Positions 1 through 64,000 of a stretch of 64,000 bases of DNA are shown piece after piece (within the stretch, counting starts at the first letter, position 1; every line of letters begins with the position of its first letter). The notes beneath the pieces are model-generated. The model was given only the letters and a program-made list of their open reading frames with translations, had not been told where the DNA came from and did no database searches. The translations under genes were made by a program, and so were the position numbers. The DNA comes from Basidiobolus meristosporus CBS 931.73 (taxonomy: Eukaryota > Basidiobolomycota > Basidiobolomycetes > Basidiobolales > Basidiobolaceae), in NCBI GenBank assembly GCA_002104905.1, contig MCFE01000282.1, forward strand, positions 39,572 through 103,571, given 5' to 3'.

Positions 1-1830
1 GTTGATGGACTTAAGATCAGATTTTGTAATCATCAAATGTCATATTTGGTGAAGATTGTGAATTTATATTAAATAGCACATCCCTGGACTTGTCTGGCTC
101 CATTGCTTTCCTATTATTGAGTGTGTATGCTTTACTCTCATTTCAGTAGTTCAAAAATATGCACTTAGACCTCTGGGCTCAAATTCTGCTCAATGTCTGG
201 GCAGTTTCTCAGTATATGCTTTACACACAGATATTACTGGATGTTCTGCCCTTGGCTTATATATATGCCATGCCTGAAAGGAGTAGAATCACAAATTACT
301 ATGTTATTACTCCTATTTAGAGGCATACATGTGGGGCAACTGATTCTACCCAAAAATCAAAGGATAAATTTGATTATGGAGCATAGATCTTGCCATACCA
401 ATTATTGATCTGCTTCTGCTGTGGAGAGAATGGGACAGTAGTCTCTTGCTTTATTCCGCAAATTTTGCCGAAGTGGATGAAGAACTCTGAGGGAACTCTT
501 CTAACATTGCCAGGGTGTATTTTGCTCCCATTTTGACCAGTCTCTCATTCCACCATGACTTTAAACTCCCTGAGCTTAGACTTAGCCTCTTCTGTTCTCT
601 CTATAAGCAAGACCCATACCTATATTCTATAATCATCAACATAAGTGATTGAATACTTAATCCAGCCTAAAGATAAATCTTGCATCAGTCATCACAGATC
701 TGAGTGAATTAGATGTAGATTTTTCGGGATTTTGATTAGTCAGAGCTCTTGAACAGTTGTCTGACTTGCTTCCCATATAAGCAGGCTTCACAGTGCTCCA
801 AAATATCAGGGAGGTCAATCTTTTCTATGAAAACTAGCCATTCTTTGATTATTTAGAGCAAATAATCATAATTAATGTGCTATAGTCTCCTGTACCAGAG
901 AATTGGTGTTTTGTCATATAAGTTACTTATACTGACTTCATGATATGCTGGAATATATGTCAACTTGCATGGTTTCTGATCTCTGATACCAAAAGCAATA
1001 TGGGCACTATTTTGATCAGTGATCCTGCATCCAGGTTTGTCAATGCCAAAACTAAGTCATTCTGCAGTGGCCTAACTTACAGATAGTAGGTTTTTGGCTA
1101 TTTCTGTTACATAAAGTACCTCTTTGAAGGTAGATGTGTGGCTTCCTTCACTGATTCTCAGGCTGGCTAGGATAGTTACTTCTCCCACTGCAACTGGTAT
1201 TCCGTAGTCACCTATGAAAACCTTCTTATTTGGAATTTCTTGTTATTGGGTGAAAAGATCTCTTTGACATGTTAAGTGTTGAGATGCTCCAGAGTCAGTG
1301 TATCATGTTGGAGAGTCCTGGCTTGTGGTCATGTTTAGTGCAGATATGAACAGCCTATCTTCAGATGCCACAGCATTTCTATTTTCAGACCTTTTCTGCT
1401 GACTATCTCTTTTTTTGAGGCACAAATTTGATGTGCATCCTTTGCCTTAGCAGGAGTTGCAAAATAGGTTACTATTGCTTTTAAAGGGTCTTAGGTAACT
1501 TCTTTATCGGTAATTATTGCTTATTAAAGCCTTTTCCTTTTCCTCCTTATTGGCACCAGATTAAACTAGCAATTAACCTTTAACATTAAAGCAAACACAC
1601 TTAAAGGCACATTGCTCTTTCCTTTTCTACTTTAAGGCTTCCTCTTTCATATTTTTAGAGGGGCATTCTTCTTCCATGGCAATATCTCAAAGGCCTCATT
1701 CTTGTAGCGCATCTTCATCTTCACCTTCCACACCTGGTAGATAGATCCAATAAATTTCTCAGCAGAGGGAAGATTTCCAGCAATAGCAGTAGTAGACACT
1801 GCAGCAAGTGAGAGCTTAGGGATCATAACC
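1..1830 (-). pseudogene. Decayed copia retrotransposon, gag to integrase part (copy 1)
   Basis: This stretch aligns by eye with about 14560-16530 of the better preserved copia element in this window, in the same minus orientation. It covers the end of integrase back to gag. Matching landmarks include the region around 75-110 against 14625-14655 and the gag end next to the primer-binding site near 1820-1830. Stops and small indels break every frame, so no long open frame survives. The element continues beyond the left edge of the window. I infer an old copy of the same or a sister family. Confidence 0.8.
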
Positions 1831-2912
1831 TGATGTAACTGTCTTGGTGATATTTGAAGTGATTAGACTTGTTCCGTTGGATAGTGCCACATTGAGCCAT
1901 GAGTGCCAAATAGTGCCATAGTGTGCCTGAGAGTCAGAGCAAACCTAAACTTGGCCACAGAGTGTGACATATAGTTCTGCATATTCATGCAAAGCAGCCC
2001 CTGTGTTTCACCTATGGTGCAGGAGAAAATCAGTTTTTTAACCTTTTTTTTGGGATCAAAATTGTGCATGACATAAAAGAGCACAGGCAGACTGAAGATA
2101 TACATCTGGTACACAATACCCATGGCACTCTAAATCTAGCCCCACAGGCTTGTAGCATGTCACAAAAATGCATGGCACTATCTTGGTCCACTGGTACTAT
2201 CTGGCACTATAAGTGCTTTGTATAGGTTCTACTTTAGGGCTGATATTTAAATATAGTGCCAGATAGTACCAGTGGACCAAGATAGTGCCATGCATTTTGT
2301 GACATGCTACAAGCCTGTGGGGCTAGATTTAGAGTGCCATGGGTATTGTGTACCAGATGTATATCTTCAGTCTGCCTGTGCTCTTTTATGTCATGCACAA
2401 TTTTGATCCCAAAAAAAAGGTTAAAAAACTGATTTTCTCCTGCACCATAGGTGAAACACAGGGGCTGCTTTGCATGAATATGCAGAACTATATGTCACAC
2501 TCTATGGCCAAGTTTAGGTCTGCTCTGACTCTCAGGCACACTATGGCACTATTTGGTACTCATGGCTCAATGTGGCACTATCCAACGGAACAAGTCTATT
2601 AGATAACAAGCAAAATATGTGGTTTTCACTCAATAATTTACTGAATGTCAAAGTATTTTTTATACTTTTACATGGTCTTGGTAGAACAAAAGCATATAAT
2701 AGGTATAGGAAGGTCTCAAGAACATATGTGCAAAGTTTGGGTTGATTGGATAACTTTTCAAACTTCATGCTCTGGGCACCTGTTATTTTGGTGAGTATAT
2801 TCCAAGCAAATCCCAACATGGAAATAGGACAGTAATATATAAGATATCTAGGTAATAATCCAAGTGACTAAGTTAGGTGTATACTTAGGAGGAATAACAA
2901 ACTTGCACAACA
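1831..2912 (-). repeat. 5' LTR of decayed copia copy 1, split by a foldback insertion
   Basis: The stretch begins TGATGTAACTG and ends with ACAACA. It is collinear with the 348-bp copia LTR at 16534-16881, apart from a 733-bp insertion at 1865-2597. Without the insertion the LTR is about 349 bp, the family length. A primer-binding-site-like sequence (GGTTATGATCC on the minus strand) lies just inside it. Confidence 0.75.
1865..2597. mobile_element. Foldback (long inverted repeat) element
   Basis: This is a near-perfect palindrome. The left arm is 1865-2210, the loop is 2211-2252 and the right arm is 2253-2597. Termini read AGACTTGTTCC and its complement. It sits inside a copia LTR and is flanked on both sides by ATT, a plausible 3-bp target duplication. 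The arms carry several copies of an ATAGTGCCA motif in both orientations. Each arm contains the same short open frame of about 86 codons; I regard that as a by-product of arm identity. The mobilising transposase is not evident. Confidence 0.75.
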
Positions 2913-3880
2913 TCTGATGCTGCTGTAAGAAGTCAAGATACTGGGCAAGAGAATGCCAGAAGAAACAAATGGACAAAAAACAGATACCCAAGCAGGGAAA
3001 CCATGTAACATCAGATGAACAGTTATCTGGACTGGTGTAGTGGGGTCACAGTGACACCCACTGAGAGATGTGCTCATTCCCATATCATCTACTTCCCTAT
3101 TTGTTGACTAAACTTATTTTAGCTTTATCCCATTTGTCTTACCTGATCAGTACTATCCCATAAGCTGGCTGACTATCACACCTGCTTACCTTATTGCATA
3201 AGTTATCCCTCACTTTATGTGAGATTACTTGCTGTTAGTGCTTCTATATAAGGCAAATACCAGCACCAGTACTTGTGACATATGATCAACCCATGTCACC
3301 ATTCCCACAAGTTCTATTCCATATATAGTATCCCTATGTTGCACAGGCTTCAGAGTGCTAATTCTTGATTGGTTGGATGTGCTGTGCCTCTTAGAACCTT
3401 CCAGCACCTACATAGAATACTCTTAGCTCATTCTGATATCATTAAGATTTCTACTGATCTCCAGAACTTTCTGGAACACCATGATTAGTATTCACTTAGC
3501 CAGTGAGAAAAGTATATAAGGGAGGCAATCCCTCAACAATAAATCATCATCCCTTTTATTAATACACCAACCTGCTGAGTAGTGTGTTCACTGCTACCTG
3601 CTGCTACCTGAACTTCCAACCCCAGACCACAGGACACTCCCAGGAGACCATGCTGACAGCCAACTGACCTTGGAGGCACTACTTGTGAGGAATACTCATA
3701 GTATGTAGCTTTTATTATATCTGATACTTTCCCAAGTTTGTTCTTGTACAGGCAAAGATACTTTTCTGTCTTTGTAGCTGTTGACCACAGCTGTATTCTT
3801 ATCAAGTCCCTGCTGGTGGAGTTTACAGTTATTTTGACTTTGGAAGCTTTAGTGAGTTATTATCTCAAAGGATGCTGAAC
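2913..3880. other. Repeat-derived AT-rich sequence, possible LTR of copia copy 2
   Basis: No gene is visible here. A TATA-like TATATAAGGG lies near 3512, followed by a run that could be an LTR R-region and polyadenylation signal (AATAAA near 3537). It sits just upstream of the plus-strand copia remains, so an LTR is possible. I could not find a matching second LTR to prove it. Confidence 0.3.
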
Positions 3881-3914
3881 CCAGCACACACTTTTACTAA
3901 GACACCAACTTAGT

Positions 3915-3970
3915 AAGGGGTTGTAGCTCAATAGTTTTCCCTTGACAAGCTTGTGGCTTTATTCCCCATC
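3915..3970 (+). repeat. tRNA-like Pol III promoter remnant
   Basis: The sequence contains TAGCTCAATAG (A-box-like, 3924-3934) and GGCTTTATTCC (8 of 11 matches to a B box, 3955-3965), with an anticodon-like CTTGACAAG between them. It is too short and too unpaired to be a working tRNA. It could be a decayed tRNA-derived SINE head or chance. Confidence 0.25.
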
Positions 3971-4049
3971 ATATTAGAATAGAGACAGAACCCAAGTAAT
4001 CCTAGCAAGCCTTTGCCAGAGGTTATTGCACCCAGTAAACACCCAAAAC

Positions 4050-7000
4050 ACAAGACACCTGAGAAGTGTTGGACATATCTCTCCCTTGGACCTATACATC
4101 ACTACACCAGTATAAGAGAGTGCAAGTTGCCATAGTAACTAATGCTATATTGACTCTGGAGCATTACAGCATGCTCATTGTGTAAAAGTATACTTCAGCA
4201 AATTAAAATCTATTCCTGCAAGAAAGGCTTATCTGGGCAATAACTCTGCACTACATGCTAATGCCAGTGGGCTTATAAAGCTAAATATGAACAATAACTC
4301 ATGGGCAAAAATAGCTGAGTTGACTGACTTACTCTAGGTGCGTGAAATTGCTGAGAACCCAATCTCAGTGCGTAAAGCAGCTACTAAGGGACTGAAGTTG
4401 GCTATTACTAAGCCAAGCTGCTCAACATTGAGCAAAGCTGGACAAAAACTTGCTTTGGTAGACTGAGATCATAATATATGCAAGTTGCAACTCAAGATCA
4501 TTTTACCTGAATATGTTTACTTTGCTGGAACTTATGAATCTAAAAGAGAGATGTGGCATAGAAGGCAAGGACAAATTGGGGAACAGTAGATGAGCTTATT
4601 GGTGAGAAATCAACTTGTTTTGGGACTTGGTCTTTGGTAATGGAAAGTATTCCATTGCTAAAATATCTTAAAACCAATATTGCACTAATTCTTTATTATG
4701 CTTTTGATATTGTTACACACAAATTAAGGATCTAGAAACTCCAACTTTGAATGAAAAAAGTGCAAGGATCTGACTAGCAATCCACCCAAGAATATTATAT
4801 CATGCAGAACATTCAGAAGCCAACACATGTTTCAAATTGCAGCTCATTTGAAGTAGTACATAAGTAGTTATGATCAAAAAAGTCCAATAACCATATATAT
4901 TAGGCCCCTATTGCTAGGATTACTATGGTGACTTTGATTGCATGTAACCTTTGAACCAGCTGATCAAATTACAAGAGACTCCCACAGGTGCTGCACCCAT
5001 GTCCAAACTACACCACTGTAGAGTTTAGCTTTGTACCTTATGTATGGATTGTGCAATTGCACAAAAACTTTCATCCTTGAGAATTTCCAAAAATATGACT
5101 TCTCCAGCTGAAAAATTAAAGGAGAGCCTCTCTTTCCAGAATCTCCACACTACAATTACAAGCTAAAAGGCTATAAGAGCTTCCTTGCATCACTTACACT
5201 GCTGAATGCTCTGACTTGATTGGTACTACATCGGTAAAGAGACTGCAAAGCTCACAAGAATCCAATCTAAGTTCTAAAAGAAAACTGCCACTTTTCTGTT
5301 GGAAAAGTCCCCTCTCAGAAGCCCTGTAGTCTAGAGACCCCTTTAAGGAATCTTATTACCCTAAAGAACCCCCTTTACTCTAAAGAAACCCCTGTAGACA
5401 CCCCTTTAGGTCAACAGACCCCTTGATTGACTTCTACACCACACTCCTTTGGGTTAATAGAGAGTTCAGGACTTTCATACTAGGAAATATTCTCTCATAA
5501 AGGAAAGTGGCTTTCAAATAAGGAGATGATAACTTAAAAGTAAATAATCCCAATGGTTGACAGAAGGCAGAAAATTGCTGTAGAAGTGAGAAGCACTGCC
5601 CATAGTGTATTTTGAGCCTATTATTGAGGATATTGGTGTAAGTTATATCTTCTTTTGGTATATCAAATTCCCAACAAGCTATTTCAGTATTAGCATACTG
5701 GAAGTTGTTGTATATTGTACATTAGCCACCACATCACAGAACAAGCCCCAACCTAATCATAATACAACACAACAGATTACTCAATTCCAATCACATTGAG
5801 TGTCAGTAAGGGATGCTAAATACAAACTAGCTAGGAAATGTTTCAGGAGCTCAGGAGGCATTAATACCACCAATATATTGGCTATTGTGCACTCATATAT
5901 GTGTGGGCCCATGGGAACACTCTCCTTTAGAGCCAAGAAACATTTTATGATATTGATTGATAACAAGACAATATTTACATGAGTATACATCCTGAAGACA
6001 AAGGATGAGGCTTTAGAGACGTTCAAGCCCTCCAAGAACATGGCTGCAACACAAATGTGGTGAAAAATGAAGGTATTTCACAGTGGCAATGGAGGAGAAT
6101 ACTGTTCTAAGAAGTTTGCAAGTTACTGCTCAGCTACTGGTATACTTACGTCAGCCACTATCCTACATACTTCACAGCAAAATGAAGCAATCAAAAGGGC
6201 TAATATAACAATAGTAGAGATGACACAAAGTATGCTATATGAGAAGAAAATTGACCACAGGTTTTGGGTAAATATGTTTCCATAGTAGGTATATAGAATA
6301 AATCTCCAACAATAGCACTACATGATTCTACACTATCTGAAGCATCTACATATAAATAACCAGACCTCTAGCACCTTTGGATCTTTGGCAGTGATGCTTA
6401 CCATCACATCTGTAACAAAAAGTGATTCAAGTTGAGACCAAAAACTGGAAAAGGGATCCTTCCTATCTATTGTGAGAATACCAGAGGGTATAAAGTGTAT
6501 GGTGGCAAAATTCCAAAGCTATGCAAGAGCAGGGATGCTGTTTTTGAGGGGAACTCAGATCAGAAAGCTACTAAGATCATTGGCTAGCTGCCAGATGATG
6601 CAATCACTACTGATGAAGAACATATACCTAACACAGCCAGATACACAGCAAAATTCTACCAGTTCCAGATTAGAATATATTATCCCAGTTAGAAGATCTA
6701 ACAAAATAAGAAATGCCCTTAGATCTTGGTGGCAGGCATCCAATGACCATGAAGAAGCTTATCTTGCCTTATACAGCCCACCTCTGAATCTGGAACAGGA
6801 AATGCAAAATGCAGATGCTACCATGTGGCAACAAGCTATGCAGGAGGAGTAGCAATCTTTGCTCAAGGCAAAAATGTGGAAACTGGTAGATTTACCAAAT
6901 GCAAGAAGCCAATAGAATGTATATGTTTTAGCAAGATCAAAGTATCCTTAGTTTGTACCATTGATATGTACAATGTTAGATTGGTAGCCAAAGGCTACCC

Positions 7001-8750
7001 CTAGATCCAGGGACCAGACTTCAAGGAAATACTTACTCCAGTAGCCAAACCTAACTCAAATAAACTATTTCTAGCCCTGGCAGCTTTACATAGTCATGGT
7101 CTACCCCAAATGGCTGCCAAAATATTCTTTCTAAATGGGGATCTGCAAGAAACTATATATAAGGAGTAAATAGAAAGCTTTAGCAATCCAAATGGCCCCT
7201 ATAAGGTCTGCAGACTCAGAAAACTGCTATAAGGGCTTAAGCAGGCACCTAGAACATGGTTAACCAGACTGACACATATCTAGAGGAGATTGGGCTTATT
7301 TGTATCACTGCAAATCACTTTGAATTAATTAGGAGCTCACATAATCACCAATATATTATGAACTAGCACTTAGTTACATTATGTAGTGCAGAACATGAAA
7401 TTTGAAATTTGCATGCAGAATATTTGCTGATTATTTGGAAATAGTGAAGTATAGAATTTTAGGAATCTGAAACTTGTCAAAATGAGCTGAAACTTGGCAC
7501 ATATACTCCTGAGACTCCTTTCATTATGACTAAGTAGTTATGTATATGTAGCTCTGTAATAAGCTCAAATACTCTGCTGTAACTCAATCAAACAATAAGT
7601 GAACATCATGTAAATCTTCTAATTCTCCAACTCACTTTCAATATATCTCTCTAATACCTTAACAATTTACAGTATATATGTGAAGCTGCTTAAAAGGGAG
7701 TGATTTTTCTGGTACTTCATGTGGACAACCTAATAATAGCTACAAGTGACCAGGAGGCACTTAAACATACACAATCTGACCTTCTCAGCAAGTTTAAGAT
7801 GAGAAATCTGTAAAGATTTAGCTATTGACTTAGAGTTGAAGTCAAACCTAGCATATCTCCACATAAACCTGTGCCAAATCAGTCTAAGTACAACAGGCGC
7901 ACTCTTAGACTCTTCAATATGGTAAATTGCTAGCCTGCCACAACCCCCATGGTCAATAACCAGAGTTTGGGCAAATCTCAGCCAGTTTTTGGTGGAAATA
8001 GCTGAAGTATGAACCAATACTTTCCCTATCAGTCATTGGTTTGTAGTGTAATGTACTTGATTTACATATACAGGTCCAGATAGTGCAGTGGCAATAGGAA
8101 TAGCTAGTCAGTTAGTGCAGAGTTATGGAACTGTGCAAATTGCAGCATTTATGCATTTCTTCCAATATCTGCAATGTACCACAAATATAGGTCTAGAATA
8201 CTCCGAAGCAACAAATAGGCAACAATTTTATGACTTTTGTAACTCAGCTCAAGGTAGGGATCTGAAAGAAGGAATCTATACTAATGGGTAAGTATTTCTA
8301 TATGCTGGTGCAGCCATTAACCGGAATTGTTAGAAACAACTAACTGGGGCACTTTCTACAACTAGGCAGAGAATATGGCTGCTTGGTAGGCAACTAAGGA
8401 TGCTTTATGGTTACAAATATTACTCAAAGACTTGGTTTTAGCTCTAATGAGCCATCTTTTACTTATAAGGATAGCCAAGGTTGTATTTCATTAGCTAGCA
8501 ATCCTACTGATCATGCCAGAACTGAGCACATAGATATATAACACCACTTTGTGTGGTAAGTTGTTGAAATTATAAAGTAGAGCTAACTTATTGCCCAAAT
8601 GACAAAATGGGGGTGGACATACTGCCAAAACCACTAGCTAGGCCACAGCTTGAGAGTCTCAGAGAGATTTTGGGTCTTAGAAGACATTTAGTTAGAGGTG
8701 AAGGTTGAAATATTGTACTGCTTGGTAGTATTCAGCAGCTAAAATTTACT
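4050..8750 (+). pseudogene. Decayed copia retrotransposon (copy 2)
   Basis: Fragments of a copia polyprotein appear in order on the plus strand. At about 4130-4300 there is a protease/gag-like YIDSGALQHAH remnant. Integrase GAG-pre and core remnants run through about 4540-5960, and a GNGGEY integrase motif is encoded near 6085. Reverse transcriptase pieces follow, including FLNGDLQE near 7130 and an active-site region near 7711 where the usual VDD reads VDN. An RNase H tail with DHARTEHID lies near 8510. Frames are cut by many stops and indels, so this is a dead copy. It is more diverged than the element at 12418-16881 and may be another family. Confidence 0.7.
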
Positions 8751-9534
8751 TAACAAAGCTGGACTAGTCTTTGTCAAAGTGGGACTTATTTACAGCTTTA
8801 ACTTGGCCACCTTCTTTCAGTTCTTTGATCCTGTGCCCTATGAAAAGTGATTGTGACGAACACATCAAAAGGCTGTCACAAATTTAAAGTCCTGTGACTA
8901 AGAGGTATTGATCCTCAGGGGACAAACTGCAAAGACTGTCAAAAAGTAATTATACCCCAGATTTCACAACAAACTTGGTCAAAATTTCTCATCACAACAA
9001 CACAAAAGTGGCTCTTGATTGGTTCTCTGTCAATTTTCTCACTTTCTGATCACAGACACTCTATTGCCTCCTATGCTTGAGTGCATTGACTGGCAGTTAT
9101 CACTTTTTCACACTCCTTACCTCCTGACTTGATTGTTTCTCTTACTTTGCATGCATACATTTTGATTTATATATATTGAAACTTAAGTTAGGCCTCAATT
9201 ACCAATTGTGCTGACCTACACAAGTCTCTATACCCTACACTAACATTAAGTCCAACCCCACACTCAATTAGTAACTCCATTAAGATCCATCACTCAATAG
9301 GCATATCTGCTGTAAAACTCTGTTTCTATGACTTTGGCAAGAACCCTACAGCTTTACACCACTATCCATTCACTGGTTCCCATACATCTTGGTCTTCAGC
9401 TGGCACTGCAAGGTATAACACCACATCTGCCAGCCTTTGCAATAAATCCTTGCAATGTTCAAGTGTGTTTTCTTGAGCACTACTCCTGAAGAAGTGCTGT
9501 AATATCTGGATGTGCATATTGATGTTCTAAAGTT

Positions 9535-10023
9535 TCACTGCAGGCATTGTGATAATCTTTCAGTTCTTGACTTTGTCACCTTATCTGTTGGTAAGATCTC
9601 CACTCTGTCAGCAATATAGGATCTGGAGGCTGTGATAGAAAAATTGCATTTCTCTGCATACTCAACTACCTCACTGAAGCATAGCTCAGCTGGCTGTGCT
9701 TCCAACTCTTGTAAAAACAGCTGCATTCTTGTTGTTAATTCTTCTTGGCTATGATGGGATTTAGTAAGTTCCAGGCTTACACCATTAATTGGCAAGAACT
9801 GCAGCTTTTTTCTCAGGCTTTCCTGACTCTGGCTTGTGTGACTTATTCCCTTTACCTGTTCCAATATAACTGTTAGGTCTTTCACTGCTACTTGGTCTGA
9901 GTGCTCTTTGCATTGATCTATTTCTTTTCCTTGATAAATGCTACTCTGATGCTTCTGTTTTGGCCTGATTGTCCCTTGATGGCACTGTGCAGGCAACCCA
10001 AACCTCTTTCCTGCTTGTTTCAA
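9535..10023 (-). pseudogene. C-terminal piece of the repeat-family protein, copy A
   Basis: An open frame of 162 codons, rich in Gln, Glu, Lys and Ser, with a predicted helical stretch around EELTTRMQLFLQELE. It parallels the frame at 56379-56056 (LLTRKQLFSQELE). No catalytic motif or known domain is visible. It is probably a surviving exon-like fragment of a decayed transposon gene, not a host gene. Confidence 0.45.
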
Positions 10024-10335
10024 GCTCTCAGCCCATGCTATAATAGGCTACTCAGGTAACTGCTGGTTCTTATCACTACTGGGTCCTTCAGTACTACTCT
10101 GACTGATTGCTTCTTGGGTAGAATTATACTTTTTTCTTGGTTAATGTTGTGCTGATGCATCTACATCTACCTGCTTTTCCCTTATTGGCACTCTTCCAGC
10201 TACCTGATGCTTCTTTAACACTTGTTTGGAGCTTTTGGTCCTGCTTGTAATGGGCTCTTGAGGAAGCCACTGGTTTTGACCTCACAACAATGAAACTTCA
10301 ATGTCTTTTAGCTTTAGGCTTGGCATAAACACTAA

Positions 10336-10629
10336 TTATTCTCCCTCCCATGCTGTAGTAGACTTTTCTGTGGGCTTTGTCTTTGGGCACTGTTGTTGTG
10401 CTTCAAAGACTGTACAGTGTTCCTCTGCTGTTACATTGGAAAATTGCTCAACTCTGAGCTGTGACATTTGATGACTTGAGTTCCTTGCTTGCAGCAAAGA
10501 TACTGCTTTCACTACCTGGGATATTGATTGCTCTACTCTTATTATCAGCTCATCCTGCTTCAGGGCTATTGCCAGACTTCTCTGGGCCATTGCATCTGTC
10601 CTATTGGCCACTGCACCTAATAGCCTCAT
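10336..10629 (-). pseudogene. Middle piece of the repeat-family protein, copy A
   Basis: A 97-codon frame containing LGAVANRTDAMAQRS, then a helical EQSISQVVKAVSLLQ stretch, then TAEEHCTVFEAQQQCP and a TAWEGE ending. The same order is seen at 58160-57608 (minus) and 19920-20215 (plus). That three-way conservation shows it was a real coding region of a repeat. Function unknown. Confidence 0.5.
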
Positions 10630-11090
10630 TAATGCTCAGTATGAGCTGACAACACACTTGCTAATATGGGTGGTGGTGATGTCATAATGGCCACTTGCTG
10701 GTCTTCAACTGAAGGGACTGCTTTTGCTACATTCTCATATGCCTCAGCATTATGGTCAGCATGTGGCTCTACAGAGATTCCCAACTACCTACTTGACCCA
10801 GAGCCCCAGGAGTGGCATTATTACCTACTGTGAGCACACTGCCCACAGGGCCTTTTTTGGTTGTAGCCCTGCTTGTTGCACTGAATGTCAAAGCAAGCTG
10901 ATGTCCTAGTGTTCTTTTACTGCTGTCAATTATGGGTTTTGGCTGGGAGCCAGATAACTGCGCTTATTTCTTTTGGCAATATATAAATATGAAAGTGAGT
11001 CAAACCAACAGGGAAATATTGCTACATGTATGTGTGTATGTGGTGCCACAACTTTATTCATAAAGCTTACTATGGCAGGTCATCATTGAA

Positions 11091-11640
11091 TCTTACATTC
11101 ATGTAGGTGCAATGTCTCAAACACAAAACTGCCTGAAGTCCACAGGAGTACTAACAAAACAATGATATAATAGTGCTACATTGACAAGTGGCAAGCTCTT
11201 TGCCCCCTGGAGAGTACTACTTTGTTAACACACTGTACAAAAAGAGAAAAAAGACCACTTGGCTATTGCAGCAAGCCTCTCAGCCATGAGGCATGCATAC
11301 AGCATAGGAAGTATTGAAAGGATTGCAGTGGGTGTTTCATCACACAACTCATATTTGACCATTCATCAGTCACTACTGTACCAACAATATCATGCTGGCC
11401 AGTTGTACTTCTAGAGTGGCACCTGGTTGTACTTGTCACCTTGCACAAACTGAGTCAGGTGAGTTTGTGATGCCCTTAGGCAGCCCTCCAAATATGGCAA
11501 GCAGAGTGATAGCTCCAAAAAAGCATGCTCACTGATGCATAATGAGCCTATCTCCCCCAACATTAGTACCCTGCATGAACCTGGCAAAACCCCTGTATCC
11601 AATCAGACAACATCCATAGCAAAAAAAGCCAAAGATACTC
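11091..11640. other. Non-coding repeat sequence between divergent transposon genes
   Basis: AT-rich sequence between the 5' end of the copy A ORF and the tnp2 remains. The last part of copy A (10990-11090) has an inverted counterpart at 19430-19560. Only short chance frames are seen. It could be the shared promoter region of a two-gene DNA transposon. Confidence 0.3.
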
Positions 11641-11651
11641 TATGAAGCCAA

Positions 11652-12415
11652 GTGAGCCCAGTATTCCATCTACTGGTGAATGATGTGATGATGTGGCTAG
11701 AGAAGTGGTTTGTTTTAACTGTTATTGGTGATGGGGGCTTTGAGAATTCACTGCTACTTCATGGCAAAGTTATTCCAGGATGCTGCTTACCATCTACATG
11801 GTACAAGTGGACAACTACTATACAGCTGGCAGCATATGACCCAGAGACTGTCCTGATACCAGCATGTGTAAACAGTTGCAAGGCGTTCACATTAGAAAAT
11901 GCTGCATTTGCAAGGTGTCCAACTTGTCAGGAGCCCACCACCATAAGAGGAAAGTATCACTCACACTCCAGAGATATTCCAACAACTCCACATCTAAAGA
12001 AGCTCATGCAGTCTAACAAATATTTAAAGCTATAAAGTACCTTACTTAGTATCAATCAAGCGCAAACATTTCCAATATTTTTAATGGCAAACATTACAAA
12101 CAACTAAGAAGCAAGGACTACTTTGAAGTTATGTATGACCATGTCTTTGCCTTGACACATGATGGATTATCACTGTACAAGTACCCTACTTGCAAATCCT
12201 GCTGGCAACTGATTCTCATCAACCTGAAGCTGCCACTTATCTTATGGTACTAGAACAGAAATCTGATGATAGTCTCACTAGTATCTGGGCTTAAATTGCC
12301 ATCCAACCTGGATAGCTACCTTTATCCATTGCTGGATGAATGTTGTATGTCTTCTAGCCAGATACTACTAGCTGGCTATTGTACTAAAGCACATACTATT
12401 ATCTGCATTGGTGAT
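11652..12415 (+). pseudogene. tnp2-type (CACTA-like) transposase, N-terminal/middle part
   Basis: The plus strand encodes a decayed transposase of the Tnp2 family. A Cys motif follows VNSCKAFT (the usual CINxCxAFTG-like start of the Tnp2 zinc region) with CPTCQEP downstream. Further on, ALTHDGLSLYKYPTCKSCW, NLKLP and LVSGLKLPSNLDSYLYPLLDE follow the family order of DGxxP, SCW, NLPP and PGPKxPxxxDSFLxPLVxEL. Stops break the frame (for example near 12030 and 12250). It is cut at 12415 by the 697-bp LTR and the nested copia, and resumes at 17582. Confidence 0.7.
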
Positions 12416-12417
12416 TG

Positions 12418-12766
12418 TGTTGTAAGAGTCTTGGAGATATTGGAAGTGATTGGGAGGACAAGTAGATTATGTGGTTTTCACTTAATGATTTACTGAATGT
12501 AAAAGTAGTATTTATACTTTTACCTGGTCTTGGCATAGCAAACATGTAGAATAGGTTAAGGAAGGTCCCAAGAGCATGTGTGCAAAGCTTGGGGCTGTTT
12601 GGACAACTTTGAGAATTTTCATGTTCTGGGTACCTGGTATTTTGGTGAAAATATTCTAAGTAAATCTTGATAAGGAATTTGGTCAGTATTCTCTAAGATT
12701 TGAAGGTAATGATCCAACTGACTAAGTTAGGTGAATATTTAGGTGGAAATACAAATTTTTACAACA
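12418..12766 (-). repeat. 3' LTR of the copia element
   Basis: 349 bp, beginning TGTTGTAAGAG and ending ACAACA. It differs from the other LTR by a few substitutions and one base of length. It is preceded by the left GATTG duplication. Confidence 0.95.
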
Positions 12767-13000
12767 CTCCCACTCAGCTAAATGTTGATACTAACTAGTC
12801 TTAATTTTGACCTAAGATATTCAAACTTGTCTCTAGCTAATGGTTTGGTAAATATGTCTGCAATCATTTCATCTGTAGGACAGTAAACTAAGCTAGCTAA
12901 GTTATTCTCTACAGCTGCTCGTATGAAATGACATCTAATATCTATGTGCCTAGTTCTAGCATGAAAAGTTGGATTTCTACCTAATTGTATACATCCTTGA

Positions 13001-16000
13001 TTATCTTGAAATAAAGTAATAGGCGTTTTTTGACATAGGCCTCAATCTAAAAAGTTTTCTTAACCACATTGCTTCTTTTGTAGCTTCACAGGCTGCCATA
13101 TACTCTGCCTCTGTGGTGGAAAGTGCTACGGTTGGTTGCTTTCTTGAATTCCATGAAATTGCTCCTTTCCAGTAAAGAAAGGTGTATCCTGTTGTGGATC
13201 TTCTGTCTTCCAAATTTTGTCCTCAATCGGCATCAGAGTATCCCACAAGATCCTGTTCTAAATCCTTATAAGTGTATCTTAAGCAAATATCAGCCATTCC
13301 TTTTAGGTATCTAAAGATATGTTTAACTGCTGCAATATGATCAGATCCATAGCTCTCATTATGTTGGCTGACAACTCCCACTGAATATGAGATATCTGGA
13401 CATGTTCCAAGCATGATATACATCAGACTGCTGACCATAGATTGATAAGGAAAGTCAGGGCTTTCAGATGGCACCAAGCTCTCTTGATTTGGTTGAGTTT
13501 TGACTAAGTTAAGGTTTGTCTCCATTGGGGTAGCTGCTGGTTTACAGTCTTCCATTTGGTACTTCTTTAGTATATCTTGAATATACTTGGATTGGCTTAG
13601 GGTGATTGTCTGGGTACTTCTGTCTATGGAGAACTTAATCCCTAAGTAGTACCTGAGTTCTCCTAGATCAGACATCTTGAACTCCTTAGATAGGCTGGAT
13701 TTAGTCTCTTCCAATGTTTCTAGGTTATTGGTGGCTATAATAAGATCATCCACATGAAGAGCTAATAGAACTGGATTTGCTCTATCTGGCTTATAGTTTA
13801 TGCTATAGTCAGCATTACTCCTTTTGAAACTCAAAGATTCCAAATAAGAATCTATCTTGCAGTTCCAGGCTCTTGGTGATTGTTTGAGACCATAAAGTGA
13901 TTTTTTAAGCTTGCATACCAAATTAGGGTTATGTTGGTCAGCAAACCCATCTGGCTGGTCCATATACATGTCCTCATCAAGTTCTCCATTCAAAAATGCA
14001 GGTTTTACATCCATTTGATGAATAGAAACATATATTTGGCTGCAATAGCCAATATTAATCTGATGGAATTAAACTTGGCTACTGGTGCAAAGGTCTCAGT
14101 ATAGTCAAGTCCTTTTGTTTGAGAGTATCCTTTGGCTACAAGTCTTGCTTTATATCTCTCAATTGTACCATCAGCCTTGTATTTTGTCTTGAAGACCCAT
14201 CTACATCCAATTGATTTTTGGTTGATTGGTAATATGACTAAGTCCCAAATTTGATTTTCCATCAGGGTCTGATATTCCTCAGTCATTGCAGATCTCCAAA
14301 ACTTTGTCTGAGGGCTATTTAGGGCCTCTTTTACAGTCTGAGGTTCATCAATATGAACTGAATAGGCATAGGCTAAGTTTGTACCCTCATTGATAAAGTA
14401 ATTTGGGCTATTTCTTGTCCAATTGGATCTCCGGGCATCTGATACTGGAATGATCACTTCTGGGATATTCCTGGGCACTGATTCTGGCTGAACCATGGTT
14501 GTAGAGTCCTCTGGAGTGAAAAATTCTCATTGTTTTGCTCTGATTCAATCCTGACAATTGGCGGACTTGAGATCAAATTTTTGTCATCATCTGATGTCAT
14601 TTTTTGTGAAAATTTTGAATTTTCATCAAACAACACATCCCTGGACTTGATCGGCTACTTTGCTTTGGTATTGTAGAGTCTGTATGCCTTACTCTTATTG
14701 CTGTAGCCCAAAAACATGTATTTTACACTTTTTGGCTCAAATTTTGACTGATTTCCAGCCAGTTTTTTAGCATATGCTGTACACCCAAATATTCTTAGAT
14801 GTCCTGCACTTGGTCTGTATCCATACCATGCTTCAAATGGAGTAGTTTCACAGAGTATTCTGTTATAACTCCTATTTTTAAGGTATACAGCAGTGGCAAT
14901 GAATTCCGCCCAAAAATCATAGGATAATTTTTGATCATGGATCATAGATCTTGCCATATCAATTATTGATCTGTTAGCACATCCTGCTACTCCATTTTGC
15001 TGTGGGGAGTATGGTACAGTAGTCTCTTGCTTTATCCAATGAATTTTGCAGAAGTGGATGAAGAGTTTTGAAGTATATTCTCCACCATTGTCAGAGCGTA
15101 TTTTCTTGATTTTTTCACCAGTTTCTCTCTCCACCATGGCTTTAAACTCCCTGAACTTAGACGGAGCTTCTTCCTTTCTCTCCATGAAGTAGACCCATGT
15201 GTATCTTGTATAATCATCAATAAAAGTGATTAAATACTTCATCCCGCCTAAGGATAAATTTTGCATAGGTCCACACAGATCTGAGTGAATTAGATCTAAT
15301 TTTTTCTTAGTTTTGATCAACCCAGAGCTCTTGAACAGTTGTCTGGCTTGTTTCCCATATATGCAGGCTTCACAGTGCTCCAAATTAGCTGGGGGATCAA
15401 TTTTCACTCCAGAAATTAGCTGATCCTTGATCATTTTACACAAATAATCAAAATTGATGTGTCCAAATCTCCTGTGCCAAAATATTGGTGTTTCTTTATT
15501 TAAGTTACTTCTATTGGCTTCCAAATATGATGGAATATAAGTCAACTTGTATAGATTCTGATCTTGGATGCCCAAAGCAATATGGGCACCATTTTGATCA
15601 GTTATCCTGCATCCAGAATTGTCAAAACTGAAGCTGAGTCCTTCTGCTATGGCCTTGCTTACAGAGAGTAGGTTCTTGGCTATTTCTGGCACATAGAGTA
15701 CTTCTTTAAAGGTCAGTGTATGGCTTCCTTCACTGCTTCTAAGGTTTACTTGGATAGTTCCTTCTCCCACTGCATCAAGTGTTCTATTGTCACCCATGAA
15801 AACCTTCTTAATTGGAATTTCTTGATATTGGGTAAAAAGTTCTTTTTGGAGTGTAAAGTGTTGAGAAGCTCCAGAGTCAATATACCATGTCTGATAATCC
15901 TTGTTTGTGGTCATATTTAGTGCAGATATGAATAGTCTATCTTCAGTTGTTGCAGCATTTCCATATTCAGTCTTCTTTTGCTGATAATCTCTCTTTTTGA

Positions 16001-16502
16001 GACACCGGTCTGATGTGTGTCCTTTCCTTTTGCAGTAGTTGCAAAACAGGTTGCTGTTGCCTTTGTAGGGTCTTGGGTACCTCCTTTGTTTGTTATCATT
16101 GCTTATTAAAGCATTTTCTTCTTCCTTCTTATTAGCGCTTGATTTTCTTAATTCTTCATCCAGGAGTCTTCCATATACATAGTTTAAGATCAAATCTTCA
16201 GTTCTGGACTCTAGGGCAGATACAAGGTCCTGAAACTTGTCTGTCAGGCTATTCAGGATGGTAACTATTAGCAATTTGTCCCTGACATTAAGGCAAATGC
16301 AGTTAAAGGCACTTTGTTCTTTCTTCTGGTACTTCAAGGCTTCCTCTCCCACGTTTTTAGGAGGGCATTCTTCTCCCATGACAATATCCAAAAGGCCTCT
16401 TTCTTGCAGCAGCATCTTCATCTTCACCTTCCACACTTGCTAGTTAGATCCATCCAACTTCTCAGCAGAGGGAAAAATTCCAGTAATAGCAGTAGTAGAC
16501 AT
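13001..16502 (-). pseudogene. copia Gag-Pol polyprotein with stops and frameshifts
   Basis: The likely start is the ATG at 16502. An in-frame TAG at 16442-16440 replaces a tyrosine-like position shortly after (SN-stop-QVW). The longest open part is 16436-14655. It has a gag zinc knuckle CNYCKRKGHTSDRC, protease WYIDSGASQHF, GAG-pre FWHRRFGH, and an integrase core with HSDLCGPM, FIDDYTRY, IRSDNGGEY and SPQQNGVAG. Three further frames follow. Reverse transcriptase has WVFKTK, FLNGELDE, LYGLKQSPRAW and HVDDLIIA. RNase H has [22 protein letters not shown]. Breaks near 14650, 14500, 14010 and 13220 separate the frames. All domains were present; the present copy is inactive as a single protein. Confidence 0.9.
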
Positions 16503-16509
16503 TGCAGAG

Positions 16510-16533
16510 AGTGACAGCTTGGGGCTCATAACC
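16510..16533 (-). promoter_or_regulatory. Primer-binding site of the copia element
   Basis: Directly inside the 5' LTR the minus strand reads GGTTATGAGCCCCAAGC. This resembles the initiator-tRNA-Met half-tRNA primer sites common in copia elements. Confidence 0.6.
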
Positions 16534-16881
16534 TGTTGTAAGAGTCTTGGAGATATTGGAAGTGATTGGGAGGACAAGTAGATTATGTGGTTTTCACTTA
16601 ATGATTTATTGAATGTAAAGTAGTATTTATACTTTTACATGGTCTTGGCATAGCAAACATGTAGAATAGGTTAACAAAGGTCCCAAGAACATGTGTGCAA
16701 AGTTTGGGGCTGTTTGGACAACTTTGAGAATTTTCATGTTCTGGGTACCTGGTATTTTGGTGATAATATTCTAAGTAAATCTTGACAAGGAATTTGGTCA
16801 GTATTCTCTAAGATTTGAAGGTAATGATCCAAGTGACTAAGTTAGGTGAATATTTAGGTGGAAATATAAATTTTTACAACA
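16534..16881 (-). repeat. 5' LTR of the copia element
   Basis: 348 bp, TGTTGTAAGAG to ACAACA, followed by the right copy of the GATTG target duplication. It contains an AT-rich promoter-like stretch around 16625-16640. Confidence 0.95.
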
Positions 16882-16884
16882 GAT

Positions 16885-17581
16885 TGTTGCATTCAAGAGA
16901 AAAGTGTAATAAAACTCTTGAATGAGTTAATTGAAACTAAGTGACAACTAGGCGCAGAATCTTAGAATTGTCAAGGGTGACAGAAATATTAGCAGAGAAG
17001 TTCTGGTCTAATATTGGTTTTGTATAGAGTTGGGTTGGGCTATAAAGGTAACAGAGTTGGTTTGCTATACAGGCTAGGCTTGGTGTTCCTGGGAATGTTA
17101 GATATACTAGGCTTAGGTGGAAACTGGAATGGAATTGTTGAATTCTTAATTTTACTGAGGCACAATCTTAGTTTTGTTGAGACATACACTAAACCAAAAG
17201 TTTCAGTAAACTTTATTTATATTTTTCTGATCAAGTTGAATTAGTAAGTGCCAGGAGACTGGACTAATTGAAATCTGTTGGGGTGTTCATATGTGCATAA
17301 GATAAATGAGAAACTGCATCATTAATCAGCTGATGTCTTGGCAACTGCTAAGTGGTTGGATAGATCTCTGATGACTAATCACTTGAAAGGCTTAGCAGAT
17401 CAGTTGAGGATGTAATGACCACATTAAAATTGATCAGGTGTGACAGCTAAAAATATATTCTGAGAAGTGATAAAATAAACCACAACTGGGATTAGTTATG
17501 TTTAGGCCAGGGAAACCTGTCAGGATACTAGATTTTCTAACAGAGCAAAATAGGCTAAGTTTTAAATGCTGATGCACAACA
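16885..17581 (+). repeat. Solo LTR (697-bp family) hit by the copia element
   Basis: It starts TGTTGCATTC and ends GATGCACAACA, and matches the solo LTR at 56709-57405 along its length. The 5-bp duplication GTGAT lies at 17582-17586 and at 12411-12415. The left copy is now 4.5 kb away because the copia element inserted after the first two bases of this LTR. Those bases (TG) are part of the copia's own GATTG duplication. No internal region of this family is present in the window. Confidence 0.9.
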
Positions 17582-18545
17582 GTGATACCCTAGGCATCTG
17601 GAAGATAGCTGGCTTTTCTGAAGACAATTGATGGTATTGCTGTCAAACATGTGAGATCCAGGGGAAATACTCCATAGCTCAAACACAATATTGTTATCCA
17701 AACATCATACTAGGTATATCATCTCCCCACTGAGAGATTGTGCAGAAGTTAGCATGCAATTGGAGCAAAGTTGGCAGGCCATAAGCAATCAGTCAGAATA
17801 CAGAATTAATCAAAAACCACAGATACCTAAGATAGAGGGTATTTGTTGGAGCAAAGTATGCCACTGGGAGCAAAGCATCTGCCTTTCAACTATATCCTTC
17901 CATTAATGAACACAATGTACATGGGGCATTTCAACCTATATAAGCCCTTTAATATGCCAGATAAATCTGAAAGAATTGGCAAGATATTATAGAGAATTTG
18001 CTATCCAAAGTACTTCTCACAGGCTTCAATCAGTATTCACATGCATATGCACGTATAAAAATGTAAGGACTAGATAAGCCAGATATGTACCTATTTAAGT
18101 TGCCTTCTGAAGCCATTTCTACCAAGAATACATTGTAAGCCTTGGCAGTCATACATTTACATTGTAGGAATATTTATCCAGCAGTGGATCATTATTGTCC
18201 AATTGACTCATCTACAGCTTTTATGCAAGGAGCCTATGACAGGGTTTGAGCAGCTATACTAATAGTATAAAGCTGAGTGCATGTATCTCTGCTGGTACTG
18301 TATCTACCCTCTACTTCATCTTGTTTAGTGTGTGGAGAATATTGGGCCTTGCTTCACCATTTGGTAGTTTCATATGGAGTGGATATGTGGGAAGATCAGA
18401 AGATAAGTCAAGTTTCAGGTACTACCATATCCCAATCTCATCAAGAATATGACCTTCAAGTCCATCATGGATGGGAAGAGCTGAAAAACCTGAGGACAGA
18501 TGTGCACATGGAGACATCTATGCCTTTGGCATTAAGTAGCTAAGC
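17582..18545 (+). pseudogene. tnp2-type transposase, C-terminal part
   Basis: After the nested insertions the transposase reading resumes: GDTLGIWKIAGF followed by a Cys-rich CCQTCE remnant, as in the Tnp2 GDxPA...GFxxHxxxxxCRxC segment. Further on, mixed frames around 18280-18450 give PLLHLV, ENIGPCFTIWQFHMEW and YPNLIKNMTF. These resemble the conserved C-terminal domain (HxLxHL...GPxxxxWxFxMER) of fungal CACTA transposases. Many stops and frame changes are present, so the gene is dead. Confidence 0.6.
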
Positions 18546-19429
18546 AGTCCTATTGCATGGGTAATCAGTTAAGTTATGCATGGTTGGGTGGAGACAATGA
18601 ACAACTAGTTTTATTAGGACAATTTTACCAAATTATGCCAGGTTTCTCTTGGTCACCAGTAAATTTCTACACCATTTGATACAGAACTTGCACAAAGAAG
18701 AGCCAGAGCACACCTTTAAGGGGGTCTAGAATCCAGCAGGGAGAAGGAATACATTGGCAAATACCAAAAGGCTCTTTGTGGATATTCAAGAGGTATTCAT
18801 GGCAAAATTGGTGTCAACCAAGCATACATTTGCAAGATGTATATGTTACCAGCTATACATGGTATATGGCAGTTTTGCAAGTATCACACTAAACAGTCAT
18901 AAACTTAAGGTGATAGATGTATGTATATTGCAGCAGGTGTGTGTATATGCAGAGGTTAGTAAGCAGGAGGTTATAGTTTTATTGATTCAAACTACAAGTG
19001 GAATGCCCAAGGTAATAGTGGGTGAGCAACTAAAGAGAGGTAATTCTACAGTGAAATATATGAGTGGTACAGGGGGAGGTGGAGAGAGCAAATACCACTT
19101 GGGAAATTGGTATGGTAGCATTATTTGGAACTAGCTATGGGCTGCTGTACTGCTATTATAATGCAAGCAGAGGTCAACCATGAGGCCATCAGAGCAACAT
19201 TAAGCTTCCTACCAGATAAGGCAATTTGATGTATTAGCCAGTTAGGTCTGCTCTAAGTCTAAGAAGCTTGTTACAATAGCCACATGATGCTTTTTCTCTT
19301 CTCTCACAGAGTTGAGTCAAAGTAGTCTTGTCCATGGGGCAATGGCTTGATACTGAACAATGTAGCTATATCACATCACTTTTTGCTAATATACATGTGT
19401 AAATGTGAGAGTTTTGTTTTGTAGACATT
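18546..19429. other. Repeat-derived sequence, no clear gene
   Basis: AT-rich sequence between transposase remains and copy B of the coiled-coil repeat. One plus-strand frame of 126 codons (18754-19134) is open, with a Gly-rich TGGGGESKYHLG end. I recognise nothing in it and suspect it is the decayed 3' end of the same DNA transposon. Confidence 0.3.
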
Positions 19430-20217
19430 GCTCCTACTTGTATGCAGGATTCATTGATGGCCTACTTTAGTAAGCATTATGAATAGTGTTGTGGCACCAT
19501 ATACACATATGTATGTAACACTATTTCCCCATTGGTTTGACTCACTTTTATGCTTAAGCAGTCAAAAACTAAGACAAAGATATCTGGTTCCAGACTAAGC
19601 CCCACTACAGACAACAGTAGAAGAATGGATGGACAACAGCATGCTTTGACACTCAGTGCAACAAGCAGGACTGCATCCAAAAAAGGCCATGTTGACACAC
19701 TACCCATTGAAGGCAATTATGGGGACTCCTCAGGCTCTCAATCATTTTGGCAACTGAGAATTGCTGCAGAGCTGCAAGCTGACCATAATGCCCAGCCAGA
19801 TGAGAGTGTAGCAAATGCAGTACCTCCAGTGGAAGGCCAGCAATTGACCATCATAACATTACCACCACCAGTACTTGCAAGTATGTTGTCAGCTCATACT
19901 AAAGTATTGATGAAGTAATTAGGTGCAGTGGCTGATAGGATAGATGCAATGGCCCAGAGTAATCAGGAAGCTGTCCTGAGACAGGATGAGTAAGCAGTAT
20001 ATCTAGAGCAATCAATATCCCAGGTAGGCAATACAGTATCTTTGCTGCAATGAAGGCACTCCAGTAGGTCAATATTTCATACCAGAATTGAACCATTCCC
20101 ATATGTGGCAGCAGAGGAACACTGTGCAGTCTTTGAAGCACAACAACAGTGCCTAAAGATAGAGCCCACAGAAAAACCTATCACAGCATGGGAGGAAGAG
20201 ACTGTGATAATTATACT
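19430..20217 (+). mobile_element. Unclassified repeat family, copy B (5' part)
   Basis: This is an inverted copy of the 5' part of copy A. The leader 19430-19560 matches 11090-10990 reversed, and the coding part parallels copies A and C. The N-terminal frame 19550-19918 (about 122 codons, basic and Ser/Thr-rich) ends at a stop where the other copies continue into LGAVAD. The following frame carries DAMAQ, LEQSISQV and AAEEHCAVFEAQQQC. It stops abruptly at about 20217 against a copia LTR fragment. Confidence 0.6.
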
Positions 20218-20523
20218 TTCAAGTAGGCTATATGGTTTTCACTCAATGATATATTGAAAATAGATGTGGTATTTATACTTTTACATGGTCTTGGCAAAAC
20301 AAATACATAGAGCATGCTACAGAAGTTCACAAGTGCATGTGTACAAAGTCTGGGGCTGTTTGGATAGCTTGCTTATATTTCATGTTTTGGGTACCTGATG
20401 TTTTGGTGAAAATATCCTTGGTAAATCCTAGCAAGGAATTGGCCAGAATTCTCCAAGATTGTACACTATGATCTAAGTCACAAGTTAGGCAAATATTCAG
20501 TTGTATTTTCAAGGTTTACAACA
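20218..20523 (-). repeat. Truncated copia LTR fragment
   Basis: Matches positions about 43 to the end of the 348-bp copia LTR (AAGTAGGCTATATGG...TTTACAACA) in the same orientation as 16534-16881, with the first 40 bases missing. Diverged and solo. Confidence 0.75.
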
Positions 20524-20624
20524 AAGTATAGATAACATTTACATTCAGTGTATTGTTAAGTGGAAACCACAGAACCTATTAATTCTCCCCGTGACTTTCT
20601 AAATCTTGAGAGACTCCCACAACA
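20524..20624 (+). repeat. Second copia LTR fragment, opposite orientation
   Basis: The minus strand reads TGTTGTGGGAGTCTCTCAAG from 20624 and follows the first 100 or so bases of the same LTR family. It abuts the previous fragment end to end. This is the last repeat before the gene island. Confidence 0.6.
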
Positions 20625-21550
20625 GTAGACGCAAGCATTGGTCAACACTGCGAAGAGACGTATAAGGCAGTGCCATTGATATTGTTAAAAATCTCATATC
20701 TCAGATGCACTGGACCGATTGTGAGACTGCTACAGTAGAAGAATGTGTCAAGTCTTGAAAACAATGTAGGCAATGTGCGAGAGTCCATCAAACTATGTTG
20801 AACCACACACACACCGCATATCCCCTCCGCACATTCGCCATTCAACGATCTCCCTTGGTTCAAGAGAATATTTTGTTGAATCCAAGTGTACTGGTCAAAG
20901 CTTGACCCTGAAATAGTGGGCATGGTTTGTAGGTAACTTCGGCACCCCTTAATCTTTCCAGGGTTACGTTTTAAGGGTCAAGTAGATATGTGAAGGTAGA
21001 TGGGTGGCATCAATATCAGTGACTAAATAGATATCACTCACCTACATTCATGCCATCACTTCGAGGTTGGTGATACATGGGGAACGGTGCTCCCCCCCCG
21101 GCTGTAGATAAGCCAGGTGAGAGGCGGTGGGGAGTGAGTGGGGGGGGAGACTAGATCATATCTGCCTTTCGTCCCACCCCGCCAGTTGCCATCTGGTTCG
21201 ATGGTTCTTGGCAATGGTGCAACTCCACTACGCCATCCGGATCCACGAATCATTTGATGGCCGCTATTTCGGATCCCGCCCCTTATTTCCACTTGTGGCT
21301 GACCCATACCAACACGACCCGGTTCTATACTGACATTTATTCTACCTACGTACACTCCTACTCACACACACACACGTACTAATCGTCCTGTACCTCGGCC
21401 AACAAACCCCGGCCGCCGATTTTGCATGCAAGAAAGCCATTTGTTTATAGGATGAGTGTCGGGGAAAGGGGGGGATGAAGGATGGGATGGGGTGGGGTGA
21501 AGTGGAGGTGAAGGTGAAGGTGAAGGTGGAAGAAGAGGAAGTGGCCGCAC
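20625..21550. other. Intergenic sequence at the gene-island border
   Basis: No gene is convincing here. Base composition rises to that of the gene island. It holds a G run near 21139, a CA microsatellite at about 21362-21377, and a purine-rich GGTGAA repeat tract (about 21500-21530) just past the aminotransferase stop. Short minus-strand frames at 20642-20923 and 21056-21355 have no recognisable domain. Confidence 0.4.
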
Positions 21551-22889
21551 TTAAATATGGTGACGATGGCAGAAGTTCTCTATGCGCTCGTACGCCTCGA
21601 TCAATCTCTCCTTGGGCGGGGTGATCACGAGACGAACGTAGTTGGGGTATTTGAAGCACTGGGCGGGGAGGACGATGACCGACTCCTCGCCGAGCAGCTT
21701 CTCGGAGAATTCCACATCATCCTTGATATCTTTGAATTGGTCCGACTGGATCTCCACCATCATGTACATGGCTCCCTGGGGCTTGATCACCCGAAGCCCC
21801 GGGATTCTCGATAGCATCTCCTCGCTGAGGAGGGCGTTCTGTTCGACCTGGAGGTTGGTCTCGGTGTAGAAGGACTCCGGGGTGTTGTGAAGGATCTCGG
21901 GGAGGGCGGCTTGGATGACGGTGTTCGCCCCGATGATCATCTGACTCAAGGAGATCAACCCCTCCCGTACCTCCTTCAGGATCTCGTTGCGGTCGTGGAT
22001 CAGGACCCAGCCAACACGCCAGCCTGGGACCAGGTACCGTTTGGCCAGGCCACCGACCGAGATGACGGGGACGGAGTTGGTGAGGGAGGCGATGGGGGTG
22101 AAGGAGTATCCAGAGAACACCATGTCCCCGTAGATCTCGTCCGAGATGATGGGCAAACGATGCTCCTCGCACACCCTGAGGAGCTCCTTGAGGTGGGCTT
22201 CGGAGAAGACCGAGCCGCAGGGGTTCGATGGGTTGTTGATGATGACGGCGGCGGTGTTCTCGTCGATCAGGCTCTTGAGGTGATCGATATCGATCTCCCA
22301 GGAGTTCTCGGGGCTAAGGTTGTAGTAGCGGCACTCGATCTTCTTGGGTCCGGCGAGGGTCTCGTACACGGAGAACCCGGGGCGTGGTAAGAGGATGTTC
22401 TGGCCTTCGTCGGCCAGAGCGCCGATGGCGAGCTCCAGAGCTCCGGAAGCTCCGCTGGCGATGATCACATCGTTTGCGGTAAGAGGGGAGGTTTTGGTGC
22501 CGTACTTCTTGGCGATGGCGTCTCTGGCAACCTCGAGGCCTGGAAGGGTCGGTCAGAAGGATGGAAGCGAGAGGAAGGGTCGGAGGGGACTTACCAGTGG
22601 AAGGGCCATAACCACTAGCGGTGTGGGCACGGAACTTGGAGACGACCGCCTCGATGCAGGACTCGTCAATCTTGAAGTTTCCAAAGATGGTTGGATCCCC
22701 TTTGGGAGGTAAAGGTTAGAAGGGGTCGGGGAGCGGAAGAAGCCGAAGGAACTCACCAAGGGCCAAACTAATCACGGCCTTCTGTGGATGAGGGGCAACC
22801 TTCAGGTTGTCAACGATTCGACGAATAGGGTTGACCGCGCGTTGGGAAGCCTTCGAGGCACGGATATTCCACTCAGCTCCGGTGGTCAT
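21551..22889 (-). CDS. Tyrosine aminotransferase (class I PLP enzyme)
   Basis: The product transfers the amino group of an aromatic amino acid to 2-oxoglutarate using pyridoxal phosphate. I read three exons, 22889-22757, 22699-22595 and 22539-21551, giving 408 residues with frame kept across both introns. The N-terminus has NPIRRIVDN and LALGDPTIFGN, the family signature that separates TAT-like enzymes from aspartate aminotransferases. YGPSTG, NNPSNPCGSVF and DEIYGDMVF follow. The PLP lysine lies in GLAKRYLVPGWRVGW, and the C-terminus has the substrate-carboxylate region YVRLVITPP. The length is normal for the family. The start is the only ATG that gives the conserved N-terminus. Substrate specificity (Tyr, Phe or another) is not settled by sequence. 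Confidence 0.93.
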
Positions 22890-23459
22890 GGTTTATCAAA
22901 CGTAACAAAGATGTTTGGCCTTTTCAGCGGCTGAAGCCCCTATTTATTGAATTCCCCTACACCGAGGGGAATCCGGTGGTCGGTACGTAGTGATTATTGG
23001 CTGGTGTGCCATGGATGTTGCATCCCTATCGGACCCAAGATCCGGCGGATATTATCGAGATCCTTGGCCAGAATCCACGTGTGTTGGAACGTTTCGGGAA
23101 TGTCACAGGGATGTTACGGATGTGTCGAATCTCCCATACGTGATGCAACGGCGGAAATGTTCGAGCGTGCGGAAATGACGGATTCTTGATTTGGATCGAG
23201 TCATCACGCCTTGTGTCCTATTTGGAGAGGAGACCCTACATACCACCACCGCCCTATCGACACCCTAATTGCACCCACCCTCGCTCATTTGCAATCACCC
23301 TAAATGCCCAGGAATTTCCCACACTTCAGACCAGAAAATTCTCACACTTCAAGTGTCGTCGTATGCGGAAGCATCGCACAGGGTCACTCACAGGATGGAG
23401 TTTATTGAGTTGAAGAGGTACATCTATGAAAAAGGAATCCGATCAACCATGCCCATAGG
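22890..23459. promoter_or_regulatory. Promoter region of the aminotransferase gene
   Basis: 570 bp between the aminotransferase start and the end of the next gene on the same strand. Short chance frames only. No clear TATA element; the sequence around 22905-22960 is moderately AT-rich. Confidence 0.3.
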
Positions 23460-24485
23460 TTAGGCGGGCTTACGGAAACTGGCCTGAATGAAGATTCGAT
23501 CGAACACCATGTCCCGCTTACGGTTGACCGTCTCTTTGTTGATGTAGTCCACGTTCATCAGCTCGAAGCCCTCGTTGGTGAACAGCTCGACGAGGAACTC
23601 CCTGGAGAAGTAGTAGGCCATGGTTCCGTCCTGGCGGACGTAGAAGTTGTCCCGTAGTTTGCTTCCAGGCTTGAATCGGAGCTGGGCCTGATCATACAGC
23701 CCATAGTCCCGGAAGAGGACTTGCCCGTTGGGCTTCATGACCTATAGGATGGGGGAGGGGATTTCCGTGAATCTGGGTTCGCCAAGCACCGCTGCGTTGT
23801 CGCCTACCTCGAAAAGATTCCGCACCGCGAAGGCCATCTTCTCCGGGGGGATCGCGGAGAGAACAAATATGGCCGAGATGAAATCGACTGTGTTGGGGGA
23901 GATGTTATCCTGGAGCTTGTCCTTGGTCAGATCACATACAAACGCGTTGCATCGGCCCTCGCTGTATTGTGGGTTTTGCTGGGGTTGGTGAGAAGCTGTG
24001 TGTGGTGGGAAGCAGCTGGAACAATGGCTTACCTTCACAAACTCCACCGCCCGCTGGGAGAAGTCGCATGCGTGCATGAACAGGTTGGGGTTGGAGTTCA
24101 ACACGGGGTAGATGAAGTTTCCGACGCCACAGCCAACCTCTAGACACACCTAGAAAATGGAGGCTTGGTTCAGCGGGGCTGTCCAGGGGGGACGAAATAG
24201 ATATGAATGGGACCTTTCTCTCGGGAGGTTGCTCGGGGTCGTAACGTAGTTCCTCGAATTCTCTGTCGATCCAGTGGCGATCCTTGAAGAAGTTCGTGGT
24301 GTTTCTTTTGTAGAAAAGATCCCTAGATGACGGTGAGTTCGGTGGGGTTTGGTTGGGCCGGATAAGGCGGAAGGTTACCAGTTTTTCGCCGCCTCGTTGG
24401 TGTACTTGTTGGCCCAGAATTCTGGGACTATGGTGCTGTCCTTGGCCAGTATCTCCTTCGCTTTCGCCTCTTTCTCGGGATTCAT
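23460..24485 (-). CDS. tRNA m3C32 methyltransferase (Trm140/METTL2-METTL6 family)
   Basis: Predicted to use S-adenosylmethionine to make 3-methylcytidine at position 32 of tRNAs. Five exons fit: 24485-24379, 24322-24214, 24149-24033, 23978-23808 and 23741-23460, giving 261 residues with all phases consistent. Family marks in order: FWANKY, W-DLFYKRN and FFKDRHWIDREFEEL, then the SAM-binding motif LEVGCGVGNF, CDFSQRAVEFVK, CNAFVCDLT, FVLSAIPPEKM and LFRDYGLYDQAQLRF. It lacks the actin-binding N-terminal extension of yeast Abp140, so it resembles the short METTL6-like form. Target tRNAs cannot be told from sequence. Confidence 0.9.
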
Positions 24486-24709
24486 TGGTTGTTCTGACCT
24501 TGGGTTTCCCACTTGCCACTTGTCACCCACTATCTAACAGGATGGAGAAAATAAAAAAAATCGGTTGCAGTCATGAATCTCCAATCCATGGAAGCCATCC
24601 AATGTTCAGGTATGGATCTCAGCATCTATGCGGATACTATGGCTAACCGAAAAAATCGATAAATCTGTGCGTGATTCCTACAAACACGACTTGGATATTG
24701 CTTGATAAT

Positions 24710-25377
24710 ATGGAAGAGCAGGCACGTAAACGTAAGGAGCGCTTGCAGGCACTTAGAGCGGCCAAACTCGGCGAGGGGAAGGAGGAGAATGTAAAGTACG
24801 TATATGTGTGTGCGTAGTAAGGCGGTCCACCTACGCGAACGCCCCGCGCTAACGCAGTTGTGCGCTTCTTTTCAACGTAGGCCTACCCTGAAGTTTCGGA
24901 ATTACGACCCCCTCAATAGCGAATTTCAAGCCTCAGTCGCCCCAGTAGAGCGGGAGAAGATCGAGACGGTTGAAAAACAGGTGGACGGACTTACAGAGGC
25001 CGTGCTGGAGGAGGAGCAGAAAAAGATGAAAGAAGAGCTGGTATGTTTCCCCCACGTAGAACTCCCGTCCTCATCATCGTTTCCTCACCAACTTTTTTGA
25101 CCAGGATCTGGCCAACCTGGCCCCCAAAAAGCCCAACTGGGACCTGAAACGGGACGTCGAGAAACAACTCAACCGGTTAGAGAAGAAGACGAAAGCCAGC
25201 ATTGCCGAGCTGATCAGTGAGGAATTCCGTTTATTCTTGAGGTTTGGTGGGTCTAGACTAACGTGATGTTTAGGGATTCGACTGAAGGGAGACAAGACTT
25301 CGGATCTGGTTGGTGCCGTCAATGCAGTCAACGAGCAACAACAAAACAGAGTGGATTCGGACGACGAGGAGGCTTAG
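24710..25377 (+). CDS. CCDC12/Cwf18 spliceosome protein
   Basis: A small coiled-coil protein of the active spliceosome. Four exons, 24710-24795, 24881-25040, 25105-25216 and 25274-25377, give 153 residues. The N-terminus MEEQARKRKERLQALRAAK is the usual basic helix. The family core TLKFRNYDP and the later PKKPNWDLKRDVEKQL with LEKKTKASIAELI are diagnostic. The acidic tail DSDDEEA closes it. It is transcribed away from the methyltransferase gene, with a 224-bp divergent promoter between them, and converges on the RING-PA14 gene. Confidence 0.9.
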
Positions 25378-25545
25378 TGAGTCCGAGATCCTTTTCGATG
25401 ATATCTTTACTGCGTTCCATGAAAATAAAGTCATCCCTTGTGTGTACAGAAATCCATTCACCATCGGTAGCTCTTTCGTCTTCAATCCGCAGTGCTCAAC
25501 AATGGAGTTGCTGAGGCTATTTACAATCAGCACTACGGGCACAGC

Positions 25546-28070
25546 TCAGTCGGTGGAGGGCTCCAGGGCCAGTCCATTTGTCGCCGGGCGATTTGGTGGA
25601 CTCGACTCAGACCCGCGATATTGACCAGTGATATAGCTGATCCAGTCGTCGGTAGGCAGCTGCTTGGCTAGAACACAATCTTCGTACATCTCTTGGACAC
25701 TTGCCTTCTCGAATACACTGTTCTCGAACAACTGGCGGTTCATCTGGAACCAGGTCAGCTGGGGAATTACAAACGCAATCTGGGATATCGGAACTTACCT
25801 TGATGGATAAGGCCAGGGCGAAGAAGTATTGCTGATAAATGGTTTGTGAGTGCAAAGGATCAGAGGCCGAGTCAAACAAGGATACTACCTGCTTGATGCG
25901 TTTGATGTCGGCAAGGTGCTGGTCGAGGACCATCTGTTGGGAAACGGTTATTGGTCAGCAATCACGCATATCTCTACATGCCAACATACTTGATCGTCGT
26001 CGCACTCCCAGTACATGGAGGCGACGGACTCTCTATGGTTGGGGTGATGAGGTCGGAATAGCGTTATCGAAGAGATCGTGTCCACCAGCTTCTTGGTTCT
26101 GTTCTCTTGCTCTTCAAGAGAGCGTCTCATAGCCTGCAGCTTAGTGTCCGAGGCAATAGTCATCTCGTGGATAACCTACGCGTAGCGAAATGTGGGTGAA
26201 TATGATGGGATCGGGCGGACTGCGTGGAAGTTCCTTACTTGCTCTAGCGATTGGATTGTGGCATTGGCGACGTCCAGCTGGAGCTGAAGCTGCCGAATGG
26301 ATAGTGAGGATTCGGACTGCCCGCAGGATCGTTAGATAGCGAGCTAGCGTACACAATACAAGGAACACACCTTATCTGCCCTGCCACCACTGTTTGCGTT
26401 CTCCTTGATCAGTTTGCGGATTCTGGTGTCTGGATTTGGTTAGGAATCAACGTGGTCGAACGGAGATCGAGTGGAATTACCTTTGAAGTCGTATTGAAAT
26501 AGGTTGTCGGTAAGGACCTGTTTCGGGATGGAGCCAATGGCGAATGGCCAATACGGCCCTGAGTACGAGAAAGACACAGAGAGGAACGGCCCGGTCCTGA
26601 AGCCTTCCATGATCTTTCCGTTCCTTTCGCAACAACCAGTTAGTCAAGAGATCGGAGCGAGCGGGCATTCCGTGTTTACTTGTGGAAGTAGGTCACCGTC
26701 ATCTGGTATCTGCCAGCACCCAGCGTGATCTTGCCCTCCATCTCTTTGCTATAGTGCTGAAATAACCGTTGAGTTGTCTGAACCACGACAACAGCTATGC
26801 TGACCTCTTACGATTCCATCGTGATCAACGACTTTGGTTCCACCGATGTACAGAGCGCTTCCGTCGTTGGACTCGGTGTAGAACTTGTACAGGCCGTCAT
26901 GGGGCACGGTGACATAGCAGGTGAATCGGACGGCAAAGTTCCCGGTCTCTGTGTACGAAGGATGAGCATTGTTGGATCTGGTTGGTTGGGTGGGCCAGCG
27001 CTCACCTATGATGTTACGCTCTGCACCGTACTTGTCGAACACGTTCACCTCGCTGGACTCGTTGATCATCATATTCCCCACGATCCCGACATTCTACAGC
27101 AACAGTAAGCAAGCCGTTAGCTGGTCTCCCTGGGCATCAAGAGCGCGAAGCACATACGCTTGGGGCGAGCAGGTCGAAATCCGGGAGTTTTTCGAATTCC
27201 CCCTGGAAATACTCGAAGAAGATGCCGGATTTGAAGTCGTGGAAATCCGAATCCGTCACTGAAGGCACTTCGGAGACTCGCTTCGCTGGATCGTGGTCGA
27301 ATTTGATTCTCCTCAAGAAGGACGCTGTGCCGCCATGATTCTACGCCAGTTACTAAGTTGCCGCGAAGGTGAATGACATATAGGACACGGGATACCCACC
27401 TCGTTGATCGAGCCATTTTTGGCCGCGGGGCATGCCTTCTTGTGATTCTCCATCTCCTTGCGTACCGCCCGCTCTGAGCAGCCAGTGTAGGGGCATCTCA
27501 GAACACGGTATTGGCACTCGACGTCGTAATGGTGCTCAAAATGCTTCCTCTCCATCGTCAGCTTCAAAGGGGTATCGAAAGTTAGTCACTGAGGGGCTAC
27601 AAGGGCGCCAGAGAGATACCCTACTTGGCAGGCCAGGCATTTAACGGAAAGCTTGTCCACCTATACAACGTGGTCAATACATGCAGCGGTCACTCGGCGC
27701 AAACTCGTGGGAAAAGCTTACGCTCTCTAGCAATTCCGGCTCTGGAAGCACCAGACTCTCCGTGTATTCCTTGCACACGGGACATTTAAAGGCCTGCGGC
27801 GAGTTGGGCCTGTCCTCAGGATTCAAATAAGGGCTCTCCTCCTCGTAAGTTTTGGTCGAAAACAACCACTGTGTTATGCATTCACGGCAAAACCTACACA
27901 CACCACGGTTAGCCTTGGAGATGGTCACAGAGAACGCCTGAACATTCTTACGTGTGTTTACAGCTGGTTTGAACCGGATCTAGGAACGGATCAGAACAAA
28001 TGGGACACAGAAGGCTGGAGTCGATAATGGAGGAGTAGCAGAACAGTGTATCAAGAGGGGGATTAGTCAT
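25546..28070 (-). CDS. RING-TRAF zinc finger-PA14 coiled-coil protein, putative E3 ubiquitin ligase
   Basis: Fourteen exons give about 590 residues. In order: a RING finger (about residues 22-80, CPIC...CKHTFCREC...CPVC), two or more TRAF-type zinc fingers (about 100-150: CLACQ, CQYRVLRCPYTGC, NHKKACP), a PA14 domain (about 185-355: FFEYFQGEFEKLPDF, FAVRFTCYVTVPHDGLYKFYT, DGSALYIGG, GRYQMTVTYFHKNG), a coiled coil (about 395-460) and a C-terminal helical tail. No signal peptide or membrane segment is seen, so it should act inside the cell. RING plus TRAF fingers suggests ubiquitin ligation; PA14 is normally a carbohydrate-binding or ligand-binding beta-barrel in secreted proteins. The exon joins 28070-27952, 27893-27722, 27660-27625, 27561-27400, 27340-27158 and 27093-27006 keep frame throughout; later exons also fit. 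Confidence 0.8.
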
Positions 28071-28476
28071 GAGGGTTAGCTATGTGGTAAGAGTTAGAGA
28101 AGTTTGCTAGGTTGATTGAGAGTGGTATCCATTAAAATGCGTGCAACGACACACAACCTACATGGAATAGAGCACTAATTTCCTAGTCATGCACATCTGG
28201 CAGTTTTTGAATGATTTAAGCATGACTAATCCACTAATCAAATTCAGGGTAGATGGAGGGTCGGTCCGCTAGTCAGCTATTCAAGGTAAAGCAAGTCCAC
28301 CCTCCAGCTCACACGATCGATTGCTCCTCAAACCCCAACTTCCTTTTCTGTCAGGTAGGTGGAAAAGATTTAGGGGTGCTACAGATTTGTGGGGTTCCTT
28401 TTGAGAGAATCCATCATATACAAAATATGCCCGTCGGCCTCTTGATACATTCGATATCAGTCACTGTTAAAAATCC
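28071..28476. other. Divergent promoter region
   Basis: About 400 bp between the divergent RING-PA14 and ferredoxin genes. AT-rich around 28130-28250. I see no defined motif. Confidence 0.35.
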
Positions 28477-29165
28477 ATGTCGCTGCTGGCCACCTTCACC
28501 CGACGAATGGTTCCCATGGCCTCCCGAGTAAGGCTCATGTCTACCAAAAGGTACCCCGCGCACGAATCGATCTTCAGTCAGCGCTTCTTCCTAAACCCTT
28601 CTCACCTGTAGTCTGACCGTCAACTTCATCACCCCAGAGGGAGAGAACGTTACCGTAAAAGCAGCCGAAGGAGACAATATCATGGAGATTGCCCACCAAA
28701 ACCATATCGACCTTGAAGGTAGGTGCCATGGTTTTCCCGGGGACTCTGTTATCTTTTCTAACGTCGGTATGCTTACTAGGCGCTTGTGAGGGCTCCTTGG
28801 CTTGCTCTACTTGCCATGTGATTCTTCCTGATGAATTTTACGAAAAATTGGAGGAACCTAGTGACGAAGAGAACGACATGTTGGACCTTGCCTTTGGCTT
28901 GACCGATACGTAAGTCTCCCATCATTTTTCGCAAGTTCAAGTATGGACCGAACAGCAGAGCTTTACCTTGCTGTTTAATGCCAGCTCCCGCCTTGGCTGT
29001 CAAGTGATCATGACCCCCGAACTCGATGGCATTACCTGCAAAATCCCCTCGGCCACGAGAAATATGGCAGTCGATGGTAGAAACAACTCTTCTCAGGCCT
29101 CACACAGCCATCCAAACTAACCCTCTTTCCGCCATTCACTAGGATACAAGCCCAAGCCTCACTAA
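28477..29165 (+). CDS. Mitochondrial [2Fe-2S] ferredoxin (adrenodoxin/Yah1 type)
   Basis: An electron carrier for iron-sulfur cluster and haem A synthesis in the mitochondrial matrix. The mature domain is clear in four exons: 28612-28718, 28780-28909, 28985-29076 and 29143-29165. Its cluster ligands are [10 protein letters not shown] and the later GCQV. The acidic partner-binding stretch [13 protein letters not shown] and the C-terminal PKPH are typical. A mitochondrial presequence-like start ([17 protein letters not shown]) is encoded at 28477-28527, but joining it to the 28612 exon leaves the frame off by one base. A small missed exon, another donor, or a sequence error would explain this. 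The 5' end should be treated as unresolved. Confidence 0.82.
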
Positions 29166-29534
29166 CGTTGCTGACCTGACAGCCACCCACCCACTTCCCC
29201 TCCCTTCAATGTCTATTGCATTCATCATCATTATTCTCCTATCTAGTAGTTCACCCCTACAGTAGAACCAGAACCTTTTCCACAGTGGCATTTTCATGTA
29301 GATGATTTCCATGAAGGTGGGTATATATCCCGTATCGCGCCAGATCACTTGCCCTTCGACCTGGATTGTTTTCGAGGAAAAATAAATTTTCTTTTTGTAT
29401 GTGTGTGCTGGTTTTATCCTGAACGAACATGCTGATCACCCTCCGTCCACGTGACCCACCCGGGGATGGGTCAGTTCTTAATGGAAGCGAGGGGCGGAAA
29501 TTTCGAGGCTTTTTTCCAGGTCAACAACTACACC

Positions 29535-30025
29535 ATGGCTGACGTTATCCCACAACCCACCAATGCTGTAGAGGAGCCTTTAGATCTTGTTCGTCTTAGT
29601 TTGGACGAAAGAATTTACGTCAAAATGCGTGGTGATCGGGAGCTTCGCGGAAAGCTTCACGTAAGTTTGTTCCTCCCTTGGTGCAGGCCACTCGCGGCTG
29701 GGCTTTCTGACGGGTTTTCTCCTTAGGCTTATGACCAGCACTTGAATATGGTCCTTGGGGATGTCGAAGAGACCATCACAGTGGTGGATTTGAATGATGA
29801 GACTTACGAAGAGACCATCAGAGTAAGTGCTATGGATCACTCGGAGTCCCAGCTTTCTCTAAATTCACCTTGTTCCTGTAGACTGTCAAGCACAAATCGG
29901 ACATGCTCTTTGTACGAGGCGACGGAGTGATCTTGGTAGGCGTCCCTTAAATCTGAGGATCCCTTTCCTGCCGCGATTAACTGTTTGACCCCTTTTAGGT
30001 GTCCCCACCTTCGAGAGTAGACTGA
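29535..30025 (+). CDS. LSM3: U6 snRNA-associated Sm-like protein LSm3
   Basis: A subunit of the LSm2-8 ring (U6 snRNA 3' end, nucleus) and the LSm1-7 ring (mRNA decay, cytoplasm). Four exons, 29535-29660, 29727-29822, 29882-29935 and 29999-30025, give 100 residues. Sm motif 1 is [24 protein letters not shown] followed by [15 protein letters not shown]; Sm motif 2 is [14 protein letters not shown]. The N-terminal extension and YEETIR insert are typical of LSm3. Every intron is 59-66 bases. Confidence 0.95.
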
Positions 30026-30104
30026 GTTGCGGATTGTTCCTTAACAATGTGCACTTTCAAATTCAAAGTAATAATATATTCACTTGTAAATCTCCAAGGC
30101 AATC

Positions 30105-30190
30105 CTTTATTTTTTCATATACATATATATATGGGTGTATGTGGGTGTGTGGGTGTGTGAGTGTGTGAGTGTGTATGTGCGTAGGTTATT
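30105..30190. repeat. TG-rich microsatellite
   Basis: ATATATAT followed by runs of GTGTGTGGGTGTGTGAGTG between the converging LSm3 and Fis1 genes. Probably 3' UTR/intergenic sequence only. Confidence 0.7.
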
Positions 30191-30259
30191 ATTATGGGGA
30201 ATTATACGTGTGGCTTTTGCCAAAGGTAGTTTGGATCGATTTGGGCTACACCACTTTTA

Positions 30260-30888
30260 CTAGTTTGCTCGCTTAGACCAGGATAGCCAAACTGCCACCC
30301 CGATGACAACCACTGCGCCGACAATCCCAATGCCAACAACTCCCTCTGAAAGTAACCAGTTAGCAGAACGGGTAAGGAATGGAATTTACCTTTCACAGCA
30401 CTCACCTCGGGTGACCTGGTTGTTGATCGATGCCTGTAGCGCTAATACCTGCTCATTCTCCGGCACGTATTCAAGTAGATGCTGGCAGAAACCCCGAGCC
30501 TCCAGGTAATTTCCTAATTTGTAGTAACCGAGTGCCAAATAGTACAAACACTCGAGACGTCGTTCCTCTTCATGATTATACATTTCTACCAATACCGCAT
30601 TAGTGATACGGTTCGGTTTGAAGGCGATGGAGCAAGGGCCTGTTACCTGTGAATAAACCGATAGCCTCTTTTTGGTCGGCCTTTCGTTTACTTCTGAGCA
30701 GCCCCCAGGCTAGATTGAACCTGGTTTGGAGGGAGGGCTTTTCCTGATCCTTGTCATATTGTCGACGTAAAATCTGAGGGAGAGGAGTTAGTGGTGGGGT
30801 GCTGTGGATAGAGTACGGTTCGCCATCTTACATTCAACTCGGCGCTGGTAAGCGGAAGTTGAGCGTCTTGTATCGTTGGTAACTTCAT
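30260..30888 (-). CDS. FIS1: Mitochondrial fission protein Fis1
   Basis: A tail-anchored outer-membrane receptor for the dynamin fission machinery. Four exons, 30888-30832, 30773-30647, 30585-30406 and 30345-30260, give 149 residues. The TPR-like fold shows as TRFNLAWGLLRSKRKADQKEAIGLF and RLECLYYLALGYYKLGNYLEARGFCQHLL. The C-terminus has one membrane segment (GIGIVGAVVVIGVAVWLSW) followed by a short basic SKRAN tail, the classic mitochondrial tail anchor. Confidence 0.93.
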
Positions 30889-31109
30889 TCAAGCCAAGAA
30901 TAATGGAGATGGGGAGAAAATCGATTGATTAAGCCATTTATTAAGTCGCTTACGGAATGGATTTTCCTAACCATATGGCATCAAGTGACTTACAGTGGTG
31001 ATTGCCTACGAGTGAACGTGGGGAATCTGCCTTATTTGTATATAAGAATGGTGCTAGTAAAATTCCCCCTTCAAAGGATCGGTCTTTCCCCTCTGGACGA
31101 ACCTCAAGC

Positions 31110-33107
31110 ATGTCAGAAGCACCTGCTCACACAACAAGAACTCTTGTGACCACCTCCGTCCTGTTTTATCTGACAGTATTCGTGTATCTGCGTTGGTAGG
31201 CCGGGATATCTCTCACCTACTGTTGATGAGAATACTAACTCTTCTTGGCAGGATCCCCGGGTATGCAGCGTACAGAATCATTACCATACTGTTCCCGGTC
31301 AATTTACTTCTCACCGGATACGTTTGGCGTTGGCGCACCAAGCCAAACCACCCCTTGAACAGCGCAGTCGCCGAAAGCGAAAACCAAGCGCTTGCTAGCT
31401 CCCAAGAGTACCAGAAGACGAAATACAGCGACCGCACCGAGAGCGAGGCAACCTCAAGCTCGACTGCCCAGCCGTCCACTAAAGCTCTTCGGGCGAGAAA
31501 ACCAGGCGAAACCCAGGCTCAGAAAGCTGTTCCCGCGGATAGACCAACCGTCAACCCCCGCAGCCGCAACGGAGTGTCATACATTCTGCTCGCCGCCAAC
31601 CTGCTCTTGTCCGGCTTCTTGTTCCTCTCGGTGTTCCACTTTACTTTCAGAGCGTATTATCTTGATATCGGGACGCAGCTGGCTTTCGCACGTACCGGAG
31701 AGGTCTCCTATGATCATGCCAAGCTTTTTGTAAGAGACCCAAGGGCCACGGAAGTCCGCCTTGAGTACAAGGAGGCTCAAGAGGAAGGCTGGAAGCGGGG
31801 CCCGGTGGTCAAGCTGACCAAAGCGGATGATTACACCGCCACCGCCATGATTTCCGGCTTGGAAGCATCCCACACATACCTCTATCGGTTCGTAGATTTG
31901 GAGAGCGAAGGCATCGTTGGGCCCGGTGCGAACACCTTCACCACGTCACCAACTCCGGGGAGCCCCGCGAAATTCAGATTCGTGGCAGGGTCCTGTATCA
32001 AGCCCAATTTCCCGTACACGCCATTCCAGGACGTTGGGATCCCTGGATTCCGAGTGATGCGCCAGCACGAGATGGACTTCATGATTCTGCTGGGGGATTT
32101 CATCTACGCAGGTGAGTGCGGGCTTGTGAGCAGATGTCAGCAGGAACTAACTTTGCCAATCCCCCCTTAGATGTCCCCTATTACTTTGGTCCACAGATCG
32201 ACGACTATAGACGTCTCTACCGCGAAATCTACGCCGACCAGGACTTCGCGAGCATCTACCGCAAGGTGCCCATCTACAACACCTACGACGACCACGAGGT
32301 AAGTACCGAGTCGCTGGACGAATGAATGGTGGCTCACGCATGGCATCCAGGTGTTGAACAATTGGAATTTCCAAGAGCGTCCTCCCATGGGAAATGCCAT
32401 GGTCGCGTACAACGAATACCAGGGGATGCCTAACCCCGATCCCCTCGAGAAAGAAACCGCCTATTACTCCTTCTCCTACGGAGACACCGCGTTCTTCGTG
32501 ATGGACACCCGCCGCTATCGCAGCGACGCGAATCTACCTGACGACGAGAGCAAAACCATGCTTGGCGCACGGCAGATGGCCCATTTCCGCGAATGGGTCC
32601 AGCAGGTGAACCAGACCGCATCGGTCAAATTCATAGTGACTTCGGTCCCCTTCACCATCAACTGGTCGAACTACGACGCATCGAAAGACACTTGGCGTGG
32701 ATACCAGACGGAAAGAAAGGAGATCCTGGAGCTTCTGCGCTATGTTCCCAATGTTCACATGATTTCTGGGGTAAGGAACCGTGGCACAATGGCCTTGGAG
32801 AGCCACCCGATTAAATCCCTTTTCGTTTTAGGATCGCCATGAGGCCGCAGTCACCCAATTGCCCTACGGTGTGATCGATTTCTCGACCTCGCCCATCAAC
32901 CAGTTTTACCTTCCGTTCAGGACCTACCGAGACGATAACGGGGACAGGGAAATCTACTACCAGCTGACCGGGAACATCAAATACGCCATCTTCGAGGTGG
33001 ACACCACCGAGCCATCCAAGCCAGCCGTCAAATACATGCTCTACACCGGAGGTGCTGAGCCCGAGTTTGTTTACAACCTGGACACGAGACCCGTCCCTTC
33101 CCCTTAG
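31110..33107 (+). CDS. PhoD-like metallophosphatase with N-terminal membrane segments
   Basis: Five exons, 31110-31195, 31252-32111, 32171-32298, 32351-32770 and 32832-33107, give 589 residues. The N-terminus has three hydrophobic stretches (about residues 12-28, 35-50 and about 150-170) before the catalytic domain, so the enzyme is probably membrane-bound. PhoD features: an Ig-like N-terminal part (ATEVRLEYKEA, LEASHTYLYRF), then GDFIYADVPYY, YNTYDDHEVLNNW, FFVMDTRRYRS and SGDRHEAAV, supplying the Asp, Asn and His metal ligands. Phosphodiester or phosphomonoester substrate is not determinable. An alternative ATG at 31193 would drop the first membrane segment and read through the intron, so I prefer 31110. 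Confidence 0.9.
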
Positions 33108-33243
33108 ACTCCATGTATCCATGCCGGAATAAACTTCATCGCGTCACGTGACCACACAGACAAAATTTTTCCCCATCTTAAATTTCAGTCACCATACAAT
33201 CACGGGCCGACTACTCAACCACCACCAAAGTAGCTGGCTGAGC

Positions 33244-35891
33244 ATGCACGGAATTTTAACGCGCGTTTTGGGGCAGCATGTCAGGCCGTTGGTAAGAAGC
33301 CAAGCCCGTGGGCCCTGGTACAAAGCCTGTTCGGCCGTCAGCTTGCGGAGATATTCCGAGGTGACTTCCGGGGAGGGGGGCGAAAAAGAGCAAGTCACAA
33401 GCCTCGCCTCGGCGGACTCCAACTTGGGGGAGGAAAAAGCGGCCGCGAAGAGTGAGGAGAAGACAGCCACAAAGTCCAAGGCAAAGAAAGCGAAGCGGGT
33501 GGTACCCCCTCGCTCGGACATTGTAGATAAACTAATGGCGGAGCTGATAGAAGATCCCCGAGAATCCACGCTTGACGACATCAACAACACCAAACCACTC
33601 AACCTGAAGCTGACAGACGAGGAGTACAACGTGTTTCGTAACCGGTTCAACAAGTCGTTCACCTCGGCCCAGCTGAAGGAATACTGCAAGGCCTACAACA
33701 TCATCGGTGGAAAGAGCAAGATGAAGACCATCGAGAATATCATGGACCATTGGAATGTTGAAAAGGTGAAAGCCTTGAGTGGCATCGAGATCGCCGAGAA
33801 TATCATCAAGAATGCTCGAAAAGAAGACAGCTTCACCGAAGGTATATGCAGGCGTTCGCTGGATTCGAGAAAGCTCACCCCTTTTAACCCTTGCTTGTCG
33901 ATCGGTAGTCTTCGATTCGAACCGTAGAGACCTCTTCTTTATCATTGGAAATGGTTCGTATAAGTTGGACTCTCGACTGGTGGAATAAGCTATTGATGAT
34001 TCGCCTTGTGTAGATGGCGACACTATTAGACAACTAGAGCTGGAAGGAAACGTAGTCATTGGAATCGACTTGGAGAAGGAGTGTTATACGATCAAGGGAC
34101 AAGACACCTCCATTGATAAGATCAAGCACAAAATCAAGCAGTTGCTGGTAAACTTTAATCCTCCCACTGGCCGCCAACCCTTACACGGTTCTAACATGAA
34201 TCCCCAAAGAACTACGTTGAAGAAACATTGGACATTGCCGACGCTTCACCGGACTTCCTTGCCCAAAATCTACCGGTGATTTCCGAAATCTCCAAGCTTT
34301 CTAATACCTACATGGTGGTTGACAATGATCAGAAGGTGAGACTTGGTCTATTGGTTGGTGAATGCATTGGCTAACCCACATTCGCAGCTGCACATCTCTG
34401 GTCTGTCGGACTCTGATCTACGTAGAGCTCGCCTCCTCTTGGGCTCGTTTTGGTCCAAGGTAAGCGGCACCCGTTGCATCACGAGCCATATTGTATACTT
34501 ACGACGTCTGGCAGCCTGACGAAAGACACTCTTCCGAGCTCTTGTACCATGGTTCGACAGAGAACCAGTCCAACCTGAATTTCTTTCCCATCCATGACCC
34601 TCAATCCATGTCGCTCTACCAGAAGAGCCTTAACTGCTTCCGCGTAGGCCCAGTGGTTTCCACGGTATTCAGCCTAGCCTGCCCTCTTCCACCATACGCC
34701 TCGCACTAACCCACACATGTCAGTCCGCGAAGGACGGTTCCGCTCAGGTGGAGGACACGACCGTGCACATTGCCGGGGACAAACCGTGAGTACATCACCA
34801 AGCACTTTTGACCACCAGTATGCCAACCAAATCTTTAGAGCCACCCCGCTCAAATTGACCGAGTTCGCCGACACGCTTCTGAAAACGGACGGTGAGATTT
34901 CGCAGATGGATTTTCGAGCACGGTACGTGGTTTCCAATGACATTCCCAGCCCGGGAAAGGGGCTCACACTGTTTCTAGCTTCGGCCATGTGGCATTCTTC
35001 GACAAGTACCTGTTGAATCAGCCAAGCCTCTTCAAAACCCCCAGGGTCGAGGCGATGTGCCAAGAACAGCTTAAGCAATGGCTGGCCAAGGCCAACTACA
35101 ACTGGTCGTTCTTCCCTAGCTACCCAGCCTCTAGCTTGTCCAAAGGCTTGGTGCCACTTACCCGACAACAATTTTACGAGGTGGATTACAGACCAGCCAA
35201 CCAGGTGTATCAGCAAGGGTCTAGTCAACGCATCCGTGCGTTGTTCGAAATCATGACCGACCAAATAGAGCTGAAGAATGTCCTGAACGTTGCCCTCCAG
35301 AAGTCGGCCGACGTCATCGTCCCTGCAGGGTAAATTCCCCGAGATTGATTGTTGTTCGCATCCAAGCACTCACACCCGAAATTTAGTAAATGCGACGTGG
35401 AATTCCGGGCCACTGGCTTCAACGAGTCCGGAGTGTCCCGTATACACGACATACTCCAGAGTAGTCAGGATTCTTCAGAGTAAGTCCCCCGGCACATCGG
35501 CGAACATCAACCAGTTTAACTCAGCCTTCGTCGTCTAGAAACACCTTGTGCTGCCCCAAGGACATCGAGGTCGATGACAGCTCGGCAAGACTCAACCTCG
35601 CCGAAGTGACCCTTAGATCATCCAATATATACGACTACAACGGGCTCACCTTGTTGATTGATCACATCGCAAGACAGAATAGCGGTGAAATCCGAACTGA
35701 AGTCTCGGTAAGTGAACACATGATACACAGCACAAGCGACCCCCAACCATTAACCGCGCCTGTGCTAGTTGGTTCCATTCTCGGTTGATGATTACACCGG
35801 AGCCACGCTGGACTCCGCATCCACCGCTGAACTGGTCAAGAGCAACTGGGAGAACTTCGTCTTCAATACGTTCAAAATTCTCAATCACTAG
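33244..35891 (+). CDS. SLS1-family mitochondrial membrane-associated regulator
   Basis: In yeast, Sls1 sits on the inner membrane and couples mitochondrial transcription and translation. The first exon, 33244-33841, starts with a presequence-like stretch (arginines, no acids until about residue 39: MHGILTRVLGQHVRPLVRSQ), then an Ala/Lys/Glu-rich linker. The conserved N-domain includes KSFTSAQLKEYCKAYNIIGGKSKMKTIENIM. Further exons (33909-33953, 34014-34147, 34210-34335 and onward) carry KH-like RNA-binding repeats (DGDTIRQLELEGNVVIGID, LHISGLSDSDLRRARLLLGSFW) and the C-domain ending WENFVFNTFKILNH. A longer open frame reaches upstream to 33148, but its sequence is less presequence-like. Roughly 700 residues in all. 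Confidence 0.85.
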
Positions 35892-35972
35892 TCATCGAGT
35901 AAATCTTGTATTTTTGTTCATTAATAGAAATCATTCGCATATTTCCCAATAAACGGCATTTATTTGCTAGAC

Positions 35973-38900
35973 TCAGTAGTCTTCGGCCATGATGAGCGTA
36001 ACCAGGGCGCTCCATCCGGTAAAGGGATGGGAGCGCTGGCCACGCCCGGTTTCCGAAGAGTACTGCTCCCAGATGTAGCCGGTCTTTTGGTAATCCTTGT
36101 AAATAGTGTTCATCACATTTTTGCGCAGCTTCGTGTAGATCTCCTTGGCCAGGTCTTGGTAGGGCCCCTCCACATCAACATAGTTCTTGTACAAGGAAGA
36201 CAACGCCAAGTAGTTGATGTTAATCCAGATCGGGCCTCTCCAGTAGTTCTCATTGGTGCCGTAGAACTGGTCGGACTTGGAGAGGGAGCGCAGCCCATAA
36301 GGCGACCATAGGTGATCTGGGTCATACATCATATCCAAGATGGATTTGAGGCGAGGCGAGTCGGGTGGAAGCAGGCCCAGGAGCATGGGGAACAGGGTGA
36401 TGTACCCATTATGGCAAACAAACATCGATTCTCCCTGGTCGTTTGCCGTCAAATCGCAATAAGCTTGCTTCTCCTCATTCCAGTGAAGATCCTCTAGATT
36501 CTCGATGATATTCTCGTACACATCCTCGAATTCATCGGCGTCATCTTCTTCGCCGATATACACTGCGACATCGCGAAGAGTGCGTGACATGAATCCCATC
36601 CAGCAGTGCAAATCCAGGTGAAGCTCACCAACATGAGGCGGTGAAGCGCGAGGGTAGTCGTCGAGGCCTGACCATATCAGATTGGATCAACATGGGATGC
36701 ACTTGGGATGGACATCAACACTAGGAACGTTACCTGAGGTTAGTGTGTGATTCTCGGTTCTCCCGCGCCAACGATAGGCCTCCTTACTAGCGGCCTCTCG
36801 GCCAAAGCCCTTGATCTCCCCCTTCTGTGTTCTGCGGAACCATTTGTAGTTCAACTTGTATTTCTCGTAGACCTGGCGCAGGTAGATTTTGGCCAAGTCC
36901 GAGTCCATCAAATGTCTGTTGATAAGGACGTCCAAGTCGTCTTCGGAAACGATCATTTTGTTGAGGCCACCTTCGAATTCTACGAAACAGTTAGCGCAGC
37001 ACTCGGTGGAACGGCTAATCAATCAGCGCTATTTACGATCAGAAACCAATTCGGGCTTCTTGAAGCTCTTGAGTCTTTCCACATATTTCTGGATAGCCAT
37101 AAGCAGGGTAGGTGGGTTGGCGTAGTGAGTGTATTGTGTTTGAAACTCGGCCGGGACCTGGGCAACATCGATTGAGTAAGCTTAAGACAGACATCATCCC
37201 GAGCTCCTTTACCTTGCTTCGAGCCTCCGCGCCTAAAATCTGCTCTCTCCCGATCCAGCCATCGGCATCGATTAGCGAGGCCCAATGCTTGATGATTTCC
37301 AAACTAGAGTATCCAAAGGTTAGCTAGTAACTACGGCATTACTTCCTCGCCAACATTACCTAAGATCATTGTCCCACTTGCCGATCAGAAGCTGATGGAA
37401 ACCCTCATCCCTAGTAAGCTTATCTCAGTGTACTGCAAGAGCAAAAGAACAGGATAGTGGCTGGTCTACCATAGAAATCCTCTGGGGAAGAATGGCCGAG
37501 AGGGAACGGCCGAGAACAACGTCATAGGCGGGGTTAGTTTGGTGGCCGACTCCTGGGGATTCATGACAAATTCCGATTCGTCCTCTAGATGATTTGCATG
37601 ATCGTTGATTATGCTATCTCCATGGAAGTACCTACAAGGAAATGCGTCAGAGCAATTGGCATCTAGTATCCGCGTGCTGAGTTATTTACCCTATACCGCC
37701 AACCATGTTGCTCATAGCCGCTTTGGCGAAGTCAACCTGGTGTGGCTTGAATCCTTTGGATGCAAGCTTGAAGGTACGTTCGAATCGCTCATCGAACTGT
37801 TGGTAGGATGTCTGCAGGAGCGTGGAAATCTCTTCGCCTGCATCGGGACACAATTAGACTGGGTGAAAAGAGAGGATGTCGGGGCCGCTGCTTACGCTCG
37901 ATATTGGCATGGTGTGATTTGGAGTTGAAGATGACATCGAACTGCCAAGTGTTGGTTGAATACTGTGTACTGGAATGCGAGACAAAGAGTTCGGCCTTAC
38001 TTGGAATGGTGCTTCAAGCACCTTTTGGAAGGCATAAAAGTTGGAATCTGCCATCGATACACTCTTGTATGTAAACAGATAGGCGGGCTCCGGGAAGTTA
38101 GGGTTGTATTTTTGGACTAGGTGTGAGGCCGATTGCATAATATGCTGCTGAACCATATCTGGTTGAGCTGATGTTAGAGCATTGCATTGACCAAGAGTCA
38201 TGGTTACTGGATCACCTTTTGCCTTCCACTGCTCACCACGTGGAACAGAAAGGCCGAGAACCTGTGTATAATCAAGCTCGGGGTAATCATCCTTCGGGGC
38301 TTCCTGAACGTTGGGCGCTTTGTTGTCCTCGTCTATGAAGTCGATGCTTCTTAACTTCCCTGCTCTCCCTGGTTTTTGACTATTGCTGACAACCTACCAT
38401 CAATGATATGGATCTCGAAATCGCCCAATCCACCACCGTGGCCTTTCAGCGTAATAGGCCCCTTCAAACCCTTCAAAGCCCATCAATAATGAATACGGAT
38501 CGTGCATGATTGGAATGGAGCATACCTTCGCTTCCGCGGGATTATCTACTGTCAAATCGCCTTCGGCATCTAAGCCAGTGTAAAATACAAGTGCCACCTT
38601 AGCAGTATCTGCATCGATATACAGGCGTTTAGCGGGTTTCGGGTGACCACTAGAGTGGGTGGAAGGGTGTTTCATGTACATACCTTTTATCGGCTTTCCC
38701 GAGATCCTGACCGCCCAGTCTCCACCTTGGTCGTATCTGTGAGCGAGGTTGGTTCTGCAAGCTATTCGAAAGGTGTGAGGTACAAACCGTGTTCCCCTGG
38801 AGCTTTGATGAATTCTGTGGTAAGGATTATGTTGTTGGCGGAATCCTTGATCTCCTGTTGACCGAAAGTACGTCCATCGTGCCTTAGATATCCGTAAGAA

Positions 38901-39172
38901 TCCAAGTTATCTCCCTGTTCGCAACTGTGGCGGATGTTTCTGAAGGATTGGAAGTCTTCCAAGCCGAACCACATCAACCCGGTGGCTAGGGATTCGGGGA
39001 TGCGTGGACGAGTGCCAAAGTAAAGATTGGGCCGGTATGTACCCCACAATAAAGAGGAATTACTGGCTATCACAGAATTTAGTTGGCTCTCAAGGCTGGT
39101 AGCCAAGACAAGGTTTCCGTGGAGTAGAACCCCGATAGCCAGGAACTTCGCGTTGACCGAGGTGAACTTCAT
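35973..39172 (-). CDS. Mannosyl-oligosaccharide glucosidase (processing alpha-glucosidase I, GH63)
   Basis: An ER enzyme that removes the outermost alpha-1,2-glucose from N-glycans just after transfer. The N-terminus ([15 protein letters not shown]) is a signal peptide or anchor. The N-domain has [30 protein letters not shown]; the later [10 protein letters not shown] and the catalytic (alpha/alpha)6 part follow. That part includes [39 protein letters not shown] (the Asp is the expected general acid), [19 protein letters not shown] and the terminal [18 protein letters not shown]. It has many short exons, with roughly nine introns visible. Intron detail between 37000 and 38700 was not fully resolved. 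The gene converges with SLS1, only about 80 bp apart. Confidence 0.9.
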
Positions 39173-39555
39173 ATGCTGCTGGACCCGACCTAAGCGTCAT
39201 TCCAATATCTAGTTGCCATAACTCAATGCATTTGTCATGTGATCTGCGAGTATACAGGGATTTTCGAATCTAGAAAACTATGCACCCTCGTTGCACCCTC
39301 ATTGCTCCCTCATTCCAAGTTAGATTGGTTCTTCAATAAGAAGCTGCCACTTTACAAATAATTCGTAGTCCAATAAGGAGCATCTTAAGTGTTAAACAAA
39401 ATACTCTATTAAAGTCTAATTGGTGTGATTCTTTGACAAACCTCAACCGATAGAAGATTTGTTTTATTGGTGAATATCACCGGAAACCACCTTGAAATAC
39501 GGTGCTCGACACCTTTTATTGTTTATCACAAGTGTCTGCACCTCTAGTTGCTAGT
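39173..39555. promoter_or_regulatory. Divergent promoter between glucosidase I and the HeH/SAP gene
   Basis: 383 bp. Contains a near-duplicate GCACCCTCGTTGCACCCTCATTGC and an AT-rich block at 39330-39470. No gene. Confidence 0.35.
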
Positions 39556-40825
39556 ATGGCTCCAATCCCAAGTCTTACTCGTTTTCGAAAGTTTGAATTA
39601 ATAGGTACGTCCCGGCCATCTCTCCTCTGCTTTATTTCACTCGTGTTTACCGGTAATTCTTCCTAGAAATTGCCGAAGCACTCGGCTTGTCTACCGAAGG
39701 TCTTCGCCTGGATATCGAAGCCAGAATAAAGTTTGTTGCTCGTATATTAAGGCTTCCCAAAGGTCCAACGCTCACCGGAATATTACAGGACTTATCTACT
39801 CGAAAACGATGTTAGTGATAACGCTAAAGTGGTTGCCTTGCTTAACGCACCACGTGGAACCACACCTCGAAAGCGGACCAGTCGCTCGACCAGCCCGAGC
39901 GGTGTTAGATCTACTCGCTCTGCTTCCCGTTTGAAGAATATGTACTTGCTATTTTAGCCTAGTTGCGCCGCCCACTGTAAACTCAAGCCGGATTAATTTT
40001 CTCTAGGCAAGCCGAAGCGCTTACCCCTACCAAGACATTCCAGCGAGCTGGCCAGGAGGAATCATCCGAAGACGAGGATAGAAAGGTTGAAACCAAGATA
40101 GAGAGGCCAAATCAACCCGAATTCTTTATTGACGCACCAGAGGCCGAAAAGCTCAAGACAGTCTTCCATATTGAGAAGGCGGAAGAAGTTTCCCCATTCA
40201 AATCCGAAGTCAAGAGGCTTGTTGTCACAGAGAAAGTTCAGACAACCGAGGAGTACCAGGTAGTGCTGTGGTTAGGATAAGTGAGAAGGGTGAATCCATT
40301 GCTGATCTGGTCATTTTGTGCGAAGAACTCTCAAGTGTGGAGCGTCCTGTTATTGCTGCTGGGTGTCGAACTGATTGTACTTTTATACTCTTCTTCCTTT
40401 GCATCAAAAGTAAGTGTGGACATGAGGCTGGCTTCGGCATTCCCAATCCCCGCGCTAACCCGGACACTACATAGGTTGAACATATTGAGTATCACCTTTG
40501 GCAGATCCACTCGTCTCTTGCGTTCTCGCTGCCTGATTTTTGCCAACTGGTTGTCTGCACAGAGTTTTGGAGACCAGTCGTCACCTGGCTTTTGGTCCTG
40601 GTGGTGGTTCCCGTTGCACTGTCCTATGTTGTGAATGTTGAGAGAGACCACCCCACCTTCAGCCCACTGACCTTCTCAGTCACCCGGTCGGCCATCATAT
40701 ACGCGCTCGGAGATCGAGATGATATCTTTGGACTGCTCTACGCCTTGGTCCCCTCGTCTATGTTACATATTACCTGCGCCATTGGCCTGGTTTTAGCGAC
40801 ATACCGCGGAGTCACGAAACCATAG
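39556..40825 (+). CDS. Putative HeH/SAP-domain membrane protein (inner nuclear membrane-like)
   Basis: The N-terminus, about residues 7-45 (FRKFELIEIAEALGLSTEGLR...IEARIKEYL), looks like a helix-extended-loop-helix or SAP domain, a DNA-binding fold. A basic Ser/Arg/Thr linker (TPRKRTSRSTSPS, RSTRSASR) follows, and then an acidic stretch. The C-terminal half has three hydrophobic segments: VWSVLLLLLGVELIVLLY, VVTWLLVLVVVPVALSYVV and LLYALVPSSMLHITCAIGLVLATY. This layout resembles Heh1/Src1-type inner nuclear membrane proteins, but the C-terminal MSC/MAN1 domain is not evident. Several short introns; those at about 39605-39665 and 40260-40330 fit well. The name should be taken as a suggestion. 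Confidence 0.6.
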
Positions 40826-41041
40826 TGTTTGTTTATTCTTACTGTAAGATATTTCTTCGACATAATAAAGGCTATAGACATGACAATGCGGGGTCCAACA
40901 CGCACCTGTAAGGGTAATGTATCAGGTGTGGAGTGCTGCGATGAATCAACACCACCACCATGAATAAATACTCCCCAAGGATTAATCAACAACACAGCCA
41001 TCAATAAATACTCCCCACAGAGCTGGTTCGAGCTAACCAAC

Positions 41042-41482
41042 ATGAAACCCTGGTTGATAGTGATATCCCTCGCTCTCCACGCTGCCTCCCAGGAGGTGCA
41101 GAGCGAATTCAACCCTTTAACCGAAACGCTCGCCGACCCCACCGACCTCTTCCCTGTGTCAATCCCAGAGGCCTCCCAGATCCCCCCAACCCCAACCGAG
41201 AGTCTTGGCACCACCGAGTCATCTTCGTGGGCTATACCTCCTTCCACAAGCTGGATACCAACCTCCATCACATTCGCGCCCTCTGCAACTGCGCAGGCTT
41301 CAAATATCGTCTCCGCCTCTGCCTCACCCTTTCGGAGCTCTCGCGTGTCAAGCACCGTCTCTAGCAGAATCAGCCAGACTATAGTCCAGGCTAGTGGGAC
41401 CGGGGGCCCCGCGCACCCCTCATACCTCGTGATGCTGTGTGTGGCGTTGCTAGCTTCCCTCACAAATTACTCGATTTATTAG
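41042..41482 (+). CDS. Probable GPI-anchored, Ser/Thr-rich surface protein
   Basis: A single exon of 146 residues. It has an N-terminal signal peptide (MKPWLIVISLALHAASQ), a middle region very rich in Ser, Thr, Pro and Ala with no cysteines (likely O-glycosylated), and a C-terminal hydrophobic stretch (SYLVMLCVALLASLTNY) preceded by small residues SGTGG, a good GPI omega site. No enzymatic domain. Typical of fungal cell-wall or surface mannoproteins. No homologue is recognised by eye. Confidence 0.65.
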   Translation: MKPWLIVISLALHAASQEVQSEFNPLTETLADPTDLFPVSIPEASQIPPTPTESLGTTESSSWAIPPSTSWIPTSITFAPSATAQASNIVSASASPFRSSRVSSTVSSRISQTIVQASGTGGPAHPSYLVMLCVALLASLTNYSIY

Positions 41483-41491
41483 ATTTTGGAT

Positions 41492-42656
41492 TCAATGATA
41501 CTCAATAAATTCGGAATGCCCAGTTTCCATGGCATGAGCTTGGGCTTCCTTTTGGCCTTTCAATCCAGCCTGACAAACGGAGCAGCGGAGCGTGAAGCCC
41601 GCAAGGTCGGTGTAGGCGTGTTTCTAGGAACGAGGTGAAAACATATTCCTGGACAGGAGAGGACTCAAGCGATGGTTACCTTGTTGAACTTGGTAGCCAA
41701 TTCAATGCACCCGGCCAGCACTCCATCGTCGGCGACATCGAATTGGGTCTGATCGTACTCTTGTGACGAGAAAAGCTGCGGGGTCATGGCGATCACATCG
41801 TAGTGGATCCCGCTGTACAGTACAAATATGCGCTGGCTGTATTCGCCCTCGCCGAACCTGTCCAACCGCAAGCTTTTGATGTCGATGGAGCAGATCTCCA
41901 CTTGGTAATGCTTCGAAAAGATCGAAAGCTCGATGGCTCCGCCCCAGCTTGAATCGCGCAGTATCCAGTCGCAGTAGCTCTCCCGAGACTGGCCCAGGAT
42001 CGCGTCGGAATACTCTTCCGGCTTCGTTAGGATCGTGTCTGAGATCACTTTGGAGGAGCAATTAGGGGGAGGCACACGTAAATCTTTATGGTGACGCTTA
42101 CGTTCGCGCAGTTGCCTGTGGACCTCTGGGGTTCGCTCCAGTGCGTAGCCGATCGACCGGAACAAGCAGCTGTTGTCGTCTTTCATTTCCTAAATTTCCT
42201 TTTTGTTAGCCGGGCTAGGGACATCCTCCTGAGAAACGACACGAACCCGTCGAATAACGTATCCCTCCTCCACTTGAACAGCGTCGTCGACCTCTTCGGG
42301 AGGTATGAAAGGGGTTTCTGAGGAAGACTTGGTGGGGTTCCCCTCTATTTGGGTTGCGCCTTGTTTCTCCGAAACCGTGAACATCTCCCCATCAAGCAAA
42401 CCAAGGGTTGACAGTGTGCTGGACTCGCTGCCTTCCAGGGCTTTTGGGGGGAAGCCTGTTTTAACTGAAATCGAAAAGCCAGCCTTTAATAAAGCGTTCC
42501 ACTAAGAACACACTCAATATCTCCCCTCACTTTCCAGGTTTTCGGCAGAAATCTCGGCCAATTTCGATATGGCTGCTCTCAGCTCTGCAAGCGTAGAGGT
42601 GTCTTGCAGTTCAGTCAGGGTGAAGGTTCCATTTTTGGTTCGACAACGAAATCTCA
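41492..42656 (-). CDS. Ubiquitin thioesterase OTU1 (YOD1 family)
   Basis: A deubiquitinase that works with the Cdc48/p97 ATPase. The domain order is that of YOD1. A UBX-like ubiquitin fold comes first (about residues 1-75: [18 protein letters not shown] ... GFPPKALEG ... [10 protein letters not shown]). An OTU protease domain follows, with the nucleophile in [14 protein letters not shown] and the histidine in [12 protein letters not shown]-terminal C2H2 finger closes it ([11 protein letters not shown] ... [11 protein letters not shown]). Three introns are visible, at about 42533-42480, 42189-42184/42100-42060 and 41680-41625; exact ends in the middle are uncertain. The C-terminal exon joins in frame at [13 protein letters not shown]. 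Confidence 0.88.
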
Positions 42657-42839
42657 TTTTCAACGGGTGTTCAACGTTCAATAAAGGGAGCACTTCCCCT
42701 GACCTTTACTATTTGAAGGAGTGGCTTTCCCACTTCAGGCACTGTTGACGTATTTGCATCTCGTGTAGATGATGGTAATATCTAGAACGATTATAAATCG
42801 ATTTATTGAAATCACGCATTGGATGAAACTGCGATGTTG

Positions 42840-42910
42840 GATCGGGCAAAGGGGCGTGTGATGTGCGGTGATGTGTGATGTGTGATATGTGATATGTGAT
42901 ATGTGATGGG
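42840..42910. repeat. GTGATAT microsatellite
   Basis: Degenerate tandem copies of GTGATGT/GTGATAT in the gap between YOD1 and the next gene. Confidence 0.7.
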
Positions 42911-42999
42911 TAAGCAAATATATCAATCTAGCGATTAGTTCAGCACGAATGAGGAAAGAGCAGTTAGACAGCCATGGAAACTAGCTTAACACAAGCTCA

Positions 43000-43390
43000 T
43001 CATAGCTTTCCATCTGGATACAGCTGCCATGGACTGATCAATCCGGGGTAGGCTAACGTGATCAACTCTGGCGGCCGTTTGTCTTTACTTCGACGGCGTT
43101 TTGGGAGCCCTTTTAAGGATGAAATGAGCGCTTGGAGCTTGGACGGCTCCCGTAGGATGTCAGGTCTTGGGGTCCCCTTGGGACGCGCTGGCCATTGGGG
43201 TTGGAGACATATGCAATACATGTTGGCTGTAGAAAGGCTCGGATCCGGCTTTATAGACCCTCTCCCAGACATAAAAGTTAATTAGTCTCTTCCGTGATCT
43301 GGTCGAGATTTCAGACTCCTCGCAGGGAAAACTGGCAATGTACAACCCGCATATCACTTCCCGCTCTTTGTTCTTCACTCCAGTCAACAA
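43000..43390 (-). CDS. Hypothetical small protein
   Basis: Two overlapping minus-strand frames (43390-43160 and 43272-43000) look like parts of one spliced gene. The first begins MLTGVKNKEREVICGLYIASFPC and the second ends PELITLAYPGLISPWQLYPDGKL after a basic KGLPKRRRSKDKR patch. I could not fix the intron and recognise no domain. It may be spurious. Confidence 0.3.
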
Positions 43391-43499
43391 TCGGCGAATT
43401 TATGTATGTGGTGAATCATCCCCACAAAGATACGGTGCATAAGAAATATTGGCTATGAACAAATCTTTATTCCTTGGTGATGTGTCCGATCAACTCGGT

Positions 43500-45838
43500 T
43501 CAACTCTCGGGGATGGCACTCAGCTGGGCTGGGCATTCGGGATATCTCTGGTTGTAAGCCTCTAGCACTTCAGGCTCATATATTCTGACATCTTTCAATT
43601 GATTGCCAAGGGTAAACCAACCGGGCCGAGTGTTATGCTGCCGACCAAATATCTCTGAGTAGCAAGCGTTAGTGGACTATTTGCAGCGGATGCGCTAATG
43701 TTTCCAATCTTACCTATCTTCCGTGTGCCAGGAGACAATCGATCTATCATACCATAGATTTGGTCTGGCTTTCTGCTGGTCTCTCGCACCTAGGAATGGT
43801 GAGTTGGTTAGATAGGTTGGTAGGCGTTCTTCCTAAGTCGTGAGATGGAGCGTGAGTGCTTACTTCTGCTACTAGCACATCACAAGCTAAACCTATATTG
43901 AATCGGCTAGGATCGCCTTTAATACCAACAAGACAGTGTTCCTTGCTGTGGTTTAGCCAATGGCCAGTTCTGCCTGTGCGTATCAGGCGCTGCAGCTGGT
44001 TGGTTTTGATCCACACCACCTCGTCCACTCGATCATATCCCCAGGTGGCTAAGCACTCGCGACCAAGCTCCATAGCCCGGGCAGTGACCCATAAGAATAT
44101 CAGCCCTTCATCCTGTAGCTTATGAATAGCCATGGCCTTCATCTCGTCGTCAGTCATGGTGCCATATGGTAACTAAAATGGTGGAAGATTGCTGAGAGCA
44201 TATTCTTGAAGTGGTTTGCGCGAAGATATTCCTACTGTCATGTGGATATCCCACGGTGGATCAGCCATGATGACTGAAAACTTGCCAAGTATACTGAAGT
44301 CGAATTTGCGCACATCACAATTGATCCACTGAGCAGGCAGCTGGATCGACCACGAGAAAAGGACTTCAGTACGAGTGATGGCGATGGGCTTGATTTGAAG
44401 TAAGATATCTTACCACTTTTTTTGGAGGCCTGAAGATCTGTTGACAAGGAAATGGGTGAGAACTTGATGTGGTTTCGACGCGTCGCAGAGAATACTAGTT
44501 ACCAAGGATGTAGGGATGGTTGTCTTGGTGATGTTTGCGCTCGAAGGATGCTCGAAGTCATCCAACTCGTAATGCACGTATTTACAGGTGTCCATGCGAT
44601 GGCAGGTGTTCAAATAAGAGCAATCACCCAGCTCTAGGTCGGTTTGTGGCCTCATAATCCGACGGAAATGGAGCTTCATGTTTGTCAGCAAGATGCTAGC
44701 CGTCTAGGGAGCAATTTGTTGTATGAACGTACCATTGCGCAAGGTTGTCCACTGGTGTTCATCTTTTTACAGTCCTCTTTAATAAGATACTCACAGAATT
44801 CGCGAAATCCGCCGTTTCCCTGTGCTTTGAACTGGCATTATGGAGGTTAAAATGCTGCTGAGTTCAAACAGTATTGAGACCCAGCTGACTACCATTTCTT
44901 CTGCCTCCTGTTCACGGAAGGTTTTGCGCTCGATCAGCTCTGTAACCCCAATGAGGGAAGAAAACGCCTCCATTTCCAGGAAAGACGGCTTTGACAGCAG
45001 TTTTTCTATTTCAGCGTCCTCGGAAAATCGGGCCTCTGGGAACACGGCTGTGAGCAAGTGTTGGCTGGAGGATGGGAGGACAAAGAAAAGACTACCTTCG
45101 TTTGGGATGTAAGTACTGGGTACTTGTGCTGATGTGGTTTTATCTAAGAAAATGTCAGGGTCGATGGAGTCCACATCACAGATATCTTCCAAAGTCCTGA
45201 TTTTGCAGCAGTTATTCGATGAGGTCGTGAGGAGAGGGATTCAAGCGGGCTTACTTCTCGATATGTTGTACGTTTCTCAGATTTCTTGGGTCAAAGTAGA
45301 TAACCGATATGGCGCTTTTGTCATTATCGTATTCTCTTTTGATACCAATCGTATTGTACCCCCACATGTCTGCCATTTTGAACAGTGCTCGTTCCAGTTT
45401 CATGAGCGAATTGGCGTCGTTTGTTACACGCAAATGAGGTTTGCTCTGGATGATTCTATACACACTGGAGTCAGCACCTACCGAGTATGTAGAGAAGCTC
45501 CTTACAAAGAAAACTTACCGGGTAAGCAACTGATTGGAGGTTAAAGGTAGCCTGACGCCACCAACTTCTTGAACCAGAAATTCGAACAAAATCTTTTGAA
45601 AATACAAGGTTTCCGTAGGAGACACCTCTTTTTCCGAAAACATGCCACTGTCAGCTTTAGTAACTTGTTCTTCAGTCAAGTTGCATGTATTTGGCTCGTT
45701 CTGAGAAGAGCCTTTGAATAGCTAACCTTCCACTTTCTCTGAGTCCTTCTTTACCCTTCTAAGGACTTTTTCTCTACGCTGGCGACTGAGGAGCTTTAAA
45801 TGATTCAAGTCATCTATGATAAGATTCGTTCGTGGCAT
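43500..45838 (-). CDS. METTL3/IME4-type mRNA N6-adenosine methyltransferase
   Basis: Predicted catalytic subunit of the m6A writer. The N-terminal part has a basic helix ([14 protein letters not shown]) and a mid-region corresponding to the METTL3 regulatory part. A CCCH-type finger is seen in [21 protein letters not shown]. The Rossmann domain follows, with the catalytic DPPW motif in [13 protein letters not shown], then [63 protein letters not shown], and a C-terminal GWFTLGNQL ... AYNQRYPEC. Start at 45838 ([10 protein letters not shown]). At least seven short introns interrupt it; I did not resolve all of them. METTL14-like relatives keep EPPL instead of DPPW, so this is the active type. 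Confidence 0.88.
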
Positions 45839-46066
45839 TTTGCCAGGTGTAGCATTTAACCAAGGTTCACTAAGCAGTATCTCACTGAATCATCAAAAAA
45901 TAATTGAATGGTCAATGAAATGAATCTTGGACGGTTTGGCAATATTTAATCAACAAGATATAATTTAGGACTTATTTACACATGCTTTGGGAGTACAGGA
46001 AGTATAGCAAACAGGATAATAGGAATGGAGGCTCATTTAGCGCAGTAACAAAGGAAACTATGGACA

Positions 46067-46740
46067 TCAGTAATCTTTGTAGTCGTAAACACCGGTGTAT
46101 TGTGGTAAATTGATCTTGGTGATGTCTCCATACTTTTGATACCATGAGTACTGTTGGGCGATTTTTCCCCAATATTTCGACCACCAGGTATACCAGAACC
46201 CGCCGAACACTAGTCCGGCAAGGACCCCAACAAATACCTGGGCAAATGTATGTCGACCGGTATTTAGCCGTGCGTAGATGAGTGATAGGTAGACGGCGTT
46301 AATCGGGATAAGTAGCCACTGCTGGTGTGACCATTCAGCCTCAAGAAGAGACAGACTGAAGTAAATAGTCACAAAAGTGATCAACTGAGAGTGTGCCGAA
46401 GGCATTCCATATTTGGAGTGCTGCTTGGCATGTGCTGGAAGATTCGGTCTTGGCTGACGAAGGATTTGTTGCAGGAATTTGGCTAGATCGTCAAGGGAGG
46501 ATTAGCAGATGCACGAGCGACCTTGGGAAACTCCGAGAAAGACTAACCAAGAAACACGCAATTGACGGCGCCAGTTACAAAGTATAAGGACTGCAGCGTC
46601 CGCATATATACAATGCCAGCAAATATGAAGAAAGTAACAATGAATTTCGTCTAAAGGAAAGAAATGTTAGGGCTGCTCCGAGGGGGGATCCATATTGCAC
46701 CTACTTCTTTGAATATCCTTGTAGTGAGTCTGTGTGGCAT
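46067..46740 (-). CDS. PAP2-family phosphatase, dolichyl-diphosphatase-like
   Basis: Predicted to hydrolyse dolichyl diphosphate (or a related lipid phosphate) on the lumenal side of the ER, recycling the carrier for N-glycosylation. It begins MPHRLTTRIFKE, then membrane segments (IVTFFIFAGIVYM, VTGAVNCVFLGI). The three phosphatase motifs are KFLQQILRQPRP, PSAHS and ARLNTGRHTFAQV, followed by GVLAGLVFGGFWYTWW. Small introns lie at about 46704-46650 and 46545-46410. The N-terminus is short compared with DOLPP1, lacking its usual first hydrophobic region. It complements the neighbouring glucosidase I in N-glycan metabolism. Confidence 0.85.
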
Positions 46741-47230
46741 GGCGGGTAAAAAATTGACAGAAAATTAACAAAGGGAAAGAGATGTTTATTGGGCGATACC
46801 TATATATTCCAGCCGAGTTCCAGCATGTGAGGTAATAGGGGTATCATCAAGTCAGCATACCGCCATCAATTTCCATAATGGTGATTGGCGGAAAAATCAG
46901 AGCTTCAAAAAACCATGTGAACGGCGTCAGATGAGAATTATCAGAAACAAGACACCTCAGGTGATTGGGCTGGAGCTATGATGATGGGACTGGATTTGAT
47001 CTGCCTCATCGTTGCACTAAAAACTCACTAGCTACAAGTATATGCGCGTATATATATATTGCCCTGTGCATTGTAGTGTTGGTTTGGACAATGAAACTAG
47101 CGAAAGTTTGTTAAACTAATCAAAACAAGAACAGACATCAACCACCTCAATTACGAGGGGATATCTTCCGATCGCCCGTATAAGAGCCTTAATTGTGCCA
47201 GACTACCAGCCCTAAACATTCCACTCATCA
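46741..47230. promoter_or_regulatory. Intergenic region
   Basis: 490 bp. AT-rich, with a TATATATATAT run near 47049-47059 about 170 bp before the next frame. No gene. Confidence 0.35.
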
Positions 47231-47566
47231 ATGCTCTCCAGCGGGTACACAAGAACACAGGGACGTTACTCAATCAACAAGCGCAGCTCAGGTTGGTTTT
47301 TGAGCGAAGAGGCTAGTTTCATCTCAGAAGTCAGCCATGTTGTGTGCACCATCAACTCCTGCAAACCACGCCTGCGGAAATACAAAAGTATCGATTTACT
47401 TAGCAAGTGCGTTTCCGTAGATGACCAGCGACTGAGAAAAACCAACTCAGTCGAAGGGTTGCAGAACTATTTTACTCCAGACAATCAGATCCACTTCAAG
47501 CCACAGCACCAAACAAAACTATCGCAGTACGTCACCTTTCCACTACATGAGGAGGAGTTCAATTGA
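47231..47566 (+). CDS. Hypothetical protein
   Basis: A single open frame of 111 residues, rich in Ser, Lys and Gln: MLSSGYTRTQGRYSINKR ... LSQYVTFPLHEEEFN. No signal peptide, membrane segment or known domain. A similar ending (SEYVSFPRYDV) occurs in the frame at 47802-48296, suggesting a diverged pair. A phosphorylation-rich regulatory peptide (RKYKSID, LRKTNSVE) is possible. Low certainty that it is expressed. Confidence 0.4.
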   Translation: MLSSGYTRTQGRYSINKRSSGWFLSEEASFISEVSHVVCTINSCKPRLRKYKSIDLLSKCVSVDDQRLRKTNSVEGLQNYFTPDNQIHFKPQHQTKLSQYVTFPLHEEEFN

Positions 47567-47801
47567 GACGCCATGCCTGTTCCTCGGATACCCACCTCAT
47601 GCACCCTGGAAGCGCAGTGGGAGGCGACCAAGACTGCGGCCATACCATTGGTTCAGTGATAGATAAAATAAACGCTGAATATCTAATCGATAATAGGTTT
47701 TATTTACAAATACAGATCATTGTGTTCTAGATCGTTCAAGCAGGCCAGTAGAATGATGTTCTTTTGTTTAGTTATCGAAACCACATCTGAGCGATCCAAT
47801 T

Positions 47802-48296
47802 TTGGCCTCTACACTAGTCGTTCTAGAGATATCTCGTAGCCAATCATCGGCGGCTGGGTGGATATATATGACCCGCCTACAGGTGTTTACTTTGCTCCTT
47901 TGCAGACTGCGAAGATACTCTTTCCCTTCCGTCCTCGTCCTCCAAACTGGATTCATGCCTGGTTGCAAGCAGATTAGTCCCCACAAAACCCTGAACAACC
48001 AGGTCGAGGCTTGGGTTCCCATATACAAAAACCTAGAGCACAAGGGTGTTAGTGTAGATATGGCTCATGCGACAATAAACAGTGAACACTTGGAAACGCT
48101 CGCGAGCTCTCTGAAGCGAATGGTAGCTCACAACGACTGTAAAAAAATGAACCCTCAAGGAGAAAAGAACTTTCCTCAGTCAGAATACGTCTCTTTTCCA
48201 CGCTATGATGTTCTTAAACTAGATTCAGACCACTGCGAATCTGAACCCATAAAAAAGAGCACAACGATAGCTTATCTGTTGGAGTACTTTTTCTAA
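47802..48296 (+). CDS. Hypothetical protein, possible diverged relative of the 47231 frame
   Basis: 164-codon frame. The first 60 residues look non-coding in character. The second half (VDMAHATINSEHLETLASSLKRM ... NFPQSEYVSFPRYDVLKL) is more protein-like, and its YVSFP motif recalls YVTFP in the preceding frame. An upstream intron could remove the first part. Competing frames lie on the other strand. Weak call. Confidence 0.3.
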   Translation: MASTLVVLEISRSQSSAAGWIYMTRLQVFTLLLCRLRRYSFPSVLVLQTGFMPGCKQISPHKTLNNQVEAWVPIYKNLEHKGVSVDMAHATINSEHLETLASSLKRMVAHNDCKKMNPQGEKNFPQSEYVSFPRYDVLKLDSDHCESEPIKKSTTIAYLLEYFF

Positions 48297-48299
48297 ACC

Positions 48300-50233
48300 C
48301 AAATCTCGCCCACGTTGATTACACCAAAACACCCTCGAAGTTCCTTCCCGAAGTCCTTCAGCGCCAAAAACGTACTCATTTTCAGTTTCCGCTTGTGCAG
48401 GCACCCCATCCCCAATGACAAACCATAGCTTTGTGAATGTTTTAGATAGACCGTCACTCACTGCTTTCAGTTGAGCAATTATTAATGCAAATAGAATATA
48501 CCCAGCATTTCTCATAAGATATCTAATGGTTTATATAATCTCTGTGTGCCATGAGAATGTGCCATCTCGTAGTTGATTTTTGTATTTCCCTTGCTGGCTT
48601 CGATCTTATCGTAATTTGAATGGGGTTTCACATAGTGGTCACCGGTAATTCCTCGGTAATTCCTCGGTAATGGCTTGTTTCACTGTAATCTCTAGTCAAT
48701 TTTTTGGGCCAAATCCCCGTAAATCCCGTAAATCCCGCATACGGGCCGACAACAAAACGAACATAGGTTTGTCAGCTTCAGGGGTTTTATTAGGAGTAAG
48801 GGTGCAGCGAATGATCAAGCATGGTCATGGCAAGTAAAAGAAGAGTGCAGGGAGTGATCATAACATATAGGTAGATGGACTTGGTGACAAGTATTATATA
48901 TCCAATCCAATTGACTGCGGACAACTAATATTGATTCATATACCTGGTGAGTTTATTTTGGTTGTTGTGAAGAGGAGGGTAGTGGTCTTCCCCAAAAGAT
49001 TGTGACATGATTTCTATACGGTTCCACCAAAAATATTGAGTACTGATTGGGGTTATGTGTCACTACTTGTATCTAACGTTTCTATCTTGTGGCTTCATGT
49101 GAGTATCTAACATTAATGTCATGAGGATTTCTGGAAACCTCCCTTACCAAACGTGTTGATCAGGTGATTAATGATCAATTGCGCAATAATCGATCATATC
49201 TCGATAAATACTACCAGCCAATGATAACTTCAAGGTCCCAAGAATGGTAGAAAGCAAACCTGGCTCTCTAAATCTCAATATACAAAAATTCGGAACTACC
49301 TGGAATGGCCTAGATTTATGGCAGAGGCTTTAAGCTACAGCATCTACTTGTACGGTGGCTGGCATACTTGACGAGATGTGGGGAAAATTATGCCAACAAT
49401 ACCTCGCTTCCTTTAGGCATGATCATAAATTACCGGCTAGATTTTCTCAGGTTCTTAGCGGTGAATGGTCTCACCACTGTTATTTCGAGTGATAATACAC
49501 GGTACTTCAATGGTTAGTGCTTGATGCTTGTCCAACGAATTCTACGGCCAAATCAGTGTGTCATGTGGGTGAAATACAATACGTGGCGCCACCATTCAAG
49601 TGCTCATCAAGGTGATATCCCAAGCGTCGGGATTGCCACCAGCCGTTCCCAAACCTATTGATTACTAACTGGTGGGTTAACCCTCCTCCACGAAGCTTGA
49701 TTTCCATAAAAGTTTGTTGAGTATTGATTGCGCTTTGTTTATGGAGTGAATGTGATCCCGAACGGGTGGACCGCCTTGACTAACAACACGTACTATGCAT
49801 GGCTAGAATATGGTGGGGATACTCAAGACATTTATATGAGGATTTATCTCGTAGTTACATCATTACAGCAGATTATACTTGCAGCAACCAAGATCAAATC
49901 AAGGTGATACAGTACTTGAACCATGTACTTGGTTCATTTTTAAAACCAAGCCCGCTACTATACTTTTTAGGATAAGATCTCCCTGGCCGAGAAACTATTT
50001 GTGGTTCAATCTGGTGGGGCAGAGACTATATAAGGCACCATCCTGCTGGAAAGGATGCCATTCCTGGCCGGATCTCCCCGGTACAGTTATTTATGTCGCG
50101 ATTCTGACTGTATATGGCTCGATCATTCCAAATATCTTTTTCTAAATTTGTGATGGTGAACATAGGTAATAAGGTTTAGTGGAGAAGTTGGTGTTTCACG
50201 TTTTCACCTTTATTTATCAACAATCCTGCAAAT
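48300..50233. other. Long intergenic stretch, no gene recognised
   Basis: About 1.9 kb. A minus-strand frame at 48515-48225 starts with a hydrophobic MRNAGYILFALIIAQL but has no other support. Short direct repeats occur at 48646-48672 (GGTAATTCCTC, three times) and at 48712-48740 (CGTAAATCC). The rest is AT-rich with chance frames only. Confidence 0.4.
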
Positions 50234-50941
50234 CTATTTCGAGGGTAGCGCCTTTAGTGCAGTCTCTAAACTAATAACACTAGCTTGTTGTGGGAAGAAC
50301 TCATCTAGAAGAATCTGACTGAGTGAGTAGCTTGGATCAATCACGTTCTCTCGGATCACGTAGATTTGATAGTCCATGTCGCTACAGGTTCTGAGGGTGG
50401 CGAGAATAACACCAGAGGTGTATGCTCCAGAAAGAACCACCGTATCAATGAGATTTGCCCGGAGCAACAGAGGAAGTGTCGATTCGAACATCGCATTGAA
50501 TCGACGTTTCTGGACTACGAAATCTCCTTCCTGGGGGGCCACATTGGAGATGATATCGCGCTGGGTGGAATTGGTCAGAAGCTCATTCGCACTAACGTAG
50601 GGGTAGAACGCTTTGTTCGCCTTGTTAGGGGGGAACTCGGGATATCCGGGAGTAAACTGGACCTGGGAGTAAGCAATCATGGGGAAGCGACCCTTAGCCT
50701 TGAGCGCATGTGTGGCATTGTACCATTTTTCGGAAGCGGTGATGAACTCGGTCTGAGCAGTCTTGTTTTGCACACCATACACGATGCCGTACTCGTAGTC
50801 AAGGAACAGGTAAGCTGTGCGGTCGTTGAACTTCAACTCAGAGTCAGCCAGCTTCCCGGTGGAGTTGTTCACCGAGGGAGAAAGCTCAGCAGCTGCAAGA
50901 GCGGCACAAAGTAGGACACCAAGCGGAAAGAAGAATCTCAT
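50234..50941 (-). CDS. Secreted isochorismatase-fold hydrolase
   Basis: A single-exon gene of about 235 residues. The start at 50941 (MRFFFPLGVLLCAALAAAEL) gives a clean signal peptide; an ATG seven codons upstream would add MLEYQKT. Isochorismatase-fold marks: LFLDYEYG (catalytic Asp), a Lys in VVQKRRFNAMFESTLPLLLRANLIDTVVLSGAYTSGVILATLRTCSDMDYQ split over two conserved strands, and the non-proline cis bond region GAYTSG. At the usual nucleophile position the Cys is replaced by Gly, as in isochorismatases proper rather than nicotinamidases. It has an inverted duplicate head-to-head at 51269. Substrate unknown. Confidence 0.82.
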   Translation of the reverse strand: MRFFFPLGVLLCAALAAAELSPSVNNSTGKLADSELKFNDRTAYLFLDYEYGIVYGVQNKTAQTEFITASEKWYNATHALKAKGRFPMIAYSQVQFTPGYPEFPPNKANKAFYPYVSANELLTNSTQRDIISNVAPQEGDFVVQKRRFNAMFESTLPLLLRANLIDTVVLSGAYTSGVILATLRTCSDMDYQIYVIRENVIDPSYSLSQILLDEFFPQQASVISLETALKALPSK

Positions 50942-51268
50942 TGTTTTTTGATATTCAAGCACATTCCCAACAGTGTATATATATATGAATCCAACTATAG
51001 TGGCTGGATCTACGTTTTACTATTTCTGGGTCACAAAAAAGCGTCGATAAGTCAAAATAGAAGCTTTTTCTTCATAAAGGATATATTTGGATAATCTTTA
51101 GTGCGAGAATTAATGAAAACCAACACTTTATTTGAGTTTTCGAATCGTGACATGCTGGCATGCTGACTAATTGCTGATCTTTTTCCTTCGGCCACTTTCT
51201 GAAGCAACAAAATTCATGTCTTGCTCATTATATATACCATTGATGCTGTACTTGTGAATCAAAAGACA
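50942..51268. promoter_or_regulatory. Shared divergent promoter of the inverted duplicate pair
   Basis: 327 bp spacer between the two head-to-head copies. TATATATATA at about 50974-50984 serves the left copy; ATTATATATACC near 51227-51238 serves the right copy. The spacer itself is not obviously palindromic, so only the coding parts and a few leader bases were duplicated or homogenised. Confidence 0.5.
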
Positions 51269-52098
51269 ATGAGATTCTTCTTTCCGCTTGGTGTCCTACT
51301 TTGTGCCGCTCTTGCAGCTGCTGAGCTTTCTCCCTCGGTGAACAACTCCACCGGGAAGCTGACTGACTCTGAGTTGAAGTTCAACGACCGCACAGCTTAC
51401 CTAGTTCCTTGACTACGAGTACGGCATCGTGTATGGTGTGCAAAACAAGACTGCTCAGACCGAGTTCATCACCGCTTCCGAAAAATGGTACAATGCCACA
51501 CATGCGCTCAAGGCTAAGGGTCGCTTCCCCATGATTGCTTACTCCCAGGTCCAGTTTACTCCCGGATATCCCGAGTTCCCCCCTAACAAGGCGAACAAAG
51601 CGTTCTACCCCTACGTTAGCGCGAATGAGCTTCTGACCAATTCCACCCAGCGCGATATCATCTCCAATGTGGCCCCCCAGGAAGGAGATTTCGTAGTTCC
51701 AGAAACGTCGATTCGATGCGATGTTCGAATCGACGCTTCCTCTTTTGCTCCGGGCAAATCTCATTGATACGGTGGTTCTTTCTGGAGCATACACCTCTGG
51801 TGTTGTCCTTTCCACCCTCAGAACCTGTAGCGACATGGACTATCAAATCTACGTGATCCGAGAGAATGTAATCGATCCAAGCTATACTCTGAGCCAAGCC
51901 CTACTGGATGACTTCTTCCCACAACAGGCTAGCGTGATTAGCCTAGAGGCCGCATTGAAGGCGTTACCCAATGCTGGACACGAAGAGTCGCACGAAAAAA
52001 GGGAAAAAAATTCAGCATACGCACATAATATGAAGCGCGTATTGTCCGTGCCATTAAGTTTAGCCGTGTTTGCCTGGGTAGCCACAGCCGTACTTTAA
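51269..52098 (+). pseudogene. Broken inverted duplicate of the isochorismatase-fold gene
   Basis: Nearly identical to 50941-50240 over about 690 bp in inverted orientation. Two single-base insertions break it. One is at about 51402 (CCTAGTTCC where the sister has CCTGTTCC), giving a stop soon after. The other is at about 51690 (GTAGTTCCAG against GTAGTCCAG), again shifting frame. Past the common region this copy has a different C-terminus: a charged linker (HEESHEKREKN) and a hydrophobic end (VPLSLAVFAWVATAVL) resembling a GPI signal. The ancestor of this copy was therefore probably surface-anchored, whereas the intact sister ends at LPSK and should be secreted. Confidence 0.85.
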
Positions 52099-53262
52099 TA
52101 AATGACCCATCCCAATTTCCCATCAATTTGTGAGCACAATGAAAAAATAGATGGTAAGTACGGTATTTGGGTATTTTACAAGGGTAAATGCGGTCGTTTC
52201 TGACCCGGCATTGTAGTGTGGAGATGCTTGCTACGGTGAATGCAGTACACTGTTTAGATACCAGTAAAACCGACTATCTGTCATCCACGAAGTTTATAAT
52301 AAAAAATGGTGCCTATTGTATGTACATTCAATCAGGAAGATTAGACATAGTTGAAGGCTTCGAATTGCACACGCCTTGCACTTTTTAGCTATAAGGTATG
52401 CAATAGTAGCCGTGTGCTTCCCTCCAACGATTGTGAAATGGCAACGGTTGAGACGGTCTTTGTCAGATAAGGCTCCTCACCCTATGATTATTTTTCATAT
52501 TTTTTATTACCCAATGAATAGAACCTGTTCGTCTTGCTTGAAATGGGTATTCAATAGAGCTGGCGTAGAGCAGAATATGAATACTTTACTCACAATAGGT
52601 AAAGCCTTGAAGTACGGCATATGGCAAGAACACCCTAACATATTCAGGGTTTTGGGCGCTGGCATATTCCCAGAGACTACCATTACCAAGGAGTCAGGGC
52701 TCGCTATTGCCAAAAAAGTACTAATGGGGCAAAATCTCCATTACACGAAGTCTCTGCAGATCTCAAGAAGGAAACATATCTAAATACGAGCATCCATATG
52801 CAGTATTATGCGAGGATATTAATTCCATGCACTTATTAACGGAAGCTAGCCAGCATCGAGCACCTTCAATACCTACAAAAGAAGGTAATCGTGGTTTCAT
52901 ACATCGTTGTATATGGAGCTGCGCTTCACCAATCAACCTTGTACTCAATAGATAAAGCTGCGTGAATCTCCATCTCTTTGCTATAGTAACAAGTTCAGGT
53001 AAAATTGGCTTGCACAACCCCAAGAAGATACTAACTGGGCAGAGCTTAGCACGCTCGAATATAGCATATACGATACGCTTTAATCATATCTCTAAACGAA
53101 GCTTTCCCAGAAAGGTAAAACCAAAATGGACCAGCGTAAACTTCAATGTTGAAAGACCTGCATGGTGTGGCAAAAATTTCTTGTACGTTCTAGATCCCCA
53201 GATGTTCATATGCAGCGTTTTTATAAATACCGCTGTCTACTCAAACAAAAAAACCAAAAGAA
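52099..53262. other. Intergenic sequence, no clear gene
   Basis: A 135-codon plus frame at 52376-52783 and a 108-codon frame at 52962-53288 are open but show no domain. Both contain a loosely similar stretch (AKKVLMGQNL and PKKILTGQSL), which may reflect an old local duplication. A TATA box (TATAAATA) at about 53221 serves the next gene. Confidence 0.35.
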
Positions 53263-53658
53263 ATGAGGCTCCCAACATTCCTCATTAGTGCCGGCCTCTT
53301 CATCAGTGGTGGATCTGCTGCCAAATGGCATTTCTACTTGACTTCCAAGGGCTCCTTCTACATTCCGGGTGGAGATGCTTACATGGACTTTGCTAATGGT
53401 GAGGGCTACAAGTGTGCTGATAGATGGGGATTCAACGATAAAAACACCTGGAGCAGCATGGTCAGCAGAGGTCCTTCCTACCACTGTGGCCAGGTCTGGG
53501 GGTGGGACTTGGACAACTACAAGGAAACCGGAAATGACTATACTGGATACAAAGCAAGTGTTGACGTTATCTTGTACTATGCCAACACCTCAAGAAGAAA
53601 GAATGGAGTTTCAGTTACCACAACTGGCCTGAGCCACACCATTGAAGTCGATATCTAA
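53263..53658 (+). CDS. Small secreted protein
   Basis: A single exon of 131 residues with a clear signal peptide (MRLPTFLISAGLFISGGSAA). The mature part is rich in Tyr, Trp, Gly and Asp (KWHFYLTSKGSFYIPGG, QVWGWDLDNYKETGNDYTGYK) and has two cysteines, in YKCADRW and YHCGQVW, likely one disulfide. TATAAATA lies about 40 bp upstream of the ATG. The pattern of a beta-rich, small, secreted protein at the edge of a repeat-rich subtelomere is common among fungal effectors and lectin-like proteins. I do not recognise the family and claim no toxicity. Confidence 0.7.
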   Translation: MRLPTFLISAGLFISGGSAAKWHFYLTSKGSFYIPGGDAYMDFANGEGYKCADRWGFNDKNTWSSMVSRGPSYHCGQVWGWDLDNYKETGNDYTGYKASVDVILYYANTSRRKNGVSVTTTGLSHTIEVDI

Positions 53659-54432
53659 ATATACACAGCGGGTACCTAATTCACATGTCGTCCGCAATAG
53701 TCAAATAAATCAAGGAAATTTACTTTCAATGGAGGCCGACTAACTCATCTCAGTAACCAGATTAATATGTAGTACAGATGATAAAAGCCTTAAGTGGCTC
53801 TACCTATGCCACTGACAGTGCTATACACTATTATCAGCATTCAAGCCAACTTTGTTGAATATATATAATGAATTCTATTTCCTGGACTTGGCGCTTTTTC
53901 TCATACGCCATCCATACACCAGCAAAGCAATACCTTATTGGCCTGCACAGTGGTATACTAGTACGGGATATACATGAGTTACTGAACTAATTGATTCAGA
54001 AGTAAAGCATGCAAGGTTATTGCAAATATATATTGATCTAGAAATCCGAAATGTGCAAGTGATCATTTTGAGTAAAGCGTTGCAGTCCAATGGGTGTGAT
54101 GGTAAACTTTGGACCGGCAAATAGATTAGGGCAGTATGTGTAAATACTCAAGGGTTAAATACTTTCCAAAAAGTGGTTGCACTAATCTATTACTAACCAA
54201 ATAGAGATTAGCGTAATGGGGAAGGAGATTGACAAAATACCACCTTGGCAGTATTTAATATGGTTGAATACTTTAATCCCAAGAGCAATACCAGCAAACA
54301 TATGGTAGTTGTTTGTTTGTATGATTCCAATGGCCGCTGGATTTAAAAAGTTGGTAAGGAGAATTAATCTTATGTAGTGTGAGGGCTGCAAAGTTGTCCA
54401 CACTGGCAAAAGTTTTGGGAGTTTTTACTCCT
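53659..54432. other. AT-rich intergenic sequence
   Basis: No gene. This is the border between the gene island and the right-hand repeat block. Confidence 0.4.
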
Positions 54433-54983
54433 TGTTGTGCATCAACATTTAAAACTTGACCAATTTTACTATATTAAGAAATCTGGTACCTTAGCTGATT
54501 TTCCCTAACCTAAAAATAACTAATCCCAGTTATGGTTTATTTTATCCCAATTCAGAATCTATTTTTAGCTGTCACACCTGACCAATTTTCATGCTGTCAT
54601 TACATTATCAACTAATCTGCCAAGCCTTCCCAGGTGATTAGTCATTTGAGATCTATTCAACCACTTAGCAGTTGCCAATACATCAGCTGATTGATGATGC
54701 AGTTTTCATGTATCTTATGTGCCTATCAACACTCAAGTTGATTCCATTTAATCCAGTCTCTTGGTGCTTACTAATTCAACTTGATGAGAAAAGTGTAAAT
54801 AAAGTTTACTGATCCTTTTGGTTTAGTGTGCCTCAGCAAAATTAAGAAATCAACAATTCTGTTCTAGTTTCCACCCAAGCTTTGCATAGCTAGTACTCCC
54901 AAGAACACCAAGCCTAGCCTGCATAGTAAAACAACTCCATTGCCTTTATAGCCAAACCCAGCTAAATCCAAGACCAAAGTTCC
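54433..54983 (-). repeat. Truncated solo LTR of the 697-bp family
   Basis: Begins TGTTGTGCATC, the reverse complement of the LTR end, and follows the family in reverse as far as the AAGACCAA block. It then loses similarity, so about 145 bp of the LTR start are missing. It is more diverged than the two full copies at 16885 and 56709. Confidence 0.8.
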
Positions 54984-55439
54984 CCATGAGTAATCTCAAA
55001 GTTGGAATTTGTTAGATTTTTAGGTGGTATTCAGCTGGTATAATGATAGTATTTTGCTGGTATCCAGCTGGTATTTCTGCAGTAAATTTCAGTTGCAATT
55101 TTTGGCAAAAGCAATGAGCAGCTGATTACCAAACTTGGCTTCAATGCTAGTTGGCCCAGTCTCCCCCAGGAAAGTACGTCTACTTGTCTGCTGAGAAGCT
55201 AGTATCTTAGGGTCAGGGTTATAGTGCTTTATTGGGAAATTTGCACATGAAGTGTAGTCTTGAAATATGTCAAAGTCATATGAGTACAGCAACTAATATA
55301 AAATGACAAATACATTGCCAGTAAAAGGGGTCAAGGAAACTGTAAAAGCTTTAAAAGACAAGTTGTGAACACAAGAAATTTACAGTACCATTCATTGCCT
55401 TATACTGCAACCAAGCTAACCCAATGAAAAATTATTGTA
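54984..55439. other. Repeat-rich sequence without a gene
   Basis: AT-rich; short repeats such as CAGCTGGTAT at about 55032 and 55063. Nothing else recognised. Confidence 0.3.
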
Positions 55440-56708
55440 ATGATCCTGTCAAAAGGCTGTCACAAATTTAAAGTCCCATGACTAAGAGGTACTGATACCA
55501 GCAGGACACCATCCTGAGACCATTGAAAAATAATTGCACCCCAGATTTTGCAAAAAACTTAGTCAAAATTTTTGTCACAATGAAATATAAGTGGCTTTTG
55601 ATTGGTACCCTGCCAATTTGCTCACTTTCTGATCCCAGACACTCTATCACCTCCTACATTTGTATGCATCAATTGGCTATTGCTGCTTTTTCACACTCCT
55701 TACTTTCTGACTCAACCATTTCTCTTACTTTTCCTGCGTACAAATTGATTTATTTCTGTTGAAACTTCAGTTGTACCCCAATTGCCATTTGTATTGACCT
55801 ATACAAGTCCCTATACCCTACACTAACATTAAGCCCAACCCCACACTCAACAAGTAACTCCACTAAAATCCACCACTCAATAATTATTTCTGCAGTAATG
55901 CTCTAGTTCCACAACTTTAGCAGGAACCCAATGGCTTTATGCCACTGTTCATTCACTGGTTCCCACACTTCCTGGCCTTCAGCCAACACTGCAAGGTCTA
56001 GCACATCATCTACCAGTCTTTGCTATAAATCCTTGCAATATTCAAGTGCGTTTTCTTAAGCACTGCTCCTGAGGAAGTGTTGCAACCTCTTGGTGTGCCT
56101 ATTAATGTTCCAAAATTCTACCAAAGGCATTGTGATAGTCTTTTGAGTTCTTGATGTTGTATCCTTGTCTGTCAGTGGGATCTCCACTCTGTCAACAATG
56201 GAAGATGTGGAGTTTGTGGTAGACATATTGCCTTTTTCTGCAAACTCATCTACCTTGCTGGAGTGTAGCTCAACTGGCAGCACTTCCAACTCTTGTGAAA
56301 ACAGCTGTTTTCTTGTTAGTAATTCTTCTTGGGTATCATGGGATTCAGTGTGTTCTGGGCTTGCAGCATTAATTGGCAAGAACTACAGTTTTGTTTGAAT
56401 GCTTCCCTGCCTCAGGCTTGGGTAGACAATTGTTCCTTTACCTTTTCCTTTATCACTGCCTGGTCTTTCACTGCTACTTTGTCTGAGTGCTTCTTGTAAT
56501 GAACTATGTTTTGTCCTCAATAAATTCTGCTCTGACACATCAGTTTTGACCTACTTGTCCCTTGCTGGCACTCTTCTGGCAAACCAACATTTCTTTCCCA
56601 TTTGTTTGGAGCTCTCAGCTGTAGTTGCAACAGGCTCCTGTAAAAGATGCTGGTTTTCATCACTGCAAGGTCCTTCACTGCTACATTGACCAAGTACTTC
56701 TTGAGTGG

Positions 56709-57405
56709 TGTTGTATCCAAGAGAAAGTGTAATAAAACTCTTGAATGGTTTAACTGAACCAAAGGGACAATTAAGTGCAGAATCTTAGAATTGTCAGAGA
56801 GTGGCGGAAATATTAGCAGAAAGATTCTGATCTAATATTGGTCTTGGATATAGCTGGGTTGGCTATAAAGACAATGATATTTGTTTGCTAGGCAGGCTAG
56901 GCTTGGTGTTCTTTGGAGTGCTAGATATACTAGGCTTGGATAGAAACTAGAACGGAATTGTTGGATTCTTATTTTTGCTGAGACAGAATCTTAATTTTGT
57001 TGAGACACACACTAAACCAAAAGGTTCAGTAAACTTTATTTATACTTTTCTGATCAAGTTGAATTAGTAAGCACCAAGGGACTGGATTGATTGAAATCAA
57101 TTTGGGTGTTCATAGGTGCATAAGATAAATGAAAATTACATCATCAATCAACTGATGTCTTGGCAACTGCACCATGGTTGGATAGATCTCAGATGACTAA
57201 TCACCTGGGAAGGCTTGGCAGATAGGTTGATAACGTAATGACCATTTGAAAATAGATCAGGTGTGATAGCTAAAAATAGATTCTGAGGTGGGATAAAATA
57301 AACTGTAACTGGGATTTGTTATGTTTGGGTTAGGGAAAGTCAGTTAGGGTACTAGATTTTCAAACGGAGTAAAATTGGCTAAGTTTTAAATGTTGATGCA
57401 CAACA
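56709..57405 (+). repeat. Solo LTR (697-bp family) with perfect target duplication
   Basis: Starts TGTTGTATCC and ends GATGCACAACA, flanked by AGTGG at 56704-56708 and 57406-57410. 697 bp, the same length as the copy at 16885-17581. It sits inside copy C of the coiled-coil repeat. Solo LTRs arise by recombination between the two LTRs of a full element. Confidence 0.93.
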
Positions 57406-57607
57406 AGTGGTACTGTGCTTTTTCCATAACAAGTGTTGTGCTGGTGCATCTGTTTCAGCCAGCTTGTCCCTAACTAATACTTTTCCAGCCACCTAACATC
57501 TCTTTGATGCTTATCTGGAGCTTTTGACCCTGCTTGTAACAGGCTCTTGAGGAAGCCACTGGTCTTTAGCCATGGCACCCTTGTTTTTCTGCCTTTGATA
57601 TTTTCTG

Positions 57608-58054
57608 CTATTCTTGAGAAACTGTCTTAGCATTGATGGCCCAAAATCCATTTGCCTGTCTGAATCTAGGATAATGCTTATGGAACAAGTCAAGTGCATT
57701 CTGCTTGGCCTTGAGTTCCTGATGGTCCCATGGTATGCTGGCCTTAAGGTGAAGGCATCCTAGACTTCTGATGGCCTCTTGAATATTAGCCCACTTGTCA
57801 ATATTGCACTCAATAGCTTCATGGATCTTCAATGTCTTTTGATTTTTAGGCTGTGGTATAAACACCACATTGTCTCCCTCCCATGCTGTGATAGGTTTAT
57901 CTGTGGGCTTTATCTTGGGGCACTGATATTGAGCTGCAAAGACTGTGCTGTGTTCCTCTGCTGTTACAGTGGGAACTGGCTCAATTCTCAGCTGTAACAT
58001 TGAGCTACTTGATTTCCTTCTTTGCAGCAAAGATACTGCTTTCTCTACCTGCAA
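57608..58054 (-). pseudogene. Repeat-family protein, middle part of copy C
   Basis: A 148-codon open frame, the longest surviving piece of this family. N-terminal helix QVEKAVSLLQ, then TAEEHSTVFAAQYQCP, TDKPITAWEGDNVVFIPQP, and a basic/aromatic C-terminal part with HKHYPRFRQANGFWAINA. No recognised domain. Conservation of the first half with copies A and B shows past coding function. Confidence 0.5.
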
Positions 58055-58363
58055 TATTGATTGCTCTACATGTATTATCTGCTAATCCTGTTTCTGAACT
58101 ATTTCCTGATTTCTCTGGGCAATTGCATCTGTACTATCAGCCACTGCACCTAATTGCATCAGTAGTGCTTTGGTATGAGCTGGCAACAAACTTGCTGATA
58201 TGGGTGGTGGTGATGTTATGATGGCCACTTGCTGGTCTTCAACTGAGGGTACTGCATTGGCTACATTCTCATCTGCCTGAGCATAATGTCAAGCTTGTGG
58301 CTTCACAGAGGTTCTCAATTACCTACTTGACTGAGAGCCTTGGAGTCCATGTTATTACCTTCA

Positions 58364-58440
58364 TTTAGGGGGATGATAACCACCAAAGGGTGAAATCTTT
58401 ATTTAATTCATAAACAAAGAAGCCAAGTTTGAACATGAAT
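58364..58440 (-). mobile_element. 5'-truncated retroelement tail at a telomeric junction (unit S1)
   Basis: TTTAGGGGG at 58364-58372 is followed by a tail matching the LINE 3' UTR. The hairpin arms are 58380-58384 and 58389-58393 (loop AAAG), then GAAATCTTTATTTAA and AAAGAAGCCAAG. Only about 68 bp of the element remain. It is the oldest, most centromere-proximal of three stacked units. Confidence 0.75.
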
Positions 58441-58455
58441 TTAGGGTTAGGGGGG
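58440..58455. repeat. Internal telomeric stretch at the SINE 3' junction
   Basis: TTTAGGGTTAGGGGGG: two telomeric repeats ending in six G. Confidence 0.85.
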
Positions 58456-58532
58456 AGGAAAGTCACCAAGTGGTGAAATCTTTATTTACTTATGACAAGT
58501 ATCTAAAGAAGCCAAGTTAATCTGAAGTTATT

Positions 58533-58651
58533 CCTAGAAAGCTAGGTCTGAGAGATATCTTCCTGGTAAGCCAGGTCTGAGAGTTGAGAAGCTGAGTGGT
58601 ACTATATTTCCTAGTTAGCTAGGTCTGAGAGAGGTTTCCTGGAAAGCCAGG
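58533..58651. repeat. Four short palindromic hairpins in the SINE body
   Basis: CCTAGAAAGCTAGG (58533-58546), CCTGGTAAGCCAGG (58562-58575), CCTAGTTAGCTAGG (58610-58623) and CCTGGAAAGCCAGG (58638-58651), each followed by a TCTGAGA-like box. They form two pairs, spaced 29 and 28 bp within a pair. Stems alternate between an A-T and a G-C pair, keeping pairing. Confidence 0.9.
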
Positions 58652-58904
58652 CCTGAGAAGTGAGAATCTGAATATATCTGAGCTAAGTTATACTGGTTTG
58701 CGGTAGCTGAATTGTGGCCGGAATGGCCAGTAGACTGGGGGAACTGAGATGAATTTCTGGGCGATCACTGGCCATATTTTCTAGGCAAATCTGGCCAATT
58801 AGCATTTCAAGGATTTCAGCCAATCAGAGCCTTTACTTTGCCCGATGGTTGATCAAGCCATCTCCCAATGAGCACACATCAATTTATTAATCAAATTTTG
58901 CTGG

Positions 58905-58975
58905 ATCCAGGATTTGAACCCACAACCATGGGTATGGAAGGGTTAGGGATAACCACAAGGCTAAGTGTTCTTGGT
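58905..58975 (-). promoter_or_regulatory. Pol III type 2 promoter of the SINE
   Basis: A and B boxes at tRNA spacing (see the SINE entry). The fold is not a good cloverleaf, so I do not call a functional tRNA gene. Confidence 0.65.
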
Positions 58976-58976
58976 T

Positions 58977-58995
58977 AGCTTAGGTTTAGGGGGGG
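58977..58995. repeat. Internal telomeric stretch at the LINE 3' junction
   Basis: AGCTTAGGTTTAGGGGGGG: degenerate telomeric repeats ending in seven G, directly joined to the LINE 3' end. Confidence 0.8.
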
Positions 58996-59050
58996 AGACA
59001 GTCACCAACAGGTGAAATCTTTATTTCAGTTGAAACAAAGAAGCCAGCGC
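58996..59050 (-). promoter_or_regulatory. LINE 3' UTR with conserved stem-loop
   Basis: Runs from the ORF2 stop to the telomeric junction. Contains GGCTTCTTTG, an AATAAA (59022-59027 region on the minus strand) and the hairpin 59002-59006/59011-59015 with a 4-base loop. Shared by the SINE and the truncated tail. Likely the recognition site for the reverse transcriptase. Confidence 0.7.
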
Positions 59051-61818
59051 TACTGTTGTAGCTTTGATACAAGAGTGTGTAGCTGAGGGGAATTTGTAGG
59101 TAAGTTAATAAGAAGTGATGATAGTTCTTCAGTGCTCAAGACACTGTTCAGTGGGAAGGGGGGTAGCAAGAGAGGTAAGAATGACTTGTGAACAACATTA
59201 ATGAGGGGAATGTGATAAGGATTGATATTCATCATAAAGGGAGTGTGCTGCTGCAGATATTGCTGCCAAAGGTCTGTCAAGTACTTCAGGTAGGCCAGCT
59301 TGGGTTTTTCTGACTGCAGAATAAATTCTGCAAACTTCTTGACTTCAGGATCTCCAAGTATAGTTCTCCAGCAGGAGCCAGGTGTTGTGTGGTGTGTTCT
59401 CTTCCAGGCCTTAATCAGTGGGTTGTTGCAGTGGTGAAGTCTGAGATATAATCTGGTTCTAAGGTAGAGAAGTCTGATCTTATAGGGCATAAACCCAAAA
59501 GCACCAAGAATAGCATGTCTGTAGGGGCATTCAGGCAAATGAGGCACCAAGGAGGTAATGCACCATACTGCAAACTTGTCAAGCTTAGTGCAGTCTCTAG
59601 AAGTAAGAGAGAGAAGTGGTAAGCCAAATTCCAGTACAGGGAAGACAAACTGCTTGAGTAGAAGAAGGCAGCTGGGAGCTGAAGTTGTAGGAGGAGTAAC
59701 AGCCAGTAGCTTGTGGAGTGCCTGTCTTGCCAGGATAATTCTCTTCTTCAGGTGTGCTCCAGAGTCTAGTCCAGTAGGAAGGAAAGGAAAGCCAAGATAT
59801 GTAGCAGAAACCTGAGCAGGTAGAGTGGAGTTCTCTAAGGTGATGGGAGAGCCCAAAGGTACTGTCTTTGCAATGGAAAGCTGGAGATTATTCTTCTGCA
59901 GATACTGGTGGATGGTCTGGGAGTCTTGTTGCACATTGGAGGAGGATATTCTGATGTCATCAGCAAAGAGAGTAACCAGGCAGTCAGCTGAGAGTCTTGG
60001 GAAATCATTCAGGAAGATGGCAAACAGTATAGGACCAAGCACAGAGCCTTGAACCACTCCATTAGGAACTGAGAACACAGCTGATTGCTCACTTGGGTGC
60101 AGAATTCTTGCTTGTGGATCCAGAAACAGGGACCTGACAAGGAGGGTGAGAGAGGTACTGGAGAAGCATTGCAACTTGGACCAAAGCAGATTTCTGTCAA
60201 CTGAATCAAAGGCCTTAGTAATATCAAACAGAACTGAGGGATACCTGCACTGGAGAGAGTGATCTTGGCTAAGTATGACTGCATATTCCAAGGAGAGGCC
60301 AGGAACAAAGCCAAACTGTGCAGGATGAAACTTGAGAGAGTCAGAGTAGAGCTCCTGAGCAAGCAGAAGCTCAAACACCTTTCTGCAGGTGGGCAGCAGA
60401 GATATTGGCCTGTAGGAGCTAGGATCCAGGTGCTTTCCTTTACCCTTGTACAGTGGCAGAACATTTGCAAAGGACCATTCCTCAGGAGTAGAAAGCTGGG
60501 CTGAGCATTGCTGAAACAGTGGAAGCAGAAGTGCAGACATGGCCTTGGTACTAGTCTTCAGAAGCTCATAGGAGATTGTGTCCACACCTGGAGCAGTAGA
60601 GTTGGGAAGCCTCTTGAGCACATTATGGATTCTCCTTTGATCAAGTGCAAGTGGGATGGGCAGAGTCTTGAAGTCAGGATGAAAGCCAGGAGTTGAGTAC
60701 TGCTTTGTAGAGAAGAAGATGTTAGCCAGCTGTTCTGTTGAAGGTAACTTCCTGGAAGAGGGCCGCATTGCCCTGTAGAGTCTTGATACTGTTCTTGTTA
60801 TAGAGTTGGAAGATTGCAGAGGCAAGGAACTCATAATATGATCCCAGAGCTGAGTATGCAGAGTGTGGTGAATTGCCTTGGAGTGGTGTATTGCTGTCAG
60901 GAGGAGTTTCTCTGTTTTTGGGTTAGGGAAACTCAGGTAGCTTTGTTGCAGGGCTGAAACAATGGATTCCCATTTTCTTGAGGTAACAGCAGTAGTCTTG
61001 CATGGCAGTGAGAGGGAGGCAGACACCAGAATCAGATGCTTCACAAAGAGCCAGGCATAGTTGAGATCATCTGGCAGAGAAAGTAGCAAACTGGCAAGCT
61101 TCAAGTAGTTCCCAAAGTCTTTCTTCTGATTCTTGGTAGCTTTGTGGGTGAGCACAGTAAGTTTTGGCAGCTTCTTCTTCACAACTGGTTGCATAGAAAG
61201 GGACCAGGCTGGGTGGTCAGAGGCTCTCAAGGATCCTAGCTCAGCTCCAGAGAATTGCTTAACTTCATCCACAAAGTAGAGGGCAGCAGCAGCAGGGCAG
61301 ATCCAGTCAACACATCTTTTCTCAGATTGGGCACCTAGTGCTAGCAGATGGCTTTCTCTCAGGAAGTTCAGTAGGAATGTAGACCTTGGCTTCATTCTTG
61401 CAGTCAGAGTAGTCTTGTTCTCAGGATGGGGAATGTTGAGATCTCCAAGCAAGATAATAGGTGTTGATATAGATTGCTGGTATTGCTGAACTTTCTGGCA
61501 TATAACGTGCACTTCCTGAAGGGCAAGACTTGGAGGCAGATAGCAGAGCACCAGACTGATAGTTGGCAACTGGAGAGCAGCACAGTAAGGGGAGTAAAGA
61601 GGAACACAGAGCTGAGGAGTATTGATTGTAGAAGAGATGAAGCAGATAGAGGAGGTATTCTTTGTTCTAGGAGTAGAAAAGCAATATAGATTAGTCAAAA
61701 GTATAGAGGGTAGCTGGACATCAATCAAACACAGGAGGGAAAATCTTGAAAGAAGTCTCTCTAGAGTTGGTCTTGATGGCTGTATGCTGTTGCAGTTAAG
61801 CAACAGAACTTCAGGTAG
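59050..61818 (-). CDS. LINE ORF2: AP-like endonuclease and reverse transcriptase
   Basis: About 920 codons, open from just after the ORF1 stop. An apurinic-type endonuclease domain comes first: LLLNCNS, CLIDVQ (the usual QET catalytic Glu appears as Asp), ILLGDLN, VDWIC and ASDHPAW. Reverse transcriptase follows: NSTAPGVDTISYELLK, VLPLYKGKG, YRPISLLP, FGFVPG, DITKAFDSVD, GVVQGSVLGPILF, the catalytic TLFADDIRIS and the thumb. The C-terminal part has CYxC-like ECPYRHAILGAFG. There is no RNase H and no terminal zinc knuckle. No AUG occurs before the GDLN motif in this frame, so translation must start by readthrough from ORF1, by a non-AUG codon, or by reinitiation. Confidence 0.92.
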   Translation of the reverse strand, partial: LPEVLLLNCNSIQPSRPTLERLLSRFSLLCLIDVQLPSILLTNLYCFSTPRTKNTSSICFISSTINTPQLCVPLYSPYCAALQLPTISLVLCYLPPSLALQEVHVICQKVQQYQQSISTPIILLGDLNIPHPENKTTLTARMKPRSTFLLNFLRESHLLALGAQSEKRCVDWICPAAAALYFVDEVKQFSGAELGSLRASDHPAWSLSMQPVVKKKLPKLTVLTHKATKNQKKDFGNYLKLASLLLSLPDDLNYAWLFVKHLILVSASLSLPCKTTAVTSRKWESIVSALQQSYLSFPNPKTEKLLLTAIHHSKAIHHTLHTQLWDHIMSSLPLQSSNSITRTVSRLYRAMRPSSRKLPSTEQLANIFFSTKQYSTPGFHPDFKTLPIPLALDQRRIHNVLKRLPNSTAPGVDTISYELLKTSTKAMSALLLPLFQQCSAQLSTPEEWSFANVLPLYKGKGKHLDPSSYRPISLLPTCRKVFELLLAQELYSDSLKFHPAQFGFVPGLSLEYAVILSQDHSLQCRYPSVLFDITKAFDSVDRNLLWSKLQCFSSTSLTLLVRSLFLDPQARILHPSEQSAVFSVPNGVVQGSVLGPILFAIFLNDFPRLSADCLVTLFADDIRISSSNVQQDSQTIHQYLQKNNLQLSIAKTVPLGSPITLENSTLPAQVSATYLGFPFLPTGLDSGAHLKKRIILARQALHKLLAVTPPTTSAPSCLLLLKQFVFPVLEFGLPLLSLTSRDCTKLDKFAVWCITSLVPHLPECPYRHAILGAFGFMPYKIRLLYLRTRLYLRLHHCNNPLIKAWKRTHHTTPGSCWRTILGDPEVKKFAEFILQSEKPKLAYLKYLTDLWQQYLQQHTPFMMNINPYHIPLINVVHKSFLPLLLPPFPLNSVLSTEELSSLLINLPTNSPQLHTLVSKLQQ

Positions 61819-61821
61819 TCA
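61816..61821 (-). promoter_or_regulatory. Putative stop-codon readthrough site UGA-CUA
   Basis: The minus strand reads GCC TGA CTA CCT between ORF1 and ORF2, which share a frame. UGA followed by CUA is the best characterised leaky stop context in eukaryotes. Whether it is used here is inference. Confidence 0.55.
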
Positions 61822-63354
61822 GGCAGAGTTTGTAGCTTCTTCAGAGGCAGCATTGACAATGTGACCTGCAGAGTCCCAGAGCTCTTCAAATGGTGCATCA
61901 CTTAAGTCAGCAAGGAGGGAAATGGCATGGTTCTTGAGGAAGTATGCCACATCATAGGAGGGGGCTTGTCTCTTGATGGCAGCAAAGAAAGACAGAATGG
62001 CAACATGGGCTGGAGGCTTGTTGAACAGTAGAGAGTCAGAGGATTCAGATTCTTCAGGCACTATCTTGAAGTCAGTTTTCAGCCAGTTAAGGTTCTTCTC
62101 CACAAAGGCAACAAATGGGTCAGCAATGTTTTGGTCTAGGATAACCTCCAGAATCTTCCCTTTTCTCCAGGCCAGGTTGACAATTCTTGAGAGCTGAATA
62201 TTGCATGCCTTGAGTGCTTTCCTGATGTTGGAAATGGGAGTCCAGGGAACTTGCTTCAAGTACACCACAGTCCAGGTAGAAGCTGGTGGTAGGTTTGCTG
62301 GGGGCTTGTAAGTCCTTCTGTGTGGCAATGGAGCTGCAGTAGTCAGATTGGAGTCCACATTCTCAGTAGAGGGTTTTCTTGATGTCTCTTGCTGAATGGT
62401 ACTGGAGCTGGATGTGTTGATAATTCTTGCTAGAACCTTGCCTGCATAAGTCTGAGGTATAGCTGAGGTGACTGTAGAGGTGGTGGCAGCTGGTGCAGGT
62501 GGAGAGGCAGAAACTGAAGCAGGAACTGAGGTCACCTGGGAGAAGGCAGTAGAAGCAGGTTTTCTGGGAGGAACAGAGTTCACTATCCAGTTGTTCTGTA
62601 AAACACTGGAGTAGCTTTTCTGTGGAACAGGATCTTGCTCTTGAACAGGAATAGAAGCAGCAGGCTGGGGCTGAGCAGTAGTGGTAAGGCAGTGGCACTC
62701 CAAGGAAGCTTTTTGCAAGGCATCTCTGGCAGTTTTCAGGGCAGTATTGGCTTCATTCTTGAGCTTCTTGCATTGGGCATCCAGTCTCTTGTTTTCAATA
62801 GTCAGGGCAGTATTGGCAGCCTCTAAATCAGCAATTCTCTTCTCAATTGCAAGGAATCTCTGAAGAAATGCATCAGTAGAAGTGCTGGCATCTGGGAGAG
62901 CAGTGGCAGGAATAGAGTCCATTGACAGTGGGCTTCTTGGAGGCAAGGAAAGTGGACTGGCAGATTCAGGCACAAAAGGAGATATCCTGGCAGGAGGAGA
63001 AGGAGTATCCAAGGCAGTAACAGAGGCAATTCTTGTTGGTGAAGCAGCAGCAGGGGAGGCAAGCCTGTTCAGAAACTGGGCAGGAGAGAGTGCTTGAGGA
63101 GAGGGAGTCTTCAGCTTGCCAAGCATGTCTTCCATCAGAGTGATACCAATATTCCTGGTGCATTTGCAGAGAAAAGTAAGCTTCCTGAGTCTGCCAGCTC
63201 TTCCATTCCTTCTGATAGTTCCTTTGTTTCCACAGTTGGGGCAAGAAATCTTCTTGATAGACTTGTCAAAGCAATCAAGAACCTTCCTTTCAGGTGTAGT
63301 GGGCTCCTGTTGAGGTTTTGGTGGCATATCCAGAGTTTCAGCTTCAAATTTCAA
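61819..63354 (-). CDS. LINE ORF1: zinc-ribbon, coiled-coil, RNA-binding-like protein
   Basis: 511 residues from the ATG at 63354. A zinc ribbon lies at about residues 28-65 (CFDKSIKKISCPNCGNKG ... FLCKCTRN). Then comes a long Pro/Ser/Ala-rich linker, and then a coiled coil at about 160-215 (FLQRFLAIEKRIADLEAAN, LDAQCKKLKNEA). After a second low-complexity linker, a C-terminal globular part (about 355-440: STWTVVYLKQVPWTPISNIRKALKACN, GKILEVILDQ) resembles an RRM-like or esterase-free L1 ORF1 C-terminal fold. The likely role is chaperoning the LINE RNA. The TGA stop (61821-61819) is followed directly by CTA and is in frame with ORF2. Confidence 0.88.
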   Translation of the reverse strand: MKFEAETLDMPPKPQQEPTTPERKVLDCFDKSIKKISCPNCGNKGTIRRNGRAGRLRKLTFLCKCTRNIGITLMEDMLGKLKTPSPQALSPAQFLNRLASPAAASPTRIASVTALDTPSPPARISPFVPESASPLSLPPRSPLSMDSIPATALPDASTSTDAFLQRFLAIEKRIADLEAANTALTIENKRLDAQCKKLKNEANTALKTARDALQKASLECHCLTTTAQPQPAASIPVQEQDPVPQKSYSSVLQNNWIVNSVPPRKPASTAFSQVTSVPASVSASPPAPAATTSTVTSAIPQTYAGKVLARIINTSSSSTIQQETSRKPSTENVDSNLTTAAPLPHRRTYKPPANLPPASTWTVVYLKQVPWTPISNIRKALKACNIQLSRIVNLAWRKGKILEVILDQNIADPFVAFVEKNLNWLKTDFKIVPEESESSDSLLFNKPPAHVAILSFFAAIKRQAPSYDVAYFLKNHAISLLADLSDAPFEELWDSAGHIVNAASEEATNSA

Positions 63355-63396
63355 TTTTTGAGATTTTTGGGTGATTTTTGATGGGCGGGATCAAAA

Positions 63397-63410
63397 TTAG
63401 GGTTAGGGTT
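63397..63410. repeat. Internal telomeric stretch at the LINE 5' junction
   Basis: TTAGGGTTAGGGTT directly beyond the LINE 5' end. Confidence 0.9.
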
Positions 63411-63770
63411 GCGCGCTGTGACTGCTTTTTACGATCGCAAGGTCAGAACCTAGGAAAAAATAAAAATAGTTAGTAAAGGTGATTTAATGGATGGATGGAT
63501 GGATTCGGAGTCAGATTCAATCAAAAAATCAAATCGTTGACTAATTTAAAGAGGAAAAAATAAAAATAGTTAGTAAAGGTGATTTAATGGATGGATGGAT
63601 GGATTCGGAGTCAGATTCAATCAAAAAATCAAATCGTTGACTAATTTAAAGAGGGAAAAAATAAAAATAGTTAGTAAAGGTGATTTAATGGATGGATGGA
63701 TGGATTCGGAGTCAGATTCAATCAAAAAATCAAATCGTTGACTAATTTAAAGAGGGAAAAAATAAAATAG
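63411..63770. repeat. Subtelomeric 100-bp tandem satellite
   Basis: After a 42-bp unique GC-rich piece (GCGCGCTGTGACTGC...), a unit of 100-101 bp begins at about 63453, 63553, 63654 and 63755. Copies 1-3 are almost identical and differ mainly by one G in the GAGG/GAGGG start. Each contains four GGAT repeats and ends CGTTGACTAATTTAAAGA. Copy 4 stops after AATAAAATAG. Confidence 0.95.
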
Positions 63771-64000
63771 TTAGGGTTAGGGTTAGGGTTAGGGTTAGGG
63801 TTAGGGTTAGGGTTAGGGTTAGGGTTAGGGTTAGGGTTAGGGTTAGGGTTAGGGTTAGGGTTAGGGTTAGGGTTAGGGTTAGGGTTAGGGTTAGGGTTAG
63901 GGTTAGGGTTAGGGTTAGGGTTAGGGTTAGGGTTAGGGTTAGGGTTAGGGTTAGGGTTAGGGTTAGGGTTAGGGTTAGGGTTAGGGTTAGGGTTAGGGTT
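63771..64000. repeat. Telomere (TTAGGG)n
   Basis: About 38 perfect TTAGGG copies running to the right edge of the window. The G-rich strand runs 5'-3' outward, as at a right chromosome end. Confidence 0.99.

Follow-up and report, generated by a model that had tools for sequence, protein, structure and literature searches.

Results

Organization of the terminal elements

The window, meaning the whole stretch of DNA analysed here, is the distal 64,000 bases of contig C516 (103,571 bases) in the Basidiobolus meristosporus CBS 931.73 assembly (89.0 Mb, 1,311 contigs). Since it ends where the contig ends, the (TTAGGG)38 tract that closes it (~63770-64000, plus strand) is an assembled contig end. 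Proximal to this terminal telomere lie three minus-strand retroelements, all with 3' ends joined to TTAGGG, as a preliminary description of this DNA had reported; the joints are at 58365, 58441 and 58986. The innermost, previously called a truncated tail, is more exactly the 5'-truncated 3' end of a family C element (58371-58440, minus strand), assigned by its fold and by 90% identity over 71 nt to a copy on contig C45. It adjoins a single proximal TTAGGG (58365-58370, plus strand) and is separated by two further repeats (58441-58452, plus strand) from a SINE, family B (58453-58974, minus strand), which is probably full length, with the 5' end CCAAGAAC, a B-box-like GGTTCAAATCC and a LINE-type 3' tail. 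A degenerate telomeric tract (58975-58991, plus strand) leads from the SINE 5' end to the 3' end of the outermost element, a LINE of family A (58992-63774, minus strand), capped directly by the terminal telomere. A reading of the interstitial TTAGGG as arrays is ruled out, as the tracts in the window are of one to two repeats. The window also holds a Copia-type retrotransposon in two open pieces (13223-16436, minus strand; gag, integrase and RVT_2 domains).

Reading outward from its 3' end, the LINE comprises two tail hairpins (hairpin 2, UCACC-loop-GGUGA, 59002-59015; hairpin 1, UCUUUGUUUC/GAAAUAAAGA, 59018-59041), ORF2 (59050-61818), a lone UGA stop followed by CUA at the ORF boundary (61819-61821), and ORF1 (61819-63327 including the stop; 502 aa counted from the first ATG), all on the minus strand. 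Its 5' UTR contains TTAGGGTTAGGG (63397-63408, plus strand), where there is no telomere junction, and a tandem repeat of 3.2 100-bp units (63453-63774, no strand assigned). The LINE had been described as ending near 63395; its real limit is 63774. Of the telomeric DNA claimed for both of its sides, the telomere from 63770 stands, while TTAGGGTTAGGG at 63397 proves to belong to the LINE 5' UTR: a LINE copy on contig C3 matches window positions 63201-63554 at 98.6%, TTAGGGTTAGGG and the 100-bp repeat included, and this occurrence of the motif within a second 5' UTR rules it out as a telomere joint. The C3 copy has one 100-bp unit where the window copy has 3.2; the region is thus a 5' UTR whose repeat varies in number, and nothing separates the LINE from the terminal telomere. 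The position of TTAGGGTTAGGG within the 5' UTR means that a broken LINE could offer a ready-made telomere seed.

Coding capacity of the LINE

The UGA-CUA between ORF1 and ORF2 is kept in all 100 copies listed of 149 and, with the two ORFs in the same frame, is a candidate for programmed readthrough. The C-terminal part of ORF1 is common to LINE A and the short families C and D. For ORF1, dN/dS estimation was restricted to eight open copies; the value is 0.83 when truncated copies are mixed in.

ORF2 has LINE-1 ORF2p as its closest solved sequence (E 8e-13), and its reverse transcriptase region matches two B. meristosporus CBS 931.73 proteins, P0007 (50% over 59% of the query) and P0008 (95% over 19%). 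The preliminary description held that the LINE keeps an endonuclease, and an AP-endonuclease fold is indeed predicted at the ORF2 N-terminus, though the glutamate of the xETW motif is replaced by aspartate. The structure model was built from five sequences, and one of five models was good (mean pLDDT 79.2; the others, 38-48). Foldseek placed the TRAS1 endonuclease among the closest solved folds to this model (E 2.6e-9); a search with the endonuclease sequence against solved structures gave no match. The aspartate is found in LINE A, P0003 and P0005, and glutamate in the six relatives carrying the segment. The domain is constrained (dN/dS 0.235). Pfam detected no restriction-like domain C-terminal of the reverse transcriptase.

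Copies across the genome

A 16-nt core of the 3' tail occurs 1,705 times in the genome (1,555 and 150 by strand). The sample analysed comprises 103 tails on 27 contigs, 16 of them only 17.9-20.0 kb long: the first 100 places listed of the 1,705, plus the three of the window, from which alone the C516 tails were taken. By family, 49 tails belong to A, 27 to B, 12 to D, eight to E and seven to C.

In 91 of the 103 copies, TTAGGG occurs no more than 45 nt from the tail on its proximal side; in a control 45-nt window about 250 nt further in, it was found in 6 of the 49 copies with enough flank. The telomeric joint of the tails is not a chance effect. The perfect TTAGGG tract is 6-12 nt long (at most two repeats) in 88 of the 91, with a median of 8, and 22, 23 and 28 nt in the others. 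Every one of the 12 copies lacking TTAGGG carries 4-10 consecutive Gs within the final 40 nt, and in 11 this run adjoins the tail.

All 72 copies on the 19 telomere-bearing contigs aim their 5' ends at the telomere. The remainder are 20 copies on contigs of about 20 kb that bear no telomere (C27, C29, C32, C43), where orientation is uncheckable, and 11 on long contigs whose telomere is unassembled (C3, C14, C69, C80). On the 11 contigs longer than 100 kb (2.08 Mb in all), each of the 39 copies lies within 24.7 kb of the end it faces; because the listing follows the order of the contigs, any further exact tail on ten of these eleven would have appeared in it. In 60 of the 103 copies a further family member lies next to the tail on the proximal side, identically oriented in every case; in the other 43 the proximal flank matches none of the five reference families.

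These counts agree, for the sampled copies, with the expectation that most copies should abut TTAGGG in one orientation (91/103 and 72/72), and with the proposal of a telomere-targeting LINE family, given the control and the nearness of all 39 long-contig copies to ends. Interior copies and mixed orientations, which would have spoken against that proposal, were not seen in the sample, 20 of whose 103 copies cannot be checked for orientation.

The shared 3' tail

A 3' tail consisting of hairpins and a C-run is common to LINE A, SINE B, the second LINE (family E) and the short elements C and D. Because one arm of each hairpin is part of the search word, only the opposite arm is informative. The free 3' arm of hairpin 2 reads GGTGA in 98 of the 103 tails, with one change in four and absence in one, and the loops are of 4-6 nt. 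One tail from each of the five families is predicted to form hairpin 1. A comparison of this hairpin in ten tails shows one covarying pair, the closing one: C-G in family A, A-U in C, G-C in both D and E. Family B has a shorter helix with an interruption. Among 200 shuffled versions, those folding as well as the real tail numbered none for A, three for D and two for E, as against 14 for B and 25 for C. Support for the hairpin structure is therefore good in the LINEs and D and modest in B and C. An Rfam search returned no match. The joints share a register, TTAGGG and then extra Gs in a G-run of 3-10, as expected if the C-run of the RNA pairs with the end of the G-strand and slips.

Partner families

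The SINE 5' end CCAAGAAC is present at 10 of the 103 sampled junctions, or 13 including near variants, and at telomeres too. The head of the SINE contains GGTTCAAATCC, which we take to be B-box-like, and a weak A box; ARAGORN detected no tRNA in the element.

Families C and D are short elements in which an ORF1/gag-like gene is the only gene found. Two copies of family C carry a single ORF of 266 aa (243 of 266 residues identical, dN/dS 0.29), which resembles the C-terminal part of LINE ORF1 (29% over 154 aa, E 1e-17). On C45 and C82 the element ends on the identical base, judged in the latter case from a 28-nt match, so that about 0.97 kb is probably its full length. The family D ORF is related (44% to family C), with a dN/dS of 0.24 between two copies. 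The second LINE, family E, shows 58-66% identity to P0006.

Stacks and joints

At C2:259984-263973, four 5'-truncated LINEs of 113, 116, 1,001 and 2,748 bp stand head to tail, with 98.4-100% identity to the one in the window; the outermost meets the telomere at 263974. Nested insertion is ruled out as the origin of such stacks: in the C2 and C32 maps, none of ten truncated copies directly followed by another element resumes beyond its neighbour. That the mapping can detect nesting is shown by an unrelated 696-bp insert in a LINE on C27 (C27:2387-3082), where the LINE does resume, with about 6 bp of LINE repeated on either side.

Truncation joints were retained if identity reached 90% and no fewer than 10 of 12 bases matched; at the 21 that passed, LINE and TTAGGG overlap by a mean of 2.05 nt, whereas simulation gives 0.75 and none of its 10,000 draws reached the observed mean. 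The 103 joints fall into 90 clusters, and the only clusters with more than two members are those of the SINE's natural 5' end on A, B, C and D tails.

Beside the C2 stack is a fragment (C2:258266-259978) whose long ORF looks like the RNase H and integrase of an LTR element; the broken end of this fragment bears TTAGGG and a LINE tail.

Chromosome ends and telomerase

The assembly contains 128 arrays of at least 30 perfect TTAGGG repeats (814 minus 686 matches). Twenty contigs from among the first 100 listed (TTAGGG)30 places were picked by telomere length alone. At 15 of these 20 telomeres the terminal array stands on the 5' break of an element, in the same orientation in all 15, with a gap of at most 8 nt in 14 and of 27 nt in one (C258). 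The capping element is from A in six, B in seven, C in one and D in one. No element break was seen at the telomeres of C58, C202, C208, C249 and C285 of this set. At C249:12614-12686 a tRNA-Lys(CTT) gene stands directly against the terminal telomere, with a tRNA-Ala gene about 180 bp further inward. In the set selected by tails, a telomere is present at 19 of 29 inspected contig ends, and an element lies within 25 nt of it at 15 of the 19, C82 being counted from its 28-nt match only. Nine contigs are common to both sets.

Stretches of the TERT RNA-binding domain were found on C880, one of the two with a stop (an intron or a break). Together with the terminal TTAGGG arrays, they bear out the earlier suggestion that telomerase has been retained.

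Genome-wide, (TTAGGG)4 words number 7,428 on the plus strand and 81 on the minus strand, and in the contigs read the telomere is always at the right end; this skew is probably an assembly effect. Another feature, here called unit X, has a fixed edge, AGGGTGTAGGTGTTATAG, directly after TTAGGG or an element 5' end at 143 places (up to two mismatches). Loci at C45:5366-10482 and C32:12224-16770 contain a 155-bp tandem repeat and, on the strand opposite the retroelements, an SNF2-related ORF (E 4e-30), so that unit X looks like a subtelomeric helicase unit.

Discussion

Comparison with known telomeric elements

Telomeric LINEs are already known; what seems new, judging from the matches listed in the open-licence PMC literature, is the combination of an AP-type LINE, gag-only elements and a SINE sharing one tail, at 15 of 20 telomeres, in a genome with TERT present. 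Among known systems, TRAS and SART of Bombyx, which belong to the R1 clade, are likewise AP-endonuclease LINEs on telomeric repeats, and TRAS has the orientation of the Basidiobolus elements. Their insertions lie inside TTAGG arrays and their tails are poly(A), whereas the Basidiobolus joints have one or two repeats and the tail is made of hairpins and a C-run. The Athena elements of bdelloid rotifers also form truncated copies attached to ends via short telomeric repeats; they are Penelope-like and without an endonuclease, whereas the Basidiobolus element is a LINE with one. For the sharing of a tail, a close parallel is offered by stringent LINE/SINE pairs such as UnaL2/UnaSINE1, in which the SINE carries the LINE's 3' hairpin tail: the shared LINE/SINE stem-loop is alike, but the Una elements are both dispersed and the Basidiobolus pair is telomeric.

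To our knowledge, Drosophila is without telomerase repeats, and its telomeric elements end in poly(A). Basidiobolus differs in having TERT exons, TTAGGG caps and a tail ending in a C-run. HeT-A, TART and TAHRE also stack at chromosome ends, and passages of PMC4700185 describe one-ORF HeT-A, which has no reverse transcriptase, as dependent on others; family C, gag-only beside an RT-bearing LINE, resembles it.

The closest fungal systems are MoTeR1/MoTeR2 of Magnaporthe and FoTeR of Fusarium, described in excerpts of PMC7367193 and PMC12857005 as telomeric, with 5' ends toward the terminus, truncated copies and short TTAGGG joints. Like the elements described here, MoTeRs stand head to tail in arrays, MoTeR2 being a partner that is probably non-autonomous, and FoTeRs have variable 5' tandem repeats, as does LINE A (PMC7367193, PMC12857005). 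Sections of the latter source place MoTeR, FoTeR and Cnl1 in one clade with restriction-like endonucleases, and cluster MoTeR and FoTeR with CRE and SLACS. These elements have a single ORF and a restriction-like endonuclease, whereas the Basidiobolus LINE has two ORFs and a predicted AP-type fold; Basidiobolus further adds gag-only elements and a SINE, and nearly all its proximal tracts have two repeats or fewer. In the open-licence PMC literature, the matches listed included no such system for Basidiobolus and no telomere-specific SINE. One paper combines Basidiobolus, telomer- and retrotransposon, with Basidiobolus in its references only, as far as the excerpted text of PMC11258239 goes; a match for "subtelomeric SINE" concerns, in the excerpt of PMC10794172, frog SINEs spread genome-wide with a subtelomeric minisatellite.

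How the elements may reach chromosome ends

We regard it as almost certain that this is a telomere-specific family whose 3' joint is primed by the telomeric G-strand. What supplies the primer is a closer call, and we lean slightly toward free ends: the consortium would be copied onto nearly bare ends, which telomerase then recaps. The two LINEs, A and E, would provide the machinery, while the SINE and the gag-only C and D elements would borrow the LINE's 3' tail. The reverse transcriptase would bind the tail hairpins, and the C-run of the RNA would anneal to GGG at the 3' end of the chromosomal G-strand, as a rule where few repeats are left. That 3' end would then prime cDNA synthesis onto the chromosome, often incompletely, leaving 5'-truncated copies. 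Telomerase could extend the cDNA 3' end with TTAGGG, seeded by GG at full-length SINE and family C ends and by 1-4 nt at truncations. Repeat loss would allow the next element to be added. Evidence for this reading comes from the register of the tails at TTAGGG, the one-way stacking without resumption, the element breaks under 15 of 20 telomeres, the overlap at truncation joints, the diversity of the joints and the presence of TERT. A more inclusive version falls somewhat short of an even chance: shared end-capping, in which an autonomous LINE, a second LINE, two gag-only elements and the SINE heal nearly bare ends through a single RNA tail that anneals to the telomere, telomerase takes the cDNA end as its seed and so alternates with the retroelements in building the ends, and ORF2 is made by UGA-CUA readthrough.

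Another possibility, which we consider a serious contender though ranked below priming at free ends, is that the endonuclease nicks TTAGGG arrays in the manner of TRAS/SART or MoTeR, the distal part of the array serving as the cap and proximal tracts of at least three repeats being lost later by breakage. Orientation and TTAGGG joints are equally expected under both models. Nicking is favoured by the retained AP-endonuclease fold, with telomere-specific TRAS1 among the closest solved folds, by the constraint on that domain, and by Magnaporthe, where, in the excerpted text of PMC7367193, tracts of three or more repeats break and two repeats are the reported limit of stability for MoTeR. If insertion were uniform along arrays of at least 30 repeats, however, many long proximal tracts would be expected, and 88 of 91 are of 12 nt or less; the 12 copies lacking TTAGGG are also unexpected, FoTeR copies typically retain 3-7 repeats at the joint (PMC12857005, in part), and the xETW glutamate kept in six relatives is aspartate here and in P0003 and P0005. 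The short tracts, the G-only joints and the varied proximal sequence are what favour free-end priming.

Priming at free ends also has to be set against two further accounts. Broken ends with one or two TTAGGG repeats might invade element edges elsewhere and be extended by break-induced replication, with little retrotransposition. The fixed edge of unit X after TTAGGG or element 5' ends, at its 143 places, would suit such a route, and tandem amplification of this kind occurs in Magnaporthe according to parts of PMC8381367; but recombination would duplicate whole junctions, whereas 103 joints form 90 clusters, and neither G-runs varying from 3 to 10, nor constrained coding regions, nor a related 3' tail in five families fits it well, so that we think it improbable as the main process. 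Wrong joining of repeats at contig ends by the assembler might be suspected from the strand skew of telomere words (7,428 against 81) and from the short contigs making up 16 of the 27 sampled. Yet the same structure stands kilobases from the tip on the long contigs C1, C2 and C25, the left end of C80 shows it in reverse, and the joints are exact and distinct, with overlaps of 1-4 nt; an artefact of this kind has next to no probability.

Implications

On most sampled ends, then, a telomerase-keeping, early-diverging fungus has stacking in the style of Drosophila, with a LINE of AP-endonuclease type where MoTeR, FoTeR and Cnl1 are of restriction-like type. The short parasites seem to reach telomeres merely through ownership of the tail. 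Several tests are opened by this arrangement. How is the chromosome end shared between telomerase and retroelements? Which RNA signal suffices for a telomere address? Can a LINE act as an end-healing enzyme? If the proposed picture is true, HeT-A-like gag-only parasites, MoTeR-like arrays and a telomere-addressed SINE would be combined in one system.
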